Assembly (NCBI GenBank): GCA_001595385.3
Contig: LVEI03000001.1
Span: forward strand, 2,013,501-2,077,500
Direction of reading: 5' to 3'
DNA from: Deltaproteobacteria bacterium GWC2_55_46
Lineage (GTDB): Bacteria; Desulfobacterota; GWC2-55-46
DNA: 64,000 bases
This document shows positions 1 through 64,000 of this stretch, piece after piece (the stretch's first letter is position 1; each line of letters opens with the position of its first letter). Both the position numbers and the translations under genes were made by a program. The notes under the pieces are model-generated. The model saw nothing but the letters and a program-made list of their open reading frames with translations, was not told the DNA's origin and did no database searches.

Positions 1-90
1 CGTCGCTCGTCACTGCGGCGTACAAGGTGAGTACGCCTCATTCCTCTCTCCTTGACGCCTCGCATATGGAGCTTTTTGAGCAGCCTGAAC
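1..90 (+). repeat. Dispersed intergenic repeat, copy A (left end outside window)
   Basis: This matches the repeat family seen at 1969-2115, 47037-47107, 50755-50911 and 54100-54252. It has the central inverted repeat GGCGTAC (17-23) / GTACGCC (31-37) and the right-hand end ending in GAGCAGCCTG (79-88). The left end lies outside the window. Because an in-frame upstream extension of sdhB starts inside this repeat (position 52), that longer start is unlikely and the start at 124 is preferred. Confidence 0.75.
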
Positions 91-123
91 AAAAAGGTGT
101 CCGTCAGGCGAGGACCGTATCTT

Positions 124-1089
124 ATGAAGATAAAATTCCGCATAAGGCGATATAACCCCTCCGACAGGGAGAACCCTGAGCCCTACTACCAGGCCTACCC
201 GGTCGAGGTAACCGAGGGGATGACGGTGCTTGAGGCCCTCATCAGGATATCAGAGGAAGACCCGACGCTGTCGTTCAGGAAGTCCTGCCGCTCGGCCATC
301 TGCGGCTCCTGCGCCATGAACGTGAACGGCTTTGCCCGCCTTGCGTGCAACCTGCAGGTCATACCCGAGTACAGGAAGATGGGCGAGATGACCATAGAGC
401 CGCTCGCCAACCACAAGCCCTTGAAAGACCTTGTCGTCGACATGGACCCCTTCTGGAAGAAGATGGAGAAGGTCACGCCTTTCCTCATGCCGTCCGATGA
501 GAGCGCCAGGAACCGGGTAGCCGCCGGGGACCAGGCGAGGATTGACGAGAGCCAGAGGTGCATCATGTGCGGCTGCTGCAACGCAGAGTGCAATAGTCTC
601 GAAATAGACGGGGAGTTCATAGCACCCGCGGCCCTGGCCAAGGCGTGGAGGTTCGTTGGGGACGTAAGGGAGGGCCATCAGACGAAGAGGCTCGAGAGGC
701 TCTCGGCAGAGCACGGCATGTGGGACTGCGTGCGCTGCATACACTGCACCCAGTACTGCCCAAAGGACGTGAAGCCGCTTAAGCAGATAGAGCTTCTGCG
801 CTCGGAGTCGATGAAGGCCGGCGTGCTCGATAACCACGGCGCGAAGCACGTGGCGTCCATGGCCGAATCGGTGGAGAGGGTCGGCAGGCTCGACGAGGCC
901 GCAATGACATTCAAGACACTCGGCTTCCTTCGCACGATCGGCAAGATCCCTTTCGGCCTCAAGATGGAGAGGCACGGCAAGATGCCGCACCCGTATATCC
1001 TCCCCCAGATAAAGGACATCGACGAGGTCAGGAAGATATTCGAGGAGATGGGAAAAAAGGCCGCCAGGGCCAGGAAGGCGGAGGATTAG
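124..1089 (+). CDS. sdhB: Succinate dehydrogenase / fumarate reductase iron-sulfur subunit
   Basis: This is the electron-transfer subunit linking the flavoprotein (SdhA, presumably just outside the window) to the membrane or quinone side. From the ATG at 124 the protein has 321 residues. The plant-type 2Fe-2S ligands are C55, C60, C63 and C75. Two further cysteine clusters follow, CIMCGCCNAEC (146-156) and CVRCIHCTQYC (202-212), which bind the 4Fe-4S and 3Fe-4S/4Fe-4S centres. An AGGA lies about 10 bases before this ATG. The stop is one base before the next gene, a CCG-domain protein, which points to the SdhE-containing (type E-like or thiol:fumarate reductase-like) enzyme class rather than the classical SdhC/D type. 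Confidence 0.9.
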   Translation: MKIKFRIRRYNPSDRENPEPYYQAYPVEVTEGMTVLEALIRISEEDPTLSFRKSCRSAICGSCAMNVNGFARLACNLQVIPEYRKMGEMTIEPLANHKPLKDLVVDMDPFWKKMEKVTPFLMPSDESARNRVAAGDQARIDESQRCIMCGCCNAECNSLEIDGEFIAPAALAKAWRFVGDVREGHQTKRLERLSAEHGMWDCVRCIHCTQYCPKDVKPLKQIELLRSESMKAGVLDNHGAKHVASMAESVERVGRLDEAAMTFKTLGFLRTIGKIPFGLKMERHGKMPHPYILPQIKDIDEVRKIFEEMGKKAARARKAED

Positions 1090-1090
1090 G

Positions 1091-1963
1091 ATGGCTGCTT
1101 TGAGATACGCCTATTATCCCGGGTGCGCCTCCCAGCACATGACCAGGGAGGCGAGCGACGCCACGAGGCTCGTTGCCGAAAGGCTTGGCATAGAGCTCCA
1201 TGATATGCCCAAGGCCAACTGCTGCGGCGCGGGGCTGCTCACAGATTACGACTATCCACTATCGATTGCCTTGAACGCCCGCATCTTCGCAGAGGCCGAG
1301 GCGATGGGCATGGATATAATGACCGTATGCTCGACCTGCCTCATGGTCATGTCTACGGCGAACAGGGATCTGAGGAAAGACCCGAAGCTCCTGGAACAGA
1401 CCAACAGGACGCTCGCCGGTGTTGGGCTCAAGTACAGCGGCAAGACCGAGCTAAAGCAGTTCCTGTGGGTGCTCGCGGGCGACTACGGCCTCGACAAGCT
1501 CAAGGGGCAGGTAACAAAGCCGCTCAGCTGGCTTAAGGTGGCGCCCTTTTACGGGTGCCATAGTCTGCGTCCCTCGGACGCTCTCGGTTTTGACGACCCG
1601 GAAAGGCCATGGTCGCTTGAGGCAACGATCAAGGCCCTTGGCGCCGAGCCGGTCGAGTACAGGGGAAAGACCAAGTGCTGCGGCTTTCAGGTAGACCTTG
1701 TCGCTGAAGGCACTGCCGAGAAGATGACAGGCGTAAGGCTCCTCGACGGAAAGGCGAAGGGCGCGAACTGCTTTGTTACGCCATGCCCCTTCTGCCATAT
1801 CAACCTCGATAATTACCAGAGGCTCGCCGAGAAGGCGGTCGACGAAAAGATAGAGATGCCGGTATTCCACCTCTCGCAGCTCGTTGGCTTGTCCATGGGC
1901 TTTAGCCCGAAGGAGCTTGGCCTCGGGCGGCACCTGGTGTCGCCGGAGAAGGTGATTAAGTAG
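1091..1963 (+). CDS. CCG-domain succinate dehydrogenase subunit (SdhE/HdrB-like)
   Basis: This 290-residue cysteine-rich protein contains two CCG domains related to heterodisulfide reductase subunit B. The first has C12, the CC pair at 44-45 and CSTC (80-83). The second has C156, the CC pair at 196-197 and CPFC (232-235). In known HdrB-type proteins such cysteines hold a non-cubane 4Fe-4S cluster. In type E succinate:quinone reductases the equivalent SdhE takes the place of haem-containing anchors, probably together with a separate SdhF that I do not see here. It is translationally coupled to sdhB (one base between stop and start). Whether the partner oxidant is a quinone or a thiol/disulfide cannot be told from sequence alone. 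Confidence 0.85.
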   Translation: MAALRYAYYPGCASQHMTREASDATRLVAERLGIELHDMPKANCCGAGLLTDYDYPLSIALNARIFAEAEAMGMDIMTVCSTCLMVMSTANRDLRKDPKLLEQTNRTLAGVGLKYSGKTELKQFLWVLAGDYGLDKLKGQVTKPLSWLKVAPFYGCHSLRPSDALGFDDPERPWSLEATIKALGAEPVEYRGKTKCCGFQVDLVAEGTAEKMTGVRLLDGKAKGANCFVTPCPFCHINLDNYQRLAEKAVDEKIEMPVFHLSQLVGLSMGFSPKELGLGRHLVSPEKVIK

Positions 1964-1968
1964 GTTTT

Positions 1969-2115
1969 GCAGGCCCTCAAAAAGTCCTTCTGCTTCGTTG
2001 TCTTCAGAAGCTCGTAGTGGCGGCGTACGTTCCAAGTACGCCTCCTTCCGCGCTCCCTGATTTAATTGGGGCTGAAGCCTGAACAAAATCTGCGTTTTTC
2101 AGCAATCTGTTAAAC
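1969..2115 (+). repeat. Dispersed intergenic repeat, copy B
   Basis: It begins five bases after the SdhE-like stop codon. The left end reads CAGGCCCTCAAAAAG and the right end TTTTTCAGCAATCTG, imperfect inverted ends shared with copies D and E. The central inverted repeat is GGCGTAC (2022-2028) / GTACGCC (2036-2042). Confidence 0.75.
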
Positions 2116-2151
2116 TATAATAGATGTATCGTCGCTATTAATGTAACCGAC

Positions 2152-2688
2152 CTATCTTTGAAAAACCCCTGTTAGTTTTGCCTCCGCTATCACATGGCTT
2201 CTCATGGCGCGCTCTATCTCGCTTTTTTTCGCGCCGTCAGGCAGCCCCAGCGTTGGCACATCAAGCGCCCTCAGGATGAAGTTATACCTGTGCCTGCCGT
2301 GTCCTTTGGGAGGGCATGGGCCGCCGTAACCCGCCTGGCCGAAATCCGTAAGGCCCTGCTTCATGCCGTTAAGGCTACCCTCGTTATTCCCCGTACCCCT
2401 CGGAAGCTCTCTCAGCTCGGAAGGCATGTCGAAGACCACCCAGTGCACGAACGTGCCCATGGGCGCGTCAGGGTCTTCCATTATAAGGGCGTAGCTCTTC
2501 GTGCCATCCGGCGGCTTGCCCCATTTGATGAGGGGGGAGACGTTTTCGCCTTCGCATGAGAATTTCTTTGGTATAGGCGCACCCTCGTTGAAATCAGGGC
2601 TGTCGAGCTGGAACATGCGTTCACCTCCGTACGAGTTGATGCCCCATGCAACGGCAAGCGCGATGATCAGAACGGCCGTAGTCTTCAT
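2152..2688 (-). CDS. YbhB/YbcL-type PEBP (Raf kinase inhibitor-like) protein
   Basis: A 178-residue member of the phosphatidylethanolamine-binding protein family. The family signature is present as a DPDAP motif near residue 70 followed by HWVVFDMP, and the GGPCPPKGHGRHRY segment near residue 120 forms the conserved anion-binding pocket. An N-terminal hydrophobic stretch (about residues 4-18) suggests export to the periplasm. Bacterial homologues have no firmly established activity. It is a single gene, convergent with the sdh pair and divergent from the lipid-kinase homologue on its other side. The family assignment is secure; the function is open. Confidence 0.9.
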   Translation of the reverse strand: MKTTAVLIIALAVAWGINSYGGERMFQLDSPDFNEGAPIPKKFSCEGENVSPLIKWGKPPDGTKSYALIMEDPDAPMGTFVHWVVFDMPSELRELPRGTGNNEGSLNGMKQGLTDFGQAGYGGPCPPKGHGRHRYNFILRALDVPTLGLPDGAKKSEIERAMRSHVIAEAKLTGVFQR

Positions 2689-2839
2689 AATAAAGAGCCC
2701 GATCCTTTTTGACCGACAATACTTATTGTAGCCTTAAACCGTTCATTTGCAACTGTACCATGTGACAGTGAATGGACGCGTTTGTTTAATCCTTGAAACT
2801 CCCCCTCCATCCAAATTATACTTTATGACCGGAGGCGAG

Positions 2840-3736
2840 ATGAAGGTACGTTTCATACTGAACCCCTCGGCAGGCCGCTCCGGCAGGCTCAATGCCCTTG
2901 CTGGCGCCGTAAGAAAGCTCTTCAGGGCCGAAGAGGGGATCTTCGAGATAAAACTATCCACGGACGCTGAAAGCGTCAAGGTGCTCTCTCAGGAAGCCGT
3001 AAGAAAAGGCTATGAGCTTGTCTTTGCATGCGGCGGGGACGGGACGGTCAATAACGTGGCCTCTTCGCTCGTAGGCACCGGGACGGCGCTCGGCATTCTG
3101 CCGACCGGCTCTGGCAACGCGCTTGCCGGCGCTCTCGGCATACCGGCTGATGTTGAGGCGGCCTTGTCGCTGGTCAAAGATGGCGCGATCAGGGAGATGG
3201 ACGTGGGAGTTGCCTGCGGCAGGTATTTTTTCTCGACGGCGGGTTTTGCCTTTGAGGCATATCTCAGCAGACGCTACAACGAAGGGCGATTGAGCCGGAG
3301 GATAAGGGGTGTGGCCCCTTATTTTCCGCTCGCGCTCATGGAATACTTCCGTTTTAAGCCGAGGGATATATCTTTACGCGTCGACGGCCAGGAGATAAAC
3401 GGCAAGCCCTTTATCCTGACCGCCGCGAATACCGACCGGTTCGGCGGGAACGCCGTCATATCGCCGGACGCGAGGATGGATGACGGGTTGCTCGACTTCT
3501 GCTTTATACCGCGTCCAAAGATATTCAACACCCTTGGGTTGGGGCTTAAGCTCTTGAGGGGCAGGATAGAAGACCATAAGGGCTTCAGGAGTTTCCGCGG
3601 ATCAAGGGGGGTCATAAAAGGCTGGGACCTCGTCGACGCCCATGTGGACGGCGAGCCCTTCCAGTGGCAGGGGGATATCGAGATCTCCGTGCTGCACAGG
3701 AAGCTCAAGGTGCTTGCGCCGGAAATAGTCTTATAA
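2840..3736 (+). CDS. Diacylglycerol/sphingosine kinase-family lipid kinase (YegS/DgkB-like)
   Basis: This 298-residue protein carries the family's nucleotide-binding signature GGDGTVNNV (65-73) and the glycine-rich PTGSGNALA motif (88-96) that follows it. Known members phosphorylate diacylglycerol, phosphatidylglycerol or related lipids at the cytoplasmic face of the membrane, but the substrate cannot be predicted here. The start at 2840 is preferred over upstream in-frame starts at 2747 and 2825 because GGAGG lies six bases before it and because the alpha/beta fold begins directly with KVRFILNPSAGR. It is a monocistronic gene by spacing. Confidence 0.85.
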   Translation: MKVRFILNPSAGRSGRLNALAGAVRKLFRAEEGIFEIKLSTDAESVKVLSQEAVRKGYELVFACGGDGTVNNVASSLVGTGTALGILPTGSGNALAGALGIPADVEAALSLVKDGAIREMDVGVACGRYFFSTAGFAFEAYLSRRYNEGRLSRRIRGVAPYFPLALMEYFRFKPRDISLRVDGQEINGKPFILTAANTDRFGGNAVISPDARMDDGLLDFCFIPRPKIFNTLGLGLKLLRGRIEDHKGFRSFRGSRGVIKGWDLVDAHVDGEPFQWQGDIEISVLHRKLKVLAPEIVL

Positions 3737-3808
3737 CCTGCCGGATTCCCTTTATTTTTCAAAAGCAAAGTTGTTGAAGAACTCTCCTCATTAAGGTATC
3801 ATAAGCGC

Positions 3809-5065
3809 ATGATACCGCTTGATATGACCAGACCCGAGCGTCTCCTGGCGGGCAAGGCAAGGGGGGCGCTCCGGGGGAGGACGTTCAGGGAGCTTCCAGG
3901 CCATGAAAAGCTCCTGGTCGCGTACAAGCACCTTGAGGGGCTAAGACAGCTGAACGGCGGCTATATCGCCTCCGAGTACTGCGGGGACAAGGGCGGGGAC
4001 AGGTACAACGTCTTCTGGCTCCGCGATATCATGTACGCCACCTACGCCAACGAATACGTCGGCGCCTACGACAAGCTCATCGAGAGCTACAGGCTCATCA
4101 TCCGTATATTCCAGAAGTACAGGCACAAGATAACGAGCGGCGCGAGAAAGCGCCGCTACCTCGGGAGCTGCGCCGACGAGGTCATCCATGCCAGGGTGCA
4201 TCCCGTCACGCTCGAGGAGATAACACATGAATGGGGGCACCACCAGCTCGATATCCTGGGGCTGTTCCTCTACAAGACCGGCGACCTCATAAAAAAAGGG
4301 CACAACGTAATATCTACCGACCAGGCGGAGACCCAGATACTGCTCCGCGACATTGTCCTTTACCTTACGACCGTAAGGTGGCACTCTGACCCTGACTTCG
4401 GCATGTGGGAGGAGGGGCCTGAGCTGCACGCTTCGAGCATCGGGGCCGTGCTTGCCGGGCTTACCATGTGGCATGACGACGGCTTTTATCACTACAAGTA
4501 TAAAAGGCAGATCCCGATACACCATTACCTGCCCGTCCCGCAGGAATTCATAGAGGCTGGAAGGAGCGCCCTTGAAAGGCTCCTCCCGTCGGAATCGGCC
4601 ACGAGGCCGGTTGACATTGCGCAACTGAGCCTTATATGGCCTTATTATATTATATCCGACAGCCAGGCATTGAATATCATCTCAGCCATCGAGAATAACC
4701 TCGTAAGGCGGAGCGGGGTGGTAAGGTATCCCGGGGACCTTTATTACAACGCGGACAGGACAAAGCCCGCTGGCAACGAGGCCGAGTGGCCTCTCGGCTT
4801 CGCATGGCTTTTCATAGTGTATTCGCAGCTCGCGGTAAAGGCCCTCAAGATGGGCACGATATTCACGCCGCCCGTCGAGTACATCGAAAAAGCCGAGCTG
4901 TACCTTAACAGGCTTGAATCTGTCATGACCCCGGAGGGGCTCGTACCCGAGTTATATACCGGGGGCAAACCCAACTATAACGTGCCGCTCGCCTGGGCTC
5001 AGAGCTTCTATGTCGTTGCGCGCCAGAACCTGAACAGGGTCTATGAGAAGATGAACCTCCGCTGA
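3809..5065 (+). CDS. Glycoside hydrolase family 15-like protein (glucoamylase / phosphorylase-kinase-alpha-like)
   Basis: A 418-residue cytoplasmic protein (no signal peptide) with the alpha/alpha-toroid features of GH15: a WLRDIMYA motif near residue 70 and MWEEGPELHASSIGAVLAGL near 205, which contains the family's acidic pair. It is shorter than classical glucoamylases (over 600 residues) because it has no N-terminal beta-sandwich. Enzymes of this kind act on alpha-glucans or trehalose-like sugars, and some eukaryotic homologues are regulatory rather than catalytic. It lies 72 bases after the lipid-kinase gene with no terminator between, so co-transcription is possible. Substrate unknown. 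Confidence 0.75.
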   Translation: MIPLDMTRPERLLAGKARGALRGRTFRELPGHEKLLVAYKHLEGLRQLNGGYIASEYCGDKGGDRYNVFWLRDIMYATYANEYVGAYDKLIESYRLIIRIFQKYRHKITSGARKRRYLGSCADEVIHARVHPVTLEEITHEWGHHQLDILGLFLYKTGDLIKKGHNVISTDQAETQILLRDIVLYLTTVRWHSDPDFGMWEEGPELHASSIGAVLAGLTMWHDDGFYHYKYKRQIPIHHYLPVPQEFIEAGRSALERLLPSESATRPVDIAQLSLIWPYYIISDSQALNIISAIENNLVRRSGVVRYPGDLYYNADRTKPAGNEAEWPLGFAWLFIVYSQLAVKALKMGTIFTPPVEYIEKAELYLNRLESVMTPEGLVPELYTGGKPNYNVPLAWAQSFYVVARQNLNRVYEKMNLR

Positions 5066-5101
5066 AACGCGGTTCATCGCCTGTTCTCCCCGACTATAGC
5101 C

Positions 5102-5962
5102 ATGTTTGACATGAACCCGATAGCCTTCAGGGCTACCATGCTGAATATTCTCGGCAACGCGGGCCTCTTCGCCATGAAGCTCGTCGCCGGGCTAGCCTCT
5201 GGCTCCATAGCCCTTATCTCGGACGCGCTCAACTCCCTAAACGACATAGCCGCCTCGATCGCCACCTTCATCTGCGTATATATATCCGATAAGCAGGCCG
5301 ACGAGGGGCACCCATTCGGCCACGGCAGGGCAGAGCCCATAGCCGGGCTTATCATAGCTGTGCTCGCCGGCATACTTGGCTTCGAGGTCATACGCGAGGG
5401 CGTCGAGAGGATAATCGAGGGCAGGCGGGCCGTGGTTGAGCCCTACACCCTCCTGGTCCCGCTTATAACGATGGCGGCGAAGGGGGCCATGTCATGGCAC
5501 TTCAACCGGGTCGGGAAGATGTTCGGAAGCCCGGCATTGAAGGCCACCGCCATCGATTCTCTCATGGACGTGGCGATAGCCTTCGCGGCCCTTATAGGCC
5601 TTGTCGGGACATTGGCCGGTTTCCCATGGCTAGACCCTGTCGCCGGCTTCGCCATAAGCGTCTGGATAATATACACGGGCTATAAGATAGGCATGGAGAA
5701 CATAGCCTATCTCATGGGGCAGGCGCCGGAGCCTGCCCTGCTGAAAGAGATAAAGGAGGCCGCGCTCATGGCCTCCGGCATAAAAGGGCTTGGCTCTGTG
5801 AGGGCCCATTACGTCGGCCCTTTCATACATGTAGAGATACAGATACGGGTCGATAAGGACCTGCCGACGGTAGAGTCCCATGCCATAGGAGAGGCCGTAG
5901 CCAACAATATCGAGAGCATAAGCACCATAGAGAAGTGCTTCGTCCACATAGACCCGCTCTGA
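5102..5962 (+). CDS. Cation diffusion facilitator (CDF) family metal transporter
   Basis: A 286-residue inner-membrane metal/proton antiporter with about six membrane helices and a C-terminal cytoplasmic domain ending in KCFVHIDP. The loop motif HPFGHGRAEP (70-79) is diagnostic. In the second helix the metal-site residues are N44 and D48 (SDALNSLNDI) where most relatives have D or H at the first position. In the fifth helix D152 and D156 (IDSLMD) are intact. This N-D/D-D site is a departure from FieF (D-D) and ZitB (H-D), so metal preference is uncertain. It lies just upstream of an ArsR-controlled metal operon. Confidence 0.88.
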   Translation: MFDMNPIAFRATMLNILGNAGLFAMKLVAGLASGSIALISDALNSLNDIAASIATFICVYISDKQADEGHPFGHGRAEPIAGLIIAVLAGILGFEVIREGVERIIEGRRAVVEPYTLLVPLITMAAKGAMSWHFNRVGKMFGSPALKATAIDSLMDVAIAFAALIGLVGTLAGFPWLDPVAGFAISVWIIYTGYKIGMENIAYLMGQAPEPALLKEIKEAALMASGIKGLGSVRAHYVGPFIHVEIQIRVDKDLPTVESHAIGEAVANNIESISTIEKCFVHIDPL

Positions 5963-6010
5963 TGATGTCCCGTCCATGAAGGCGGGGGCCCTCGATGAGA
6001 TCTAAAGTTC

Positions 6011-6050
6011 TTGACACAGGGGTAGTTTTAAAGTATATAAGTATATACTT
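6011..6050 (+). promoter_or_regulatory. arsR promoter with overlapping ArsR-type operator
   Basis: TTGACA (6011-6016) and TATATA (6034-6039) are separated by exactly 17 bases. The perfect 12-base palindrome AAGTATATACTT (6039-6050) abuts the -10 and would cover the transcription start. This arrangement is typical of an autorepressed ArsR/SmtB-family gene. The ATG follows at 6074. Confidence 0.75.
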
Positions 6051-6073
6051 AAATAAAAGCAGGCGATCCAGAT

Positions 6074-6382
6074 ATGAAAAAGTCAGCAGGGCTCTTCAAG
6101 CTCCTTTCAGTGGACAAGAGGATAGAGATAATAGAACTACTCAAGAAGAAGGATTCGTGCGTGAACGGCATCGCCGATGCGCTGGGTGTCACGCAGTCGG
6201 CCGTGTCTCAGCACTTGAGAGTGCTGAGGTCCGCCGGTCTCGTAAACGACAGGAAGGAGGGCTATTACGTATTTTACTCGCTCGACAGGGACGCGCTAGA
6301 GGCATGCAGGCAGAGGCTCAACAGGATATGCGCCTGCGGCTGCATGGGGAGCGGCAAGACCGGGAAGTCAAGGTGCTCGTGA
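6074..6382 (+). CDS. ArsR/SmtB-family metal-responsive repressor
   Basis: A 102-residue winged-helix regulator. The DNA-recognition segment GVTQSAVSQHLRVLRSAGLV spans residues 38-57 and the wing follows (EGYYVFYSL). Cysteines at 29 and 78 and a C-terminal CACGC cluster (86-90) plus C101 are candidate metal or thiol sensors. The canonical ELCVCDL motif of arsenic sensors is absent, so the inducer is not predictable. AT-rich palindromic elements precede both this gene and the downstream two-gene unit, suggesting it represses both. The CACGC tail resembles the CGCGC motif of the small protein encoded next. Confidence 0.88.
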   Translation: MKKSAGLFKLLSVDKRIEIIELLKKKDSCVNGIADALGVTQSAVSQHLRVLRSAGLVNDRKEGYYVFYSLDRDALEACRQRLNRICACGCMGSGKTGKSRCS

Positions 6383-6397
6383 GTTTTTTTGGGATTT

Positions 6398-6423
6398 ATA
6401 TAAGTGTATGAACAAATACTTAT
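6398..6423 (+). promoter_or_regulatory. Second ArsR-type operator upstream of the CxCxC/CopD-like unit
   Basis: The segment reads ATATAAGTGTAT, six bases, then ATACTTAT. It is a looser version of the AAGTATATACTT palindrome before arsR, with AAGT and ACTT half-sites. It sits between the arsR stop and the start of the small cysteine-rich gene, next to the GGAGG at 6424-6428, so a bound repressor could block the downstream pair. Confidence 0.5.
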
Positions 6424-6435
6424 GGAGGTTGCTTT

Positions 6436-6579
6436 ATGGAGCGGGAGGAGTTGAAAGGAAAGGCGGCAAAGGACGTGGTTGACTCAGGCGGCGGCAGGGA
6501 ATCGGTGTGCGGGTGCGGCTGCCAGCCCCTTGTTCAGAAGACCGATCGCACGGAGATGGCAAAGGAGGGCAAAAGATGA
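6436..6579 (+). CDS. Small cysteine-rich peptide with CxCxC motif (47 aa), function unknown
   Basis: The frame from the ATG at 6436 encodes 47 residues, highly charged except for a central VCGCGCQP motif (about residues 24-31). Three cysteines spaced CxCxC could chelate a soft metal, but no family is recognised. Support for it being real: a GGAGG Shine-Dalgarno eight bases upstream, an operator-like element before it, and a 4-base ATGA overlap with the start of the next gene, giving translational coupling. It lies between a metal-type repressor and a CopD-like membrane protein, so a metallochaperone or metal buffer is a reasonable guess. It could alternatively be only a leader peptide. Confidence 0.6.
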   Translation: MEREELKGKAAKDVVDSGGGRESVCGCGCQPLVQKTDRTEMAKEGKR

Positions 6580-6995
6580 ACTGGATCAGCCAATCTTTTC
6601 TTTGGGTGCATGCCGCCGCCGCGATCGTCTGGATAGGAGGCATTTTTTTCATGATGGCGATAGCCGTACCTCTTGCCGGACCGGCAGTGGGAGCGCTCGG
6701 GAAAAGGTTCTCCGGGGTTGCTGACTGGTGCATCGCTTTACTTGTCGTGACCGGGGTTGTTGTGGCCTTCTCGGAAGGTTATGCCCATTCATTGGCAGGA
6801 CTGCCGCTTCTAAAGCTCTTGATGGCGGCTACCATGATCTCGGTACACTACTACAGGGGGAAGGTGCTGGCCCCAAGGATATCAAGGTCAGGGGAAGTGG
6901 AAGCCGCCCGGCTTAAGCCGCTTTCAGCGCGCCTCGCGTGGTTCAATCTCGCGCTGGGCTTTCTCATAGTCTTCGTGAGCATGGTGCTGGCCTAG
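6576..6995 (+). CDS. CopD-like four-helix membrane protein
   Basis: A 139-residue inner-membrane protein with four predicted helices. The first carries HAAAAIVWIGGIFFM, resembling the His-Trp-Gly-Gly signature of CopD/YebZ-type copper-handling proteins, and a second histidine sits in MISVHYYRGKVLAPR. The start at 6576 overlaps the preceding stop (ATGA) and has GGAGG nine bases upstream, so it is preferred to the in-frame start at 6507. The context (ArsR repressor, CxCxC peptide) supports a role in metal uptake, efflux or resistance, although proteins of this fold also include electron-transfer cytochromes. The stop overlaps the convergent DJ-1 gene by four bases. Confidence 0.7.
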   Translation: MNWISQSFLWVHAAAAIVWIGGIFFMMAIAVPLAGPAVGALGKRFSGVADWCIALLVVTGVVVAFSEGYAHSLAGLPLLKLLMAATMISVHYYRGKVLAPRISRSGEVEAARLKPLSARLAWFNLALGFLIVFVSMVLA

Positions 6996-7537
6996 ATCCT
7001 GGCCAGCACCACTTTATTCACTTCCTCTACCTTCGCCTTTCCGAAAAGCGATTCTACGAGCTTGAAGGCAAACTCCATCGCCGTACCCGGCCCCTGGCTC
7101 GTGATGATGTTGCCGTCCACGACAACGCGCTCTTCCGATACGGTCTCGTCCGTAAGCTCGGCCCTCACAGACGGGTGACTTGTCACGGTCCTGCCTCTGG
7201 TGGCTCCTATACTTGAGAGCACCGTTGTCGCCGCGCAGATGGCGGTCACCTTACGCCCCTTGCGCATAAGCTCCTCGACGACCTTTTTTACGCGCACGTC
7301 CTTCTTGAGGTTCTCGGTCCCGACCGCCCCGCCCGGAAGCACTATCATGTCGAAGTCCGCGGATACGTTATCCATCACCGTATCCGGTATGACCACCACC
7401 CTGTTCCTGCTCTCTACAGGGCCAGGTACGGTGCCGGCTATCGTCACCTCGGCCCCGGCCCTCCGTAAGATATCGACCACCGTGAGCGCCTCTATTTCCT
7501 CGAAGCCTGGCGCCAGCGGCACGAGCACTTTTGCCAT
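6992..7537 (-). CDS. DJ-1/PfpI family protein (YajL-like)
   Basis: A 181-residue flavodoxin-like protein of the DJ-1/ThiJ superfamily. The nucleophile-elbow cysteine is C101 in TAICAAT, the supporting acid is E15 in GFEEIEALT, and the PGG motif is at 68-70. Characterised relatives act as thiol-protective chaperones or glyoxalase/deglycase-type enzymes under oxidative or carbonyl stress; the exact reaction is debated. It is a single gene convergent with the CopD-like gene. No signal peptide. Confidence 0.9.
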   Translation of the reverse strand: MAKVLVPLAPGFEEIEALTVVDILRRAGAEVTIAGTVPGPVESRNRVVVIPDTVMDNVSADFDMIVLPGGAVGTENLKKDVRVKKVVEELMRKGRKVTAICAATTVLSSIGATRGRTVTSHPSVRAELTDETVSEERVVVDGNIITSQGPGTAMEFAFKLVESLFGKAKVEEVNKVVLARI

Positions 7538-7707
7538 GCGCGTCTCCCTCTCAAAGTGTGTGATGTAGATAGATTATAAGCCCTTTTGCCATCGTGTCAA
7601 ACAGAACGGAGGTCCGCATGCTTGCGGTTTAAGGGTTTTAGGACTAAGCTTTTGGTAAAAGGCCTGCTTTTCAGGGAACGGCTAAAATTCATACCAAGGA
7701 GCCAGAC

Positions 7708-9507
<1,800 letters not shown>

Positions 9508-9530
9508 GGGATGAAACAGGTTCCGTTATT

Positions 9531-9647
9531 GTCATTGCGAGGAGCGTTTCCTTGCGACGAAGCGATCTCCAGGCGCTTCGTCGGCCTGAAGACGAGATTG
9601 CTTTCCCTTCGTATGCTCAGGGCCTCGGCTCACACGCCCGCAATGAC
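9531..9647. repeat. Interspersed GTCATTGCG...CGCAATGAC inverted repeat
   Basis: The 117-bp element has perfect 9-base inverted ends, GTCATTGCG (9531-9539) and CGCAATGAC (9639-9647), and internal partial inverted repeats GCGATCTC and GAGATTGC. It resembles a class of dispersed non-coding palindromic repeats that I recall from many environmental bacterial genomes. The 83-codon open frame crossing it (from 9511) is a by-product of the repeat. It separates convergent genes, so it could also act as a transcript-end structure. Confidence 0.7.
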
Positions 9648-9688
9648 TGCAAAATCAGTTTTTCCGCAAACTTCCAGGGATCTCATGC

Positions 9689-10906
9689 CTAAAAAGAGAG
9701 CTTGTTGTCCTCTTCAACTATGGCCTTCAACCGTTCGAGTATCCCAGGTGTTGCGGAGATGACCCTGTTCCAGTTGGGTATCATCGGCGCTCCCAGCGGG
9801 TTTTCCATTATCGTGCTGGCGGCGTCTATTATCGAATGGGTGAAGGCGTCTACCATCCGTGCCTCCTCGTGGCGGTCGAAGAAGAGGCCGTTTATGGCCG
9901 CGTCGCCCTCGTACTTCACTATGTTGTCCTCGGCCATCTTGAGGTAGGCGGCCATGAGAGATTTGAAAAAGCCGTCTGAGAAGACGACACCCTCTGAAGC
10001 GAGGGTCCTGAATATGGACTTCGCTATGTCTATGCTCATCTTCATGAGCCCCGTGGAGGGGTCTTCGGCCGATAGGGGCTGGTGTTTGTGCTCATAGTTC
10101 TCCGCTATGTCGACCTGGCATATCCGCTTTGCCGAGTAGTTCCTGTAGACCTCGGCGAGCATCCCGACCTCGAGCCCCCAGTCCCAGGGGACCCTGTTTA
10201 TCCTGGCCACGTCTATCGTCATGGAGAACTCGCCGGCAAGCGGGTATCTGAAGCTGTCGAGGAAGTCGAGGAACGGGCGGTCTTTGCACATCCTCTGGAG
10301 GGCCCTCACCAGCGGGGCGAGGAAGAGCCTTGTGACCCTGCCGTGCATCCTGTCGGTCACCCTCGCGTAGTAGCCCTTGCAGAAGACGTAATCGAGGGTA
10401 GGGCTTACTACAGGGTAGCAGAGCCTCTCGAGGAGCTCGATACTGTAGTTCTGGATGTCGCAGTCATGGAGCGCTATGACGCTCGACCTGCCGCTTGATA
10501 TCACATACCCGTACGCTGTCCAGGCCGACCTGCCCTTGCCGTCCTGCCCCGGGCTTACTCCCTTTTCCTCGAGAGTCCTGTAAAGCTCGCTTATCCTCCT
10601 GCCGCCTGTGTGTATTATGGTCACGTCCTGCGGCAGGGTGGACATGAACTCCTTTACCTCCCTGAACTCCTCGTCCGAGGCAGGGCCGAGGGCGAGCACT
10701 ATCTCACGGAGGAAACGCGCTCCCTTAAGCTCCTCCACTATGCCCTTCATGGCATCGCTTCGGACGTCCGTGCAGAGCGCGGGCAAGACCAGGGCTATTG
10801 GGCGCGCAAGGCTATAGAGCTCAAGCTCGGCCACAAGCCGCTCTGTCTTAGGCCTTCCAAGCCTGTGAAATGTGGTTATGGCGCCGGCATGGTAGAAGTC
10901 AGCCAT
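9689..10906 (-). CDS. gpgS: Glucosyl-3-phosphoglycerate synthase (GpgS-like GT-A glycosyltransferase)
   Basis: A 405-residue soluble GT-A glycosyltransferase. Visible family features are the metal-binding HDCDI motif near residue 147, KGYYARVTDRMHGRVTRL near 183 and FRYPLAGEFSM near 221, matching GpgS enzymes that transfer glucose from an NDP-sugar to 3-phosphoglycerate. The product is dephosphorylated to glucosylglycerate, a compatible solute. Two mechanosensitive-channel proteins, a second glycosyltransferase and a sugar-phosphoglycerate phosphatase lie upstream on the same strand, which strongly supports an osmolyte role. It follows the MscS gene by 115 bases containing a hairpin, so it may be transcribed separately. 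Confidence 0.78.
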   Translation of the reverse strand: MADFYHAGAITTFHRLGRPKTERLVAELELYSLARPIALVLPALCTDVRSDAMKGIVEELKGARFLREIVLALGPASDEEFREVKEFMSTLPQDVTIIHTGGRRISELYRTLEEKGVSPGQDGKGRSAWTAYGYVISSGRSSVIALHDCDIQNYSIELLERLCYPVVSPTLDYVFCKGYYARVTDRMHGRVTRLFLAPLVRALQRMCKDRPFLDFLDSFRYPLAGEFSMTIDVARINRVPWDWGLEVGMLAEVYRNYSAKRICQVDIAENYEHKHQPLSAEDPSTGLMKMSIDIAKSIFRTLASEGVVFSDGFFKSLMAAYLKMAEDNIVKYEGDAAINGLFFDRHEEARMVDAFTHSIIDAASTIMENPLGAPMIPNWNRVISATPGILERLKAIVEEDNKLSF

Positions 10907-10996
10907 GTGTCATCTCCTTGGCGGATTGGACTGATAAAGGTTAGTCGGCCGGGGAACGGCTGTCAAGGGAGGTGTGGTAAAAGGGCCGGCCGGACT

Positions 10997-11020
10997 CCCC
11001 AGGGGCTCGATGCCCTGGGG
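10997..11020. other. GC-rich hairpin between mscS and gpgS
   Basis: CCCCAGGG (10997-11004) and CCCTGGGG (11013-11020) form a perfect 8-bp stem directly after the mscS stop codon. No T-tract follows on the minus strand, so it is not a canonical terminator. It may stabilise the upstream transcript or partially reduce read-through into gpgS. Confidence 0.5.
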
Positions 11021-11021
11021 T

Positions 11022-12080
11022 TCATTGTTTTATGTGTACGGTCCTGGTCGGGAACGGGAAGTCTATGCCCTCGGCCTTGAACCTATGGAAGATGCGCTTC
11101 CTTAATTCGTGCTGGACGGCGTACTGGTCGACGTAGGACGCGACCTGGCAGATGAGGGTGAAATCGAGCGAGTAGTCCCCAAAACCCGGGATGAACCTGA
11201 CAAATGGCGCATTTGGGTCGCCCAGGAGCCCGGGGACCTCTCCCACCGCCTTGCTCGCCTCGTCAACGAGCACCATTTCAACGTGGGACGGGTCAGAAGA
11301 GTAGCTGACGCCTATCTTCATCAACAAGGCCATCCTTTCCTCCGGCATGGAGTAGTTTGTGATGACGCTCTGGGCGAGCTTGTTGTTGGGCACGATTACT
11401 ATATTGTTTGAGAGCTGCCTTATCCTCGTCGTCCTCCACCCGATGTCGGAGACAAAGCCTTCCTCTCCGGTGGCCATTTTTATGTAGTCTCCTACCCTCA
11501 CCGGCTGCTCCATCAGTATGTGCATGCCGGCGAAGAAGTTGGAGAGCGAGTCCTGGAGCGCGAGCGCCACGGCGAGGCCGCCGACGCCAAGGGCCGTGAG
11601 CATCGGGGTTATCGATACGCCGAGGCCGTTAAGGATAATGAGGATGCCTATAGTGAAGATGACCGCCCTGATGACGGTCCTGGAAAGGCCGGTGACGGCT
11701 ATCCCGGCGGCGGATTTTTCGATGGAGCTTTGGGCGAGGCGCGCGACTATGCTGGCCGCGGCTATGGTGGCCGAAAAGACGATGAGTACATAGAGTGCCT
11801 TGAGCCCGTAGTTGACATACTCAGGGGGCAGCCCTGAGGTGGCGATCGTGATGTATATCGCAAGGGCGAGCGCCCAGAAGATGGAAGGGTGCCTGATGGA
11901 ATCTATTATGAAGTCGTCTGCCTTGGTATCGGTCCGCCGCGCCCATTTTGAAAGCCATCCAAGGGAGAGCTTTCTCGCGAGCAGGAGTACGGCCGCTATA
12001 AGGATGAACTCAAGTCCAAAAAAGACGAGTATCTTGAGAAGGCTTTCGTTTTGGCCGAATTTTTCCCAGAACGGCTGCAT
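11022..12080 (-). CDS. mscS: MscS-family mechanosensitive ion channel
   Basis: A 352-residue inner-membrane channel. Four hydrophobic segments precede the pore-lining helix, LGVGGLAVALALQDSLSNFF (near 165-185), whose Gly/Ala packing and following LSN motif are characteristic of MscS. The beta domain begins with VRVGDYIKMATGEEGFVSDI and a full C-terminal alpha/beta domain follows. Such channels release solutes on hypo-osmotic shock. Its position beside genes for a sugar-glycerate osmolyte suggests the two arms of osmotic adjustment, accumulation and release, are encoded together. Seventy-eight bases separate it from the upstream membrane gene. Confidence 0.9.
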   Translation of the reverse strand: MQPFWEKFGQNESLLKILVFFGLEFILIAAVLLLARKLSLGWLSKWARRTDTKADDFIIDSIRHPSIFWALALAIYITIATSGLPPEYVNYGLKALYVLIVFSATIAAASIVARLAQSSIEKSAAGIAVTGLSRTVIRAVIFTIGILIILNGLGVSITPMLTALGVGGLAVALALQDSLSNFFAGMHILMEQPVRVGDYIKMATGEEGFVSDIGWRTTRIRQLSNNIVIVPNNKLAQSVITNYSMPEERMALLMKIGVSYSSDPSHVEMVLVDEASKAVGEVPGLLGDPNAPFVRFIPGFGDYSLDFTLICQVASYVDQYAVQHELRKRIFHRFKAEGIDFPFPTRTVHIKQ

Positions 12081-12158
12081 CTTCTTTTGTCACACCTCCG
12101 GTGTTGTGGGATCGCGGGTAGTTTAACATCATCAAGGGATGTACGCAACCGTGAAGGC

Positions 12159-12851
12159 TCAGAGCTGGTCGATGTTGTCCCTGTCACGCCTGGCCAGGAG
12201 GTATTCTATTACTTTTTTCGCGTACTCCTTGCCTGCCGCGCCGAAGGCCACGGCCGCGGCGGCCCCGATGGTGCCGAAAAATATGACAAAGGCGGCAAGG
12301 ATTATATTCGGCGCTATATCGAGCTGTTCGAGGGCCATAGCGAAGACGAGTATGAAGAGGATGAGCCTCACCAGTTCGCTCAATAGCTTCGAGTATTCTA
12401 TGCCGGCGTTCACCGCCGCAATAAGCGCCGACCTTGCCAGGAAGTTGGCTATGAAGCACCCGAGGAAGACTATTATTACAGCCGAGAAAAAGCGGGGCAG
12501 GTAGAGGAAGAAGACCGATACCAGCGCGTCTGTCACCTTGTAGCCGAGGGTGGCGAAGCCGGCCATGAAGAAGAGCACGACTATGAACCAGTAGATGAAC
12601 GAGCCGATAAAGGCCGAGGGCGGCCCCTTTATGCCGGCCTTCCTGAAGCCGGTCGTGAGCCCTATCTGGTCGCTCCAGGCGTCGAGCCTTACGGCCCTGA
12701 AGCCCTTGAGGAGCAAAAATTCCACAAAGGCCGCGGCTATGAAGCCCGATACCGCGATGATCAATATTACGAGCAGGTCCGGGATGAACTCCAGGAGCTT
12801 GTCAATGAACGTCTCGAGGTGTTCTTTCAATTTTTCAAATATCCTGTCCAT
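12159..12851 (-). CDS. MscS-like conserved-TM-helix membrane protein lacking the beta domain
   Basis: A 230-residue membrane protein of about five helices, with an amphipathic N-terminus and a terminal helix rich in small residues, FGTIGAAAAVAFGAAGKEYA (near 195-214). This last segment resembles the pore helix of small-conductance channels, but the cytoplasmic beta and alpha/beta domains of MscS are absent. It fits the conserved TM-helix family often found beside MscS genes. Its start overlaps the end of the upstream glycosyltransferase gene by 17 bases. It may be an auxiliary channel subunit; function unproven. Confidence 0.75.
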   Translation of the reverse strand: MDRIFEKLKEHLETFIDKLLEFIPDLLVILIIAVSGFIAAAFVEFLLLKGFRAVRLDAWSDQIGLTTGFRKAGIKGPPSAFIGSFIYWFIVVLFFMAGFATLGYKVTDALVSVFFLYLPRFFSAVIIVFLGCFIANFLARSALIAAVNAGIEYSKLLSELVRLILFILVFAMALEQLDIAPNIILAAFVIFFGTIGAAAAVAFGAAGKEYAKKVIEYLLARRDRDNIDQL

Positions 12852-14130
12852 GTTCCATCCCTCCTTGCCAGTTGCCTGCCAGGTAGTCTCTTTGTCTTTC
12901 GTATTCGGCGCACACGTCCTCGACCACCGCTTCGGCCTCGTCGTCGCTCATCTCGGCAGTCTCCAGAAAAAACGAGGCGGTGCGGCCATAGTAGAGCGGG
13001 ATGAGGGATTTGAGAAGGTGTTCGGGCGGAAGCTTTCTGTGGTGGTAGGCAAGCATGTAGTCATAGATTATCCTCACCCAGGTCTCCTTGGGCAGCCGGA
13101 ATGACGCTGCATCCGCCCTCGACAGCCCCTCAAGCTCTTCCACTATGCCCTTGTCGATAAAGCCCGCCCACAAGCCGCTTAAGTTCTCGGCGCCTATCCT
13201 GAAGCTCCGGATCATCCCGTCCGTGTCGACCTTTATCGGGATGACGCCGACCGAGTACTTGAAGCCGAAGGTCGGCACCTCGCTTGAACCATGCCTTTGC
13301 CGCCACTCGTTGTTGTGCTTCTCCGTGAGCGACATGAGGGAGCCTACGACCTGGACGAACATGTCCTTCAGGTCCGCGCCGGGGTCCTTTGGGTCATGTA
13401 TCTTGGCCCCGAGATAGGACTGGCAGACATTGAAGCCGCCGGCCAGCGCCTCGGTCGTCATCCAGATGTCTATGCCGAACCTCGCTATGTCCGAGTCCCA
13501 TACGTCCTGCGCGAGATAGAACCTGGCCATCTCCCCTGAGAAGCCGAAGTCCCCGCCTATGGGCTGGCGTATCTTCCTGCCGTAGAGCGCCCTGGTGACA
13601 GGGTATATCATCGAGTTTGTGATGGTGCCGTCGTATTTATGCCTGCTGTAAAGGGGCGCGACGAAATCGAAGCCTTCCTTGTATACCGGAGAGAGGAGGA
13701 GCTCTACCCACTCCGGCGTTATCGAGCGGAGGTCCGCGTCGACTACGCAGCATGCCTTCGCGCCAAGGGCGGATGCCTTCTCGAAGATGGCCCTGAAGGC
13801 GCTGCCCTTGCCGGGGATGCCGTGGTAAGGCGTCGTTATCCTGTTGACAGGTGAGAGCCTGTGTGACAGGAATACCGCCTTGTGGTCCACGCTCGCGTTC
13901 AGTAGTATCTCAGGGGTGCTGTCGGTGGAGCCGCCGTCAGAGTTGATGATCACAGCCTTCTCGTAAGGGAAGTACTTGTCGAGCCCGGCGTCTACGGCGC
14001 CGACCACATGGGCTATGGTCCTCGCGTTGTTGTAGCTCGCTATGCCTACAACTATGTCGGCCCGGGCAGGATCGGCGCTGGCTGCCGCTATCTCATTTTC
14101 GTCAATTTCATGAGGCTCTGGCATCGGCAA
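12835..14130 (-). CDS. GT-A (family 2-like) glycosyltransferase, probable sugar-glycerate or sugar-phosphoglycerate transferase
   Basis: A 431-residue soluble glycosyltransferase. The nucleotide-binding start DIVVGIASYNNARTIAHVV (about 25-43), the SDGGSTDSTPE segment (about 65-75) and the metal-binding VVDADLRS motif (about 132-139) are clear. The IPGKGSAFRAIFEKA stretch resembles NDP-glucose/mannose-dependent transferases acting on glycerate or phosphoglycerate. It ends inside the MscS-like gene and starts four bases after the phosphatase, so it is tightly coupled to both. With GpgS and the phosphatase it could make glucosylglycerate by a second route or extend it to mannosylglucosylglycerate; sequence alone cannot decide. 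Confidence 0.75.
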   Translation of the reverse strand: MPMPEPHEIDENEIAAASADPARADIVVGIASYNNARTIAHVVGAVDAGLDKYFPYEKAVIINSDGGSTDSTPEILLNASVDHKAVFLSHRLSPVNRITTPYHGIPGKGSAFRAIFEKASALGAKACCVVDADLRSITPEWVELLLSPVYKEGFDFVAPLYSRHKYDGTITNSMIYPVTRALYGRKIRQPIGGDFGFSGEMARFYLAQDVWDSDIARFGIDIWMTTEALAGGFNVCQSYLGAKIHDPKDPGADLKDMFVQVVGSLMSLTEKHNNEWRQRHGSSEVPTFGFKYSVGVIPIKVDTDGMIRSFRIGAENLSGLWAGFIDKGIVEELEGLSRADAASFRLPKETWVRIIYDYMLAYHHRKLPPEHLLKSLIPLYYGRTASFFLETAEMSDDEAEAVVEDVCAEYERQRDYLAGNWQGGMEHGQDI

Positions 14131-14134
14131 ACCC

Positions 14135-14950
14135 CTAACAGGTATAGCCTTCGGCGCCCTTTATCGAATCGAGTATTCCGGTTACGGCCTTCTCCCAGCC
14201 TTGGGGCCCGGCCCCTTGAGCCTTTACAAGGCCCGGGACCTCTCCTATGTCGTTGTACCCTCCGTCATCGCCGACCAGCACAGGGTAATCGACGACCCTT
14301 AGGAAGGGGGCGTCGTTCAAGGCGTTTCCCGCGCCTATGGTCACTATCTTGCCGTAAAGCGCCCTGTAGAAGGACTTTAACCTTTCAACCGCCCCGCCTT
14401 TGTCATTCGGGCCGGTCATGTGGAAAAGGCGGCCCATGGTAAATGAGTATCCGGCCGCTTCCACAAGTCCTTTGGCCTCTTCAGGCGAGCCGTCCTCCAG
14501 AATAAACGGCTCATCGAAGTCCCTTTCCCTTGCAAGCCATGCTTCTTTCACCGGAAGACCTGTAAGGTTCGATATCTCTTCGTCGCTTAAGTCCCCGAAG
14601 CCCTTTATGGCCTTTCCGGAAGAGGCCCTTATACGGACAAGCGCCTGGCGAAGCTCACGGTAGTCGGTGCCGAGCCTTATTAGCGTATAGCCGTCGAGTT
14701 TTTCACCTTGTACGGGGAAGGGAAAGTATGACCCCGGGATGAATATGCCGCCCCCGTTCTCGGTAATGAACGGGTCTGTGTTTTTGAGGCGCGACCTTAT
14801 GTGTTCGACCTCAGCTCTGGTCTTGCTCGTGACGACCACAAGCGGGATCCCATCTTGTTTTATCCTCTCAAGGGCGCGCTCCGCTGGAGCGAAGGAGTAC
14901 TCTTCATCAAGGAGCGTACCGTCGAGGTCGGTAAATATAATGGCCTTCAT
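14135..14950 (-). CDS. HAD-IIB phosphatase, mannosyl-/glucosyl-3-phosphoglycerate phosphatase family
   Basis: A 271-residue HAD-superfamily phosphatase. Motif I is FTDLDGTLL with nucleophile D8 and D10, motif II is VVVTSKTRAE, motif III includes the lysine in GPNDKGGAV, and motif IV is IGAGNALNDAPFL. The ITENGGGIF segment and overall length match mannosyl-3-phosphoglycerate phosphatases (MpgP/GpgP/MggB). It would remove the phosphate from the GpgS product. The start at 14950 overlaps the stop of the antiporter gene by four bases (ATGA) and is preferred over an upstream start within that gene. Confidence 0.85.
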   Translation of the reverse strand: MKAIIFTDLDGTLLDEEYSFAPAERALERIKQDGIPLVVVTSKTRAEVEHIRSRLKNTDPFITENGGGIFIPGSYFPFPVQGEKLDGYTLIRLGTDYRELRQALVRIRASSGKAIKGFGDLSDEEISNLTGLPVKEAWLARERDFDEPFILEDGSPEEAKGLVEAAGYSFTMGRLFHMTGPNDKGGAVERLKSFYRALYGKIVTIGAGNALNDAPFLRVVDYPVLVGDDGGYNDIGEVPGLVKAQGAGPQGWEKAVTGILDSIKGAEGYTC

Positions 14951-15954
14951 AACGGTCCCCGGTAGATCAGGTAGATGTTCAGGGCCGCCAATACCATCAT
15001 CGAGATGGAGTCCCAACCGAGGCGCGTCGCCTTCCTCTCAGGGCGGTAGGTTATGCTTATGAGCACGATGGCCGTCATCAATATCGCAGTCATGCCGGTT
15101 ATCGCGTGCGCGGGAGAGATGCTTGATAGAAGAGGTCCCTTCGAATAGAGGATGTCGTCTACGGCAAGGAGGCCTATGTTGAACATGTTGCTCCCGAGGA
15201 GGTTCCCAAGGGCGAGGTCGGCGGCCCCTATCCTCATGGCCGAGAAGGATACCACCAGCTCTGGCAGAGTAGTGGTCATGGCAACGAAGACTGTGCCCAT
15301 GAAGCTTTCTCCGAGGCCGGTGGCCTCCGAGATATCAGCTGCGATGAAGGGCAGGGCGGTGGCGACAGCTAGTACCACCGCGGCGTTTATGATGTACATG
15401 AGCGCGGCCCTCTTCCCTGATATGTGGGTATACCTGAGTTTCTCGATCGTCTCTTCGGCGATCCTCTTGAGGTACTTTTTTTCGTAGTAGTAGACGACCC
15501 TGACTCCTACGATGTAGGCGGCCACTATGGCCGGGGTATACGCGCCGACGTGGAGAAAGGACGGCATCTGGTTTTTAAGCGTTATGGATGCCGTCACGAT
15601 GCCTATGAGCATGATCCCGAACCCGGCGGAAAGGACGTGGGATTGGCCAACCTTCAGGAAGATCGGGCTGACCTTGTCCATGGGGTCGAGGAGCGCGAGT
15701 ATCAGGAGGTTGAATACGCAGGCGCCGAGGATGTCTCCCACCGCTATGTCGGGGACGTCCGCGATGGTAACCGAGCTTAGCCCTGTAGCAAGCTCCGGCA
15801 GCGAGGTGATGCTGGCCAGTATGATAAGCCCTGTCCAGGCCCTGCCGAGGCCGGTCTTCTCGGCTATGACGTCCCCGTATTTCGAAAGCTTCGTGCCGCA
15901 CAATACTATAACCGCTGCCAGCGCCATGAATTCCACCCATAATACAGCCATCAT
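14947..15954 (-). CDS. CaCA-family sodium/calcium (cation) antiporter
   Basis: A 335-residue inner-membrane protein of about ten helices with the two inverted alpha-repeats typical of the family: TSLPELATGLSSV (near 50-62) with GDILGACVFNLLI, and TTLPELVVSFSAM (near 227-239) with GNLLGSNMFNIGLL. The glutamate in each LPE motif is the expected cation ligand. It is the first gene of the minus-strand osmoadaptation run and overlaps the phosphatase start. Known relatives exchange Na+ or H+ for Ca2+ and some move K+; which ion is used here is not predictable. Confidence 0.88.
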   Translation of the reverse strand: MMAVLWVEFMALAAVIVLCGTKLSKYGDVIAEKTGLGRAWTGLIILASITSLPELATGLSSVTIADVPDIAVGDILGACVFNLLILALLDPMDKVSPIFLKVGQSHVLSAGFGIMLIGIVTASITLKNQMPSFLHVGAYTPAIVAAYIVGVRVVYYYEKKYLKRIAEETIEKLRYTHISGKRAALMYIINAAVVLAVATALPFIAADISEATGLGESFMGTVFVAMTTTLPELVVSFSAMRIGAADLALGNLLGSNMFNIGLLAVDDILYSKGPLLSSISPAHAITGMTAILMTAIVLISITYRPERKATRLGWDSISMMVLAALNIYLIYRGPL

Positions 15955-16057
15955 ATCCCCCCGGCGGTCGATATTTAACTATATCTCACGCCCAGGTTTA
16001 CCGCAAATCTAAAGCGCATTGACTTGTGGCCCGCTTTGAATTTAAAATATCCCCGAT

Positions 16058-16882
16058 ATGCGAAAGTTCTTCACTATAGCGTTTTTATCTGTTTTCTGGC
16101 TTTCCTTCATCTCTGGTGAGGCTGCTGCCATCAAAGGAAGCGCGGCCATTGATGATGAGGTCCAGGTCATAGTGATAGATCCTGGCCACGGCGGGGACGA
16201 CACCGGGGCAAAGGGGCCATCAGGGGTCGAGGAGAAGGAGATAACGCTAAAGGTGGCCTTGAGGCTCGTCGAGGCGCTCAAGGAACGCTTCGATTGCAGG
16301 GTGCTCCTCACCAGGACGACCGACGTATTCATCCCATTGGGCGAAAGGACCGCCTTCGCGAACAGTAATAAAGCAGACCTCTTCATAAGCATACATGTCA
16401 ACGCCGCGCCGAACAGGGACGCCAGGGGTGTAGAGACCTTTTTCCTGAGCTTCGAGTCTACCGACGAGGACGCCAGAAGGGTGGCTGCCTTCGAGAACAG
16501 CGCCTCCGCCGGGATGAGCTCTGGTATATCCGAAGACAGCGGCGACTTGAAGGACATACTCCTTGATCTGGCGAACACGATGTCGCACCACGAGAGCTCA
16601 AGGCTTGCCGAGGTGATACATACCAGCGTGCTCGGCTCTACAGGCAGGGAGAACAGGGGGGTAAAGCAGGCCCCGTTCTCTGTGCTTGTCGGCGCCACAA
16701 TGCCCGCGGTGCTCGTCGAGGTGGGTTTCATATCCAACCCCTCGGAGGAAAAATGGCTTTCGTCCGGAAAGGACCAGGCCAGGATAGCGGAAGCGATAGC
16801 CGAAGGCGTCATGAGCTTCAAAAATATAATCACCAGGAAAAGAGGGTACATTGAGATCAGCGGCAAAGCAGCGCAGGAGTGA
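16058..16882 (+). CDS. amiC: N-acetylmuramoyl-L-alanine amidase (Amidase_3)
   Basis: A 274-residue exported zinc amidase that cleaves the lactyl-amide bond of peptidoglycan during cell separation. An N-terminal signal peptide (about 1-24, ending EAAA) is followed by [17 protein letters not shown] with the first zinc histidine, a glutamate in [12 protein letters not shown], the zinc histidine in [12 protein letters not shown] and the catalytic C-terminal glutamate in [10 protein letters not shown]. No AMIN domain is present, so septal targeting may differ from E. coli AmiC. Its 3' end overlaps rph by 32 bases. Confidence 0.88.
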
Positions 16883-17588
16883 CGGGAGAAGGGCGGACGA
16901 GCTCCGCCCGTTGAAGATAACGCGCGATTACCTCAAGTTCGCCGAGGGCTCGGTCCTGATCGAGATGGGCGACACCAAGGTCATCTGCGCCGCCACCGTC
17001 GAGGAGCGTGTCCCGCCCTTTCTGGCGGGGACCGGCAAGGGCTGGCTCACGGCGGAGTACTCGATGCTCCCCAGGTCATCGAAGAAGAGGATACAGCGGG
17101 AGACCGGCAAGGTCGGCGGAAGGACACATGAGATACAGCGCCTTATCGGACGGAGCCTGAGGGCGGTGGCTGACATGGACTCGCTCGGCGAGAGGACGGT
17201 CTATATCGACTGCGACGTGATACAGGCCGACGGAGGCACAAGGACAGCCTCCATAACCGGGGCCTATGTCGCGGTATACGACACCTTGAGGGAGCTTAAG
17301 AAGAAGGGCGTCTTAAGCTCGATACCACTTCTCGACTCGATAGCTGCCGTAAGCGTAGGCATAGTGCAGGGGGTACCTGCGCTTGACCTCAATTATGTGG
17401 AGGACTCGTCAGCCGACGTCGACATGAACGTCATCATGACCGGGAGCGGCCGTTTCGTTGAGGTCCAGGGCACGGCCGAGCACGCGCCTTTTACCAAAGG
17501 CGAGCTCTCGTCGCTTATCAACCTTGCCTCAAAGGGCATTAAAGAGCTTACCATTGCCCAGAAGAGGTCCCTCAATAAAAGACGTTAG
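16851..17588 (+). CDS. rph: Ribonuclease PH
   Basis: A 245-residue phosphorolytic 3'-5' exoribonuclease that trims tRNA precursors. It shows the family opening [34 protein letters not shown], the arginine-rich [12 protein letters not shown] and [15 protein letters not shown], which contains the phosphate-binding GGTR. The only start upstream of the conserved opening in this frame is TTG at 16851, within the amidase gene, giving a 32-base overlap and translational coupling. RdgB follows 16 bases later, a frequent rph-rdgB pairing. Confidence 0.92.
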
Positions 17589-17604
17589 CTTCTACGCGAT
17601 CGAC

Positions 17605-18231
17605 ATGGATAAAAGGATGAGAATAGTCCTTGCCACAAAGAATGCCGGCAAGGCGCGCGAGATATCGAGCATCCTCGAAGGCGCGGGAGTTGAGCTGGTC
17701 ACGCTCGCGGAATATCCTGAATTGGAGCTGCCGCCAGAGACAGGAGAAACGTTCAGGGAGAACGCCCTCGCGAAGGCAAGGTTCACTTCTGCCGCCACAG
17801 GCCTTCCAGCGCTCGCTGACGACTCCGGCCTTGAGGTCGATGCCCTCGGAGGAAGGCCTGGCGTCCGCTCCGCTCGATACGCGGGAGCAGGCGCAACCGA
17901 CAGGGAGAATTACGAGAAGCTCCTTGCCGAGATGAAAGGCGTGCCGATGGAGTCGCGGGGCGCGCGCTTCAGGTGCGCTGTCGCGTTCGTCGGGCCTGGC
18001 GGGCCTGGCGGGATAGAAGAGCTTTTCGAGGGGTCGTTTTCCGGGTCAATATCTGAAGAGCCCAGGGGCAGGGGCGGCTTTGGATATGACCCCGTCTTCA
18101 TCGTCCCGGGAAGGGGTATTACTGTAGCGGAGCTTCCCCCCGGAGAGAAGGACAGATTAAGCCACCGGGCAAAGGCGCTCGAGGCGTTCAAGGTATTTCT
18201 CATCGGAAGAAAGAGAGAAAAAAAGAGCTGA
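17605..18231 (+). CDS. rdgB: XTP/dITP diphosphatase (RdgB/HAM1)
   Basis: A 208-residue house-cleaning pyrophosphatase that removes non-canonical purine nucleotides. The opening RIVLATKNAGKAREI, the ETFRENALAKA motif, ADDSGLEVDALGGRPGVRSARYAG, the RGGFGYDPVFIV segment and the terminal LSHRAKALEAF are all conserved. The start is either ATG 17605 (MDKRM) or 17617; 17605 is listed. The much longer frame beginning at 17458 lies within rph and is not credible. It is downstream of rph in the same operon. Confidence 0.92.
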   Translation: MDKRMRIVLATKNAGKAREISSILEGAGVELVTLAEYPELELPPETGETFRENALAKARFTSAATGLPALADDSGLEVDALGGRPGVRSARYAGAGATDRENYEKLLAEMKGVPMESRGARFRCAVAFVGPGGPGGIEELFEGSFSGSISEEPRGRGGFGYDPVFIVPGRGITVAELPPGEKDRLSHRAKALEAFKVFLIGRKREKKS

Positions 18232-18253
18232 AATAAAATTTCAAGTGGCCGCC

Positions 18254-18282
18254 TTGACAACCCCCAAACCCTCAATTAGACT
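18254..18282 (+). promoter_or_regulatory. Promoter of the cold-shock gene
   Basis: TTGACA (18254-18259) is followed after 17 bases by TAGACT (18277-18282). A small hairpin CTTACT/AGTAAG (18281-18297) overlaps the predicted start. The resulting leader of about 110 nt before the ATG at 18401 matches the long leaders of cold-shock mRNAs. Confidence 0.6.
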
Positions 18283-18350
18283 TACTCATTAAGTAAGGTA
18301 GTAGCAGGGTTTGGAAGCGCGAGGTAATCTTTAAAAAGGACCTGAAGTGC

Positions 18351-18397
18351 GAAAAACCCCTATTACTTATCAACTTCAAGAGAAAGGAGGGTTTTTC
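18351..18397 (+). promoter_or_regulatory. Candidate RNA thermoswitch hairpin over the csp ribosome-binding site
   Basis: GAAAAACCC (18351-18359) is perfectly complementary to GGGTTTTTC (18389-18397). The latter begins within the Shine-Dalgarno sequence AAAGGAGG (18383-18390) and ends three bases before the cold-shock ATG. Pairing would partly hide the ribosome-binding site, as expected for temperature- or factor-dependent translation of a cold-shock gene. Confidence 0.5.
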
Positions 18398-18400
18398 TTT

Positions 18401-18607
18401 ATGCCTTCAGGAAAGGTCAAGTGGTTCAACGAATCAAAGGGGTTTGGTTTCATAGAACAGGACACCGGTGAGGACGTATTCGTCCACTATACTTCCATTC
18501 AGGGCTCCGGGTTCAGGACCCTGAAGGAGGGGCAGAGGGTTGATTTCGAGATCACCAAGGGCCCAAAGGGCCTCAAGGCCGAGAACGTCAATCCTAACCC
18601 GCTCTAA
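18401..18607 (+). CDS. cspA: Cold-shock protein (CspA family)
   Basis: A 68-residue single cold-shock domain that binds single-stranded RNA/DNA and melts RNA structure. RNP1 is KGFGFIEQ (about 14-21) and RNP2 is DVFVHYTSI (about 25-33), and the C-terminus KAENVNP is typical. The start at 18401 follows AAAGGAGG by ten bases. Upstream are a sigma-70-like promoter and a long structured leader, and downstream is a strong terminator, so it is an independent transcription unit. Confidence 0.95.
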
Positions 18608-18631
18608 GCGTGATACAAGGGGATTCCTTCG

Positions 18632-18664
18632 AGCCCTCATCCAGGCGGATGGGGGCTTTTTTTA
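18632..18664 (+). terminator. Intrinsic terminator after the cold-shock gene
   Basis: AGCCCTCATC (18632-18641), a 6-base loop, then GATGGGGGCT (18648-18657; one G-U pair), running into an eight-base T-tract. Confidence 0.85.
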
Positions 18665-18727
18665 TGTACAACCCTTGCCGGGTATTATAATATCAATTGA
18701 ACATAACTTCTCCCGGTCAGGTGAAAT

Positions 18728-19879
18728 ATGGAAGAGAAACCGGTAATGGATGTGGTCCCGGGCCTTGAGGGGATACTTGCGGCGGAATCGGCCATAAGCT
18801 TCATCGACGGCGACAAGGGCATACTCGAGTACCGGGGCATCCCGGTAGAAGCGCTCGCCGAGAAGAGCAGCTTTATCGAGACCTCCTGGCTATTGCTCTT
18901 CGGCCGCCTCCCTGAAAGCGGCGAGTACGCGAAGTTCAGGGACGATATCACCTTCCACACAAGGCTCAAGTTCAAGATCCTCCGGATGATGGAGTTCCTG
19001 CCCGAGAACGGCCACCCCATGCATTACCTGCAGGCCGTGACCTCGGCTATGGGCATGTATTATCCGGCGAGGGAGACCCTTGACCCGGAGGTCCGCTACT
19101 GGTCGGCGGTACGGCTCATAGCCAAGCTCCCTACGATAGTTGCCGCCGTCCACAGGCTCAAGCACGGGGACGCTCCCATACAGCCCAGGAACGACCTCTC
19201 TTTCGCCGCGAACTTCTATTACATGCTCTTCGAGAAGGAACCCTCTGCGCTCGTCGAGCGCATACTCGACGTGATGCTCATCCTCCATGCCGACCACACC
19301 ATGAACGCCTCGACCTTTAGCGCCAGGGTGGTCGGTTCGACCCTCGCGGACCCTTACACCATCGTAGCATCCGCCATCGGCACCCTTTCAGGCCCGCTCC
19401 ACGGAGGCGCCAACGAAGAGGTCGTGCGCATGATAGACGAGATCGGGACGAAGGAGAACGTAAGGCCTTACATCGAAAGGAAGCTTGAGAGGAAAGAGAA
19501 GGTGATGGGCGTGGGGCACAGGGTCTACAGGACCGTTGACCCCAGGGGCGAGTTCCTCAAGGGCTATATAAGCCTTCTCGCCGAACACGACGGCATAGAT
19601 AAAAAGACGCTCGATATTTCCCGCGAGATAGAGGCGGTGGTGCGCGAGAGGCTGTCGCAAAAGAACATCCACCCCAACATAGACTTCTATTCAGGTATCA
19701 TCTTACGTTCTATCGGCATCCCGACAGAGCTATTTACCCCCATATTCGCCATGGGCAGGGTGGCCGGCTGGCTGGCGCACTGGATGGAGCAGCTAAAATC
19801 CAACCGCATATACCGTCCGGAGCAGAAGTACACGGGCCTTCGCGAACAGCCCTATATCCCCATGGAAGAGAGGAAGTGA
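18728..19879 (+). CDS. gltA: Citrate synthase
   Basis: A 383-residue enzyme condensing oxaloacetate with acetyl-CoA at the entry to the citric acid cycle. The opening GLEGILAAESAISFIDGDKGILEYRG is typical of the shorter bacterial/archaeal citrate synthases. The catalytic region includes HADHTMNAST, the histidine in GPLHGGANEEV, GVGHRVYRTVDPR, and an aspartate in NIDFYSGII. The similar 2-methylcitrate synthases cannot be excluded by sequence reading alone, but the neighbourhood has no prp genes. The next gene starts within its last four bases. Confidence 0.9.
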   Translation: MEEKPVMDVVPGLEGILAAESAISFIDGDKGILEYRGIPVEALAEKSSFIETSWLLLFGRLPESGEYAKFRDDITFHTRLKFKILRMMEFLPENGHPMHYLQAVTSAMGMYYPARETLDPEVRYWSAVRLIAKLPTIVAAVHRLKHGDAPIQPRNDLSFAANFYYMLFEKEPSALVERILDVMLILHADHTMNASTFSARVVGSTLADPYTIVASAIGTLSGPLHGGANEEVVRMIDEIGTKENVRPYIERKLERKEKVMGVGHRVYRTVDPRGEFLKGYISLLAEHDGIDKKTLDISREIEAVVRERLSQKNIHPNIDFYSGIILRSIGIPTELFTPIFAMGRVAGWLAHWMEQLKSNRIYRPEQKYTGLREQPYIPMEERK

Positions 19880-20757
19880 TCCCCATGGGCACAAGACCGG
19901 CAGGGGCGCCTGGAATTATAAGGCGCGTACTTTTTCTGTCGTTGGTGCTTGTGGCGCTTGTGATCTCAAACGGGTGCATGGACCCCATGATAATAAGGGT
20001 CGCGGACAGGAAAGAGGTCAAGGCCCCGGAGCTCATAGGCGAGATAAAGGGCGCGGATATCATCTTTATAGGTGAGCTGCACGACAACAGGCTCCACCAC
20101 AGGGCGCAGCTTGAGCTCATAAAGGCACTGAGGGAGGACGGGACGGATATAGCCATAGGGGTCGAGATGTTCAGGACCGAGAACCAGGATGTCCTCGACC
20201 GGTGGGTCAGAGGCGAGATGAGCGAGGATGAGTTCAGGCCCGTTTATGAAAAGGAATGGGGCATACCATGGGAGCAGTACAAGGATATCTTTGTGTACGC
20301 CAGGGGAAACAGGGTCCCCATGGTCGCCCTTAACATCTCGCGCAAGCTCATGTTCCAGGTCCTTACCAAGGGCTTCAGTTCATTGTCAACGGAGCAGCTT
20401 GCCGGCCTTCCTCCGGGGATAGAGTGCAAAGTGGATGAGACATACGAGAAGTTCATGAAGGACGCGCTCGAAGAGCACGACATGGAGGGCGTGACCTTCA
20501 AGAGCTTCTGCGAGGCCCAGATGGTCTGGGACAACGTGATGGCACATAACGCGATAGAGTACCTGAAGGCAAGGCCAGGGAAGAAGATGGCGGTGCTCGC
20601 CGGGGGCGGACACTCGTGGAAGCGGGGCATCCCCGCGCAGGTCAGCAGGCTTTCAGGCTACACCAGCGTGGTGCTCCTGCCTGAGCCCGAAAGCCTTGAC
20701 CTCGATGAAGTAGGCCCTGATGACGCGGACTACATCATAGCCGGGCGGCTGTTCTGA
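19876..20757 (+). CDS. ChaN-family lipoprotein (Tiki/haem-binding superfamily)
   Basis: A 293-residue envelope protein. A hydrophobic N-terminal segment ends in ISNGC (C at about residue 34), a plausible though non-ideal lipobox. The domain follows with FIGELHDNRLHHRAQLELI, an EMFRTENQDVLDRWVRGE segment and the C-terminal LAGGGHSWKRGIP, hallmarks of the ChaN/DUF399 family; Campylobacter ChaN binds stacked haems. Candidate metal ligands are the EXXH-like GELHDN residues and the final histidine. It starts at GTG 19876 overlapping gltA, or ATG 19885. The 3' end overlaps the convergent HD-GYP gene by 28 bases. Confidence 0.82.
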   Translation: MIPMGTRPAGAPGIIRRVLFLSLVLVALVISNGCMDPMIIRVADRKEVKAPELIGEIKGADIIFIGELHDNRLHHRAQLELIKALREDGTDIAIGVEMFRTENQDVLDRWVRGEMSEDEFRPVYEKEWGIPWEQYKDIFVYARGNRVPMVALNISRKLMFQVLTKGFSSLSTEQLAGLPPGIECKVDETYEKFMKDALEEHDMEGVTFKSFCEAQMVWDNVMAHNAIEYLKARPGKKMAVLAGGGHSWKRGIPAQVSRLSGYTSVVLLPEPESLDLDEVGPDDADYIIAGRLF

Positions 20758-21857
20758 GGCTCCGTTTCCTCGTGGTTCTCGTCGTAAAGCCTCCTGAACT
20801 CTTTTGAGCAATCGCTGAAGGCGGCGAGTATGACCGGGTCATAGTTGTCCGGGTTCTCGAATATTATCCTGCAGGCGGTGTCGTGGTCGAAGCTCTCTTT
20901 GTAAGGGCGTGAGCTCCTCAGCGCGTCGTATATATCCACCATGTTCACGATCCTGCCGGACATCGGTATCTCCGTGCCCTTAAGCCCCCTGGGGTAGCCC
21001 TTCCCGTTCCATCTTTCATGGTGAGTAAGCGCGATGTCCCTCGCCGCGGCGAGTATGCCGGAGTCAGCGTCCTTCAGTATCTCGGCGCCGATCGTCGTAT
21101 GGGTCTTCATTATTTCGAATTCTTCAGGGGTAAGCGGCCCGGGCTTCAAGAGGATCGAATCGGGTATGCCTATCTTGCCGACGTCGTGCATGGGGCTGGC
21201 GAAGAATATTGTCTCTACCTCCTCCTCCGGAAGACGCAGGTACCTGGCCATCATCTGGGAGTAAAGGCTTATTCTCTTTATATGGCTACCGGTCTCCTTG
21301 TCCCTCTGCTCGGCGGCGAGGGTGAGCCGGAAGACCGTCTCTATGTAGCCCTTGCGTATCTTGTCGAAGGCCCGCTCAAGCTGTACGCTCTTGTCCTCGA
21401 CCTCGTTTTCAAGCCTCCTGCCATGCTCCACCAGAAAGTCCTCGTAGCGCTTGACCTTCAAGAGGTTCCTGAGCCTTACCCTGAACTCGGTCTCGTCTAC
21501 AGGCTTTGAGAGTAGCTCGTCCGCTCCGCTTTGAAGCCCCCTTATCTTCGAGTTCCTGTCGGAAAGAGAGGTTACGATCACGACCGGGATGTACATCGTG
21601 GCGGGGTCTTCCTTGAGCCTCTTCGTGACCTCAAAACCGTCCATGCCGGGCATTACCACGTCGATTAAGAGGACGTCCGGGCGGTGGGTCCGCGCCTTCT
21701 CAAGGGCCTCGAGCCCGTTGACGGCGGATATGCTCTCGTATCCAAGCTCGGAGATGAGGTCAGAGAAGATGCGGAGGTAGAAGGTGTCGTCGTCCGCTAT
21801 GAGGATCCTGGCCTTTTTCGACTGCCCCTTGGCAATGGTCTGCAGGGTCTCGCTCAT
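20730..21857 (-). CDS. Response regulator with HD-GYP cyclic-di-GMP phosphodiesterase domain
   Basis: A 375-residue cytoplasmic protein. An N-terminal receiver (about 16-135) has phospho-acceptor LLIDVVMPGMDGF and the lysine in LSKPVDE. A coiled linker (about 140-175) leads to an HD-GYP domain with HDVGKIGIPD, HTTIGAEIL, HHERWNGKGYPRGLKG and DIYDALRSSRPYK, all catalytic and signature residues intact. It should hydrolyse c-di-GMP under control of an unlinked sensor kinase. It is a single gene and a possible counterpart to the REC-GGDEF gene at 62.2 kb. Confidence 0.92.
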   Translation of the reverse strand: MSETLQTIAKGQSKKARILIADDDTFYLRIFSDLISELGYESISAVNGLEALEKARTHRPDVLLIDVVMPGMDGFEVTKRLKEDPATMYIPVVIVTSLSDRNSKIRGLQSGADELLSKPVDETEFRVRLRNLLKVKRYEDFLVEHGRRLENEVEDKSVQLERAFDKIRKGYIETVFRLTLAAEQRDKETGSHIKRISLYSQMMARYLRLPEEEVETIFFASPMHDVGKIGIPDSILLKPGPLTPEEFEIMKTHTTIGAEILKDADSGILAAARDIALTHHERWNGKGYPRGLKGTEIPMSGRIVNMVDIYDALRSSRPYKESFDHDTACRIIFENPDNYDPVILAAFSDCSKEFRRLYDENHEETEPQNSRPAMM

Positions 21858-21930
21858 ACGGGGTATAGTACATCTTTGCGATCAGCTTGGCAAGAGACGA
21901 AATTTGTTCGGCGCATAAGGCAACAAAGTC

Positions 21931-21960
21931 TTGACATATGCCCTCGTCATCTAATATTAT
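21931..21960 (+). promoter_or_regulatory. Sigma-70-like promoter of the M23 peptidase gene
   Basis: TTGACA (21931-21936), 18-base spacer, TATTAT (21955-21960). Transcription would begin near 21967, downstream of the ATG codons at 21938 and 21959, arguing that translation starts at TTG 21989. Confidence 0.55.
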
Positions 21961-21988
21961 GTGTGAAACTCAGGGAGAGGACGGGATA

Positions 21989-23281
21989 TTGACGGGATTC
22001 TCAAACAAAAATGAGAAAAATTTTCCGCTCAGGACAGTAATCATCGCATCCCTTGCAGGGCTCTCTTTCCTCCTTTCTTTCCTTTTTATCTTAAGCCCCG
22101 AAGCATCAATTAGCACGCCGGACGCCTCCGAGCAGCCGGCGGAAGTGCTCCCCCAGCCACCCAGGATAGAAAAGCACGACTTCAAGCTCGCAGGCAACAA
22201 TACCTTCTATCAGATAATGTCAGGCCTGAACGTATCAGGGCCAGAGATACTCGATATCACCGAAAAGTCGCGTCCGGTCTATAACTTGAGGCAGCTTCGG
22301 CGTGACTCCGTGCTGAGCGTTTATACCCTCTCCGGCGCGCTCAGAAAGATAGAATACAAGTTCAGCGACTACGAGTACCTTGTAGTCGAGAAGACACCTC
22401 AGGGCATAAAGGCGAGCAAGGCAGAGCTCCCTCACGAGACGAGGGAAGCCGTCATATCAGGCACGATAGAGAACTCGTTCTACGAGGACGCGCTCAAGGC
22501 CGGGGCAGACCCGCAGGCCGTCATGGCCTTGACCGACATATTCGCGTGGGATATCGATTTCTCCTCAGAGATAAGGAAGGGCGACAGCTTCAGCGTCCTT
22601 TCCGAGGTCCTGTACGTGGACGGCGTTCCGGTCAGGAGCGGCAAGATAAAGGGCGCCGAGATGGTGAACGGCGGCAAGAAGTACACGGCTGTATATTATG
22701 AGGGGAAAAGCGGGTCCGGCTACTACGACAGCGACGGAAGGTCTCTCAGGAGGTCGCTCCTTAAGTCCCCCCTGAGGTTCAGAAGGATTACCAGCCACTT
22801 CAGCAGGGGCCGTTTCCACCCCATCCTTAAAAAATACAGGCCGCACCACGGGGTCGACTACGGGGCCCCCAAGGGCACGCCGGTCGAGGCTGCCGGCAGC
22901 GGCATCGTCAAATTCGCCGGGTGGAAGGGCGGCTACGGCAACTTTGTAGAGATAAAACACTATAACGGCTACTTGACCGCTTATGGCCACCTTTCCAAGA
23001 TAGGAAAAGGCGTCCGTCGCGGAGCGAAGGTCGACCAGGGCAAGGTCATAGGTTATGTCGGTTCCACAGGCATCTCGACCGGCCCGCACCTCCATTACGA
23101 GATGCGCGCGAACGGCAGGCTCATCAACCCGTTGAGCGTTAAGACCGTAGCGGATAAGGCCATCCCCAAGAAGGAGAAGCAGGCGTTTGCCGCTGTTGTT
23201 GCCGTGGTGCGGGAGAAGCTCACACCCGGCGGCACGGCTTACGCGCTTGAAAGACCGGACTCAACCCCTCAAGTCCACTGA
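21989..23281 (+). CDS. M23-family (LytM) murein endopeptidase, membrane-anchored
   Basis: About 430 residues from TTG 21989. This start is favoured by GGAGAGG 10-16 bases upstream and by a promoter that overlaps the earlier in-frame ATGs. One N-terminal membrane helix (near 13-35) anchors it in the inner membrane. A periplasmic domain related to the LysM-like/OapA regions of MepM follows, then the M23 domain with HHGVDYGAPKGTPV (zinc H and D), AYGHLSKI and the HLHYEM zinc histidine motif. The active-site ligands look complete, so it should cleave peptidoglycan cross-links. It is convergent with ackA, three bases apart. Confidence 0.88.
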   Translation: MTGFSNKNEKNFPLRTVIIASLAGLSFLLSFLFILSPEASISTPDASEQPAEVLPQPPRIEKHDFKLAGNNTFYQIMSGLNVSGPEILDITEKSRPVYNLRQLRRDSVLSVYTLSGALRKIEYKFSDYEYLVVEKTPQGIKASKAELPHETREAVISGTIENSFYEDALKAGADPQAVMALTDIFAWDIDFSSEIRKGDSFSVLSEVLYVDGVPVRSGKIKGAEMVNGGKKYTAVYYEGKSGSGYYDSDGRSLRRSLLKSPLRFRRITSHFSRGRFHPILKKYRPHHGVDYGAPKGTPVEAAGSGIVKFAGWKGGYGNFVEIKHYNGYLTAYGHLSKIGKGVRRGAKVDQGKVIGYVGSTGISTGPHLHYEMRANGRLINPLSVKTVADKAIPKKEKQAFAAVVAVVREKLTPGGTAYALERPDSTPQVH

Positions 23282-23284
23282 CCG

Positions 23285-24448
23285 TCAGTCCTGAAGGCCG
23301 AGCACACGCGCGGCGTGTCTCGCTATCATAAGCTCTTCGTTGGTCTTCATCACCCGTATAGTTACCGGCCCCTTTGATATCACTGAGCTGCCCCTGGCGT
23401 TCTCCGCGGAGTCTACCTCCATCCCCATGAACCCCATGCCATTCAATATCCGCTCCCTTACAATGGGCGAGTTCTCGCCGATACCAGCGGTAAAGACGAG
23501 GGTATCCACGCCGCTGATAGCAGCTGACATCGCAGCAAGGAACTTCCTCGCCTGACGGCAGAAGATCTCTATGGCGAGGGCGGCCCTTGGGGATCTGCCC
23601 TCTTCCTGAATAAGGTCAGCCATGTCCGGGCTTATGCCTGAGATGCCGAAGAGCCCTGACCTCCTGTTCAAGACCTCATTGAGCTCGTCTGCGCTGTACC
23701 CCCTTGTCTTCAGTAGATAGACGATAACGCCGGGGTCGAGGTCGCCTGTCCGGGTGCTCATCACAAGGCCGCCAAGAGGGGTAAAGCCCATCGTAGTATC
23801 AACGCTCTTAAAGTTTTTCACCGCGCACATGGACGCGCCGTTGCCGAGGTGGGCTATTATGGTCCTGCCCGCCGCCCTTTCCGGGTCGATCCTTCCGAGC
23901 TCTTCCATAATATATTCGTAAGAGAGGCCGTGGAAGCCGTAGCGCTCAACGCCCTCTTTCCTTAACTCATTCGGAAGGGCAAAGGCGCGCGCTGCCTCAT
24001 GCATGGAGGTATGAAAGGAGGTGTCAAAGCACGCGGCCTGCGGCACCCCGGGCAGCTCCTTTTCCGCCGCCTCTATCGCCTTTATCTCATGGGGCAGGTG
24101 CTCGGCCGCAAAGGGGATGAGCCCCCGCAAGACATCTATCAAACCGTCGTCTATCTTCCGGTGGGAGGTGATCTTTCCCCCGTGGACGACACGGTGGCCT
24201 ATCGCCGAAATGGCAGCCCCTTCCGGGCGTTCCTTCAACCAGGAGAAAAGGGCCTTTAAGGCCGTGGAATGGTCAGGCAACAGGAGGGCTTTGTCTATTA
24301 TCGTCCCGGACGGGACGGAGGCGGTAAAGATCCCTTCGCCCAGCCCTATCCTTTCGAGCCTGCCGCCAAGGAGGGGGCGCTCGCCGGACCAGAGTGAGAA
24401 TTTGACGCTGGATGAGCCGCTATTGATGGTAAGTACGCTCTTCCCCAT
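23285..24448 (-). CDS. ackA: Acetate kinase
   Basis: A 387-residue enzyme converting acetyl phosphate and ADP to acetate and ATP. The opening VLTINSGSSSVKFSL, the catalytic arginine region IGHRVVHGG, GFHGLSYEY, AHLGNGASMCAV, STRTGDLDPG and FTAGIGENSP are all conserved and the length is standard. No phosphotransacetylase gene is adjacent, so the partner must be elsewhere. It is monocistronic by spacing. Confidence 0.95.
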   Translation of the reverse strand: MGKSVLTINSGSSSVKFSLWSGERPLLGGRLERIGLGEGIFTASVPSGTIIDKALLLPDHSTALKALFSWLKERPEGAAISAIGHRVVHGGKITSHRKIDDGLIDVLRGLIPFAAEHLPHEIKAIEAAEKELPGVPQAACFDTSFHTSMHEAARAFALPNELRKEGVERYGFHGLSYEYIMEELGRIDPERAAGRTIIAHLGNGASMCAVKNFKSVDTTMGFTPLGGLVMSTRTGDLDPGVIVYLLKTRGYSADELNEVLNRRSGLFGISGISPDMADLIQEEGRSPRAALAIEIFCRQARKFLAAMSAAISGVDTLVFTAGIGENSPIVRERILNGMGFMGMEVDSAENARGSSVISKGPVTIRVMKTNEELMIARHAARVLGLQD

Positions 24449-24516
24449 GGTCTTGATCCTGCCAGAGCCTATATTCTGAAAATTGTTATTTTTAAGGCAC
24501 CCATAAATGTGAAGTC

Positions 24517-24975
24517 TTACCTGGCGAGCCAGGCGAAAAAGAGCGGTGCGGCTACCTCAGAGGCGAGCACAAGCGACCAGAGCCTGCCTTCCCAGATCCT
24601 GTAGTCAGCGAAAAGGCGCTCCCATGAAAAGCCGAAAAGATAATGTCCGATTATGAATTCGAAGGTGATGCTGCAAGACAGCCACAGGAGCCCGGTCTTC
24701 ATCGCCGAAGAGTAAAGCGGCGGCAGGGCGAATCTTGATATGTAAATATATGCGCCGGTAAAGATGACGGCTATGATGAGAAAGGACTTGTAGAGGTGCG
24801 AGGCGTAGTCGCCTATTCTCGGAGCAAGGAACTTCTCGGCGAAAAAACCGTTGGCTATCGCTATGGCGACCATTATCGCCCAGAAAACGAATGCTGTTAA
24901 GATCACAAGCTCTCTCCGCAAGGGGATGAAGACCCCGTTTTTTTTAATGTAACAGAAGACTGCGTTCAAAGTCAA
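24517..24975 (-). CDS. Four-helix integral membrane protein, function unknown
   Basis: About 152 residues if started from TTG 24975. A shorter version from GTG 24906, with GGAGAG upstream, would begin right before the first helix and may be the true one. Four hydrophobic helices are visible, and the last loop carries FADYRIWEGRLWSLVLASE with several charged residues and Trp. I do not recognise a family. It is divergent from ogt with only about 50 bases between, and 68 bases upstream of ackA on the same strand, so it could be co-transcribed with it. Confidence 0.65.
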   Translation of the reverse strand: MTLNAVFCYIKKNGVFIPLRRELVILTAFVFWAIMVAIAIANGFFAEKFLAPRIGDYASHLYKSFLIIAVIFTGAYIYISRFALPPLYSSAMKTGLLWLSCSITFEFIIGHYLFGFSWERLFADYRIWEGRLWSLVLASEVAAPLFFAWLAR

Positions 24976-25025
24976 AGGCCCGATTCTGCTTGTTTTGAGG
25001 GGCTCTTAAGCCTTATCTTTATAAC

Positions 25026-25541
25026 ATGGCAAAAAAGACTCTCATCTCATGGGCGGAGTATCGCTCCCCGCTCGGGTCGGTCCTTGTCTCATCCGATATA
25101 AAAGGTATCTCCGGGGTGGGCCTGCCGGCCAAAAAAAGCGACTTTCTATCCGGCATAAGAAAGGCGGGAGGGGAGCCCGTTGAAAGCCCCGCGTCCTTTA
25201 CAACGCTCTTCATGATCTTTGACGAGTACTTCCGCGGAAAGGCCGTCGAGTTTAATGTCCCCCTGAGCCTTAAGGGAAGCTCTTTTGACCTCGCGGTCTG
25301 GAAGGCCCTTCAAAAGATACCATGGGGCAGCGCCTTAAGCTATGGTGAGGTGGCCGCGTCAATAGGCCGGCCCCAGGCGGCCAGGGCTGTTGGCGGCGCC
25401 TGCGGCAGAAACCCGGTCCCCATAATCATCCCATGCCACAGGGTGCTCGCCTCAAATGCGTTGGTCGGCGGCTTCTCAGGCGGCATCAATATAAAAAAGG
25501 CCCTCCTCGGCCTCGAAGGCATCGCTTTCATCGAACCCTGA
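25026..25541 (+). CDS. ogt: Methylated-DNA--protein-cysteine S-methyltransferase
   Basis: A 171-residue suicide DNA-repair protein that removes O6-alkyl groups from guanine. The acceptor cysteine is C137 in IIPCHRVLASN. The helix-turn-helix region with FDLAVWKALQKIPWG, SYGEVAASIGRPQAARAVG and the asparagine hinge in GRNPVPI are present. Only the ribonuclease-like N-domain and the catalytic domain are present; there is no Ada-type zinc regulatory domain. It is a single gene, convergent with the CopD-like gene at 25.6 kb. Confidence 0.93.
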   Translation: MAKKTLISWAEYRSPLGSVLVSSDIKGISGVGLPAKKSDFLSGIRKAGGEPVESPASFTTLFMIFDEYFRGKAVEFNVPLSLKGSSFDLAVWKALQKIPWGSALSYGEVAASIGRPQAARAVGGACGRNPVPIIIPCHRVLASNALVGGFSGGINIKKALLGLEGIAFIEP

Positions 25542-25565
25542 ATGGGGTGGCAGGGCCTTCCTGCC

Positions 25566-26039
25566 CTATCCATGGGCTGCGATGGCCCCTGCGGCGGCTG
25601 CGGCAAGCGATATCGCCACCATGAACCAGTGCAGCGTCTTTACCTTCTTGAATATCCCGTCTATGTCCATTGTGGCGCCTTCCCTGGCCATCCTGTCGAG
25701 CATCTTCCGTATGACTATCGGCTCAAGGCCGACGAGCATGATGAACCAGAATAGCCAGACAGCGGTCATGAAGGTAAGGGCCCATCCATCCTTCGTGAAG
25801 TAGAGCTCGTACCAGCCCGTCTGCCATACCATTATGAAGCCGGTTATGCCAACGACTATGTTGTAGGCCTTTGCCAGCGGCGCGAACCTGTGCTCTATCC
25901 TCTGGAAGGTCAGCACCTTCTGAAGGGCGTCAGGTGTCTTTATGACCATGGGAAGGACTATGCCGGTCACGAAGGCGAGCCCGCCTATCCAGAGGATGAC
26001 GGTAAGGATGTGCACTATGTGCATCAGGAGAAAGAGCAT
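25566..26039 (-). CDS. CopD-like four-helix membrane protein
   Basis: A 157-residue inner-membrane protein. The first helix, HIVHILTVILWIGGLAFVTG, has the histidine and WIGG pattern seen in CopD-type proteins, and later helices carry paired histidines (KTLHWFMVAISLAAAA near the C-terminus, and IEHRFAPLAK in a loop). The histidine placement would also suit a b-type cytochrome. It is similar in size and pattern to the CopD-like protein at 6.6 kb but has no metal-regulator neighbours. Function is not assignable beyond family. Confidence 0.65.
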   Translation of the reverse strand: MLFLLMHIVHILTVILWIGGLAFVTGIVLPMVIKTPDALQKVLTFQRIEHRFAPLAKAYNIVVGITGFIMVWQTGWYELYFTKDGWALTFMTAVWLFWFIMLVGLEPIVIRKMLDRMAREGATMDIDGIFKKVKTLHWFMVAISLAAAAAGAIAAHG

Positions 26040-26128
26040 GCAAAAACCCCCTTGCTTTGGTCCTTTTTTTGTTTTAGTTTAGATTGGGTCGATATATTGT
26101 ATATAACATGGCGCGCAAACGAAGCGCC

Positions 26129-26620
26129 ATGACAGAAATCAGGAGGGATATGGAAAGGGAGCTTTTAGCAGGCCTCAGGAGGTCATGCCTTTTAATGGCG
26201 GTCTTCGCGGCCTCTTTCGTGATGATGTACGCCGGAGTAGTGCTCCTGACCAAATTTCTCTATATTTACTTCCAGGGGTTTACGCCGGAGTTTAGCGAGC
26301 ACCTCTTGAGGGCGATATTTTACGGCCTGAGCGCTTTGACGATAGCCGTATCTGTCAGTGTCTCAAGGAGGCGATATTCAAAGGAAGGTCTCAAGGGCAA
26401 GACCTCCGATATCGATGCCCTGGTAAGGCACCTTGTGCTGACTCCCGTCATCTCGATGGCCTTTGCCGAGGCCGTCCTCATATTCGGCTTCTTCCTCTTT
26501 TTCCTCAGCGCCATGTACGTTGACTTCTCGTTGCTCGCTGCCGTCTCTTTTATAATGATACTCTGGAGCGTGCCATCGGTAGGATTTCTTGAGGACAGCC
26601 TTAAAAAGGCAAGAGAGTAA
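26129..26620 (+). CDS. Four-helix membrane protein, function unknown
   Basis: About 163 residues from ATG 26129, or 156 from ATG 26150 where AGGAGG lies very close upstream. A charged N-terminus (MERELLAGLRRS) is followed by two helices, a basic loop SRRRYSKEGLKGKTSD, and two more helices, ending in a charged tail. I recognise no family or motif. It is divergent from the CopD-like gene and is followed by the consensus perR promoter, so it is probably its own transcription unit. Confidence 0.6.
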   Translation: MTEIRRDMERELLAGLRRSCLLMAVFAASFVMMYAGVVLLTKFLYIYFQGFTPEFSEHLLRAIFYGLSALTIAVSVSVSRRRYSKEGLKGKTSDIDALVRHLVLTPVISMAFAEAVLIFGFFLFFLSAMYVDFSLLAAVSFIMILWSVPSVGFLEDSLKKARE

Positions 26621-26711
26621 AAAAATCTTCACCAGTTTTTTTCCCCCGCAAGCCTCTTTATTGTGAAAATCACCTTACAAATCAAGTGATTAAGTCTTTT
26701 GTGGGAAAGAC

Positions 26712-26750
26712 TTGACAATCTTATAATTTATTTTATAATAGAATTATTCT
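26712..26750 (+). promoter_or_regulatory. perR promoter with AT-rich operator-like sequence
   Basis: TTGACA (26712-26717) and TATAAT (26734-26739), 16-base spacer, both perfect consensus. The region contains TTATAAT (26721-26727) and again TTATAAT (26733-26739), followed by GAATTATT, reminiscent of the AT-rich half-sites of PerR/Fur boxes and consistent with autoregulation. Operator identity is inference. Confidence 0.7.
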
Positions 26751-26785
26751 TAGATAGTAACTTGTACTGCTAAGAAGGAGAGAAT

Positions 26786-27208
26786 ATGGAAGGGATAGTC
26801 AGAAAATACAGGGGCAAAGGCTTTAAGCTCACACCTCAGAGGATCGCGATACTCAAGTTCCTCGAGGGGAATACGAGCCATCCTACGGCAGATGATATAT
26901 ATACCGAGATCAAGAAAAGGTATCCCACTGTATCTTTCGCGACAGTCTACAACACTGTCGAGGCATTGAGGGAAAGGGGAGAGCTGATCGAGGTTACGAT
27001 CGACCCCGAAAGGAAGCACTTTGACCCGAACCCAACCCCCCACCACCATATCATGTGTACTGAATGCGGCAAGATCGGTGACGTGTTCACAGACTATTCA
27101 GAGGCGTTGAGATTGCCCGAGAATATAACGAGCGAGTTCATGCTCACAGGCAACCATGTCGACTTCTTCGGCCTGTGCGCCGGGTGCCGGGACAAAAATA
27201 TCAATTGA
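26786..27208 (+). CDS. perR: PerR-type Fur-family peroxide regulator
   Basis: A 140-residue Fur-superfamily repressor. The winged helix includes [14 protein letters not shown] and [17 protein letters not shown]. Structural zinc cysteines are C91/C94 and C131/C134. Regulatory-site candidates are H32 (SHPTADD), D80 (HFD), H86-H88 and D99. The aspartate at the position of B. subtilis PerR D85, where Fur has glutamate, favours a peroxide sensor. It is followed 20 bases later by a peroxiredoxin, an expected PerR target. GGAG seven bases before the ATG and a consensus promoter upstream support the start. Confidence 0.88.
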
Positions 27209-27228
27209 TAAAAGGAGGAAACAGAAAA

Positions 27229-27828
27229 ATGGCTGAGACTTTAGCTGTTGTACAGAACGAAGCGCCGGACTTCAAGGCGACTGCGGTAGTGAAGGACGGC
27301 TCCGTAAAGGAAGTAAAGTTGTCAGATTACAAGGGTAAATACGTGGTGCTCTTCTTCTATCCACTTGATTTTACCTTCGTCTGCCCTACCGAGATAATAG
27401 CGATGAGCGACAGGATAAAGGAGTTCGAGGTAAGAGGGGCCGAGGTGCTTGGGGTCTCCGTCGACAGCCAGTTCTCGCATATCGCCTGGAGGAACACCCC
27501 GAGGAAGAAGGGCGGGATAGGCGAGATAAGCTATCCGCTCGTCTCTGACCTTGACAAGTCGATCAGCAGGAATTACGGGGTGCTCGTCGACAAGCCGGGC
27601 ATAGCGCTGAGGGGCCTTTTTATAATCGACAAGCTCGGCAAGATACGCCACATAACAATAAACGATCTCCCGCTCGGAAGGAACGTGGAAGAGGTCTTAA
27701 GGGTCCTTGACGCGATACAGTTCAACGAAAAATACGGCGAGGTATGCCCGGCCAACTGGAAACAGGGCGAAGAGGGCATGAAGCCAAACCAGACCGGGCT
27801 TGAGAGCTACGCCCAGGCACACTTTTAA
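27229..27828 (+). CDS. Typical 2-Cys peroxiredoxin (AhpC/Prx1 type)
   Basis: A 199-residue thiol peroxidase. The peroxidatic cysteine is C52 in DFTFVCPTE, the supporting arginine region is present, and the resolving cysteine is in GEVCPANW near 169. The full-length C-terminal extension ([13 protein letters not shown]) is retained. The start at 27229 has AAAGGAGG upstream; the frame starting at 27175 overlaps perR and is rejected. No AhpF or thioredoxin reductase is adjacent, so the small rubredoxin-like protein encoded 14 bases downstream is a candidate electron donor. Confidence 0.95.
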
Positions 27829-27842
27829 AGGAGGATAGCGAT

Positions 27843-27974
27843 ATGTCAAACTGGAAGTGTACCGATTGCGGCTGGTCAAAGGAAGCGCGCTGCAAGCCTG
27901 AGAAGTGCGCTGAATGCGGCTCTGCCGCTGTTGCGAAGGTGGAAGGTTGCGGCTCCGGCTGCGGCTGCCACTGA
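27843..27974 (+). CDS. Small RCKP-type rubredoxin-like protein (43 aa)
   Basis: A 43-residue cysteine-rich protein. It begins MSNWKCTDCGW, continues with the RCKPEKCAECG motif that names the RCKP rubredoxin-like family, and ends GCGSGCGCH. The first four knuckle cysteines (CTDC, and CAEC) resemble a rubredoxin-type iron or zinc site, and the tail adds a CGSGCGC cluster. AAAGGAGG nine bases upstream gives a convincing start. It lies between peroxiredoxin and a sigma factor, so a role delivering electrons to the peroxiredoxin or in metal buffering is plausible but unproven. Confidence 0.85.
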   Translation: MSNWKCTDCGWSKEARCKPEKCAECGSAAVAKVEGCGSGCGCH

Positions 27975-28013
27975 CGCGTAGCTCTACGGGCCTCGCTTAA
28001 AAAGGGGGAGGCC

Positions 28014-28925
28014 ATGGAAGAGGCAAGGATAGGCGTTTTAAACCTCGGTGCCAGGGGCGCGCGGACAGCCGAAGAGGCCGCCGCTGAAAAAGGCCTCGGC
28101 ACCGATTCGATAAACGCGTACTTCAAGAACATAAGGAGGATACGCCTCCTTACCGCGAAAGAGGAGAAGGCGCTGGCAAGGAAGATAGCCAGGGGAGACG
28201 CCGAGGCGAGGCGTCAGATGATAGAGGCCAACCTCCGGCTCGTGGTGAACATAGCCAAAAGGTACCTGAACAGGGGGTTGCCGCTTCAGGACCTTATCGA
28301 AGAGGGCAACATCGGCCTTATAAAGTCGGTGGAACGCTTCAAGTCCTCGAAGGGGTGCAAGTTCTCCACTTACGCGACCTACTGGATAAGGCAGTCTATA
28401 GACCGGGCGGTGGCGAACCAGGCCAACACGGTAAGGCTCCCGATACACATAACGACCGACCTCGCCAAGATGGCCAGGGCGGAAAGGGACCTTACGACCG
28501 AGCTAGGCAGAGAGCCCGATATAAAGGAGCTTTCCGACAAGACAGGCCTCTCAGGAAGGTACGTAAAGAAGCTTAGCGGCATCACGAGAAAGAGCTATTC
28601 CCTTGAGGTCTCCGTAAACGAGGAGACAGACCAGCCTCTCATGGAAAGGCTTGAGGACGAGACCTTCCCGCAGCCGATGGACGCGCTCTGGAGCGCTGAC
28701 AGGGCTGTAAAGGTCAAGGAATGGCTCGGTTGCCTTGATGAAAACGAAAGGATCATCATCAAGGAGCGTTTCGGCCTCGAAGGAGAGGACCCCAAGACCC
28801 TTGAGACCGTAGGCAGGGAGTTCGGGATAACAAGGGAGCGGGTCCGGCAGATAGAGGCAAAGGCGCTCGGCAAGCTCAAGAGAATGGCGGAAGATACCGA
28901 GATCGAATTTTCAGACGTAGCTTAG
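28014..28925 (+). CDS. Sigma-70 family RNA polymerase sigma factor (RpoD/RpoS-like, no region 1.1)
   Basis: A 303-residue sigma factor with regions 1.2 to 4.2. Visible are [21 protein letters not shown] (1.2), [23 protein letters not shown] (2.1-2.2), [20 protein letters not shown] (2.3-2.4), region 3, and [22 protein letters not shown] (4.2). The lack of region 1.1 and the short length indicate a group 2 (RpoS-like) factor rather than the housekeeping one. It is the fourth gene after perR with a 39-base gap, which suggests peroxide-linked control. A strong terminator lies downstream at 29.0 kb. Confidence 0.88.
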
Positions 28926-29276
28926 CTACGGTTAGCGGTCTACCCTTCAAACGATATTTACCGCAGCAAACATACCCCGCTCTTACCCCGCCCCCATGAC
29001 CGCACTACGCGCAGGGGAGGCGAGTAAATCGCCTCCCCTGCTCTTTTTTTCAAGACCCGGGCTGTTCCGCCGATAAAACTGGCATGCATATGATAAAGAG
29101 AGGTGGCCCGCACAGGGGTATTCCTCTCCGGGGATATGACACCAGGTACCGTTCAGCAGGTAGACCTCGCCGTCTGATATAGGTTCCCGGGAACCTCTTA
29201 AAGCCGCTGCCCTTTCCAAACAACCCCCCTTTTTGCTATACTCTATCTGCTTTAAATAAACAGAAAAGGTCTATCC
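28926..29276. other. Gene-free stretch of about 350 bases after the sigma factor
   Basis: It holds one strong terminator (29011-29050). A 78-codon minus-strand frame starting TTG at 29219 spans the terminator, has no family resemblance and is not accepted as a gene. The rest, before trmJ, shows no RNA gene or repeat I can recognise; the trmJ promoter should lie within the last 100 bases. Confidence 0.6.
29011..29050 (+). terminator. Intrinsic terminator of the perR-prx-RCKP-sigma operon
   Basis: GCAGGGGAGGCGA (29011-29023) and its perfect complement TCGCCTCCCCTGC (29029-29041) around a five-base loop, followed by a run of T to 29050. Confidence 0.92.
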
Positions 29277-30071
29277 ATGCGACGGAGCAACAGGCAAAGG
29301 CCCAAGGCCGCGCCCCCAGGCGCGAACCGCAATATATCAATCGTGCTTGTAGAGCCTCAAAGCTCCGGCAACGTGGGCAGCACGGCAAGGGCGATGAAGA
29401 ACACCGGCTTCTCAGACCTGGTGCTCATAAACCCGTGCGATTACAAGAATAACGAGTCGTATTCGATGGCCTGCAAGGCGGACTCGGTGCTTGCCTCGGC
29501 GCGCGTCTTCCCGGACCTTGAAAGCTTTCTTGGCGAGCCGCGCGTGGTCGTCGGCACGACAAGGAGGATCGGCAGGCACAGGTACCCGGTCCTCACGCTC
29601 GATGAGGCGGTGCCGGCCATATTAAAGCTCGCCGCCTCTAACAGTGTCGCCTTGCTCTTCGGCAGGGAGGACAGGGGGCTTCTGAATGAGGAGATACCTC
29701 TGTGCGATATGCTCCTTGAGATACCCACATCAGACGAGTACCCGTCGATAAACCTTTCGCACGCGGTCTTCACGGTCTGCCATCATCTTTATACGGCCCA
29801 GATGCCAAAGGCCCCGACCATAAAGGCGGCTCCGCGTGAGGAGCTTGAGAAGATGTACGTCCACATGGAGAGGATGCTCCGGGGCCTTGGGTATGGGGAT
29901 CAGGGAGGGGAGTACCTTTTTGAGGCCATAATGCGGAGCTTCAGGCGGCTTTTCGGGAGGACCGGCCTTATGGAGAAGGAGGTGAAGATGCTCCGGGGCA
30001 TCTTCACCCAGGTAGAGGCCAGGGTAAGCCCCCGGAGCAGGACGAGGAGGGGGCATGCTGAAGCTGAATAA
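29277..30071 (+). CDS. trmJ: tRNA (cytidine/uridine-2'-O-)-methyltransferase TrmJ-like (SPOUT)
   Basis: A 264-residue SPOUT methyltransferase. The conserved opening SIVLVEPQSSGNVGSTARAMKNTGF, the LINPCDYKN segment, LLFGREDRGLLNEE (AdoMet-knot motif II) and IPTSDEYPSINLSHAV (motif III) fit TrmJ, which 2'-O-methylates position 32 of tRNAs. A short basic N-terminal extension precedes the domain. Its last 17 bases overlap the diadenylate cyclase gene, so the two are translationally coupled. Confidence 0.88.
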   Translation: MRRSNRQRPKAAPPGANRNISIVLVEPQSSGNVGSTARAMKNTGFSDLVLINPCDYKNNESYSMACKADSVLASARVFPDLESFLGEPRVVVGTTRRIGRHRYPVLTLDEAVPAILKLAASNSVALLFGREDRGLLNEEIPLCDMLLEIPTSDEYPSINLSHAVFTVCHHLYTAQMPKAPTIKAAPREELEKMYVHMERMLRGLGYGDQGGEYLFEAIMRSFRRLFGRTGLMEKEVKMLRGIFTQVEARVSPRSRTRRGHAEAE

Positions 30072-30963
30072 GAAGATGATGGAGAGCGCGGTCTCGGCGC
30101 TCAAGGAGCACAAGGCCTCCGCTCTCCTTCTCTTTGTCGACGCAATCGAGGAGAAGACATTCTGGAAGGGGTCGAAGGAGAAGAAGAAGTTCATACTCAT
30201 AACCCAGAGCGAAGAGGTCGCGGCCGCCCTTGAGCCGATGAAGAGGGAGGTAAAGGCGCTCTTGAGGCTCCCGATGGTGAAACTCACGAGGATCGGGCAG
30301 GTGAAGCTTTCCCTCATCATGGCCGTCACCGAGGGGATGATAAAAAGCTCTGACAAGGTCGTCTGCCTCTCCGGGCTTCAGGCGCACGGCCTCCTCGATA
30401 CCCTTATGATAATAGACTTGAAGAAAGAGGCCGAGGTCTTCACCGCCATGGGCATTTCGATGGACCTTCTCAAGAAGGTCAAGCCGGAGGTGCTGGAGAC
30501 GGTACTTAACATCGCGTTAGAGCTATCCGGCGAGGGCAGGGAGGGCAAGGCCATAGGCGCGACCTTCGTCATCGGGGATAACGAAAAGGTGATGAAGCTT
30601 TCAAGGCCGCTCATAATGAACCCGTTCAAGGGCTACCCCGAGGAGGCGAGGAACATACTCGACGAGGACGTCCATGAGACCATAAAGGAGTTCGCGCTCC
30701 TTGACGGCGCGTTCGTCATAAGGGAGGACGGTGTTGTCATGTCCGCCGGGGTGCATCTTGACGCTGCCCTCGAAGAAGAGGGGCACATGCCGGGGTTGGG
30801 GTGCAGGCACATGGCCGCCGCGGGCATAACCGACGTGACAGAGGCCGCCGCCATAACGATCTCCGGCTCCACCGGCATCGTCAGGATATTCAGGAAGGGG
30901 AAGGTCCTGCTTGAGCTTGAAAGGCCGAAGGCAAGGGCAGGGGGTCCGCCCTTGAAGCCTTGA
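30055..30963 (+). CDS. DacZ-like diadenylate cyclase (c-di-AMP synthase) with pyruvate-kinase-C-like N-domain
   Basis: A 302-residue protein in two parts. Residues about 1-155 resemble the alpha/beta pyruvate-kinase C-terminal-like domain (SSDKVVCLSGLQAHGLLDTLMII near 98-120). Residues about 165-290 form a DAC domain with LLDGAFVIREDGVVMSAGVHL (DGA at 217-219), GLGCRHMAAAGITDVTEAAA (RHM at 251-253) and SGSTGIVRIFRKG. This architecture matches archaeal-type DacZ rather than bacterial CdaA or DisA. The classical RHR motif is RHM here. It has no membrane segment. It is encoded overlapping trmJ, upstream of the cobalamin riboswitch. Confidence 0.78.
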   Translation: MLKLNKKMMESAVSALKEHKASALLLFVDAIEEKTFWKGSKEKKKFILITQSEEVAAALEPMKREVKALLRLPMVKLTRIGQVKLSLIMAVTEGMIKSSDKVVCLSGLQAHGLLDTLMIIDLKKEAEVFTAMGISMDLLKKVKPEVLETVLNIALELSGEGREGKAIGATFVIGDNEKVMKLSRPLIMNPFKGYPEEARNILDEDVHETIKEFALLDGAFVIREDGVVMSAGVHLDAALEEEGHMPGLGCRHMAAAGITDVTEAAAITISGSTGIVRIFRKGKVLLELERPKARAGGPPLKP

Positions 30964-31015
30964 TTATGCCTTGACAAGGGGTATCTAAAATGTAATCATT
31001 CTCAAAATTGTTTTT

Positions 31016-31212
31016 AGACGTATCCGGGTAACCCCGAGAGGGGTTAAAAAGGGAATCCCGTGAGCCGCCGTTGGCGGCAAATCGGGAACGGACCCGCCAC
31101 TGTGAGCGGAGACGAAACCCGCGAAAAGCCACTGGTCTTTGCAGGCCGGGAAGGCGCGGGGAGTAGGCGATTTATCCGCAAGTCAGGAGACCTGCCTGGG
31201 TATGCCTCACGG
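31016..31212 (+). ncRNA. Cobalamin (B12) riboswitch
   Basis: Conserved elements appear in the usual order: GGGAATCCCGTG near 31051, GGGAACGGACCCGCCACTGT (31084-31103), the B12-box core AAAAGCCACTGG (31124-31135), GGCCGGGAAGGCG (31144-31156), and AGTCAGGAGACCTGCC (31181-31196). It precedes cobalt uptake and corrin genes and is followed by a terminator, so B12 binding should shut off transcription of the cluster. Confidence 0.95.
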
Positions 31213-31271
31213 GTTCTTCGATGGTAAAGAAGGTGAGGGGCGCGCTATTTTTTTTTAATGCACCCTATGCT

Positions 31272-31303
31272 ACCCTCCTTCTTTTGAAGAGAGGGTTTTT
31301 TTA
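31272..31303 (+). terminator. Rho-independent terminator, expression platform of the cobalamin riboswitch
   Basis: ACCCTCCTTC (31272-31281) pairs with GAAG-AGAGGGT (31286-31296) with one bulge, followed by a run of T. It lies about 70 bases after the aptamer and about 140 bases before the first start codon. Confidence 0.8.
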
Positions 31304-31441
31304 TTTGTCAGTTCTTGCGCAAAGTACTTGCCGGATTGTGATACGGTATTAGCGGTTTATGGTGCGAACAGGCGGGTCCATTCAGGATATCGATCCGTGG
31401 CTGAAAATAGTTTTCAGCATCTTGTTAAAAAGGAGCCGGTC

Positions 31442-32470
31442 ATGTCTGGCATGAGAAATACCAAGGCTATAATGCTCATGGGCCATGGGAGCAAGGCCCC
31501 GGGGGCAAACGAGACGCTCAGAGAGGTAGCCAGGGCCGTCCAGGAGAAAGGCGGGTTCGGCCTTGTCCAGCACGCGTTCCTTCAGATGGTCGAGCCCGAT
31601 TTTCAGGAGGCCATGGATATCATCGTATCCAAAGGGTTCAGCGACATAACGGTGATGCCCTATTTCCTCTACATGGGCCTTCATGTGACTCAGGACCTCC
31701 CGGCTGAGATAGAGGAGGCGCAAAAGAGGCACCCTGGCATCAAGGTGACCTTGACGGAGAGCCTCGGATTCGATAGAAGGCTTGTGGACATAGCCCTGGA
31801 GCGTATCGACAGGAAGGGGGGAGGCGAGCCGCTGCAGGCGCCGGGCCAGCACCCCATCGAAAGGGAGAGCTTCAGGATAATAGGGACAGAGCTTGACGAG
31901 ACGACGATCGCCCCTTTAGAGCTGCCGGTCGTTAAAAGGGTCGTGCACGCCACCGCGGATTTCGAGTACAGGGAACTTATAAGCTTTACGCCCGGGGCGA
32001 TAGAGGCCGGAGCGGAGGCGATAAGGTCGGGGCGTAACATCATAACCGACGTAAAGATGATAGAGGCAGGGATAAGCATGGCGCGCCTTGCCCCGTACGG
32101 GTCGAAGGTATTCTGTTTTTCAGCTGACAGGGATGTCGCAGAGAAGGCCGCTTCCGGGAACACGACCAGGACGGCGGCCTCCATGAGAAAGGCAGCGGCC
32201 TTTATGGAAGGCGCCATAGTCGCTATCGGGAACGCGCCTACGGCGCTCATGGAGCTGTTGAAGATCGTAAAAGAGGGCGGGCCCAGGCCAGCGCTTGTCG
32301 TTGGCGTGCCGGTGGGTTTCGTGGGCGCGGCAGAGTCGAAGGAAGAGCTTGGCAGAAGCGGCCTGCCGCATATACTCATAAAGGGCAGAAAAGGCGGGAG
32401 CACGGTAGCCGTTGCGATAGTGAACGCCCTCGCCATAATCGCTTCCGAGGCGAAGGCCGGGGCGCGTTAG
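31442..32470 (+). CDS. CbiX-CbiC fusion: sirohydrochlorin cobaltochelatase + cobalt-precorrin-8 methylmutase
   Basis: A 342-residue fusion of two B12 enzymes. Residues about 1-125 are a short (CbiXS-type) chelatase domain: IMLMGHGSKAPGANE with a catalytic histidine, and MPYFLYMGLHVTQDLP with the second histidine. Residues about 140-342 are CbiC: IGTELDETTIAPLE, catalytic histidine in VVHATADFEYRELI, DVKMIEAGI and GVPVGFVGAAESKEEL. The first step of the anaerobic pathway (cobalt insertion) and the last ring rearrangement are thus on one chain. Start at 31442 with AAAGGAG upstream; the frame from 31328 runs through leader sequence. Confidence 0.9.
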   Translation: MSGMRNTKAIMLMGHGSKAPGANETLREVARAVQEKGGFGLVQHAFLQMVEPDFQEAMDIIVSKGFSDITVMPYFLYMGLHVTQDLPAEIEEAQKRHPGIKVTLTESLGFDRRLVDIALERIDRKGGGEPLQAPGQHPIERESFRIIGTELDETTIAPLELPVVKRVVHATADFEYRELISFTPGAIEAGAEAIRSGRNIITDVKMIEAGISMARLAPYGSKVFCFSADRDVAEKAASGNTTRTAASMRKAAAFMEGAIVAIGNAPTALMELLKIVKEGGPRPALVVGVPVGFVGAAESKEELGRSGLPHILIKGRKGGSTVAVAIVNALAIIASEAKAGAR

Positions 32471-32509
32471 GCCGGGAGAGGATATAATAGAGTCCGTAAG
32501 GGAAAAGAT

Positions 32510-33484
32510 ATGCACATACCTGACGGATACTTGAGCCCCGGCACCTGCGCCGTCTTTTATGCCGCCATGGCCCCGGTCTGGTACTACGCTTCAAAGAGGG
32601 CCGAGAGGACTTTGAAGCTCCGGCAGCTCCCGCTACTGGGCCTTGGAGCCGCCTTCGCGTTCGTCATAATGCTCTTCAACATCCCCATACCAGGTGGCTC
32701 TTCCGGGCACATGGCAGGGGGCGCGATAGTAGCCATAGCGCTTGGCCCCTGGGCCGCGATAGTCGCGTTAAGCCTGACCCTTGCGCTTCAGGCCTTTCTT
32801 TTCGGTGACGGCGGGCTTACGACACTTGCGGCCAACTGCTTCAATATGGCCGTCATCATGAGCATCTCCGGGTACTATATCTACAGGGTGCTCGCCTTTG
32901 GCGCACCTGGCCCGGGCAGGAGGTTTTTAGCCGCCGCCGCGGCGGCGTACATAGCGGTAAACCTGGCGGCCCTTGCCGTCGCTGCCGAGCTCGGGGTCCA
33001 GCCCGGGCTTGCCCACGGGCCGGACGGCAGGCCGCTTTACGCGCCTTACCCGCTTTCCATAGCGGTCCCGGCGATGATGCTGCCGCATCTCCTCTTCTTC
33101 GGGCCGATAGAGGCTTTTGGGACCGCCCTTGTGGTCTCATATATCTACAGGATGAACCAGGGGCTCCTTTACGAAGGCGGCAAAGGCTCTTTAAGGCCGC
33201 TCTTTACGGCCCTTGCTATTTTGATCGTACTCACGCCGCTTGGGCTCCTGGCAACAGGCACGCCATGGGGCGAATGGGGGATCGATGAATTAAGAGGGCT
33301 TATCGGCTATGTGCCTGAAGGGATGGAAAGATACGGCGGAGGCCGGGCCGGGCTCTTCCCGGGATACAGCCTTCGCGGCGTTGAAGGCCCATACGGAGCG
33401 GCCATATACGCGCTCGCAGCCTTTTTAGGGAGCGTCCTTGTCGTTGCCGCGGTCTATATCTGGGGCAGGCTATGGAAGAGTTGA
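32510..33484 (+). CDS. cbiM: CbiM-type cobalt ECF transporter S-component with C-terminal CbiN-like extension
   Basis: A 324-residue membrane protein. The N-terminus MHIPDGYLSPGTC holds the Met-His2 amino-terminal metal-binding motif of CbiM/NikM. IPIPGGSSGHMAGGAIVAI and ALQAFLFGDGGLTTLAANCFNMAVI are conserved substrate-binding segments. After the core (about 1-220) come TPWGEWGIDELRGLIGYVPEGM and a final membrane helix, corresponding to the fused PDGLE/CbiN-like part. It is under the B12 riboswitch, supporting cobalt as substrate. The stop overlaps cbiQ by 13 bases. Confidence 0.92.
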   Translation: MHIPDGYLSPGTCAVFYAAMAPVWYYASKRAERTLKLRQLPLLGLGAAFAFVIMLFNIPIPGGSSGHMAGGAIVAIALGPWAAIVALSLTLALQAFLFGDGGLTTLAANCFNMAVIMSISGYYIYRVLAFGAPGPGRRFLAAAAAAYIAVNLAALAVAAELGVQPGLAHGPDGRPLYAPYPLSIAVPAMMLPHLLFFGPIEAFGTALVVSYIYRMNQGLLYEGGKGSLRPLFTALAILIVLTPLGLLATGTPWGEWGIDELRGLIGYVPEGMERYGGGRAGLFPGYSLRGVEGPYGAAIYALAAFLGSVLVVAAVYIWGRLWKS

Positions 33485-34344
33485 AGCTCCCGGAGTGGTT
33501 TAAGAAGAAAGATGGAGAGTGCCAAAGCGGGAGAGGCATTAAGCCTCATGGTTTTATAGAGCGTAACCTGGCAAGGTTCGCCAGCATCATAAAAGAGGTA
33601 TTTACAACCGAGGAGTACGCCTCAAGAGGCGGGCTCCTTCAGAGGCTCGATGGCAGGGCGAAGCTCACGGGCTTCTTTCTACTCCTGGCAGCGGGGGCGA
33701 TGACGGGAAGCGCCCTCTTCCTCTTTGGCGTACTTGTTGTCATAGCGGTACTTGCTTCTGTATCGAGGGTCGGGATAGCCCCCGTTGCGAAGAGGGTCTT
33801 CCCCTCGCTGGTCTTCACCTTCTTCCTTGTCCTGCCGGTTACTGTAAACGCGGTAACCCCGGGCAAGGAGCTATTCGGGTACAACGGGTTCGCGGTGACA
33901 AGGGAGGGGCTCTTAACCGGCGGCTTCTTTCTCCTGAGGGTGGTTGTGATGCTCTCGCTTACAGCCCTGCTGGCCCTCACGACCAGACAGTCGGACTTTT
34001 TCAAAGGGCTCGGCAGGCTTATTCCCGCGTTTTTCGTAACGGCCCTCTTCTTTACCTTCAGATATGCCGTGATCCTCATCAAGACCGCGGAGGACGCGAC
34101 CATGGCACGGAAGTCGAGGAGCATAGGCAGGGCCGGGGTTACTGAATCGCAGAGCTGGTTTGCCTCAAGGGCCGCGCTGATACTGAAAAGGTCTTTCAGC
34201 ATGGCCGACGAGGTCAACATGGCCATGATATCGAGGGGGTTTGCCGGGAAGGTCAGGACACCTCCGGCAGGGGCATTAGGGGCAAGAGACTACCTCTGGA
34301 TAGGTTTTTCGAGCTTCGTCCTGTTTTTGTCCATAGGCACGTGA
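33472..34344 (+). CDS. cbiQ: CbiQ, transmembrane component of the cobalt ECF transporter
   Basis: A 290-residue inner-membrane protein that couples the CbiM S-component to the CbiO ATPase. Five or so helices lie between residues 60 and 290. The coupling motif region ARKSRSIGRAGV and the second Ala-Arg-Gly-like motif MISRGFAGKVRT, expected at the ATPase contact, are visible. An N-terminal hydrophilic extension of about 55 residues precedes HPR-like RLDGRAKLTGFF. It overlaps cbiM by 13 bases and precedes cbiO by 7. Confidence 0.92.
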   Translation: MEELKLPEWFKKKDGECQSGRGIKPHGFIERNLARFASIIKEVFTTEEYASRGGLLQRLDGRAKLTGFFLLLAAGAMTGSALFLFGVLVVIAVLASVSRVGIAPVAKRVFPSLVFTFFLVLPVTVNAVTPGKELFGYNGFAVTREGLLTGGFFLLRVVVMLSLTALLALTTRQSDFFKGLGRLIPAFFVTALFFTFRYAVILIKTAEDATMARKSRSIGRAGVTESQSWFASRAALILKRSFSMADEVNMAMISRGFAGKVRTPPAGALGARDYLWIGFSSFVLFLSIGT

Positions 34345-34351
34345 GGCGGCG

Positions 34352-35161
34352 ATGGAAGAGATATACAGGGTCGAGGCCGTAAGCTTCGAGTACGGCGGCG
34401 GTCCAGCCCTTCGGGAGTTGAGCTTCAGCGTCGACAAGGGCGAATGCCTCGCCATTCTCGGCGCGAACGGGAGCGGTAAATCGACCCTCTTAAAGCTCCT
34501 GAACGGGCTTTTGTTCCCGACCTCAGGCATGATAAGCTTTACGGGCAAGCCCCTCGGCGAGGAGGCCCTTAAGGGGGAGTTCCTGAGGTGCTTTAGAGAG
34601 CGGGTTGGCTTCGTCTTCCCTGAGCCGGACGTTCAGCTTTTCTGCCCGACCGTATCGGATGAGCTTGCCTTCGGCCCTCTTCAGCTCGGCCTTAGGTATG
34701 AAGAGGCCGAAAAGAGGGCCGGTGAGCTATTAAAGATGCTCGGCCTGGAGGCGTTGAAGGCGAGAACGCCCTACTCGTTGAGCGGCGGCGAGAAGAAGAA
34801 GGTCGCCATAGCCTCGGTGCTGGCCATAAACCCGGAGGTGCTCCTCCTTGACGAGCCCACCAACGGCCTTGACCCCAGGACCCAGGTCTGGCTCCTTGAG
34901 CTTCTCAGAGAGCTGAAGAAGCTTAAAAAGACCATAATAATCGCGACACACGACTTAAGCCTCGCGGAGGACTTAAGCGATAGGGCGATAATCCTCGACG
35001 AGTCGCATCGGCTGGCGGCGGACTCTACGACGGCGAAGGCATTGAGGGACAAGGAGCTGCTCCTTTCCGCGAACATAATTCACGAGCACTCGCACAGGCA
35101 CGGGGAGCTTACGCACAGGCACAGCCATGGGCCGTACTCCACCCATGACGAGCACGATTAG
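34352..35161 (+). CDS. cbiO: CbiO, ATPase of the cobalt ECF transporter, with histidine-rich tail
   Basis: A 269-residue ABC ATPase. Walker A is GANGSGKST (about 36-44), the Q-loop is VGFVFPEPDVQLFCPTV, the signature is YSLSGGEKKKVAIA, Walker B is VLLLDEPTNGLD, and the H-loop is IIATHDLSLA. The C-terminal 25 residues contain ten or so histidines (HEHSHRHGEL, THRHSHGPY), a likely cobalt/nickel-binding tail that could sense or store the cargo metal. It ends six bases before the outer-membrane barrel gene. Confidence 0.93.
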   Translation: MEEIYRVEAVSFEYGGGPALRELSFSVDKGECLAILGANGSGKSTLLKLLNGLLFPTSGMISFTGKPLGEEALKGEFLRCFRERVGFVFPEPDVQLFCPTVSDELAFGPLQLGLRYEEAEKRAGELLKMLGLEALKARTPYSLSGGEKKKVAIASVLAINPEVLLLDEPTNGLDPRTQVWLLELLRELKKLKKTIIIATHDLSLAEDLSDRAIILDESHRLAADSTTAKALRDKELLLSANIIHEHSHRHGELTHRHSHGPYSTHDEHD

Positions 35162-35185
35162 CGGGACTTGAGGGAGAAGAAGGTG

Positions 35186-36466
35186 ATGTCGAAGAAGGCT
35201 GTTCTTGCGGTAGCGTTACTGCTTATGGCCCCGTGTTCCTTATGGGCTGCGGACCCCGAGGTGGAGGAGCTTAAAAAAAGGGTAGAGGAGCTTGAAAAGA
35301 GGTTGGAATGGCGGGTGGTGACCGATGAGCCCGGGCACAAGAAGATACATCCGGCCCACAGCCTCTACGGCCTTTCAGTTGGCGGAAGCGTTACCATAAC
35401 GGCTCACGGGGCAAGCGGCGTTAAAGGTAGTACGCCAAGCGGAGAGGCGGCCATCTCGGCTGATCTGGCTATCGAGTCCCCGGTAGGGGACAGGGGCAGG
35501 GCTGTAGCCGTCTTCGACTTCCAGAAGGGGGCCGGCATGCAGGGGCTCCCGGCCTTCTTCACAGCCCCGAACAGCAACCCGAACGGCTATAACGCCGATA
35601 TAGAGTCCTTCGATGATACGAGCCTCCACGCGACACAGGCATATTACGAGCATGAGCTTGACGGTGGCCTGACCGTCACTTTCGGCCAGCTTGACCTCAC
35701 TGGATTTTTTGACGCAAACGAGTACGCGAATAACGAGAGGACGCAGTTCCTCGCGAATGTATTCGTGAATAACCCCGTCATAGAGTGGGGCGGCACGGAT
35801 AACTTCTACGGCCCTGGCGCGAGGCTCAGTTGGGCGGCATCCGATACTGTCGGCGTGACGATAGGCGCTTTCGAAGGGGACGGCGACTATGTTGACACCT
35901 TCGACAGCCCGTTCCTCATGGCAGAGCTCGACCTCGCCCTCTCGCCCATGGGCAGGGGCGGCAATTACAGGATCTATTACTGGCAGAGGAATAAAAGGAC
36001 TGCGGCCGACCAGCCGAACCTGGCCGACCCGGCTGACGCCGTTCTTATCAATGCCCGCAATAGCGGCATTGGCGTGAGCATCGACCAGCTTTTAACCGAG
36101 ACGATCGGCATCTGGCTCCGGGCCGGGGTGCAAAGGGAGAAGGTAGCCCAGTTCGATAAAGCTATAAGTGGAGGCGTAGATATCTCGGGAGAGCTCCTCG
36201 GAAGGGCCAATGACCAGATCGGCATCGCCTACTCGGCGACCTTCATAGGCGACGGCTACGAGGATTATATAAGGGTCGCCGACCCGTCTTTTGACCCTGG
36301 GACAGAGCATTATGTGGAGGCCTACTACAGCTACGCTGTCTCCCATTCCGCCGCGGAACAGGGCTTTCACATAAGCCCGGACTTACAGTACGTCGTAAAC
36401 CCTGGCGGCAACAAGGGGGCCGGCGATATGTTCATATACGGCATAAGGCTTCAGTCCTTTTTTTAA
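35186..36466 (+). CDS. Outer-membrane beta-barrel protein encoded within the cobalt/B12 cluster
   Basis: About 426 residues from ATG 35186 (GGAG upstream; TTG 35168 is the alternative). A signal peptide ends in SLWA-A (about residue 20). A short coiled coil, EVEELKKRVEELEKRLEWR, follows, then a long region of alternating polar/aromatic strands (GLTVTFGQLDLTGFFD, NFYGPGARLSWAASD, YRIYYWQRNKR) ending in FIYGIRLQSFF, the C-terminal phenylalanine typical of porins. The coiled-coil plus barrel layout resembles OprB/LbtU-like porins. Its position between cbiO and cbtB suggests passage of cobalt or a cobalt complex across the outer membrane; this is inference. Confidence 0.78.
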   Translation: MSKKAVLAVALLLMAPCSLWAADPEVEELKKRVEELEKRLEWRVVTDEPGHKKIHPAHSLYGLSVGGSVTITAHGASGVKGSTPSGEAAISADLAIESPVGDRGRAVAVFDFQKGAGMQGLPAFFTAPNSNPNGYNADIESFDDTSLHATQAYYEHELDGGLTVTFGQLDLTGFFDANEYANNERTQFLANVFVNNPVIEWGGTDNFYGPGARLSWAASDTVGVTIGAFEGDGDYVDTFDSPFLMAELDLALSPMGRGGNYRIYYWQRNKRTAADQPNLADPADAVLINARNSGIGVSIDQLLTETIGIWLRAGVQREKVAQFDKAISGGVDISGELLGRANDQIGIAYSATFIGDGYEDYIRVADPSFDPGTEHYVEAYYSYAVSHSAAEQGFHISPDLQYVVNPGGNKGAGDMFIYGIRLQSFF

Positions 36467-36517
36467 AGTCGAGGATAAGGGCTGATATTTAACGTCAATC
36501 AAAACGGAGGGGTAAAG

Positions 36518-36688
36518 ATGGAAAGGATTCTTGAAAGAGGCGGTATGGATGCGCTTGTACCTGCAGTTGTTCTCGTGGCGCTCGCTTTCGCCATGGTAGT
36601 AATAGCGTTCGGGATGGAATCGGTCGCGCCCGGCGTGCATGACGCCCTGCACGACTTCAGGCATGTAATCGGCATGCCGTGCCACTGA
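36518..36688 (+). CDS. cbtB: CbtB, small cobalt-transport-associated membrane protein (56 aa)
   Basis: The frame from ATG 36518 encodes 56 residues: one membrane helix (about 12-32) followed by a histidine-rich C-terminus with H41, H45, H49, C55 and H56, in the pattern HDxLHDxRHxxGxPCH. This tail is the signature of the CbtB family, predicted cobalt transporter subunits under B12 riboswitches. CGGAGG lies seven to twelve bases upstream. It overlaps no gene and is followed 14 bases later by another membrane protein. Confidence 0.88.
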   Translation: MERILERGGMDALVPAVVLVALAFAMVVIAFGMESVAPGVHDALHDFRHVIGMPCH

Positions 36689-36702
36689 CGGAGGGCCCTT
36701 TT

Positions 36703-37119
36703 ATGCTGTCTATCAAGGATAGTCTCAAGACAGGGGCTCTGGCCGGGGTCCTCTGGGGATGGCTCTGCTATCTCGCGAACTATTTTAGCGGGATATTCCC
36801 CTTTGAGTCGAGCTTTACGCAAAACCTTCTCTCCTTTACCTTCGGCGGAGCGGTCTTCGGCATCGTAACGGCCGGCCTCCTGGCTGTGCTCGGCGGCTTT
36901 CTGCCGTTCAGGCGCATGGTCTTCAAGGCCGTTTTCATATCCGTTACGTTATGGCTGGCCCTTAAGTTCGCGGGCGATATCCTGTCGATAATGGAGCCGG
37001 AGAGGTTCCACATGGTCATGCCTCAGGCGGTGCAGGGTATCCTTCTCGCGCTCGCGTTAGGGGCGATACTCGGCCTTCTTCTGGGAAGGGGCAGGCAAGC
37101 TGCCGCGGGAAATGCCTAA
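36703..37119 (+). CDS. Four-helix membrane protein next to CbtB, possible CbtA-like partner
   Basis: A 138-residue integral membrane protein from ATG 36703, with GGAGG upstream; an in-frame ATG at 36679 lies inside cbtB. Four helices are visible: TGALAGVLWGWLCYLANYF, LLSFTFGGAVFGIVTAGLLA, FKAVFISVTLWLALKFAG and GILLALALGAILGLLLG. CbtB normally pairs with CbtA, which is longer (about 200 residues or more, five or so helices). This one is much shorter and has no obvious histidine cluster, so it is either a reduced CbtA or an unrelated partner. The stop overlaps cbiD by eight bases. Confidence 0.7.
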   Translation: MLSIKDSLKTGALAGVLWGWLCYLANYFSGIFPFESSFTQNLLSFTFGGAVFGIVTAGLLAVLGGFLPFRRMVFKAVFISVTLWLALKFAGDILSIMEPERFHMVMPQAVQGILLALALGAILGLLLGRGRQAAAGNA

Positions 37120-38197
37120 GGGACTGAGAAAAGGGTACACGACGGGCACTTGCGCCGCTGCCGGGGCAAAGGCAGCGGCGCTTTCGCTTCTCGGCTGCAC
37201 ACCATCGGGGCGCGTTTTCGTGACCCTTCCCAGGGGCGGGTCTATCGAGATCCCTGTAAAGTCCGTAGAGGTATCGGGCAGCCTGGCCAGGGCTGTCATC
37301 ATAAAGGACGCTGGGGACGACCCTGACGTTACCAACGGAGCTGAGTTCGTTGCCGGAGTCGAGATAACCGGGGAGAACAGGGCGAGGCCTTCGGTGAGCA
37401 TAAGGGGCGGCAAGGGCGTGGGCGTGGTCACAAAGCCCGGCCTCAAGATACCGCCGGGGCGCCCCGCCATAAACCCTGTGCCGCTTAATATGATAAGGAA
37501 GGCGGTCATCGAGGCCGCTTCCGCCTGTTCAAGCAAGGCCGCCTTCCGGGTGACGATATCGGTGCCAGATGGCGAAACGCTTGCCTTGAAGACCATGAAC
37601 TCGAGGCTTGGCATCATCGGAGGCATCTCCATACTCGGCACCACCGGCATAGTCGAGCCCATGTCGCTCGAGGCCTATACCCATTCGATATCCTGCGGGG
37701 TGGATGTGGCCGTAGCCGCCGGCATCACTGAGGTCGTATTCTCCACCGGACGGTCTACCGAGAAGACCGTCGAGAAGATGCTCAAGCTCCCGCAGGCCGC
37801 CTATATACTTACGGGCGACCACATGAGCTATGCCCTGAGGGATGCCGCCAAAAGGAGCGGGCTTAAAAAAGTAACTGTGGCCGGGCAGTTCGGAAAGTTC
37901 AGCAAGCTCGCGGCAGGGCACTTCGAGACGCACTGCAGCGATTCTTCCATCGAGCTTGGTTTTCTCGCCGGCCTCTGCCGCGCCGCTGGCGCTACAGAGG
38001 AGCTGGCTCTGAGGGTGCAAGAGGCCAATACCGCGCGTGAGGTGTTTTTCATCCTCCGGGAAGCCGGGCTTGGCAAGGTAATAGACGAGGTCTGCCTGCT
38101 TGTCAGGAGGAATTCGGAGAAGATATTGGGCGAAGGCAAGACGGCTGCCGCTATACTTGCCGGTTATGGCGACGGAGAGGTGGCCTCAGGGTGTTGA
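37112..38197 (+). CDS. cbiD: Cobalt-precorrin-5B C1-methyltransferase
   Basis: A 361-residue enzyme of the anaerobic B12 pathway that methylates C1. The family opening LRKGYTTGTCAAAGAKAA, DAGDDPDVTNGAEFVA, GGKGVGVVTKPGL with AINPVP, LGIIGGISILGTTGIVEPMS and the C-terminal SGxxG-like region are present. The presence of CbiD rather than CobF marks the early-cobalt-insertion pathway. It overlaps the upstream membrane gene by eight bases and is followed four bases later by cbiET. Confidence 0.95.
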   Translation: MPKGLRKGYTTGTCAAAGAKAAALSLLGCTPSGRVFVTLPRGGSIEIPVKSVEVSGSLARAVIIKDAGDDPDVTNGAEFVAGVEITGENRARPSVSIRGGKGVGVVTKPGLKIPPGRPAINPVPLNMIRKAVIEAASACSSKAAFRVTISVPDGETLALKTMNSRLGIIGGISILGTTGIVEPMSLEAYTHSISCGVDVAVAAGITEVVFSTGRSTEKTVEKMLKLPQAAYILTGDHMSYALRDAAKRSGLKKVTVAGQFGKFSKLAAGHFETHCSDSSIELGFLAGLCRAAGATEELALRVQEANTAREVFFILREAGLGKVIDEVCLLVRRNSEKILGEGKTAAAILAGYGDGEVASGC

Positions 38198-38201
38198 TAA
38201 G

Positions 38202-39419
38202 ATGATATACGTGATCGGCATAGGCATACAGGGGAGGGCGAGCCTCCTTGAGAGGCCGCTTAAGATAATCCGGGAGGCGGGCCTCCTTGTAGGCGGCAGG
38301 AGGCACCTCGACGAGTTCCCTGAGGCAAACGCCGCAAGGGTGCCCCTCGGGAGCATCGATGAGGCGGCCCTGAAGATGGAGAGGCACCTGAAAAAGAGCG
38401 CTCGGCCGGTAGTAGTGCTCGCAACAGGCGACCCGCTCATCTTCGGCATAGGTTCTTTTATTATAAAAAGGTTCGGCAAGCGCGGGGTCGAGATAATTCC
38501 GAATGTAAGCGCTGTCCAGGAGGCCTTCTCGCGCATTAAAGAGGACCTGAACGGAGTCAAGATATTGAGCGTCCACGGCAGGCAGGCCGATTACGCCATG
38601 CTTGCCAATGATGCGAGGTCGAATGAGAAGCTCGCGCTATTTACAGACACGGAGAACACTCCCGCCAGGATATGCGGGGAGCTTGTGGAAAGAGGCATCT
38701 CCGGCTGCAGGGCGTTCGTCTGCGAGTCCCTCGGCCCGGGAGAGAAGATAAGGGAAGGGACGCTCGAAGCCGTATCAAGGTTCAAGTCCTTCGCACCGCT
38801 CAATATCCTCATCATCATTAATGATAAAAGACTCGTTGGCTCAAGTGTGGCCCCCGGCATACCCGACAGCCTCTTCGCCCATTCCGGCGGGATGATAACC
38901 AAAGAGGAGCTGAGGGTCATTTCCATTTCAAAGCTCGAACTTAAGTATGGCGATATCGTCTGGGACATAGGCGCCTGCTCAGGCTCTGTAGCCATAGAGG
39001 CAGGCCGCATAACCGGGCAGAGGGTCTTCGCGATAGAGCGGGACCGCAAACGCGTCAAGGACATCATTGAGAACAAAAGAAGGTTCGATAGCGTCGGCCT
39101 TGTCGTAGTAGAGGGTGAGGCCCCTGCTTCTCTCAAGGGGCTGCCGGCGCCTGACGCGGTCTTTGTCGGCGGCGGTGGAAAAGACATATCGAAGATACTC
39201 GCGGCTGCCCAAAGGCGGCTTAAGCCCAATGGGAGGATAGTGGTGAACGCGGTCACGATGGAGACGGCCTCGGCGGCCTTCGGGTTCTTCAAGAAAAAGG
39301 GATGGGAGCGGGAACTTGTGCTCGCCGGCATCTCAAAGGCCAGGAGCGTTGGAGACCTTAGCATGCTCTCCTCCCATAACCCGGTCTTCATAATAAAGGG
39401 GAAGAGATGCTTAAAGTAG
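38202..39419 (+). CDS. cbiET: CbiE-CbiT fusion, cobalt-precorrin-6B/7 C5,C15-methyltransferase (decarboxylating)
   Basis: A 405-residue bifunctional enzyme. Residues about 1-200 are CbiE (uroporphyrin-III-methylase fold): VIGIGIQGRASLLERPLKII, LATGDPLIFGIG and FIIKRFGKRGVEIIPNVSAVQEAFSRI. Residues about 215-405 are CbiT, a Rossmann methyltransferase: GMITKEELRVISISKLEL, VWDIGACSGSVAIEAGRI and VFVGGGGKDISKIL. The fusion is equivalent to CobL of the aerobic pathway. The start is ATG 38202, four bases after cbiD; the extension from 38100 overlaps cbiD. The stop overlaps cbiL by 13 bases. Confidence 0.94.
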   Translation: MIYVIGIGIQGRASLLERPLKIIREAGLLVGGRRHLDEFPEANAARVPLGSIDEAALKMERHLKKSARPVVVLATGDPLIFGIGSFIIKRFGKRGVEIIPNVSAVQEAFSRIKEDLNGVKILSVHGRQADYAMLANDARSNEKLALFTDTENTPARICGELVERGISGCRAFVCESLGPGEKIREGTLEAVSRFKSFAPLNILIIINDKRLVGSSVAPGIPDSLFAHSGGMITKEELRVISISKLELKYGDIVWDIGACSGSVAIEAGRITGQRVFAIERDRKRVKDIIENKRRFDSVGLVVVEGEAPASLKGLPAPDAVFVGGGGKDISKILAAAQRRLKPNGRIVVNAVTMETASAAFGFFKKKGWERELVLAGISKARSVGDLSMLSSHNPVFIIKGKRCLK

Positions 39420-40123
39420 GGACCTTTTACGGGGTAGGCGTCGGTCCGGGAGACCCGGAGCTTTTGACGCTAAAGGCGATCAATGTCATAAGGGGCGCGG
39501 GGGCGCTCGCGGTACCGAGGTCGGAGGCCGGCTCAGAGAGCGTCGCGCTCGCGATCGTCAGGAAGGCCGTTGACATAGACTCAAAGGAGCTTGTAGAGCT
39601 GCCGTTCCCGATGACAAAGGACCCGTCCGCCCTTCTGGCTTCGAGGAGGCAGGCCGCTACACTCATCTCAAAGAGGCTCGAAAGAGGCGCGGACGTGGCC
39701 TTCATAACGCTCGGAGATCCGCTTCTCTTCTCGACCTTCAGCTACCTCGTCCCGTTCGTAAAGGAGCTTTCGCCGGGGTCTCAAGTAAGGTCCGTGCCCG
39801 GCGTTACATCGTTTTCCGCGGCGGCTTCAAGGCTTGCCCTCCCTCTTGCGGAAACGGACGAGAGGGTTATAATCATACCTGCTGCCTATGAGCTTCAAAA
39901 GGTGCGAGAGGCCATCGGCGCCGCGGAGACCATTGTGCTCATGAAGGTGAACAGGGCCATAGACGCGTTGATAGAGCTACTGAGGGAAGCGGGCCTTCTT
40001 GAGAGGTCTACTCTGGTATCGAGGGTAGGCTGGCCTGAAGAGGAAGTAATAACCGACCTCGCGGGCCTTGCCGGAAAGCGGCTCGATTATTTTTCAACGA
40101 TAATAGTAAGGAAAAATGGCTGA
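39407..40123 (+). CDS. cbiL: Cobalt-precorrin-2 C20-methyltransferase
   Basis: A 238-residue uroporphyrin-III-methylase-family enzyme. FYGVGVGPGDPELLTLKAINVI at the start, LPFPMTKDP, VAFITLGDPLLFSTFSYL and VPGVTSFSAAASRLALPLAE identify the C20 methyltransferase (CbiL/CobI), the first corrin-directed methylation after cobalt insertion. It overlaps cbiET by 13 bases and cbiF by eight. Confidence 0.92.
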   Translation: MLKVGTFYGVGVGPGDPELLTLKAINVIRGAGALAVPRSEAGSESVALAIVRKAVDIDSKELVELPFPMTKDPSALLASRRQAATLISKRLERGADVAFITLGDPLLFSTFSYLVPFVKELSPGSQVRSVPGVTSFSAAASRLALPLAETDERVIIIPAAYELQKVREAIGAAETIVLMKVNRAIDALIELLREAGLLERSTLVSRVGWPEEEVITDLAGLAGKRLDYFSTIIVRKNG

Positions 40124-40889
40124 CCAAAAGCGAAAACCTTCGACCGTCTATTTCATCGGCACCGGGCCTGGCGACCCTGAGCTGATAACCGTAAAGGGGA
40201 TGAAGCTCCTTAAAGAGGCCGACCTGGTCATCTACGCCGGGTCTCTTGTAAGGGAACGTGTGCTTGAGTACTGCGAGCGGAGCCCGGAGATATTCAACAG
40301 CGCGTCGATGAGCCTCCCTGAGATAACCTCGCTTATGACAGAGGCTGCGCGGAAGGGCAAAAAGGTGGTGAGGCTCCAGACCGGCGACCCGTCCCTTTAC
40401 GGGGCCTTGAGGGAGCAGGCCGAGGCCCTTGAGAAAGAGGAGATACCTTACGTCGTAGTCCCCGGCGTTTCTTCCGCCTTCGCCTCGGCCGCCGCCCTGA
40501 AAAGAGAGCTTACGCTGCCGGGTGTTACGCAGACGGTCATCTTCACAAGGATGGAGGGGAGGACCCCGGTGCCGGACAAGGAGCGCCTGAGGGCGCTTTC
40601 TTCCCACGGCTCTACCATCTGCGTATTCCTCAGCATCTCCATGATCGAAGATGTAGTCAGAGAGCTTTTGGCCGGCTATACGCCTGAAACGCCGGTGGCC
40701 GTCGTCTACCGGGCCTCATGGGAGGACGAGCTGGTGATAAAGGGGACGCTCGCCGATATCGCCGGGAAGGTCAACGAGGCCGGGGTTACAAGGCAGGCCA
40801 TGATCATAGTCGGCAATGCCATAGGCGACGGGCCTGTTGAGCGTTCCAGGCTCTATGACCCCGGCTTCAGCCACGGTTTCAGGAAGTGA
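40116..40889 (+). CDS. cbiF: Cobalt-precorrin-4 C11-methyltransferase
   Basis: A 257-residue enzyme of the same methylase fold. VYFIGTGPGDPELITVKGM, DLVIYAGSLV, VVRLQTGDPSLYGALREQ and VPGVSSAFASAAALKRELTLP are diagnostic of CbiF/CobM. RMEGRTPVP and ISMIEDVVRELL further support it. It overlaps cbiL by eight bases; its stop shares four bases with the VanZ-like start. Confidence 0.95.
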   Translation: MADQKRKPSTVYFIGTGPGDPELITVKGMKLLKEADLVIYAGSLVRERVLEYCERSPEIFNSASMSLPEITSLMTEAARKGKKVVRLQTGDPSLYGALREQAEALEKEEIPYVVVPGVSSAFASAAALKRELTLPGVTQTVIFTRMEGRTPVPDKERLRALSSHGSTICVFLSISMIEDVVRELLAGYTPETPVAVVYRASWEDELVIKGTLADIAGKVNEAGVTRQAMIIVGNAIGDGPVERSRLYDPGFSHGFRK

Positions 40890-41245
40890 AGGCGATGCTC
40901 CGGGCATGGGCCCCTGTCGTCCTTTATGCCTCGCTCGTCCTCATACTATCGCTTATGCCGGCGCAAGGCGGCCCAGCGGGCTACGAGGATAAGTTTTACC
41001 ATGGGACCGCCTATCTGGTAATGGCCTGCGTCTTTTTGAGGGCGCTCTATATGACAAGGCCCGTTGGGGCGTTCGCGGCTGCCGTGGCGGCGGTCCTCTT
41101 CGCAAGTTCCTTCGGGGCGATGGTCGAGCTCCTCCAGAGCCTTACCGCGACCCGTACGGCTGAAGTACTGGACGCGCTGGCAAACGGCGCCGGGGCGGCG
41201 GTCGGGTCTCTTATCTATCTTTCAATAAGGTCCAGAAAGGGATAA
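40886..41245 (+). CDS. VanZ-like small membrane protein
   Basis: A 119-residue membrane protein of four helices with the VanZ-like pattern: SLMPAQGG after the first helix, DKFYHGTAYLVMACVFLRAL, and ASSFGAMVELLQSLTATRTAEVLDALANGAGAAVG. VanZ-like proteins have no settled general function. It starts at GTG 40886 overlapping the cbiF stop (GTGA) and is followed four bases later by the creatininase-family gene, so it is co-transcribed with corrin genes without a known role in them. Confidence 0.82.
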   Translation: MKAMLRAWAPVVLYASLVLILSLMPAQGGPAGYEDKFYHGTAYLVMACVFLRALYMTRPVGAFAAAVAAVLFASSFGAMVELLQSLTATRTAEVLDALANGAGAAVGSLIYLSIRSRKG

Positions 41246-41249
41246 ACCG

Positions 41250-41969
41250 ATGCTCCTTGGCGAGATCACGATGAAGGATTTCGGCAGGCTCGTAAAAAAG
41301 GCCGTGCTCGTGGTGCCTTTCGGCACGGTCGAGGCCCACGGAGAGCATCTGCCGCTCAATACCGATACGCTTATAATACGAGAGGCCGTAAAGAAGGCCG
41401 TTGAGGGGAGAGAGGACGCCATCATGGCCCCTCCGGTCCAATACGGCGTATGCACCTCTACCGCCCAACACCCCGGGACCATAGGTATTACGCCCGCGTC
41501 TTTGAGGGCCATCGCAACCGACATAGTTCGTAGCTCCTATGCGCATGGGTTCAGGAAGGTCATCCTCGTCTCAGGCCACGGAGGCTCTTTGCACGTCTCG
41601 GCGTTAAGAGAGGTAGCCGAGTCGCTTGTGGCCGAGCTCGATGGGCTCGCCATGGCCGCCTTTTCAATCTATGAAGTGCTCGGAAAAGAGGCCTATGAGC
41701 TCGCCGAGACCAAAAACGACTCTCACGCCGGTGAGATGGAGACCTCTTTGATGCTTCACCTCGCGCCGGGGCTCGTGACCGGAAGAGGGAAGGAGGAGTA
41801 CCCGGCCTTTCCCAGGCCGCTTGTAGTCAGGGACAAGTTGAAATATTGGCCGGGCGCCGTCTGGGGCGACCCCGGAAAGGCTACGAAGGAGAAGGGCGAG
41901 AAGCTCTTCGATATCATGGTATCAAGGCTTAGAGAGGTAATAAGGGAAGTTGACGAATACAGGCGATAA
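41250..41969 (+). CDS. Creatininase-family amidohydrolase within the cobalamin operon
   Basis: A 239-residue protein of the creatinine amidohydrolase family (which also includes ArfB and MftE). The metal-binding elements are E in FGTVEAHGEHLPLNTDT with the histidines, and LVSGHGGSLH. NDSHAGEMETSLML near 165 completes the site. The family hydrolyses cyclic amides or trims peptides. Creatinine use is unlikely in this setting; the operon position suggests an accessory B12 step or an amide substrate that is not identifiable here. Its end overlaps cbiG by about 20 bases. Confidence 0.85.
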   Translation: MLLGEITMKDFGRLVKKAVLVVPFGTVEAHGEHLPLNTDTLIIREAVKKAVEGREDAIMAPPVQYGVCTSTAQHPGTIGITPASLRAIATDIVRSSYAHGFRKVILVSGHGGSLHVSALREVAESLVAELDGLAMAAFSIYEVLGKEAYELAETKNDSHAGEMETSLMLHLAPGLVTGRGKEEYPAFPRPLVVRDKLKYWPGAVWGDPGKATKEKGEKLFDIMVSRLREVIREVDEYRR

Positions 41970-43014
41970 TAAAAAAGGGATAACCGTCCTTGCCTTGACC
42001 AGCAGGGGGCTTGGGCTTGCGGAGAAACTTGAGGATGCGATCGAAGGCGTAAGGGTCGTACTACCTGCAGAGCTCAAGGACGGGGGGCTTAAAAGGATAG
42101 CCGCCTCGGCCTTCAATACCTCCGGCGCCCTCGTTTTTATCTCAGCCATAGGCATAGCAATAAGGGCGATAGCCCCGTTGATCAAGGCCAAGCACCTCGA
42201 CCCTGCCGTAGTCGTGGTCGATGAGAGGGCGAGGTGGAGCATCAGCCTGCTTTCCGGCCACCTTGGAGGGGCCAACAGGCTCGCCGAAGAAGTGGCAAAG
42301 GCGCTTGGTTCCACCCCGGTCATAACGACAGCCACGGACATCTGGGGGCTTCCCTGCATAGAGGACGTCGCGAAGGCCTTCTCCCTCCACGTAGAAAACC
42401 CCGGCATGATAAAGGCCGCCAACTCCGCCATACTCAACGGTAGAAAGGTCCATATCGTCGACCGGGACGCCGGGAGGCTTAAAAGCCTGAAGGAGAGGTT
42501 CGGAGAACGGTTCAGATTCAGGAAGAGTATGCCCGCCGAGCTACCAGATGGCGAAGCGGTTGCCCTAATAACAAGCGAGCGGGTAGGGGTCGCGAAGGCA
42601 TTGCAGCGCAGGACGCTGATACTCAGGCCGAAAGAGCTGGTAGCGGGGGTCGGCTGCTGCAGGGGTGTGGAAAGCGTTGATATAAAGGGCGCGATTGACC
42701 TTGCGATGAAGGAGGCGGGCCTGTCCATCCATTCCTTGAAATCGTTGGCCACGGCAGAGCTCAAAAGAGGAGAGAAAGGGCTTGTTGAGCTTGCCGGAGA
42801 GCTTGGTATATCTATAGATTATTACGGGAGCGAGAGGCTCAGGGATGTAGAATACCCCACCTCTCCTTCGAGGTTCGTTGAACAAATAACAGGCACCGGG
42901 GGCGTGGCAGAACCGGCCGCCCTCCTTGGCGCAGGCGCAAGGGAGCTATGTCTAAAAAAGATAAAGCACAAAAAAGTGACGGTTGCGATAGCAAGGGCGC
43001 CGTTTACGTCGTAG
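41950..43014 (+). CDS. cbiG: Cobalt-precorrin-5A hydrolase
   Basis: A 354-residue enzyme opening the delta-lactone ring and releasing acetaldehyde in the anaerobic route. The N-terminal domain shows FISAIGIAIRAIAPLIKAK and ARWSISLLSGHLGGANRLAEEV. The C-terminal domain has LVAGVGCCRGVESVDIKGAI, LKSLATAELKRGEKGL and GTGGVAEPAALLGAG, all characteristic. The start is TTG 41950, overlapping the creatininase-family gene. It overlaps cbiH by 67 bases. Confidence 0.93.
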   Translation: MTNTGDNKKGITVLALTSRGLGLAEKLEDAIEGVRVVLPAELKDGGLKRIAASAFNTSGALVFISAIGIAIRAIAPLIKAKHLDPAVVVVDERARWSISLLSGHLGGANRLAEEVAKALGSTPVITTATDIWGLPCIEDVAKAFSLHVENPGMIKAANSAILNGRKVHIVDRDAGRLKSLKERFGERFRFRKSMPAELPDGEAVALITSERVGVAKALQRRTLILRPKELVAGVGCCRGVESVDIKGAIDLAMKEAGLSIHSLKSLATAELKRGEKGLVELAGELGISIDYYGSERLRDVEYPTSPSRFVEQITGTGGVAEPAALLGAGARELCLKKIKHKKVTVAIARAPFTS

Positions 43015-43748
43015 GTATCGGCCCCGGAGGGCTTGAGCACCTTACCATCAGGGCGAAAGAGGTCCTTCAAGAGGCCGAGTGCATAGTCGGATACACGAGG
43101 TACGTAGACCTTGTACGCCCCATTATCCAGGGCAAGGAGGTCTTCTCTACAGGCATGACGCACGAGGTCGAAAGGTGCGCCAGGGCGGTCGAGGTTGCCA
43201 GGGGCGGCAAGACGGTTGCGGTAGTTTCTTCGGGTGATGCCGGGATATACGGCATGGCCGGGCTGGTCTTCGAGCTTATGGCGGCCTCCGGTTCAGATGA
43301 CGTAAAGGTAGAGGTCATTCCCGGCGTGCCGGCCTTTGTCTCGGCTGCCTCCCTTCTGGGCGCGCCGTTGATGCATGACTTCGCCTCCATATCGCTTTCG
43401 GACCTCCTTACCGACTGGCCTGTGATACAGGAGAGGGTCGAGGCGGCCGCCAAGGCCGACTTCGTGATCTTGCTCTATAACCCCAAGAGTTCCAAAAGGG
43501 TCGAGGGGCTCGGCAAGGCCCTTTCCATCATAGGCCGCTACAGGAAGGGGGCGACCCCTGTTGGAATAGTGAGGAACGCGTCGCGCGAAGACGAGGAGGC
43601 GTTGATAACGACCCTTGACAACGTGCCTTCTCTGGCGGACAGGATAGACATGCTGACCATACTCGTCATAGGCAACTCCTCCACCTTCATCGCCATGGGC
43701 AGGATGGTCACCCCCAGGGGCTACAGGCTAGAAGGGGCCAAGGGTTAG
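42948..43748 (+). CDS. cbiH: Cobalt-precorrin-3 C17-methyltransferase
   Basis: A 266-residue methyltransferase that also drives ring contraction. After a lysine-rich N-terminus come VYVVGIGPGGLEHLTIRAKEVL, IVGYTRYVDLVRPI, VVSSGDAGIYGMAGLVFEL and VPAFVSAASLLGAPLMHDF, diagnostic of CbiH/CobJ. It is the last corrin-ring enzyme in the run. The start codon lies within cbiG (67-base overlap) and its stop abuts deoB directly. Confidence 0.94.
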   Translation: MSKKDKAQKSDGCDSKGAVYVVGIGPGGLEHLTIRAKEVLQEAECIVGYTRYVDLVRPIIQGKEVFSTGMTHEVERCARAVEVARGGKTVAVVSSGDAGIYGMAGLVFELMAASGSDDVKVEVIPGVPAFVSAASLLGAPLMHDFASISLSDLLTDWPVIQERVEAAAKADFVILLYNPKSSKRVEGLGKALSIIGRYRKGATPVGIVRNASREDEEALITTLDNVPSLADRIDMLTILVIGNSSTFIAMGRMVTPRGYRLEGAKG

Positions 43749-44924
43749 ATGGGTCTGTTTGACCGGGCGGTCGTGATAGTCTTCGACGGCCTTGGGGCCG
43801 GGGAGATGCCTGACGCCTCCGGGTACGGGGACTCAGGCAGCGACACCATCGATAACCTCTCAAGGGCCGTGGGCGGGCTTAAAGTGCCGAACCTTTCCTC
43901 GCTGGGGCTGGGGCGGATCGACGGCGTGGACACGGTTACGAAGGCGGCTACACCTTCAGGCTCCTTCGGGCGCATGCGCGAGGCCTCACCCGGAAAGGAT
44001 ACCGCCACCGGACACTGGGAGATGATGGGGATAGTGCTGGACAGGCCCTTTCCAGTCTTTCCCGAGGGCTTCCCGCCTGAGGTGATGGAGAGGTTCGCAA
44101 GGGAGACGGGCTGGGGCTGGCTCTGGAACAAGACCGCCTCAGGCACCGAGATAATAGAGCGGCTCGGGGAAGAGCACCTGAAGACCCGCAGGCTCATCGT
44201 CTACACCTCTGCCGACAGCGTCTTCCAGATAGCCGCGCATGAGGAGGTCATACCCGTCCCCGAGCTTTACAGGGTCTGCGAGAAGGCGCGGAAGATAGCC
44301 GACGATTACAATATCGGCAGGGTCATAGCCCGCCCTTTTACCGGCAGGCCGGGAAGCTTCGCGAGGCTCCCGGCCAGGAAGGACTATGCGGTGCCTCCGC
44401 CTGGGGAAACGCTTCTTGAGAAGATAAAAGGCGCGGGCCTTAAAGTTATAGGCATCGGCAAGATAGGCGACATATTCGCGCACCGCGGCCTTACCGGAGA
44501 GGTCCATACGATAAGCGACGACGATGGCCTTGATAAGACGATAGAGGCCATGGACTCTTGCGCGAAAGGGCTCGTCTTCACCAACCTCGTTGACTTCGAT
44601 ACCCTCTACGGCCACAGGAACGACGCCACGGGCTATGGCCGCGCCCTTGAGCATATCGATTCAAGGATACCGGAGGTGATCTCCAGGCTCGGCCCCAGGG
44701 ATATCCTCTTCATAACAGGGGACCACGGCTGCGACCCGACCACGCCATCAACAGACCATTCGAGGGAGTATGTGCCCCTTATAGTCTTTGGAAAGGGCAT
44801 ATTGCCGGGGGTCAACCTCGGCACAAGAGCAACGTTTGCGGACCTGGGCGCCACGATAGCGGATTCCCTTGGAGTCGATAGCCCCGCCAACGGAAAGACC
44901 TTCCTGGAAATGCTCATCAAGTAA
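43749..44924 (+). CDS. deoB: Phosphopentomutase
   Basis: A 391-residue alkaline-phosphatase-superfamily enzyme interconverting (deoxy)ribose 1-phosphate and 5-phosphate. It shows VIVFDGLGAGEMPDASGYGDSGSDT with metal-binding aspartate, KDTATGHWEMMG with the phosphorylated threonine, IGKIGDIFAHRG, FTNLVDFDTLYGHRND and ITGDHGCDPTTPSTDHSRE. It begins directly after the cbiH stop and ends at a terminator, so it is the last gene of the cobalamin transcription unit. A role in supplying ribose phosphate for the lower-ligand riboside is conceivable but unproven; generic nucleoside salvage is the alternative. Confidence 0.95.
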   Translation: MGLFDRAVVIVFDGLGAGEMPDASGYGDSGSDTIDNLSRAVGGLKVPNLSSLGLGRIDGVDTVTKAATPSGSFGRMREASPGKDTATGHWEMMGIVLDRPFPVFPEGFPPEVMERFARETGWGWLWNKTASGTEIIERLGEEHLKTRRLIVYTSADSVFQIAAHEEVIPVPELYRVCEKARKIADDYNIGRVIARPFTGRPGSFARLPARKDYAVPPPGETLLEKIKGAGLKVIGIGKIGDIFAHRGLTGEVHTISDDDGLDKTIEAMDSCAKGLVFTNLVDFDTLYGHRNDATGYGRALEHIDSRIPEVISRLGPRDILFITGDHGCDPTTPSTDHSREYVPLIVFGKGILPGVNLGTRATFADLGATIADSLGVDSPANGKTFLEMLIK

Positions 44925-44954
44925 TTGGTTTTATTGGTAATTTAAGGTTTCAGC

Positions 44955-44999
44955 CAAGGAAGTACTCTGCCATGGGTAGATGACTTCCTTGATTTTTTT
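44955..44999 (+). terminator. Intrinsic terminator closing the cobalamin cluster
   Basis: CAAGGAAGT (44955-44963) and ACTTCCTTG (44983-44991) pair perfectly around a 19-base loop and are followed by a run of seven T (44993-44999). Confidence 0.85.
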
Positions 45000-45010
45000 G
45001 GGGTATATGA

Positions 45011-45030
45011 TATATGCTTTGCTATAGCAA
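45011..45030 (+). promoter_or_regulatory. Palindromic operator and -10 region before the XRE-PilZ gene
   Basis: The perfect 12-base palindrome TTGCTATAGCAA (45019-45030) lies between a TATATG -10-like element (45011-45016) and the GTG codon at 45031. TTGATT (44989-44994) is a possible -35 at 16 bases. XRE-family proteins often repress their own gene from such a site. Confidence 0.55.
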
Positions 45031-45570
45031 GTGAGTGGTTTGATCATGGCAGATAGAGTGGGCGGGGGGATTATGGGGCCTGGTGATATAAAGCGTCTTA
45101 GGGATTTTCTGGGCTGGTCACAGGAGAAGCTGGCCAGGGAGCTTGGGGTAAGTTTCTCGACCGTGAACCGGTGGGAGCGTGGCAGGTCCCGGCCAAGCCC
45201 GTTGGCGGAGATCTCCTTATGGAAGCTCGAGGCAGGGTGCTCATATGGCAAGAGGGCGCACCAGCGGTTCAGTTCCGCCCTTCCTCTTGAGTTAAGGAGC
45301 ACCGGAGGGACCGGTTCCTTCAGGTCCGTAACGGAGAACATAAGCTGCGGCGGTCTCATGTTCAGCACTGAAAAAAGACTGGGCAGCGGCTTATCTATCA
45401 CGGTGGGGATAAAACCCGCCGTATCATCCGCACTGCTTATAGACGCGGAGGTGGCCTGGGTCGGCGAGGCAGGAGGGACCAGGAAGGTAGGGGTGCGTTT
45501 CTCGCCTGGCATGGAAACTGAGATCGCGGATCTGATAAGCGGTTTATCTTCGGGCAATGGAGCCCATTAA
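45031..45570 (+). CDS. XRE-family helix-turn-helix fused to a PilZ c-di-GMP-binding domain
   Basis: A 179-residue protein from GTG 45031; ATG 45046 or 45073 are alternatives. Residues about 18-70 are an XRE/Cro-type helix-turn-helix, with LRDFLGWSQEKLARELGVSF and TVNRWERGRSRPS. Residues about 74-172 are a PilZ domain with both c-di-GMP-contacting motifs: R75-x3-R79 (RAHQR) and N103-x-S105-x2-G108 (NISCGG). This predicts a DNA-binding protein whose activity responds to c-di-GMP. It is followed 18 bases later by a PAS histidine kinase, likely co-transcribed. A perfect palindrome sits at its promoter. Confidence 0.85.
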   Translation: MSGLIMADRVGGGIMGPGDIKRLRDFLGWSQEKLARELGVSFSTVNRWERGRSRPSPLAEISLWKLEAGCSYGKRAHQRFSSALPLELRSTGGTGSFRSVTENISCGGLMFSTEKRLGSGLSITVGIKPAVSSALLIDAEVAWVGEAGGTRKVGVRFSPGMETEIADLISGLSSGNGAH

Positions 45571-45588
45571 GGAACGGTAAAGACAGCT

Positions 45589-46974
45589 ATGTCAAAGGAA
45601 GGAAGTCTCAGCCTGGACAGGCAGGGACGTATTATAAGGTTCAGCCAGAGGCTGGAGGATATGCTCGGCTACGATGCCGAAGATGTGCTGGGCAGGGAGT
45701 TCACCTCTCTGGCCCCCTCCGGCATGGAAGATGTTTTTCTCTCGATACTTGACGGCGCCGAAGGGCAATCTGGCACACCCCCCAAAAAGGCCGCGTTCCT
45801 CTGTAAGGGCGGGACGGTTGCGGAGTTCTATCTGTTGACCCATCCCCTGAGGGACCGTTCAGGGGAGATATATTCGTATCTGCTGGCACTGTCAGTCAGG
45901 AAGACCGCCATGCCGGCGTTTCTAAGCGACGAGTTCAGGCGGATGTTCAAGTTTTCTAACGACGCGGTCTCTGTCACGGACAGGGACGGCTCCATAATAG
46001 ACGTAAACCAGGCATTTCAGGAGACCTACGGCTACGAGCGCCATGAGGTCCTCGGACGAAACCCCAGGGTTTTGAAATCATCCCATTCCACAAAGGCTCT
46101 ATATGAGAAGATGTGGAAGGACATTCTCGACCCGGCTGTAGGATATTGGAGGGGAGAGATCATAAACCTCGCCAAGGACGGGCGAGAGGTACCTGTCCTT
46201 CTTTCGATAAATGCCATAAAGGACGCCAGAGGCGATATAAAGTGCTTTCTCGGCATAGCCTTCAACATGACCAGGCAGAAGGAGCTCGACAAGCTCCGGA
46301 AGATGTACATAGACCACATCATACATGACATACGGGGCCCGTTGACCTCTATCACGGTGAACGCGGAACTGCTTCTTATGCTGCCGGCTCTTTCTGACAC
46401 GGTGAAAAGAAAGCTCAAGGTCATCTCCTCCTCGGCCCTGAAGATAGGCTCCATGACCTCTGATATACTCGACTACAGCAGGGCTGAAAACGCAAGCGTG
46501 ATGTTGAGGAAGGAGAGGGTCAGTGTCGCCGAGGCCATCTGCGAAGCCGCGATGCCGTTCGAGGGGGCCGGCAAGCTGCTCCTGTTTATGGGCGAGCCTT
46601 CAGTCGGCCCGGCTTTCGAGGGCATGGAGGTCTTCGCCGATTCAGACAAGCTCAAAAGGGTCATATATAACCTCCTGAGCAACGCCTTCAAGCACGCCGC
46701 CACAAAGGTCGAGGTCGCCGCGGAGGTCGTGCCTGCGGGCTTGAGTCTTTCCGTCTCCAATGACGGCAAGGGCATATCAAGCGAGCAGGCCGAGAGGATA
46801 TTCGAGGCCTTCTACCAGACCGAAGATGGTGTCAAGACGGGCGGGGCGGGCCTGGGCTTGAGCATAGTGAAGAGCTTTGTCGAGGCGCACGGCGGCAGGG
46901 TTTGGGTAAGGGCCGGCGAGGAGAACGGGGTGACCTTCGGCTTCCTGATACCGTCAGAGCCAGCCGCGTTGTAG
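45589..46974 (+). CDS. Cytoplasmic PAS-PAS sensor histidine kinase
   Basis: A 461-residue soluble kinase. PAS 1 covers about 5-110 (SLDRQGRIIRFSQRLEDMLGY) and PAS 2 about 120-235 (VTDRDGSIIDVNQAFQETYGY, GRNPRVLKS). HisKA has the phospho-acceptor in HIIHDIRGPLTSI near 245. The ATPase domain shows VIYNLLSNAFKHA (N box), VSNDGKGIS (G1) and GGAGLGLSIVKSFVEAHGG (G2). No membrane helices, so it senses a cytoplasmic cue, possibly redox or ligand through PAS. No response regulator is adjacent; the upstream XRE-PilZ protein is the only apparent partner. Confidence 0.9.
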   Translation: MSKEGSLSLDRQGRIIRFSQRLEDMLGYDAEDVLGREFTSLAPSGMEDVFLSILDGAEGQSGTPPKKAAFLCKGGTVAEFYLLTHPLRDRSGEIYSYLLALSVRKTAMPAFLSDEFRRMFKFSNDAVSVTDRDGSIIDVNQAFQETYGYERHEVLGRNPRVLKSSHSTKALYEKMWKDILDPAVGYWRGEIINLAKDGREVPVLLSINAIKDARGDIKCFLGIAFNMTRQKELDKLRKMYIDHIIHDIRGPLTSITVNAELLLMLPALSDTVKRKLKVISSSALKIGSMTSDILDYSRAENASVMLRKERVSVAEAICEAAMPFEGAGKLLLFMGEPSVGPAFEGMEVFADSDKLKRVIYNLLSNAFKHAATKVEVAAEVVPAGLSLSVSNDGKGISSEQAERIFEAFYQTEDGVKTGGAGLGLSIVKSFVEAHGGRVWVRAGEENGVTFGFLIPSEPAAL

Positions 46975-47036
46975 CCTGCCTTGACTCACGGTCTTTTTCC
47001 ATGGTAAGCTGATCTTAAATGGGCGAAAGCCCTGCA

Positions 47037-47107
47037 CAGGTCGCTTGAAAAGTCCATCTGCGTCGTTGTCATCGTCGTTTCGTATATTGAGCTTTTTGAG
47101 CAACCTG
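47037..47107 (+). repeat. Dispersed intergenic repeat, copy C (core-deleted)
   Basis: It has the same outer parts as the other copies (AAAAGTCCATCTGCGTCGTT at 47048-47067, GAGCTTTTTGAGCAACCTG at 47089-47107) but lacks the internal GGCGTAC/GTACGCC stem, giving a 71-bp version. It lies about 20 bases before the Moco riboswitch. Confidence 0.65.
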
Positions 47108-47123
47108 CTAAAAATATGGATCA

Positions 47124-47228
47124 TGGTCTCCGAGCCATCTCTCCTAAGGCCCCTCAAGGGCTAAGGGGACTGGCCGATAGGGCCTGGCTGGAAACGGCCC
47201 GGCCTCCCGATGGAAAGGAGATTGAACC
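47124..47228 (+). ncRNA. Candidate molybdenum cofactor (Moco) riboswitch
   Basis: A leader RNA ahead of modA with features I associate with the Moco RNA motif: TCTCCGAGCC at the 5' side (47127-47136), a GGCCC/GGGCT hairpin, the GGCCGATAGGGCC arm, TGGAAACGGCC, and at the 3' side GGCCTCCCGATGGAAAGGAG (47201-47220). TCTCC can pair with the 3' GGAGA to close P1, and GAG-CC with GG-CCTC to form the next helix. The expression platform is the terminator directly downstream. The gene context (molybdate transport) fits. Confidence 0.8.
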
Positions 47229-47262
47229 AACCAACACCTTTCCATGGCGTTGGTTTTTTTTT
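47229..47262 (+). terminator. Terminator of the Moco riboswitch expression platform
   Basis: AACCAACACC (47229-47238) pairs with GGCGTTGGTT (47246-47255) with one mismatch, followed by a run of T to 47262, ten bases before the modA ATG. Confidence 0.85.
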
Positions 47263-47271
47263 GTCTGCGAG

Positions 47272-48012
47272 ATGCTGAAAAAAGTCCTTTTTATAATCTT
47301 GATACTTCTTGTTCTTCCTTTTAAGGCGCGCGCTGAGCTCAGGGTCGCCGCCGCGGCGGACCTCTCATTTGCCTTGAAGGAGATAGCGTTACAGTTCGAA
47401 AAGGAGACCGGCAATAAGGTCGTCCTCTCGCTTGGCTCAACCGGCATGCTCGCCAGGCAGATAGAGCACGGCGCGCCCTTTGACGTATTTTTCTCGGCCA
47501 ACTCAAAATATATCGATGAGCTTGGCAGAGGAGGACACGTCTTAAAAGAGACCGCCGGGATATACGCGAGGGGGAGGATCGTCCTGGCCGTTAAAAAAGG
47601 CTCAGGGATAAAGGCAGCGCACCTTGAGGACCTCAAGGGCCGCACCGGTCGCATAGCCATAGCCAACCCCGACCACGCGCCCTACGGCATAGCCGCGATG
47701 GAGGCGATGAAGTCCGCAGGCATATGGGACGATGTTAAACCAAGGCTCGTATACGGCGAAAACATAAGACAGGCGCTCCAGTTCGTACAATCCGGCAACG
47801 CGCCGGTTGGAATAATCGCCCTTTCGGTCGTGAACGTGCCGGAGATAGAATACAGCGTCATCCCTCAAGAGCTTCACAGGCCCATAGACCAGGCGGCCGC
47901 TGTCGTGGCGAGATCAAAAGAAGGGCGGGCTGCCCGTGATTTCATAAAATTTGTGAACGGGCCAAAGGGCAGGCCGATAATGGAGAAGTACGGCTTCATG
48001 CTGCCCAAATAA
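47272..48012 (+). CDS. modA: Molybdate ABC transporter periplasmic binding protein
   Basis: A 246-residue binding protein. The signal peptide is about residues 1-20 (LFIILILLVLPFKARA). The mature part begins LRVAAAADLSFALKEIA, with the ligand serine region LGSTGMLARQIEHGAPFDVFFSAN, and GRIAIANPDHAPYG, all ModA hallmarks. The start at 47272 is chosen because the longer frame from 47116 would translate the riboswitch and terminator. It heads the modABC operon. Confidence 0.94.
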   Translation: MLKKVLFIILILLVLPFKARAELRVAAAADLSFALKEIALQFEKETGNKVVLSLGSTGMLARQIEHGAPFDVFFSANSKYIDELGRGGHVLKETAGIYARGRIVLAVKKGSGIKAAHLEDLKGRTGRIAIANPDHAPYGIAAMEAMKSAGIWDDVKPRLVYGENIRQALQFVQSGNAPVGIIALSVVNVPEIEYSVIPQELHRPIDQAAAVVARSKEGRAARDFIKFVNGPKGRPIMEKYGFMLPK

Positions 48013-48015
48013 CCG

Positions 48016-48672
48016 ATGGACATCTTCCCTCTTTACATAACCGTAAAGGTCTCGCTCATCGCGACGGCCTTTACCATCACCGTCGGGCTCGCGCTTGCCT
48101 GGGTAATGGCGAAACGGTCGTTCCTGGGCAAGGGGCTCCTTGACGCGGTCATCATGCAGCCGCTTGTCATCCCGCCTACCGTCCTGGGCTATTATCTCCT
48201 TACAGTATTCGGCAGGTCAGGCTGGCTCGGCGGCTTCCTTGAAAATACGCTGGGCATAGAGGTGGTCTTTACCTGGAAGGGCGCTGTCGTGGCGGCCTTC
48301 ATCTCCTCTCTGCCGCTGTTCGTGAAGCCCGCGAGGGCCGCGCTTGAAGGCGTTGGCGAGGAGCTTGAGAACGCGGCGAGGCTCCTGGGGAAGACCGAGC
48401 TTCAGGTCATAAGGACCGTAACGCTTCCGCTTGCCTGGAGGGGGATACTCGCCGGGGCTGTCATGGCTTTTGCGCGCGCTACCGGCGAGTTCGGGGCCAC
48501 CCTGATGATAGCCGGCAACATCCCCGGCCTTACCCAGACCCTGCCGATAGCCATATATGACGCGGTCCAGTCAGGGGACGACTACACCGCCAACGTGCTT
48601 GTCGGCATAATAACCCTTTTTTCCTTCTCTGTATTGTACTTCGCTGGCAGGTTCAGCAGGCTGAGGCTTTAA
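48016..48672 (+). CDS. modB: Molybdate ABC transporter permease
   Basis: A 218-residue inner-membrane permease with five to six helices. VIPPTVLGYYLLTVFGRSGWLG and the EAA loop (EELENAARLLGKTELQVIRTVTLPLAWRGILAG) that docks with ModC are present, and GEFGATLMIAGNIPGLTQTLPIAIY is diagnostic for ModB. It starts three bases after modA and ends six before modC. Confidence 0.95.
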   Translation: MDIFPLYITVKVSLIATAFTITVGLALAWVMAKRSFLGKGLLDAVIMQPLVIPPTVLGYYLLTVFGRSGWLGGFLENTLGIEVVFTWKGAVVAAFISSLPLFVKPARAALEGVGEELENAARLLGKTELQVIRTVTLPLAWRGILAGAVMAFARATGEFGATLMIAGNIPGLTQTLPIAIYDAVQSGDDYTANVLVGIITLFSFSVLYFAGRFSRLRL

Positions 48673-48678
48673 AAGCGC

Positions 48679-49755
48679 ATGTTGGAACTTTCACTTAAAA
48701 AGAGGCTTCCCGGCTTCCATGTAGATATCGAGCTTGCCCTCGACGAGGAGCTACTTGTGCTCTTCGGCCCTTCAGGGGCGGGCAAGACGATGATACTCAA
48801 GATGATATCGGGCATAGTCGCCCCTGACGAGGGCAGGGTCGCATCCGGACCTGTAACTCTATTCGATTCAAGGCGCGGCGTGAACGTTCCAATAAGGAAC
48901 AGGAAGGTGGGCTACCTGTTTCAGGACTATGCCCTTTTCCCGCACATGACCGTCCGTGAAAATATCGCTTACGCCATAGATGGGGATGGCTCGCAAAAGG
49001 TCAAGGAGCTACTCTCGGTCATGAGGCTTACAGGGCTTGAGGAGAGGTTCCCGCATGAGCTCTCTGGCGGCCAGAAGCAGAGGACCGCGCTTGCCAGGAC
49101 CCTTGCGGCGGAGCCGAGGGTCCTTCTCCTCGATGAGCCCTTCTCAGCGCTTGACTACCAGGTGAGGGAGAAGCTCAGGGCCGACCTGCTGAACATCCAC
49201 AGGATCTATCCGATGACGACCGTCCTCGTAACGCATGACCTTGAGGAGGCATTCATGCTTGGCAAGAGGGTGGCCGTCATAAATAACGGCTCGATAGAGC
49301 AGGTCGGCACGCAGGAGGACGTCTTTTACAGGCCGGCCACAAGGAACGTGGCGAGGTTTATGGGGGTAAGGAATATCTTCTCCGGCGTGGTCGCTTGCAT
49401 AGAGGGCGGCAACATAGTGATAGATACCCCGGATATAGGAATGATAAAGGCGCCCGCTCGAGCCGGAGCGGATCCCGCGCCGGGCGTTGAGGTCACTTTC
49501 TGCATAAGGCCCGAGGAGATACTGGTCATACGCCCCGACAGGGTGCTCGGGCGCGTGCAGGACAATATACTCGAGTGCGAGATAATCGGCACAATCGGCA
49601 AGGGCTCGACCCATATACTCTATCTTGAGGCCGGGGAAGGCAGGACCCCATTAAAGGCGGAACTCCCCAACTTCGTCCTCAGAAAACTTGAACTTGCGGT
49701 AGGCCGCAGTATCAGGGTATCATTAAAGAAGGAGAATATCTGGGTAATACCCTGA
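48679..49755 (+). CDS. modC: Molybdate ABC transporter ATP-binding protein
   Basis: A 358-residue ATPase. Walker A is FGPSGAGKT (about 30-38), the Q-loop is VGYLFQDYALFPH, the signature is ELSGGQKQRTALAR, Walker B is VLLLDEPFSALD and the H-loop is VLVTHDLEEA. The C-terminal third (from about 235) contains the regulatory TOBE/MOP-like domain, ending FVLRKLELAVGRSIRVSLKKENIWVI, which can bind oxyanion for feedback. Last gene of the mod operon. Confidence 0.94.
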   Translation: MLELSLKKRLPGFHVDIELALDEELLVLFGPSGAGKTMILKMISGIVAPDEGRVASGPVTLFDSRRGVNVPIRNRKVGYLFQDYALFPHMTVRENIAYAIDGDGSQKVKELLSVMRLTGLEERFPHELSGGQKQRTALARTLAAEPRVLLLDEPFSALDYQVREKLRADLLNIHRIYPMTTVLVTHDLEEAFMLGKRVAVINNGSIEQVGTQEDVFYRPATRNVARFMGVRNIFSGVVACIEGGNIVIDTPDIGMIKAPARAGADPAPGVEVTFCIRPEEILVIRPDRVLGRVQDNILECEIIGTIGKGSTHILYLEAGEGRTPLKAELPNFVLRKLELAVGRSIRVSLKKENIWVIP

Positions 49756-49780
49756 TATTTGTGTCAATAAACAAGGCCTT

Positions 49781-50734
49781 ATGGATACTCACTCACATAC
49801 GGGCCACGAACACGGCCATGACCTGGACGCCAGGGTAAAAAGGCGCCTCCTGGTCTCTATCACGCTTACCGGCCTCATTTTCTTCGCTGAGCTCATAGGC
49901 GGCTGGTGGACGAACTCCCTGGCCCTGCTCTCAGACGCCGCTCACGTCTTCATGGACGTATTCGCCCTCTCCTTAAGCCTTTTCGCCATCTACATAGCCG
50001 ACATGCCGCCTACCGAGAAGAGGACCTACGGCCTCCACAGGGTAGAGGTCTTTGTCTCGTTCATAAACAGCTTCGTCCTCATCCTCATTACGGCGTTCAT
50101 CCTCTACAAGGGCATTACAAGGTTCGTCTCGCCTGAGCCGGTAGAGAGCGTCGGGGTCCTCATCGTCGCTACCATCGGCCTTGCCGTGAACCTGGTGGTC
50201 GCCATGTGGCTCCATCGCTACGCGGTAAGCGACCTGAACGTCAAGAGCGCCTTCATACACGTGGTAGGCGACGCGGCGGCCTCCGTGGGCGTCATAGTGG
50301 CGGCGGCCGTAATCTACTACACCGGCTGGTATCAGGCAGACCCGCTCATAAGCATGCTCATCTGCGTCATAATCGTGCACGGGGCGGTGAAGATAATAAG
50401 GGAGTCCTCGCACATACTCCTCGAGGGCGTGCCCAGGGAGATAGACCTGAAGACCGTGAGGGATGACATAATGGCCTCCGAGGGCGTATCCAGCATACAC
50501 AGCCTCCATATCTGGTCTATCTGCCATAACGTGTACGCCTTGAGCGCTCACGTCGACATCTTACCGACGCAGAGGTGGAGGATGGGGGAGATATTCGGCG
50601 AGATAAACGAGAGGCTCGCCCATGATCACCACATATTCTATACCACCCTGCAGGCCGAGTGCTCCGGTTGCAACCCCAATGACATATACGGCAAGATAGC
50701 CCATAAGGAGAAGGGTCATGGCCACCTGCATTAG
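49781..50734 (+). CDS. CDF-family zinc/cation exporter (CzcD/ZitB-like)
   Basis: A 317-residue inner-membrane transporter. The N-terminus is histidine-rich (HSHTGHEHGHD) and so is the C-terminus (KGHGHLH). The second helix has LLSDAAHVFMD with the H-x3-D metal pair and the fifth has FIHVVGDAAASVGVI with the matching H-x3-D. The pattern fits zinc (also cadmium/cobalt) exporters, unlike the N-D variant CDF at 5.1 kb. A conserved C-terminal domain with HSLHIWSICHNVYALSAHV follows. It lies 25 bases after modC, possibly in the same transcript. Confidence 0.92.
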   Translation: MDTHSHTGHEHGHDLDARVKRRLLVSITLTGLIFFAELIGGWWTNSLALLSDAAHVFMDVFALSLSLFAIYIADMPPTEKRTYGLHRVEVFVSFINSFVLILITAFILYKGITRFVSPEPVESVGVLIVATIGLAVNLVVAMWLHRYAVSDLNVKSAFIHVVGDAAASVGVIVAAAVIYYTGWYQADPLISMLICVIIVHGAVKIIRESSHILLEGVPREIDLKTVRDDIMASEGVSSIHSLHIWSICHNVYALSAHVDILPTQRWRMGEIFGEINERLAHDHHIFYTTLQAECSGCNPNDIYGKIAHKEKGHGHLH

Positions 50735-50754
50735 CCGCCTATGTTATAATCTAA

Positions 50755-50911
50755 CAGGCCGCTGAAAAAGGCCAATCTGCGGTGTGTCTTCAAAATTCGT
50801 CACTGAGGCGTACCATCCAGGTACGCCTCGTTCCTCCTGTTTCGGCTCCTTGCATCTTGACCGCATTTGAAGCCTGAACGTGATCTTGAGTTTTTCAGCA
50901 ACCTGCTAAAC
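50755..50911 (+). repeat. Dispersed intergenic repeat, copy D (full length)
   Basis: The left end CAGGCCGCTGAAAAA and the right end TTTTTCAGCAACCTG are inverted repeats with two mismatches. The central inverted repeat is GGCGTAC (50807-50813) / GTACGCC (50821-50827). It starts 21 bases after the CDF stop and ends about 40 bases before the protease gene. Confidence 0.8.
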
Positions 50912-50952
50912 GTATATAGCCTGTTTTAAAATCCGGTATTCAGGGGGGTACA

Positions 50953-53412
50953 ATGCCGAAAGTAAATCCGTTGCCAGCAGACCAGTTGAGATGGAGATGC
51001 AGCCCGGAGAGGTTCTCCTTCGGCACCACCAGCGAGATCCCGTCCCTTCAGGAGATAATAGGGCAGGACAGGGCGCTGCGCTCCATAGATTTCGGCCTCG
51101 GGATAACCAACCACAACTATAATATCTTCGTCCTGGGAGAGCCCGGGGTCGGCAAATCGACCACGGTAAAGGACATAATCGAGGCCAAGGCCAAGGACGA
51201 GCCTGTACCCGACGACTGGTGTTATGTCTTCAACTTCACCGACGCCGACACCCCCATGTCGATAAACCTGCCGCCGGGCCGTGGCACCGAGTTCTCGGTA
51301 GAGATGGACGAGCTGGTGGAAACGCTCCGCAGGGACATCCCCAAGGTCTTCGAGTCAAAGGACTACGAAAAGCACAGGGATGAGATACTCGAAGGGCAGC
51401 AGGAGCGCACGAGGGCGCTCTTTTTCCGTCTCGAGCAGAAGGCCCTGGAGCGGGGGCTCATCCTCAAGAAAACGGTAAGCGGCCTGGCGGTCGTGCCGGC
51501 CAAGAACGGCAAGCCCATGGGCCAGGATGAGTTCGAAGGGCTGCCTGCCGCGAAAAGGAGCGAGATAGAGCAGGACCTCGCCGTGATGCAGGACAAGCTC
51601 TCTGACGCCATCCGCGAGGCAAGGAATATCGAGAAAGAGACCAAGGACAGGATAAACGCCCTGGACAGGGAAGTGGTGCAGTATGTCGTGAATCCGGCAA
51701 TAAACGAGCTTTTGGAGAAGTTCAAGGAGTTCACGGGGGTAGTCGAGTACCTCTATAAGGTAAAGGAAGATATACTCGGCAACATAGACGACTTCAGGCC
51801 CAAGGAAGAGGTCCCTCTCGCCATAGGCGGCATAAGGCTCCAGAAGCCGGAGCCGAGCTTCGAGCGCTACAAGGTCAACATCTTCGTCAACAACAAGGAC
51901 GCCGAGGGCGCGCCGGTCGTATTCGAGACGAACCCCACCTATACGAACCTCTTCGGGAGGATCGAGTACAGGGTGCAGCTCGGGGTGGCCACGACCGATT
52001 TCACCATGATAAAGGCCGGGAGCGTGCAGAAGGCCAACGGCGGCTACCTTATTGTGAACGCCATGGACGTATTGAGGAACATCTTCGTCTACGAGTCCCT
52101 TAAAAGGATGATAAAGAACAGGGAGGCGCGCATCGAGGACCCGTGGGAGCAGTACAGGCTCGTATCCTCCACAACTCTGAAGCCAGCGCCCATCCCGGTC
52201 AATATAAAGCTCGTCATCATCGGCGAGCCCTTCATCTATTATCTCCTCTATAACCTCGACAGCGAGTACAGGAAGCTCTTCAAGGTAAAGGCCGACTTCG
52301 ATACCGTCATGCCCAGGACAGACGCGAATATCGAGAAGTACGCTCACTTCATAGCGACCAGGTGCAGGGAGGAAGGCTTGCTGCAGTTCGACCGTACCGG
52401 GGTCAGTAGTGTAATAGAGCTCGGGGCGAGGCTCTCGGGGGACAAGGAGAAGCTCTCGGCCAAGTTCAACGAGATAGCCAATATCGTGGTCGAGGCGAGC
52501 TACTGGGCCGGGACCGAAGGCGCGAAGAACGTGTCGGAGGCGCACGTAGAGCGCGCCGACGCCGAGAGGATATACAGGAACTCGAAGATATCGGATAAGC
52601 TCCGGGACTATATAAAGGAAGATACCATCATGGTCGCCACCGGCGGGAAGGTCGTGGGCCAGGTAAACGGGCTCGCGGTCCTCGACCCCGGGGACTTCCC
52701 CTTCGGGAAGCCTTCGAGGATAACCGCCAGGGTCTTCATGGGGGACGCCGGCGTAGTGAACATAGAAAGGGAGGTGAAGATGAGCGGCCGCATACACAAC
52801 AAGGCCCTCATGATATTCACGAGCTTCCTGGGCGAGCGCTTCGCGCAGAAGTTCCCGCTCACCCTTTCCGCCACCATAACCTTTGAACAGCTATATGAAG
52901 AGATAGAGGGCGACAGCGCCACCTGCACCGAGATATACGCCCTTTTCTCCAGCCTCTCCGGCGTTCCGCTCGACCAGGGCATAGCGGTCACCGGTTCCAT
53001 GAACCAGAGGGGAGAGGTCCAGCCCATAGGGGGCGTGAACGAGAAGATAGAGGGGTTCTTCGAGATCTGCAAGGCAAAGGGGCTCACAGGCTCCCAGGGG
53101 GTCATAATCCCGAGCAGGAACGTCAGAAATCTGATGCTCAAGCGAGAGGTGGTGGACACGGTGAAAGAAGGCAGGTTCGCCATATACCCGATCGAGCACG
53201 TAGATGAAGGCCTTGAGATCCTCACGGGCGAGGTGGCGGGCGCACGGGACGCGGAAGGCAACTTCCCCGAAGGGACGCTCAACTTCCTCGTAGAGGCGAG
53301 GCTTAAAGGGCTGGCGAGGAGCTTTAAAGAGTTTGGCAGGCCGCCAGCCAGAAAAGAGCTGCCAGGCGGAGAGAAGGGCGAGGCGGCAAAGGGGATTGAA
53401 AAGAAAGGATAG
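50953..53412 (+). CDS. Lon-related ATP-dependent protease (LonB-like, AAA_32 family)
   Basis: An 819-residue soluble protease. The N-terminal AAA module has Walker A GEPGVGKST (62-70) and a long coiled insertion (about 130-260) with many charged residues. A second AAA segment follows, with NGGYLIVNAMDVLRN and VKLVIIGEP. The C-terminal Lon peptidase domain carries the catalytic serine in EGDSATCTEIYALFSSLSG and the catalytic lysine in GGVNEKIEGFFEIC. The layout matches the Lon-related putative protease family distinct from classical LonA (no LAN domain). Substrates are unknown. QueE follows 12 bases downstream. Confidence 0.9.
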   Translation: MPKVNPLPADQLRWRCSPERFSFGTTSEIPSLQEIIGQDRALRSIDFGLGITNHNYNIFVLGEPGVGKSTTVKDIIEAKAKDEPVPDDWCYVFNFTDADTPMSINLPPGRGTEFSVEMDELVETLRRDIPKVFESKDYEKHRDEILEGQQERTRALFFRLEQKALERGLILKKTVSGLAVVPAKNGKPMGQDEFEGLPAAKRSEIEQDLAVMQDKLSDAIREARNIEKETKDRINALDREVVQYVVNPAINELLEKFKEFTGVVEYLYKVKEDILGNIDDFRPKEEVPLAIGGIRLQKPEPSFERYKVNIFVNNKDAEGAPVVFETNPTYTNLFGRIEYRVQLGVATTDFTMIKAGSVQKANGGYLIVNAMDVLRNIFVYESLKRMIKNREARIEDPWEQYRLVSSTTLKPAPIPVNIKLVIIGEPFIYYLLYNLDSEYRKLFKVKADFDTVMPRTDANIEKYAHFIATRCREEGLLQFDRTGVSSVIELGARLSGDKEKLSAKFNEIANIVVEASYWAGTEGAKNVSEAHVERADAERIYRNSKISDKLRDYIKEDTIMVATGGKVVGQVNGLAVLDPGDFPFGKPSRITARVFMGDAGVVNIEREVKMSGRIHNKALMIFTSFLGERFAQKFPLTLSATITFEQLYEEIEGDSATCTEIYALFSSLSGVPLDQGIAVTGSMNQRGEVQPIGGVNEKIEGFFEICKAKGLTGSQGVIIPSRNVRNLMLKREVVDTVKEGRFAIYPIEHVDEGLEILTGEVAGARDAEGNFPEGTLNFLVEARLKGLARSFKEFGRPPARKELPGGEKGEAAKGIEKKG

Positions 53413-53424
53413 ACAGGGCTCGAT

Positions 53425-54063
53425 ATGCTTGTAAGCGAGATATTCAAGAGTATCCAGGGAGAGTCCAGCTACGCTGGCCTTCCTTGCGTCTTTGTAAGGC
53501 TTGCCGGGTGCAACCTTAAGTGCAGCTGGTGCGATACCCCGTACGCGCAGGGGACCGAAGGCGCCAAAGAGCTTTCAATCGAAGAGGTCTTGAAGGATGT
53601 TGCGTTCTATGACTGCGCCCTTGTCGAGATAACTGGCGGGGAGCCTCTTGTGCAGGAAGAGGCGAAGGAGCTTGCCGGTAAGCTCATCGAAAGGGGCTAT
53701 ACGGTCTTGATAGAGACTAACGGCTCGGTCCCGTTGGCCGGGCTCGACAAGCGGGTCATAAAGATAGTCGACGTCAAGTGCCCGTCGAGCGGACACGGTA
53801 GTTCTTTCCTTGTCGAGAACCTGCAATACATGACCCCTGAGGACGAGGTCAAGTTCGTTATCGCCAACAGGGGCGACTACGACTGCGCCAGGGAGTTCAT
53901 GGAGAATATGCTCCGGGGGCGCACGGAAAAGGTGCTATTCGCGCCTGTGAGGCCTGAGATGGACCCCAGGGTCTTCGCCGACTGGATATTGAAGGATTCG
54001 CTCAGGGTGAGGCTCCAGCTCCAGCTCCACGCCTACATATGGCCTGACGAGAAGGGCAGGTAG
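53425..54063 (+). CDS. queE: 7-carboxy-7-deazaguanine synthase (radical SAM)
   Basis: A 212-residue radical-SAM enzyme in queuosine and deazapurine biosynthesis. The opening MLVSEIFKSIQGESSYAGLP is diagnostic, the cluster-binding CxxxCxxC is C29-C33-C36, and EITGGEPLVQ and LIETNGSVPL follow. It converts 6-carboxytetrahydropterin to the 7-deazaguanine core. No queC or queD is adjacent in this window. It lies 12 bases after the Lon-like gene and is followed by repeat copy E and a strong terminator. Confidence 0.95.
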   Translation: MLVSEIFKSIQGESSYAGLPCVFVRLAGCNLKCSWCDTPYAQGTEGAKELSIEEVLKDVAFYDCALVEITGGEPLVQEEAKELAGKLIERGYTVLIETNGSVPLAGLDKRVIKIVDVKCPSSGHGSSFLVENLQYMTPEDEVKFVIANRGDYDCAREFMENMLRGRTEKVLFAPVRPEMDPRVFADWILKDSLRVRLQLQLHAYIWPDEKGR

Positions 54064-54099
54064 TTCTTTACTTTCACCGCTTAAGACTGTAGAATCCTG

Positions 54100-54252
54100 C
54101 AGACTGCTGAAAAAGGCCAATCTGCGGCGTCGTCTTCAAAATTCGTCACTGCGGCGTACCATCCAAGTACGCCTCATTCCTCATTTTTAGACTCCTTGCA
54201 TCTTGACCTTTTTGAGCAGTCTGAGCCTGATTTTGAGTTTTTCAGCAACCTG
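54100..54252 (+). repeat. Dispersed intergenic repeat, copy E (full length)
   Basis: The left end is CAGACTGCTGAAAAA (54100-54114) and the right end TTTTTCAGCAACCTG (54238-54252). The central inverted repeat is GGCGTAC (54153-54159) / GTACGCC (54167-54173). It is nearly identical to copy D for its first 80 bases. Confidence 0.8.
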
Positions 54253-54281
54253 TTGATCCAATCTCTGATGGAGCTTAAGCG

Positions 54282-54315
54282 AACGAAGTACCTCATACGA
54301 GGTACTTCGTTTTTG
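54282..54315 (+). terminator. Strong terminator hairpin between queE and the ccs gene
   Basis: AACGAAGTACCTC (54282-54294) and GAGGTACTTCGTT (54299-54311) form a perfect 13-bp stem with a four-base loop, followed by T to 54314. It ends 18 bases before the next start codon. Confidence 0.88.
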
Positions 54316-54332
54316 GGACGCAATCCGTTGTC

Positions 54333-55115
54333 ATGAAACCATTCATCATACTTTCCATCGCGCTCTATTCCCTGGGTCTTATTTCGGTAATAATCCACCA
54401 CGCGTCCGGCGCAAAGGCGGCAGGCAGGGCATCCAGATGGCTCCTTGTCGCAGGCCTCATCGTCCATACGGCCGGTCTCTTTGAGAGGATATACTCGACA
54501 GGCCACGCCCCGATGGCCTCCATGTACGAGACCCTTGTCTTTTTCAGCTGGACGGTCGCCCTCGTGAGCGCGATAGTCATATTCAGGTACAGGGAGAGGG
54601 AGACGGAGGTGGTGACCATGCCAATCGCCATCCTCGCCCTCCTCTTCTCTCTTCCTAACGAGAAGCCCGGCGGGCCGCTTGCGCTCATATTGCGTACGCA
54701 CTGGTTCGAGACCCATGTTACGGCATCATTCGCCGCCTACGCGCTCTTTACCCTCGCGTTCTCGGGCGCCCTTATCTATCTTTGGAAAAAATGGAGGGGG
54801 ATAGAGGCCGACGAGCTTAAAAAATTTCAGGAGATAGCCGCCAGGAGCATACTTTGGGGCTTCTTTTTCTTCTCGGCTTCGATGTTCGCCGGTGCGGTAT
54901 GGGCGTACCTCGCCTGGGGCACCTACTGGCTCTGGGAGCCAAAGGTGATCTGGTCGTTCATAGTCTGGTTCTTCTATGCCGGGGCGATGCACGCATGGTA
55001 TGTGAGGGAATGGCGGGGGACGGGTCTTGCCATCGCCACGGTGCTTGGGTTTATCGTGGTGCTCTTTACATATCTGGGCGTCTCTCTTCTGATGAAGAGC
55101 AGCCATAACTTCTGA
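54333..55115 (+). CDS. ccsA: Cytochrome c biogenesis protein (CcsA/CcsB/CcmC-like haem handling)
   Basis: A 260-residue inner-membrane protein of about eight helices. The tryptophan-rich WGTYWLWEPKVIWSFIVW segment (near 197-214) is the WWD-type haem motif of the HemX/CcsA/CcmC superfamily, and flanking histidines (HTAGLFERIYS near 50, HWFETHVTASF near 130, GAMHAWYVREW near 220) are candidate haem ligands. It would export or present haem to cytochrome c apoproteins. The usual partner Ccs1/ResB is not adjacent. No good Shine-Dalgarno is seen, and a terminator-like hairpin lies just upstream. Confidence 0.85.
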   Translation: MKPFIILSIALYSLGLISVIIHHASGAKAAGRASRWLLVAGLIVHTAGLFERIYSTGHAPMASMYETLVFFSWTVALVSAIVIFRYRERETEVVTMPIAILALLFSLPNEKPGGPLALILRTHWFETHVTASFAAYALFTLAFSGALIYLWKKWRGIEADELKKFQEIAARSILWGFFFFSASMFAGAVWAYLAWGTYWLWEPKVIWSFIVWFFYAGAMHAWYVREWRGTGLAIATVLGFIVVLFTYLGVSLLMKSSHNF

Positions 55116-55143
55116 TCAGATACTTGAAGCCTGTACAAATAAA

Positions 55144-55172
55144 AACGCCCGCCGGAGAAGCCGGCGGGCGTT
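55144..55172. terminator. Bidirectional terminator between ccsA and the PEP-CTERM gene
   Basis: AACGCCCGCCGG (55144-55155) and CCGGCGGGCGTT (55161-55172) form a perfect 12-bp stem between convergent genes. A run of A precedes it (55139-55145, giving T's on the minus strand). Confidence 0.85.
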
Positions 55173-55187
55173 CCTGTCTGTATCCTG

Positions 55188-55826
55188 TCAAGCCTTAATG
55201 CGCAGCTTTCTCCTGAAGGCGGCAAACCCAGCCAGGCCGGCTCCGAGCAGCAGGAGCGTAGACGGCTCAGGCACTGGCGCAGCCGCATTGTCTCCTCCGA
55301 ACTCAAGCTGAGCGTTGAGATATGTCCCGGAATCGAAAGAGAGCCCCTTCCAATCGAACCAGACGTCACGGCTGCCCCATGAGAGCCTCGAGTTGTCCCA
55401 GCCGGCCATGTTGGTGTCGACGATGACGTTTATAAGGGGGTTCCCGCTGCTGTCGTCGAGGTCTGAGACCCTGAGTCCGTTGAAGCTTAAGGGGACTTCA
55501 GTGCAGTCAAGTGTGAAGTCCTCGCTCCAAGCGCATGAAGTGGCGGTGTCCCGCCATGTGCCGGAATCGCCCGGCTGGATGACGTATGAGTAATCCACGA
55601 AGATGCTGTCAGCTTCGACATTTACCTGATAGCCGTACGGGTAGGAGAAATAAAATGCTGTCTCGTCAGAGTCGCCTGCGGCCACAGTTGTGGAATAGGA
55701 AGCCGCCATCTCCGGCGAATAATGCCCCAATGTGACGGGGTCGCCTATTAAAGTCGCGCCAGCCATCATTGGCCACGCGCATAATCCGGCCGCAATTGCG
55801 GCATAGCCTGAGATCCGCTTCATCAT
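55188..55826 (-). CDS. PEP-CTERM sorting-domain exported protein
   Basis: A 212-residue secreted protein. A signal peptide (about 1-24, ending in MAGA) leads to a beta-rich, Asp/Ser-rich domain without a recognised family. The C-terminus has VPEPSTLLLLGAGLAGFAAF then RRKLR, the PEP-CTERM signal: PEP motif, hydrophobic helix, basic end. Such proteins are processed by exosortase and are usually linked to exopolysaccharide. No exosortase gene is in the window. A sigma-54 promoter and palindromic enhancer-like sites precede it. Confidence 0.92.
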   Translation of the reverse strand: MMKRISGYAAIAAGLCAWPMMAGATLIGDPVTLGHYSPEMAASYSTTVAAGDSDETAFYFSYPYGYQVNVEADSIFVDYSYVIQPGDSGTWRDTATSCAWSEDFTLDCTEVPLSFNGLRVSDLDDSSGNPLINVIVDTNMAGWDNSRLSWGSRDVWFDWKGLSFDSGTYLNAQLEFGGDNAAAPVPEPSTLLLLGAGLAGFAAFRRKLRIKA

Positions 55827-55874
55827 TTATGCCTCGCCTGGAAAAAGAGAATTCCTTTCCACGACAATAATATC

Positions 55875-55888
55875 GCAAATTGCGTGCC
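55875..55888 (-). promoter_or_regulatory. Sigma-54 (-24/-12) promoter of the PEP-CTERM gene
   Basis: On the minus strand the sequence reads GGCACGCAATTTGC, with GG and GC separated by exactly ten bases, matching the RpoN consensus TGGCAC-N5-TTGC. It lies about 50 bases upstream of the start codon. Confidence 0.8.
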
Positions 55889-55948
55889 GTCTTAAGCTAT
55901 TGTCAACTAGTTGATTTATTGGCAGTTTTTTTTAATGGTTTTGAAGGT

Positions 55949-55990
55949 CTGTAAAGCAGGCTTTACAGTCGTCAATGCGTGACTGTAAAG
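55949..55990 (-). promoter_or_regulatory. Palindromic enhancer-like sites upstream of the sigma-54 promoter
   Basis: Three copies of an 8-10 base half-site: CTGTAAAG (55949-55956), CTTTACAGTC (55961-55970) and GACTGTAAAG (55981-55990). The first two form an inverted repeat with a 4-base spacer, and the last two a perfect 10-base inverted repeat with a 10-base spacer. Located 60-115 bases upstream of the promoter, they are fitting sites for an NtrC-type activator such as PrsR. Confidence 0.7.
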
Positions 55991-56016
55991 TTTTCTGACG
56001 GATGCCAGGCAGGCTC

Positions 56017-56760
56017 CTAACCTTTCCTCCACCACATGACCGCCGACCTCTTGTGGAACTTCGCGAGGAGCAGCCCTTTTTTCCTTACGAGCTTGCCTTC
56101 GAGATAGCCTCTGAGTTTCCTGTCGTGTTCCTCGGTAACGATGCCGATATACTCCTTCCAGAACTCGACCGCCTCTTCGATAGTCTCAAAGGGCTGGTCG
56201 AAATCGTACTCTATCATCTCGACGTTGGCGAAGACCCCCATGGCGTGAAGAGCGGAGTAGGTCTTGAAATAATCCGATCTTTCGCCGAAGGGCCTCCCAA
56301 AGAGCAGGGGATAGAGGTCCCTGTAGTAGAATTTGTCCGCTTTCGGGCCCGCGTTCTCGATTATGAAGACATACTTTCTGGCAAGCCTGTCCATCTTTTC
56401 GATTGCAGCCTCTGGGTCGCCCAGTAGCGCGGGCACGTTGGCGCAAAGGACCGCGTCATGGGCCTTCGTCTCCGCCTCCTCCCACCTCGCGAGAAGCGGA
56501 CTTACGCCCTTGACGCCATCCCGTTTTATATCCTCTTTGAGGATATCTATCATCGCCGTGGATGAATCGAGGGCTGTGACGGTCTTGCCAGCCTTCGCCA
56601 GAGGTATGGCGAGCGTGCCGCACCCTGCGCCAACGTCGAGAAAGGTCCTGGCGTCAGCTGTCCTGGGGAGTATGACTGAAAGCGCCTTTTGCGGAAAATC
56701 GGTATGGTCCAGCCCCTTCCTGTACCAGTTGGCCTTCAACCTGTTCCAGAAGCCCTGCAT
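56017..56760 (-). CDS. Class I SAM-dependent methyltransferase
   Basis: A 247-residue Rossmann-fold methyltransferase. Motif I is FLDVGAGCGTLAIPLAKAG (about 39-57), followed by the acidic end of strand 2 in VTALDSSTAM and motif IV-like DAVLCANVPALLG. The C-terminal half is rich in aromatic and charged residues and ends KFHKRSAVMWWRKG. The substrate is not predictable from the sequence. It lies 15 bases downstream of the AsmA-like gene and is likely co-transcribed, which may indicate an envelope-related small-molecule target. Confidence 0.85.
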   Translation of the reverse strand: MQGFWNRLKANWYRKGLDHTDFPQKALSVILPRTADARTFLDVGAGCGTLAIPLAKAGKTVTALDSSTAMIDILKEDIKRDGVKGVSPLLARWEEAETKAHDAVLCANVPALLGDPEAAIEKMDRLARKYVFIIENAGPKADKFYYRDLYPLLFGRPFGERSDYFKTYSALHAMGVFANVEMIEYDFDQPFETIEEAVEFWKEYIGIVTEEHDRKLRGYLEGKLVRKKGLLLAKFHKRSAVMWWRKG

Positions 56761-56775
56761 CTCGTCTTTCCCCTC

Positions 56776-59700
56776 CTACTCGAAGAGCCTGAAAGGCGTT
56801 CGTATGAGCCTTTCAAGTATCCCGAATATGTTCTTCCTTATCGATTTTACGGGCAGCGGGAGCACGTCCGGGTCTTTTAGAGGCCCCTCCATCTCGAAAT
56901 AGAGGCTCACGGCGCTGTTCCTGTCGCCCGTTATTATCCAGCCCGCCAATGGTATGTTCGATATTATCTTGTCTATCGTGACAAACGGGTGAAGGGCGAT
57001 AGTGGCGTCGATGCTCGGGCCTGAGGTGTCTATCTCGCCCACCGCCGACATGCGGAGCGTATCGCTGTCCAGGGAGAGGTTATCAGTGGAGAGCACACCG
57101 TCGACCATCATGAAATTGCCATCGATACCCTTGTGCCTGAGCCCTTCCTCGAAGAGCTCGTCGATAGAGACGATGTTCACTATCGAGAAGATGTCGGTGA
57201 GGAAGCCGAACTTCCATAGCCGCCCCTTGCCCGTAGAGATGTTCATATAGCCATTGAGGCCTCTTGCCGCAGGCTTTACGTCCCTGGCGGATGAGAGGAG
57301 TATGTCAACCCTTGCCTTGCCGGATAGCACCCTCTTCTTTGTCCGGAAAGAGCTGAGGGCCGTCTCAAGGTCGATGTCGGTGAGCTTCATGTCTACGGTA
57401 TAACGGAGCGGCTCTGACTTTGAGATAAACAAGGTGTAGCTCCCTGCGGCCGTCCCCCCGTCTATATTGGCGGCCAGTGGATAGAACTGCACGATCTTGC
57501 CGTCCATCAGGACCCCGGTGGATAAGGCAGTAAAGCGGTGCCCCCACAGGTCGCCTTCCGCGGCCTTTATCGTGCCTGTACCCTTTATCTTCCTCGCTTC
57601 CTTGCGGGCCTCTTCTGTTTCTTTTTCCTCTGTAGCCTCATCTTCTTCAGTATTTTTTTCCTTCTCCTTTTTCTTCAGAAGGTCGGTTATGTGGAGGGTG
57701 GGGAAGAAGAGGTCGAAGGTCACGTCCCTCTCGGCTATATCGAGTACGTTTATCCTGCCGTTAAGGCTGGTGGAGCCTGTAGAGATGTTTTCGATATCTA
57801 TTGTGGCCTTCTCCCTGTCAAGGGTAGCCCTGGCGTTCACCTTTTCAATGGGGTTCGGGATGTTTTTCGTCTTGAAACTGCCGTCCTTTATGCCGACGCT
57901 CCCCTGATACTCCGGCTTGGCCTCTGGCCCGGCCTTCCCGGCCTTGATGTTAAGTGATACCGCGCCGGAAGAGGCGAACTCTTTCCTTAAAAAAGGCGAG
58001 ACCTCGTCGATGTCGGCTATCAGTATCTTGTCCGAAGCCAGGGAAAGCGAGTAGGCCTTCCTGTTTGTAAGGATGTTCCCGCTGACCTTGACGCTTGAAG
58101 AGCCGAAGTCTACCAGCGCGTCCTTGATGATCACCTGAGCCCCCTTGCGCTCTACATCTACCTCGGCCTTTAGAGGGAAACCCGCGCTCTTATCCAGGTT
58201 CTTCCTGAGGAAAAGCTCGGAAGATGTTGCGTCAAGGGAGCCCCTGGCGGCAAAATCATCAGGCCTGCCATTGGCGGTAACGGTAAAGGGAATCCTCTCG
58301 GAGATTTTAAGCTCCGGAGGTTCCTTGCGCGCTATCTTCCTTAATATGTCCTCTGTCAGCCCCCCGGAGGCCTTGAGGCTGAAACGCGCGTCCTTGCCCC
58401 TGTAGCCCTCTACTGTCCCTGAAAGCGAGATGTCCGACTGGCCGACAAGGGCTTTTGATTCATGCACCCGTATTAGCTCGTTATCGAACGAGACCCTGGC
58501 GTTTAGGGAATCCACCTCCGGGACGTTCCCGTAAGAGAAGGCGGCGCCTGTTATGAGCGTCTCCCCGGAGTATTTGAGCGGCTTTTTCTCTTTGAGCGCG
58601 CCCGAGAGGCTGGCGTTAATATCCGCCGAGCCGCTGGCGTCGATCTGCGCAAGCTTCTCCCGCGCCCCCTCTTCTGAAAGGTCCCTTGCGATGGAGAGGG
58701 TCTCGCCTATGTCGAGCGAGCCTTGAATGGATAGGTCGAAAGTGGCCTTGCCGAGCGCGTCCCTTACCCTGCCATTGAGGCTTCTTATCGTCTCGTTGCC
58801 GTATTTCCCTGAAAAATTGGAGACGGCGAGCTCGTTGCCGCTGAAGGCCAGCTCTGCCGATATATTCTCGAAAGGCTTGTTCAGCCCCTTGTAGCCGAAG
58901 GACGCCCCGTTGATCGACGCGGCCAGGCGGACGCCGCCCGGCCTTTTGAATATAGCCCCTCCTTTAAGCTCTTCGGCCTTCCCGTCAAGGCTGAGCTCTT
59001 TTATGGCGATGGATCCGCCAAGCGGCTCTATGGCAATCAGCTTTTCCGCTGTTGCATTGGGGATAGCCTTAAGGGGGATGAGAGCCTTGACAGTAGCGAG
59101 GGAAATGGGGGTGGTCGAGGCCCTGATACTGACCCGCCGTTCGTCTTTGCCGCCGCTCAAGCCCAAGCGGCCTTTTACGGTGAAGCCCTCCATATCGACC
59201 TTGATATCATCTGCCGAGAGGTCGAACTCTTTTCCATAAGAGATCTTCAAGGTGGCTTGCCCTGAAGGCGAGCTTATCGGGCGGTTGAATATCGACGGCA
59301 GGGCGGCTTGAAGCCCTTTGTATGTGATATCGGCGCTCAGCTCGTCCTCGTCGTTGTAGAGATAGGAAAGGTCGAGGTCCACCCTGCCTTCAACTGAGGC
59401 GCCATGGGACCTTTCTTGGATGTAAGGGTTGAACCTGGAGAGCATGAGCCCTTCGACCGACCCATGCCCCGTTATTATCCCCGTATTGTCGACCTTCCCT
59501 GAGAACGCGAGCGACGTAGACGGAAGGAGCATACCTTCCGCGCCGAAGGTATGGCCTTCCCCGGTCCTCTCGAACATGGCGTTCAGGCCGGATAGTTCAA
59601 AGGATGCTCCAGCGGCGGGAAGGTCGTCGATGAATATGACGTGCCCGCCCCTTAAGTCGAGAGTCTTTATTATAAGCTTTCTTTTTCCCTCGTATTCCTC

Positions 59701-60159
59701 TTCTTCTTCAGCCTTTGATGGCCTCTCCTCTTTTTTTTCCCCTCTCTGTTTTTGAGATTCGAGGAAGAGCGAGATATTGAATCTTCCATCCTTATCCCTG
59801 CTGAGGGCGAGGTCCGGGTTCTTTAGTTCGAGGGCCTGGAAGACAGCCTTCCCGGCAAGGAGCTGGGCGAGCGAGAGCCTTACCCTTACGCGGTCGGCTG
59901 AAAAGAGTTTTTTTCCAGCGTGAGAGAGCGCGATCTCCGTGACCTCTATATCGGGCGAGGGCAGGGCCTTTATGACGATACTGCCGAGTGCTACGTCCCC
60001 TGTGACACTGGTCTCGATGAGGGACTCTATCCTTGGGGCGTACCTGGTGAGGTCGAGGGGGGTGAAGAGCACGAAAGCGAGGGAGAAGAGCAAGAGCGCG
60101 GCGCCGCCGGTTATTATCCAGGGCAGTATCCGCCTTTTTCTCGGGGTCTCATTGGGCAA
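56776..60159 (-). CDS. asmA: AsmA-family protein (bridge-like envelope/lipid-transport protein)
   Basis: A 1127-residue protein anchored by one N-terminal helix (ILPWIITGGAALLLFSLAFV, about 10-29), followed by the AsmA N-domain (LTRYAPRIESLIETSVTGDV, LSLAQLLAGKAVFQALELKNP). A very long repetitive beta-rich region follows, with many short strands separated by Gly/Asp turns. A charged coiled insert, KKKEKEKNTEEDEATEEKET, lies near 835-854. The C-terminal AsmA-like domain includes GVLSTDNLSLDSDTLRMSAVG. AsmA/TamB/YhdP relatives form hydrophobic grooves moving phospholipid between membranes. It is longer than E. coli AsmA (about 617). Confidence 0.88.
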   Translation of the reverse strand: MPNETPRKRRILPWIITGGAALLLFSLAFVLFTPLDLTRYAPRIESLIETSVTGDVALGSIVIKALPSPDIEVTEIALSHAGKKLFSADRVRVRLSLAQLLAGKAVFQALELKNPDLALSRDKDGRFNISLFLESQKQRGEKKEERPSKAEEEEEYEGKRKLIIKTLDLRGGHVIFIDDLPAAGASFELSGLNAMFERTGEGHTFGAEGMLLPSTSLAFSGKVDNTGIITGHGSVEGLMLSRFNPYIQERSHGASVEGRVDLDLSYLYNDEDELSADITYKGLQAALPSIFNRPISSPSGQATLKISYGKEFDLSADDIKVDMEGFTVKGRLGLSGGKDERRVSIRASTTPISLATVKALIPLKAIPNATAEKLIAIEPLGGSIAIKELSLDGKAEELKGGAIFKRPGGVRLAASINGASFGYKGLNKPFENISAELAFSGNELAVSNFSGKYGNETIRSLNGRVRDALGKATFDLSIQGSLDIGETLSIARDLSEEGAREKLAQIDASGSADINASLSGALKEKKPLKYSGETLITGAAFSYGNVPEVDSLNARVSFDNELIRVHESKALVGQSDISLSGTVEGYRGKDARFSLKASGGLTEDILRKIARKEPPELKISERIPFTVTANGRPDDFAARGSLDATSSELFLRKNLDKSAGFPLKAEVDVERKGAQVIIKDALVDFGSSSVKVSGNILTNRKAYSLSLASDKILIADIDEVSPFLRKEFASSGAVSLNIKAGKAGPEAKPEYQGSVGIKDGSFKTKNIPNPIEKVNARATLDREKATIDIENISTGSTSLNGRINVLDIAERDVTFDLFFPTLHITDLLKKKEKEKNTEEDEATEEKETEEARKEARKIKGTGTIKAAEGDLWGHRFTALSTGVLMDGKIVQFYPLAANIDGGTAAGSYTLFISKSEPLRYTVDMKLTDIDLETALSSFRTKKRVLSGKARVDILLSSARDVKPAARGLNGYMNISTGKGRLWKFGFLTDIFSIVNIVSIDELFEEGLRHKGIDGNFMMVDGVLSTDNLSLDSDTLRMSAVGEIDTSGPSIDATIALHPFVTIDKIISNIPLAGWIITGDRNSAVSLYFEMEGPLKDPDVLPLPVKSIRKNIFGILERLIRTPFRLFE

Positions 60160-60240
60160 GGCAACACCTTTAGGGATAGATAGCAGGCTGTAAAAACAGT
60201 CCTTGACGGACTTATTCCATCCTGTCAGAGGAGGCCGGGG

Positions 60241-60921
60241 CTATTTAGAAGGGGGGTCCTTTGAAAAGCGGATATCCCCTATGAACGACTCCGCGGAGCT
60301 TTTCGTGTCATCCGAGTCTATCATGATAGACAAGCTCCCGACTGAAGGGGGCTCGTCGTTGAAAAGTCTCCTGTAATCCTCGTAGACGTTCCTGGTCTCA
60401 AGGACCCACTTGCCGGCCTCTGCCGTACCGCTTTTGAGGACGATGTACCTGGTGTTATCTGACTTCGTGCTCCTGATATGAAGCCCGGCCGGGGCCGTGC
60501 TCTCCCATATATACCCGAGGAGCCTGGAGTTTACCGACTTGGGCCACCTTGGGAAAACGACGTAGACCTGGGCGGCCTGGTCGTCTATGGTCTCCCTGCG
60601 GACGTCAGCGCCTTTTGGAAGGCTTGTGACCTTCCAGCGCCAGCTGAGGTACGGGTATTCCTTCAGATCGAACTTGAGCTCCCTGTACAGGGCCGAAGAG
60701 GTCCCCGAACTCTTTAAGTGTATCGCGGGGCCGAACTCCGCCGATACCACCTTGAAGTCGGCTTTCCCCTTCCATTGCTTGACCTTCCAGCCGTCTGGGG
60801 GGCCCTGGGAGGGCGAGCCGACAGGCACGCCAAGGTCCCTTTGAGTGAGGGCGTTGGCCGATAGCGCCAAAGCAATGATGAATGCCGCGGACGAAAAAAC
60901 CGTGAAAAAGATTGTTCTCAT
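60241..60921 (-). CDS. DUF3047 exported protein
   Basis: A 226-residue protein from ATG 60921; a TTG 33 bases earlier is possible. A signal peptide (about 1-25) precedes a beta-sandwich-like domain with KEYPYLSWRWKVTSLPKGADVRRE, DDQAAQVYVVFPRWP, LGYIWESTAPAG, VVLETRNVYEDYRRLF-like segments and SIMIDSDDTKSSAESFIGDIRF. This pattern matches the DUF3047 family, whose function is unknown but whose fold recalls carbohydrate-binding modules. It lies 81 bases upstream of the AsmA-like gene on the same strand. Confidence 0.82.
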   Translation of the reverse strand: MRTIFFTVFSSAAFIIALALSANALTQRDLGVPVGSPSQGPPDGWKVKQWKGKADFKVVSAEFGPAIHLKSSGTSSALYRELKFDLKEYPYLSWRWKVTSLPKGADVRRETIDDQAAQVYVVFPRWPKSVNSRLLGYIWESTAPAGLHIRSTKSDNTRYIVLKSGTAEAGKWVLETRNVYEDYRRLFNDEPPSVGSLSIMIDSDDTKSSAESFIGDIRFSKDPPSK

Positions 60922-61000
60922 ATAAAGATGCGATATTCCAGAAATATAAGACAAATTATATAGTAGAACGGACCTGCCCGCAAGACAATTGGAGGTGGGT

Positions 61001-62131
61001 CTACAGGCCCGGGATGAGCCTTTTAAGCCAGCCGTTCCTTGGCGAGATAGCGCCTTTCGGGCACATCTCCTGGCAGCAGTAGCACCTTATGCACCTGTTG
61101 TAGTCTATCTCTATCCTTCTTGCCTTGGTCATGACCTCTGCCGGGCATACGCCTACGCATATGCCGCACATGGTGCAGCTCACCGGGTCCACGCCCGGTC
61201 TTGAGGTGAGCGCCTTCCTGAGCGGCCCGTCAAGGAAGCCCGGCAGGAACGAGGCGAAGTTCACGTTCATCTGAGGGGGGAAGACAAAGCCCTTGACCGA
61301 GATCGCGGATAGCTCCTCTCCGAGCGCCTCTACGTCCTGAGGCCTTGACGGAAGCCCGCGCCTTTTGGCTGCCTTGAGTACAGGCACGTCGTCATGGCAG
61401 GCCCCAAGTACGCCAGCGGCGGCAGCGTCCATGGCAACGCAATCGGTCCCGGCGAAGACAAGGCCGAGCTCCCTGGGCGTGCCGCTTCCTGGGCCGTTGC
61501 CCTCCATGCCGACTATGGCGTCCATTACAGTAAGCTTCGGAGAGAGGAAGAGGCAGAGGTCAAGGAGCATGTCGGCGAAATGAGCGCTACTAACCCCGGC
61601 TGACAGGTGCCATTGGGGCTTTAGCTTCCCAGGCACGCACCCGAAGAGGTTCTTTACCGCCATCGTAAGATACATCTGGGCGTGGGTCTTGAGCTTTGGG
61701 ACGTTTACTATGCCGTCGCACTCCAAGGCTTCGCTTGCCACATCCAGCCTTTTGAAGGTATGGCCGCCAGGGTTGGCGGCTATGGTAAGGGTCTTAAGCT
61801 CTATTACCTCTACCCCAAGCTCGCGGCAGGCCGAGAGGATCCCGCTTTTTTCAGCGGCCCCCCTCGCGGTGCCGAAGCCGGGGCTGTCGCCGACGACCGG
61901 CGTGGCCCCGGCCTCCTTTATAAGTATGAGCACGGCCCTTACCACCTCAGGGTGGGTCGTCACCGCCGCCTCCGGCGGCTTGGCGGCAAGGAGGTTTGGC
62001 TTGACCAGTATCCGCTCGCCGCGCTTAACCAGGCCCGCGATGCCTCCGAGAAGGGTTACGGCTTCGGTAACGGATGCCTCTACCGAAGCTCTTTCATATG
62101 AACGGCATCTTTTGATTGCGACCCTGGACAC
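61001..62131 (-). CDS. DUF362 iron-sulfur protein with C-terminal 2x[4Fe-4S] ferredoxin domain
   Basis: A 376-residue protein. The N-terminal DUF362 domain (about 1-290) includes ILVKPNLLAAKPPEAAVTTHPEVV, VGDSPGFGT and VNVPKLKTHAQMYLTMAVKNLFGCVPG. The C-terminus holds two ferredoxin clusters: CTMCGICVGVCP (about 318-329) and CIRCYCCQEMCP (about 347-358). The family's biochemical role is unsettled, though some members are linked to redox or cofactor chemistry. No signal peptide or membrane segment. It is monocistronic by spacing from both neighbours. Confidence 0.9.
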   Translation of the reverse strand: MSRVAIKRCRSYERASVEASVTEAVTLLGGIAGLVKRGERILVKPNLLAAKPPEAAVTTHPEVVRAVLILIKEAGATPVVGDSPGFGTARGAAEKSGILSACRELGVEVIELKTLTIAANPGGHTFKRLDVASEALECDGIVNVPKLKTHAQMYLTMAVKNLFGCVPGKLKPQWHLSAGVSSAHFADMLLDLCLFLSPKLTVMDAIVGMEGNGPGSGTPRELGLVFAGTDCVAMDAAAAGVLGACHDDVPVLKAAKRRGLPSRPQDVEALGEELSAISVKGFVFPPQMNVNFASFLPGFLDGPLRKALTSRPGVDPVSCTMCGICVGVCPAEVMTKARRIEIDYNRCIRCYCCQEMCPKGAISPRNGWLKRLIPGL

Positions 62132-62227
62132 AAAAGTCCTTCCATAAGAATGGCATGGCGGCCGTTATAAACGGCCAGATATCATTATGTCATGATGTTT
62201 GGGATTTTTCCAGAATGAGTGGGGAAT

Positions 62228-63184
62228 TCAGGCTTCGACGGGTCCGGAGTCCTCGAAAACGGTCACCCGGTCCCTGCCCGCTGTCTTGGATGCGTACAGG
62301 GCCTTGTCCGCGGCCCGCGTAAGCTCGTCTATCGTGATTATCCTGTCCTGGGGGTACAGTGCCAGCCCGGCGCTTACGGTTATACTTATCCCGGGGGCTA
62401 CCGAGGAGAAGTCGTATTCCTTCACAAGCTTCCTGAACCTCTCAGCCGCCAGGAGAGCGCTTTGCGAGTCGGTGTTAAAAAGGCATATTATGAACTCTTC
62501 CCCGCCGAACCGGGCAAGGAGCTCTCCCCCTCTTTTGCAGGAGTTGAAGAGGGCGCCGATCTCTTTCAATATCTCGTCCCCGGCGGCATGGCCGCAGGTG
62601 TCGTTTACCTTCTTGAAGTGGTCTATGTCGAGCAGGAGGCAGGCTATCTTGAACCCGTGGCGGAGCCCCAGCGCCATCTGCGTCTTGACCGACTCGAAGA
62701 AGTGGCGCCTGTTGTTGAGGCCCGTAAGCTCGTCCGTTACGGCGAGCTTTTCAAGGAGCGCGTTCTTCTCCTTCAACTCCTCCATGAGCCCCTTCATCCT
62801 GAGGAGCGACTTTACCCTTGCTACCAGCTCCTCGTTATCAAAGGGCTTTATGAGGAAGTCGCTCGCCCCGAGATTGAAGCCCGCGAGTTTTTTCTTGAGG
62901 GAGTCCTTCGTCCCTGAGATGAGGATTATGGGGATATCCCTGCCGTCTTCCATGGCGCGGATGGTAGAGATGAACCTGTAGCCGTTTATGCTCGGCATCT
63001 CTATATCCGTGATTATGAAACCGGGTTTATCCTCGACGAAGGACTTTATGGCGGCAAGGCCGTCTTCCGCCTCTATGAAAGATGAGAAGATATCCTTGAG
63101 GGCAGCACGTATGGCTGCCCTGGCCTGGCTTGAATCATCGACCAGCAGGACTTTTTCGTGAGCATGGTTGCTCGTCAGCATCAT
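62228..63184 (-). CDS. Response regulator with GGDEF diguanylate cyclase domain (PleD-like)
   Basis: A 318-residue protein. The receiver (about 10-128) has the acidic pair VDDS, phospho-acceptor ITDIEMPSINGY, and IKPFDNEE with the conserved lysine. The GGDEF domain (about 150-310) has LTGLNNRRHFFE, DIDHFKKVNDTCGHAAGDEIL and active-site GGEEF within LARFGGEEFIICL. The allosteric I-site position reads RGGE instead of RxxD, so product inhibition may be weakened. It should make c-di-GMP under phospho-control, opposed by the HD-GYP protein at 20.7 kb. Confidence 0.93.
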   Translation of the reverse strand: MMLTSNHAHEKVLLVDDSSQARAAIRAALKDIFSSFIEAEDGLAAIKSFVEDKPGFIITDIEMPSINGYRFISTIRAMEDGRDIPIILISGTKDSLKKKLAGFNLGASDFLIKPFDNEELVARVKSLLRMKGLMEELKEKNALLEKLAVTDELTGLNNRRHFFESVKTQMALGLRHGFKIACLLLDIDHFKKVNDTCGHAAGDEILKEIGALFNSCKRGGELLARFGGEEFIICLFNTDSQSALLAAERFRKLVKEYDFSSVAPGISITVSAGLALYPQDRIITIDELTRAADKALYASKTAGRDRVTVFEDSGPVEA

Positions 63185-63242
63185 CTTTTATCGACAGAGC
63201 GTAGTAAGAACTTGAAGAAAAAAGAGCGGTGGGGGGTGCGTC

Positions 63243-64000
63243 TTACCTGAGGGCGTCGAGCCTTTTCTTCGCGAGGTCGGCCTCAGTGGTATTGGGGTAC
63301 TTTTTCACGACGTCACGCAGGAGCACCCTGGCCTCTTTTTTGGCTCCTATCTTTTCAAAGGCGAAGCCCTGCTTCAGAAGCGACGCAGGGATCTTCTCGC
63401 TCTCAGGGTACTTCTTTACGGCCTTGTCGAATTCGAGTATCGCCATCTCCCAGTCGCCCTTGGCGTAATATATCTCCCCGAGCCAGTACTGGGCGTTGCC
63501 GGCGTATTTGTGCTCCGGGTAAGAGGAAAGGAACTTCTGGAAGGTCTCTACGGCCTTGGGGTATTCTTTTGAGGCTGTCTCCTTATAGCCCTTTTGATAG
63601 AGGGTCTCGGCCTCTCCGGGCCTTGTCTGCTTTTCATCGTTTGCTTTCGGCGCGGGCTCCCTCGCCTCTGTCAGCGCCTTTTCAAGCTGAGTGGCCTTCC
63701 TGTCAAGGGCCGCAACAGTTTCCATGACCTCGGCGTAAGTCTTGTCGTTATTCCGGAAGGAGGCCTCAAAGGAGGCGAGCCTGTCCTGGACCGACCTGAC
63801 CGAAGACTCGATCGAGGCGAGCTTCTGGTTAAGCGCCGCCGAGTCCTCCCCGGCGGCGCCGAGAGCGTCCATCATCTTTTCCCGGTCGTGGGCGCCTTCC
63901 TCGATATTGCCGTTGACCACGGACAACTCATTGCGTAGCTTGTCGAGGCCCAGGTTCGCGTCAGCCAGGCTCCTCTTGAGCACGTCAAGTTCTTCCCTGA
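63243..64000 (-). CDS. cpoB: Tol-Pal system protein YbgF/CpoB (5' end beyond window)
   Basis: Partial: the frame remains open to the right edge, so the signal peptide and start are outside; the GTG at 63983 is not taken as the start. A coiled-coil region (LRNELSVV, LASIESSVRSVQDRLASFEAS) is followed by a linker rich in Glu/Lys/Pro and a C-terminal TPR domain with YQKGYKETASKEYPKAVETF, YPEHKYAGNAQYWLGEIYYAKGDW and YPNTTEADLAKKRLDAL. This is typical CpoB/YbgF, the periplasmic TPR protein coordinating the Tol-Pal system with peptidoglycan synthesis. tol-pal genes would be expected just upstream. Confidence 0.88.
   Translation of the reverse strand, partial: REELDVLKRSLADANLGLDKLRNELSVVNGNIEEGAHDREKMMDALGAAGEDSAALNQKLASIESSVRSVQDRLASFEASFRNNDKTYAEVMETVAALDRKATQLEKALTEAREPAPKANDEKQTRPGEAETLYQKGYKETASKEYPKAVETFQKFLSSYPEHKYAGNAQYWLGEIYYAKGDWEMAILEFDKAVKKYPESEKIPASLLKQGFAFEKIGAKKEARVLLRDVVKKYPNTTEADLAKKRLDALR

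Follow-up and report, generated by a model that had tools for sequence, protein, structure and literature searches.

Known transcription factors that respond to c-di-GMP mostly bind the ligand via folds other than PilZ. CuxR of Sinorhizobium meliloti combines an AraC-type HTH with a cupin domain; it has no PilZ barrel and is not of the XRE type. The DNA-binding domain of BldD from Streptomyces is XRE-like, and this regulator is not known to have a PilZ domain. BldD regulates developmental genes under the control of c-di-GMP, which is reported to cause its dimerisation (PMC4151990). The BldD dimer is bridged by a c-di-GMP tetramer. In the literature searched, the PilZ example with DNA binding is MrkH of Klebsiella pneumoniae, an activator of fimbrial genes without a canonical HTH. 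A 2025 review describes MrkH as PilZ joined to a novel DNA-binding domain, while most other c-di-GMP regulators use an HTH (PMC12564702). YcgR, Alg44, BcsA and PlzD (VCA0042) carry the PilZ barrel with both c-di-GMP motifs, as does the present protein, but they work by protein contact or enzyme control and not through a DNA-binding domain.

The locus compared with these systems lies in the window, that is, the whole stretch of 64,000 nucleotides analysed from Deltaproteobacteria bacterium GWC2_55_46. It encodes an HTH-PilZ protein followed by a soluble histidine kinase (hk). The features are given below in window positions.

20733-21881, minus strand: REC-HD-GYP protein
44989-45018, plus strand: predicted sigma-70-type promoter with -35 TTGATT (44989-44994), 18-nt spacer and -10 TATGCT (45013-45018), from conservation and prediction
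45019-45030, no strand: palindrome TTGCTATAGCAA, predicted HTH-PilZ operator over the predicted transcription start; conserved across families, exact core unique in the genome
45073-45570, plus strand: HTH-PilZ protein, 165 aa, from Pfam, with the start set by conservation; AlphaFold pLDDT 85.8
45079-45237, plus strand: XRE/HTH_3 DNA-binding domain, residues 3-55, from Pfam, model, PDB matches and alignment
45250-45552, plus strand: PilZ six-strand barrel and C-terminal helix, residues 60-160, from Pfam, model and PDB matches
45253-45267, plus strand: RxxxR c-di-GMP motif (R61, R65) at the hinge between HTH and barrel, in 19/19 homologues
45337-45354, plus strand: (N/D)xSxxG c-di-GMP motif (N89, S91, G94), with N/D in 19/19, S in 17/19 and G in 19/19 homologues
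45589-46974, plus strand: soluble PAS-PAS histidine kinase that starts after an 18-nt gap and is probably co-transcribed, from Pfam and adjacency in 13 genomes
47116-47234, plus strand: Moco (molybdenum/tungsten) riboswitch between the operon and modABC, Rfam RF01055, 71.6 bits
62231-63187, minus strand: REC-GGDEF protein

Our preferred reading, to which we give a probability of about 0.6, is that the HTH-PilZ protein would act as a one-component transcription factor that responds to c-di-GMP and represses its own operon, hth-pilZ-hk.

Domains and predicted fold of the HTH-PilZ protein

At the curated Pfam cut-offs, HTH_3 (PF01381, E 4.3e-12, 46.3 bits against a cut-off of 23) and PilZ (PF07238, E 3.1e-11, 43.9 bits against 22.5) are found on the single chain encoded at 45073-45570 (+), and Pfam finds no REC domain on it. 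The gene is one of 12 PilZ genes at or above the Pfam cut-off in the source genome. The initial annotation had placed both domains on the same chain with both c-di-GMP contact motifs intact, and this was borne out; the length of 179 residues that it gave was not. In the alignment of 19 homologues, the start methionines of the relatives line up with ATG 45073, and the leader at 45031-45072 shows no conservation as protein within the genus; therefore the protein is most likely 165 residues long. A start at GTG 45031, which would abut the palindrome at 45019-45030, is probably too early. With the shorter numbering, the contact residues R75/R79 and N103/S105/G108 of the 179-residue chain become R61/R65 and N89/S91/G94.

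The homologues are 31-61% identical to the window protein and the mean column identity across the 19 is ~42%. R61, R65 and G94 are present in all of them, position 89 is always N or D, and S91 is kept in 17 and replaced by G in two. Recognition-helix residues F28 and T30-E35 are invariant as well, a conservation of the HTH that is partly common to stand-alone XRE proteins of other phyla. Not every PilZ domain binds the ligand; PilZ of P. aeruginosa, for one, does not (PMC12564702). With the two homologues that have G in NxSxxG, this could be taken to mean that the domain here is a degenerate dimerisation module. We consider this improbable, since RxxxR and (N/D)xSxxG show no other change at such identities, as in the c-di-GMP-binding structures.

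The AlphaFold2 model, obtained from an alignment of the window protein with 18 relatives (mean pLDDT 85.8, pTM 0.62), consists of four HTH helices (residues 3-55), six strands (71-143) and a C-terminal helix. Structure prediction of the C-terminal region had been set beforehand as a test of the PilZ assignment, and a PilZ six-strand barrel was obtained. The model was compared with the PDB by Foldseek and VIA-align. Residues 60-165 match PilZ domains solved with c-di-GMP at Z of about 13-14, namely YcgR (5y6g, Z 13.5), Alg44 (4rt1, Z 13.5) and MrkH (5kgo, Z 12.9). Residues 1-57 match XRE domains of the autorepressor type, HigA2 (Z 11.4, rmsd 1.0 over 57 residues) and MqsA (Z 10.1) as well as Aca2 and P22 c2. 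Among the matches listed, no PDB structure covers both domains in this arrangement.

The HTH fold is thus that of the antitoxins HigA2 and MqsA (rmsd 1.0-1.4 Å over 57 residues), but these are toxin-linked and without PilZ. Their base-contacting positions differ as well; the equivalents in HTH-PilZ proteins, from a gapless structural alignment, are S/C29, N32, R33 and R/K38. The HigA2 dimer binds operator half-sites (PMC11006873). The PilZ part resembles that of MrkH, in which PilZ follows the MrkH N-terminal domain, whereas the N-terminus here is HTH_3. By every feature of sequence and predicted fold tested, the protein is a PilZ plus XRE protein and not of the MrkH type. R61 and R65 sit ~6 residues past the last HTH helix and before the barrel. 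In the model, a ligand bound at RxxxR, between that helix and the barrel, could move the HTH; the review cited above places RxxxR in a flexible linker ahead of the PilZ barrel (PMC12564702).

A palindrome at the hth-pilZ promoter

The palindrome TTGCTATAGCAA is a perfect 12-mer that the initial annotation had singled out as a site of interest, a good guess judging from its conservation at the gene's own promoter and its tracking of the gene. Five genomes of the genus share GCTATAGC and the upstream TTGATTTTTTT without any change, and the -10 element stays at the same position in them, as TATGCT, TATTCT or TAAGCT. The centre of the predicted operator lies 0 to +7 from the predicted start in the genus (L038 was read from the alignment), as would suit the site of a repressor. 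Among the other families it is found between or on the -35 and -10 elements or near the start. Because the promoter predictions had a limit set on position, some of this overlap of operator and promoter follows from the method outside the genus; at the 11-of-12 promoters of L046 and L049 the site lies in the spacer.

The degenerate form TGYTATARCA, the Y/R degeneracy of which was picked after relatives had been inspected, occurs at nine of 20 hth-pilZ promoters; in 1000 dinucleotide shuffles the count averaged 0.03 and reached 1 at most. Four further promoters carry variants (CGCTATAGCA/G, TGCTATAGCT) that differ from it at one or two positions. The remaining seven hth-pilZ genes (five in G034 and G040, and those of L051 and L053) have no recognisable site, with nearly the same recognition helix; in G034 the palindrome is missing from all four readable promoters and the helix is nearly unchanged. 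Second half-sites or tandem palindromes were seen ~10-13 bp from the main site upstream of hth-pilZ in L042, L044, L045, L046 and L054, as if dimers bind cooperatively.

Thirteen loci have no HTH-PilZ at this place, 11 of them reading deoB-HK-mod or HK-mod and the other two deoB-mod alone, and TGYTATARCA is absent from all 13. In two genomes with HTH-PilZ and no kinase, G011 and G012, the site or a one-mismatch form is kept at the hth-pilZ promoter, which argues that the palindrome follows HTH-PilZ and not the kinase. Gene loss could also have taken the promoter site along without any functional link.

The exact 10-mer TGCTATAGCA occurs once per genome in G000, G003, G007 and G008, each time at the hth-pilZ promoter. 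In the source genome of 2.79 Mb, TGYTATARCA occurs three times; apart from the promoter site, one copy is beside the stop codon of proB and one falls within a kinase gene. A wide regulon in this genome was rejected, given how few degenerate sites there are and how poorly the latter two are placed.

The 20 extra sites read in other genomes bear on a different possibility, that the main targets lie elsewhere, with self-regulation secondary, and that the protein may activate rather than repress. In G012, where the kinase is absent, the sole exact TGCTATAGCA of the genome lies inside the 18-bp palindrome CATATGCTATAGCATATG (in the region L246 2500-2786, G012:C94), just downstream of a near-consensus promoter (TTGACA-17-TATAGT) and upstream of a PocR-GAF-GGDEF gene. 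The placement suggests feedback on c-di-GMP synthesis, in one case among the 20 sites. One site in G038 precedes a PAS kinase, and G034 has five HTH-PilZ copies in varied settings. Nevertheless, the own promoter is the only target that recurs across genomes, none of the 20 extra sites doing so, and with the scarcity of sites in the source genome this makes principal targets elsewhere unlikely.

The neighbouring kinase and the mod genes

The gene that begins 18 bases downstream had been described as a cytoplasmic PAS-PAS histidine kinase with no response regulator beside it, and both statements hold. Pfam gives PAS-PAS-HisKA-HATPase_c for 45589-46974 with intact H, N, G1 and G2 boxes, and no transmembrane stretch was found in this protein. 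The neighbours of hth-pilZ-hk are deoB upstream and modABC downstream, with no response regulator next to the pair. The usual order in relatives is cobalamin genes, deoB, hth-pilZ, hk and modABC.

Thirteen genomes have both genes, always adjacent, on the same strand and with HTH-PilZ first. Such a constant order would fit a physical signalling pair, in which the PilZ part would bind the kinase, gate it or come under its control. The kinase is found without HTH-PilZ in another 13 genomes, however, and at the same place where this is readable, deoB being directly upstream of hk in all ten kinase-only genomes in which the locus is covered; HTH-PilZ without the kinase is found in four. In G004 (L191), a genome of the window's genus rated 100% complete, hth-pilZ is gone and the gap between deoB and hk is 91 bp, which is a natural loss of hth-pilZ. 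These 13 kinase-only and four HTH-PilZ-only genomes rule out an obligate pair; the link between the two genes is real and not obligate. HTH-PilZ thus has neither of the marks of a two-component system with the adjacent kinase, a REC domain or obligate pairing, and a physical pair is very unlikely in our judgement. The initial annotation had suggested that the pair may integrate a phospho- or redox cue with c-di-GMP. The adjacency on which it relied stands, while the idea of a single unit is weakened by the genomes with one gene only. A simpler link would be transcriptional, with HTH-PilZ setting the amount of the kinase.

In the window the Moco riboswitch lies before modA and, by eye, is followed (47116-47255) by an apparent hairpin and T-run; of ten relative loci tested, seven have the riboswitch too. 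Because it has its own riboswitch, modABC is probably a unit separate from hth-pilZ-hk. Control of modABC by HTH-PilZ was considered and is unlikely, as the riboswitch intervenes and the palindrome precedes modA at none of the loci examined. The mod genes could instead supply another owner of the palindrome, e.g., a ModE-like protein, HTH-PilZ then binding other DNA. The mod genes adjoin the operon, and in two genomes the interval from the kinase to the mod genes encodes small HTH_1 (LysR/ModE-like) proteins (L038 7573-8013, L054 11000-11470). Against this, the motif is upstream of modA in no locus examined and is absent where the kinase and mod genes persist without HTH-PilZ, and modABC has its own riboswitch; we give this alternative little chance.

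Distribution and proposed circuit

Of the 48 genomes of the order, 17 encode full-length HTH-PilZ proteins, and these 17 span four families. Outside this order none turned up among ~1,170 genomes drawn from its phylum and two other phyla: full-length matches were confined to the order in the 395-genome sample of the phylum, and at the thresholds used there were none in 398 genomes of the phylum of Tistrella or in 398 of the phylum of Paenibacillus. Outside the order, these samples and a search of plasmids gave matches to the HTH only or to PilZ only, with no fusion. When 84,980 genomes were scanned for motifs, two-domain ORFs came only from this group (MAGs titled mostly Deltaproteobacteria) and the remaining HTH relatives were without PilZ; the scan used HTH peptide patterns, by which unrelated HTH-PilZ fusions could be missed, and there may yet be independent fusions whose HTH is divergent. 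No published HTH-PilZ regulator was found in the literature searched for an HTH- or XRE-PilZ fusion. The earlier expectation that the fusion is uncommon agrees with this distribution. Other families of the phylum have an HTH of this type within very long open frames (~1,200 aa; e.g., L151, L163). In G034 (L048, L050, L052, L055), two paralogues lie ~1.2 kb apart with a gene of the metallo-beta-lactamase fold between them.

The c-di-GMP-responsive transcription factor that had been predicted at the outset is well supported by inference from both folds, from the contacts conserved in 19 homologues and from the promoter palindrome that tracks the gene. By analogy, it may work like other c-di-GMP transcription factors, and we infer dimerisation, binding of DNA and of c-di-GMP, and repression rather than activation. 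A dimer would bring two XRE-type HTH domains onto the palindrome TGCTATAGCA over the start region of the protein's own promoter and, once bound, would repress the hth-pilZ-hk transcription unit. c-di-GMP would bind PilZ via R61/R65 and N89/S91/G94 and would reorient or lock the HTH pair, changing its affinity for DNA. We lean towards relief of repression by the ligand rather than its strengthening. The output would be the amount of the soluble PAS-PAS histidine kinase and of HTH-PilZ itself. The enzymes of c-di-GMP turnover are at hand: GGDEF proteins were found in all 11 genomes checked, and the REC-GGDEF and REC-HD-GYP proteins already recognised in the window are indeed encoded there.

A wider interpretation, which we advance tentatively and with some doubt, is that of a lineage-specific family in which an XRE HTH joined to a c-di-GMP-binding PilZ barrel would serve as a nearly single-target feedback switch. 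It would act on itself, on a cytosolic histidine kinase and, at least in one genome that lacks the kinase, on a diguanylate cyclase, closing a transcriptional c-di-GMP loop. A small single chain of HTH and PilZ with a predicted operator of 10-12 bp would be a minimal test case for a PilZ switch on DNA binding and a possible part for c-di-GMP sensors. For the uncultured lineage itself, one order of delta-proteobacteria, it would offer a testable c-di-GMP circuit.
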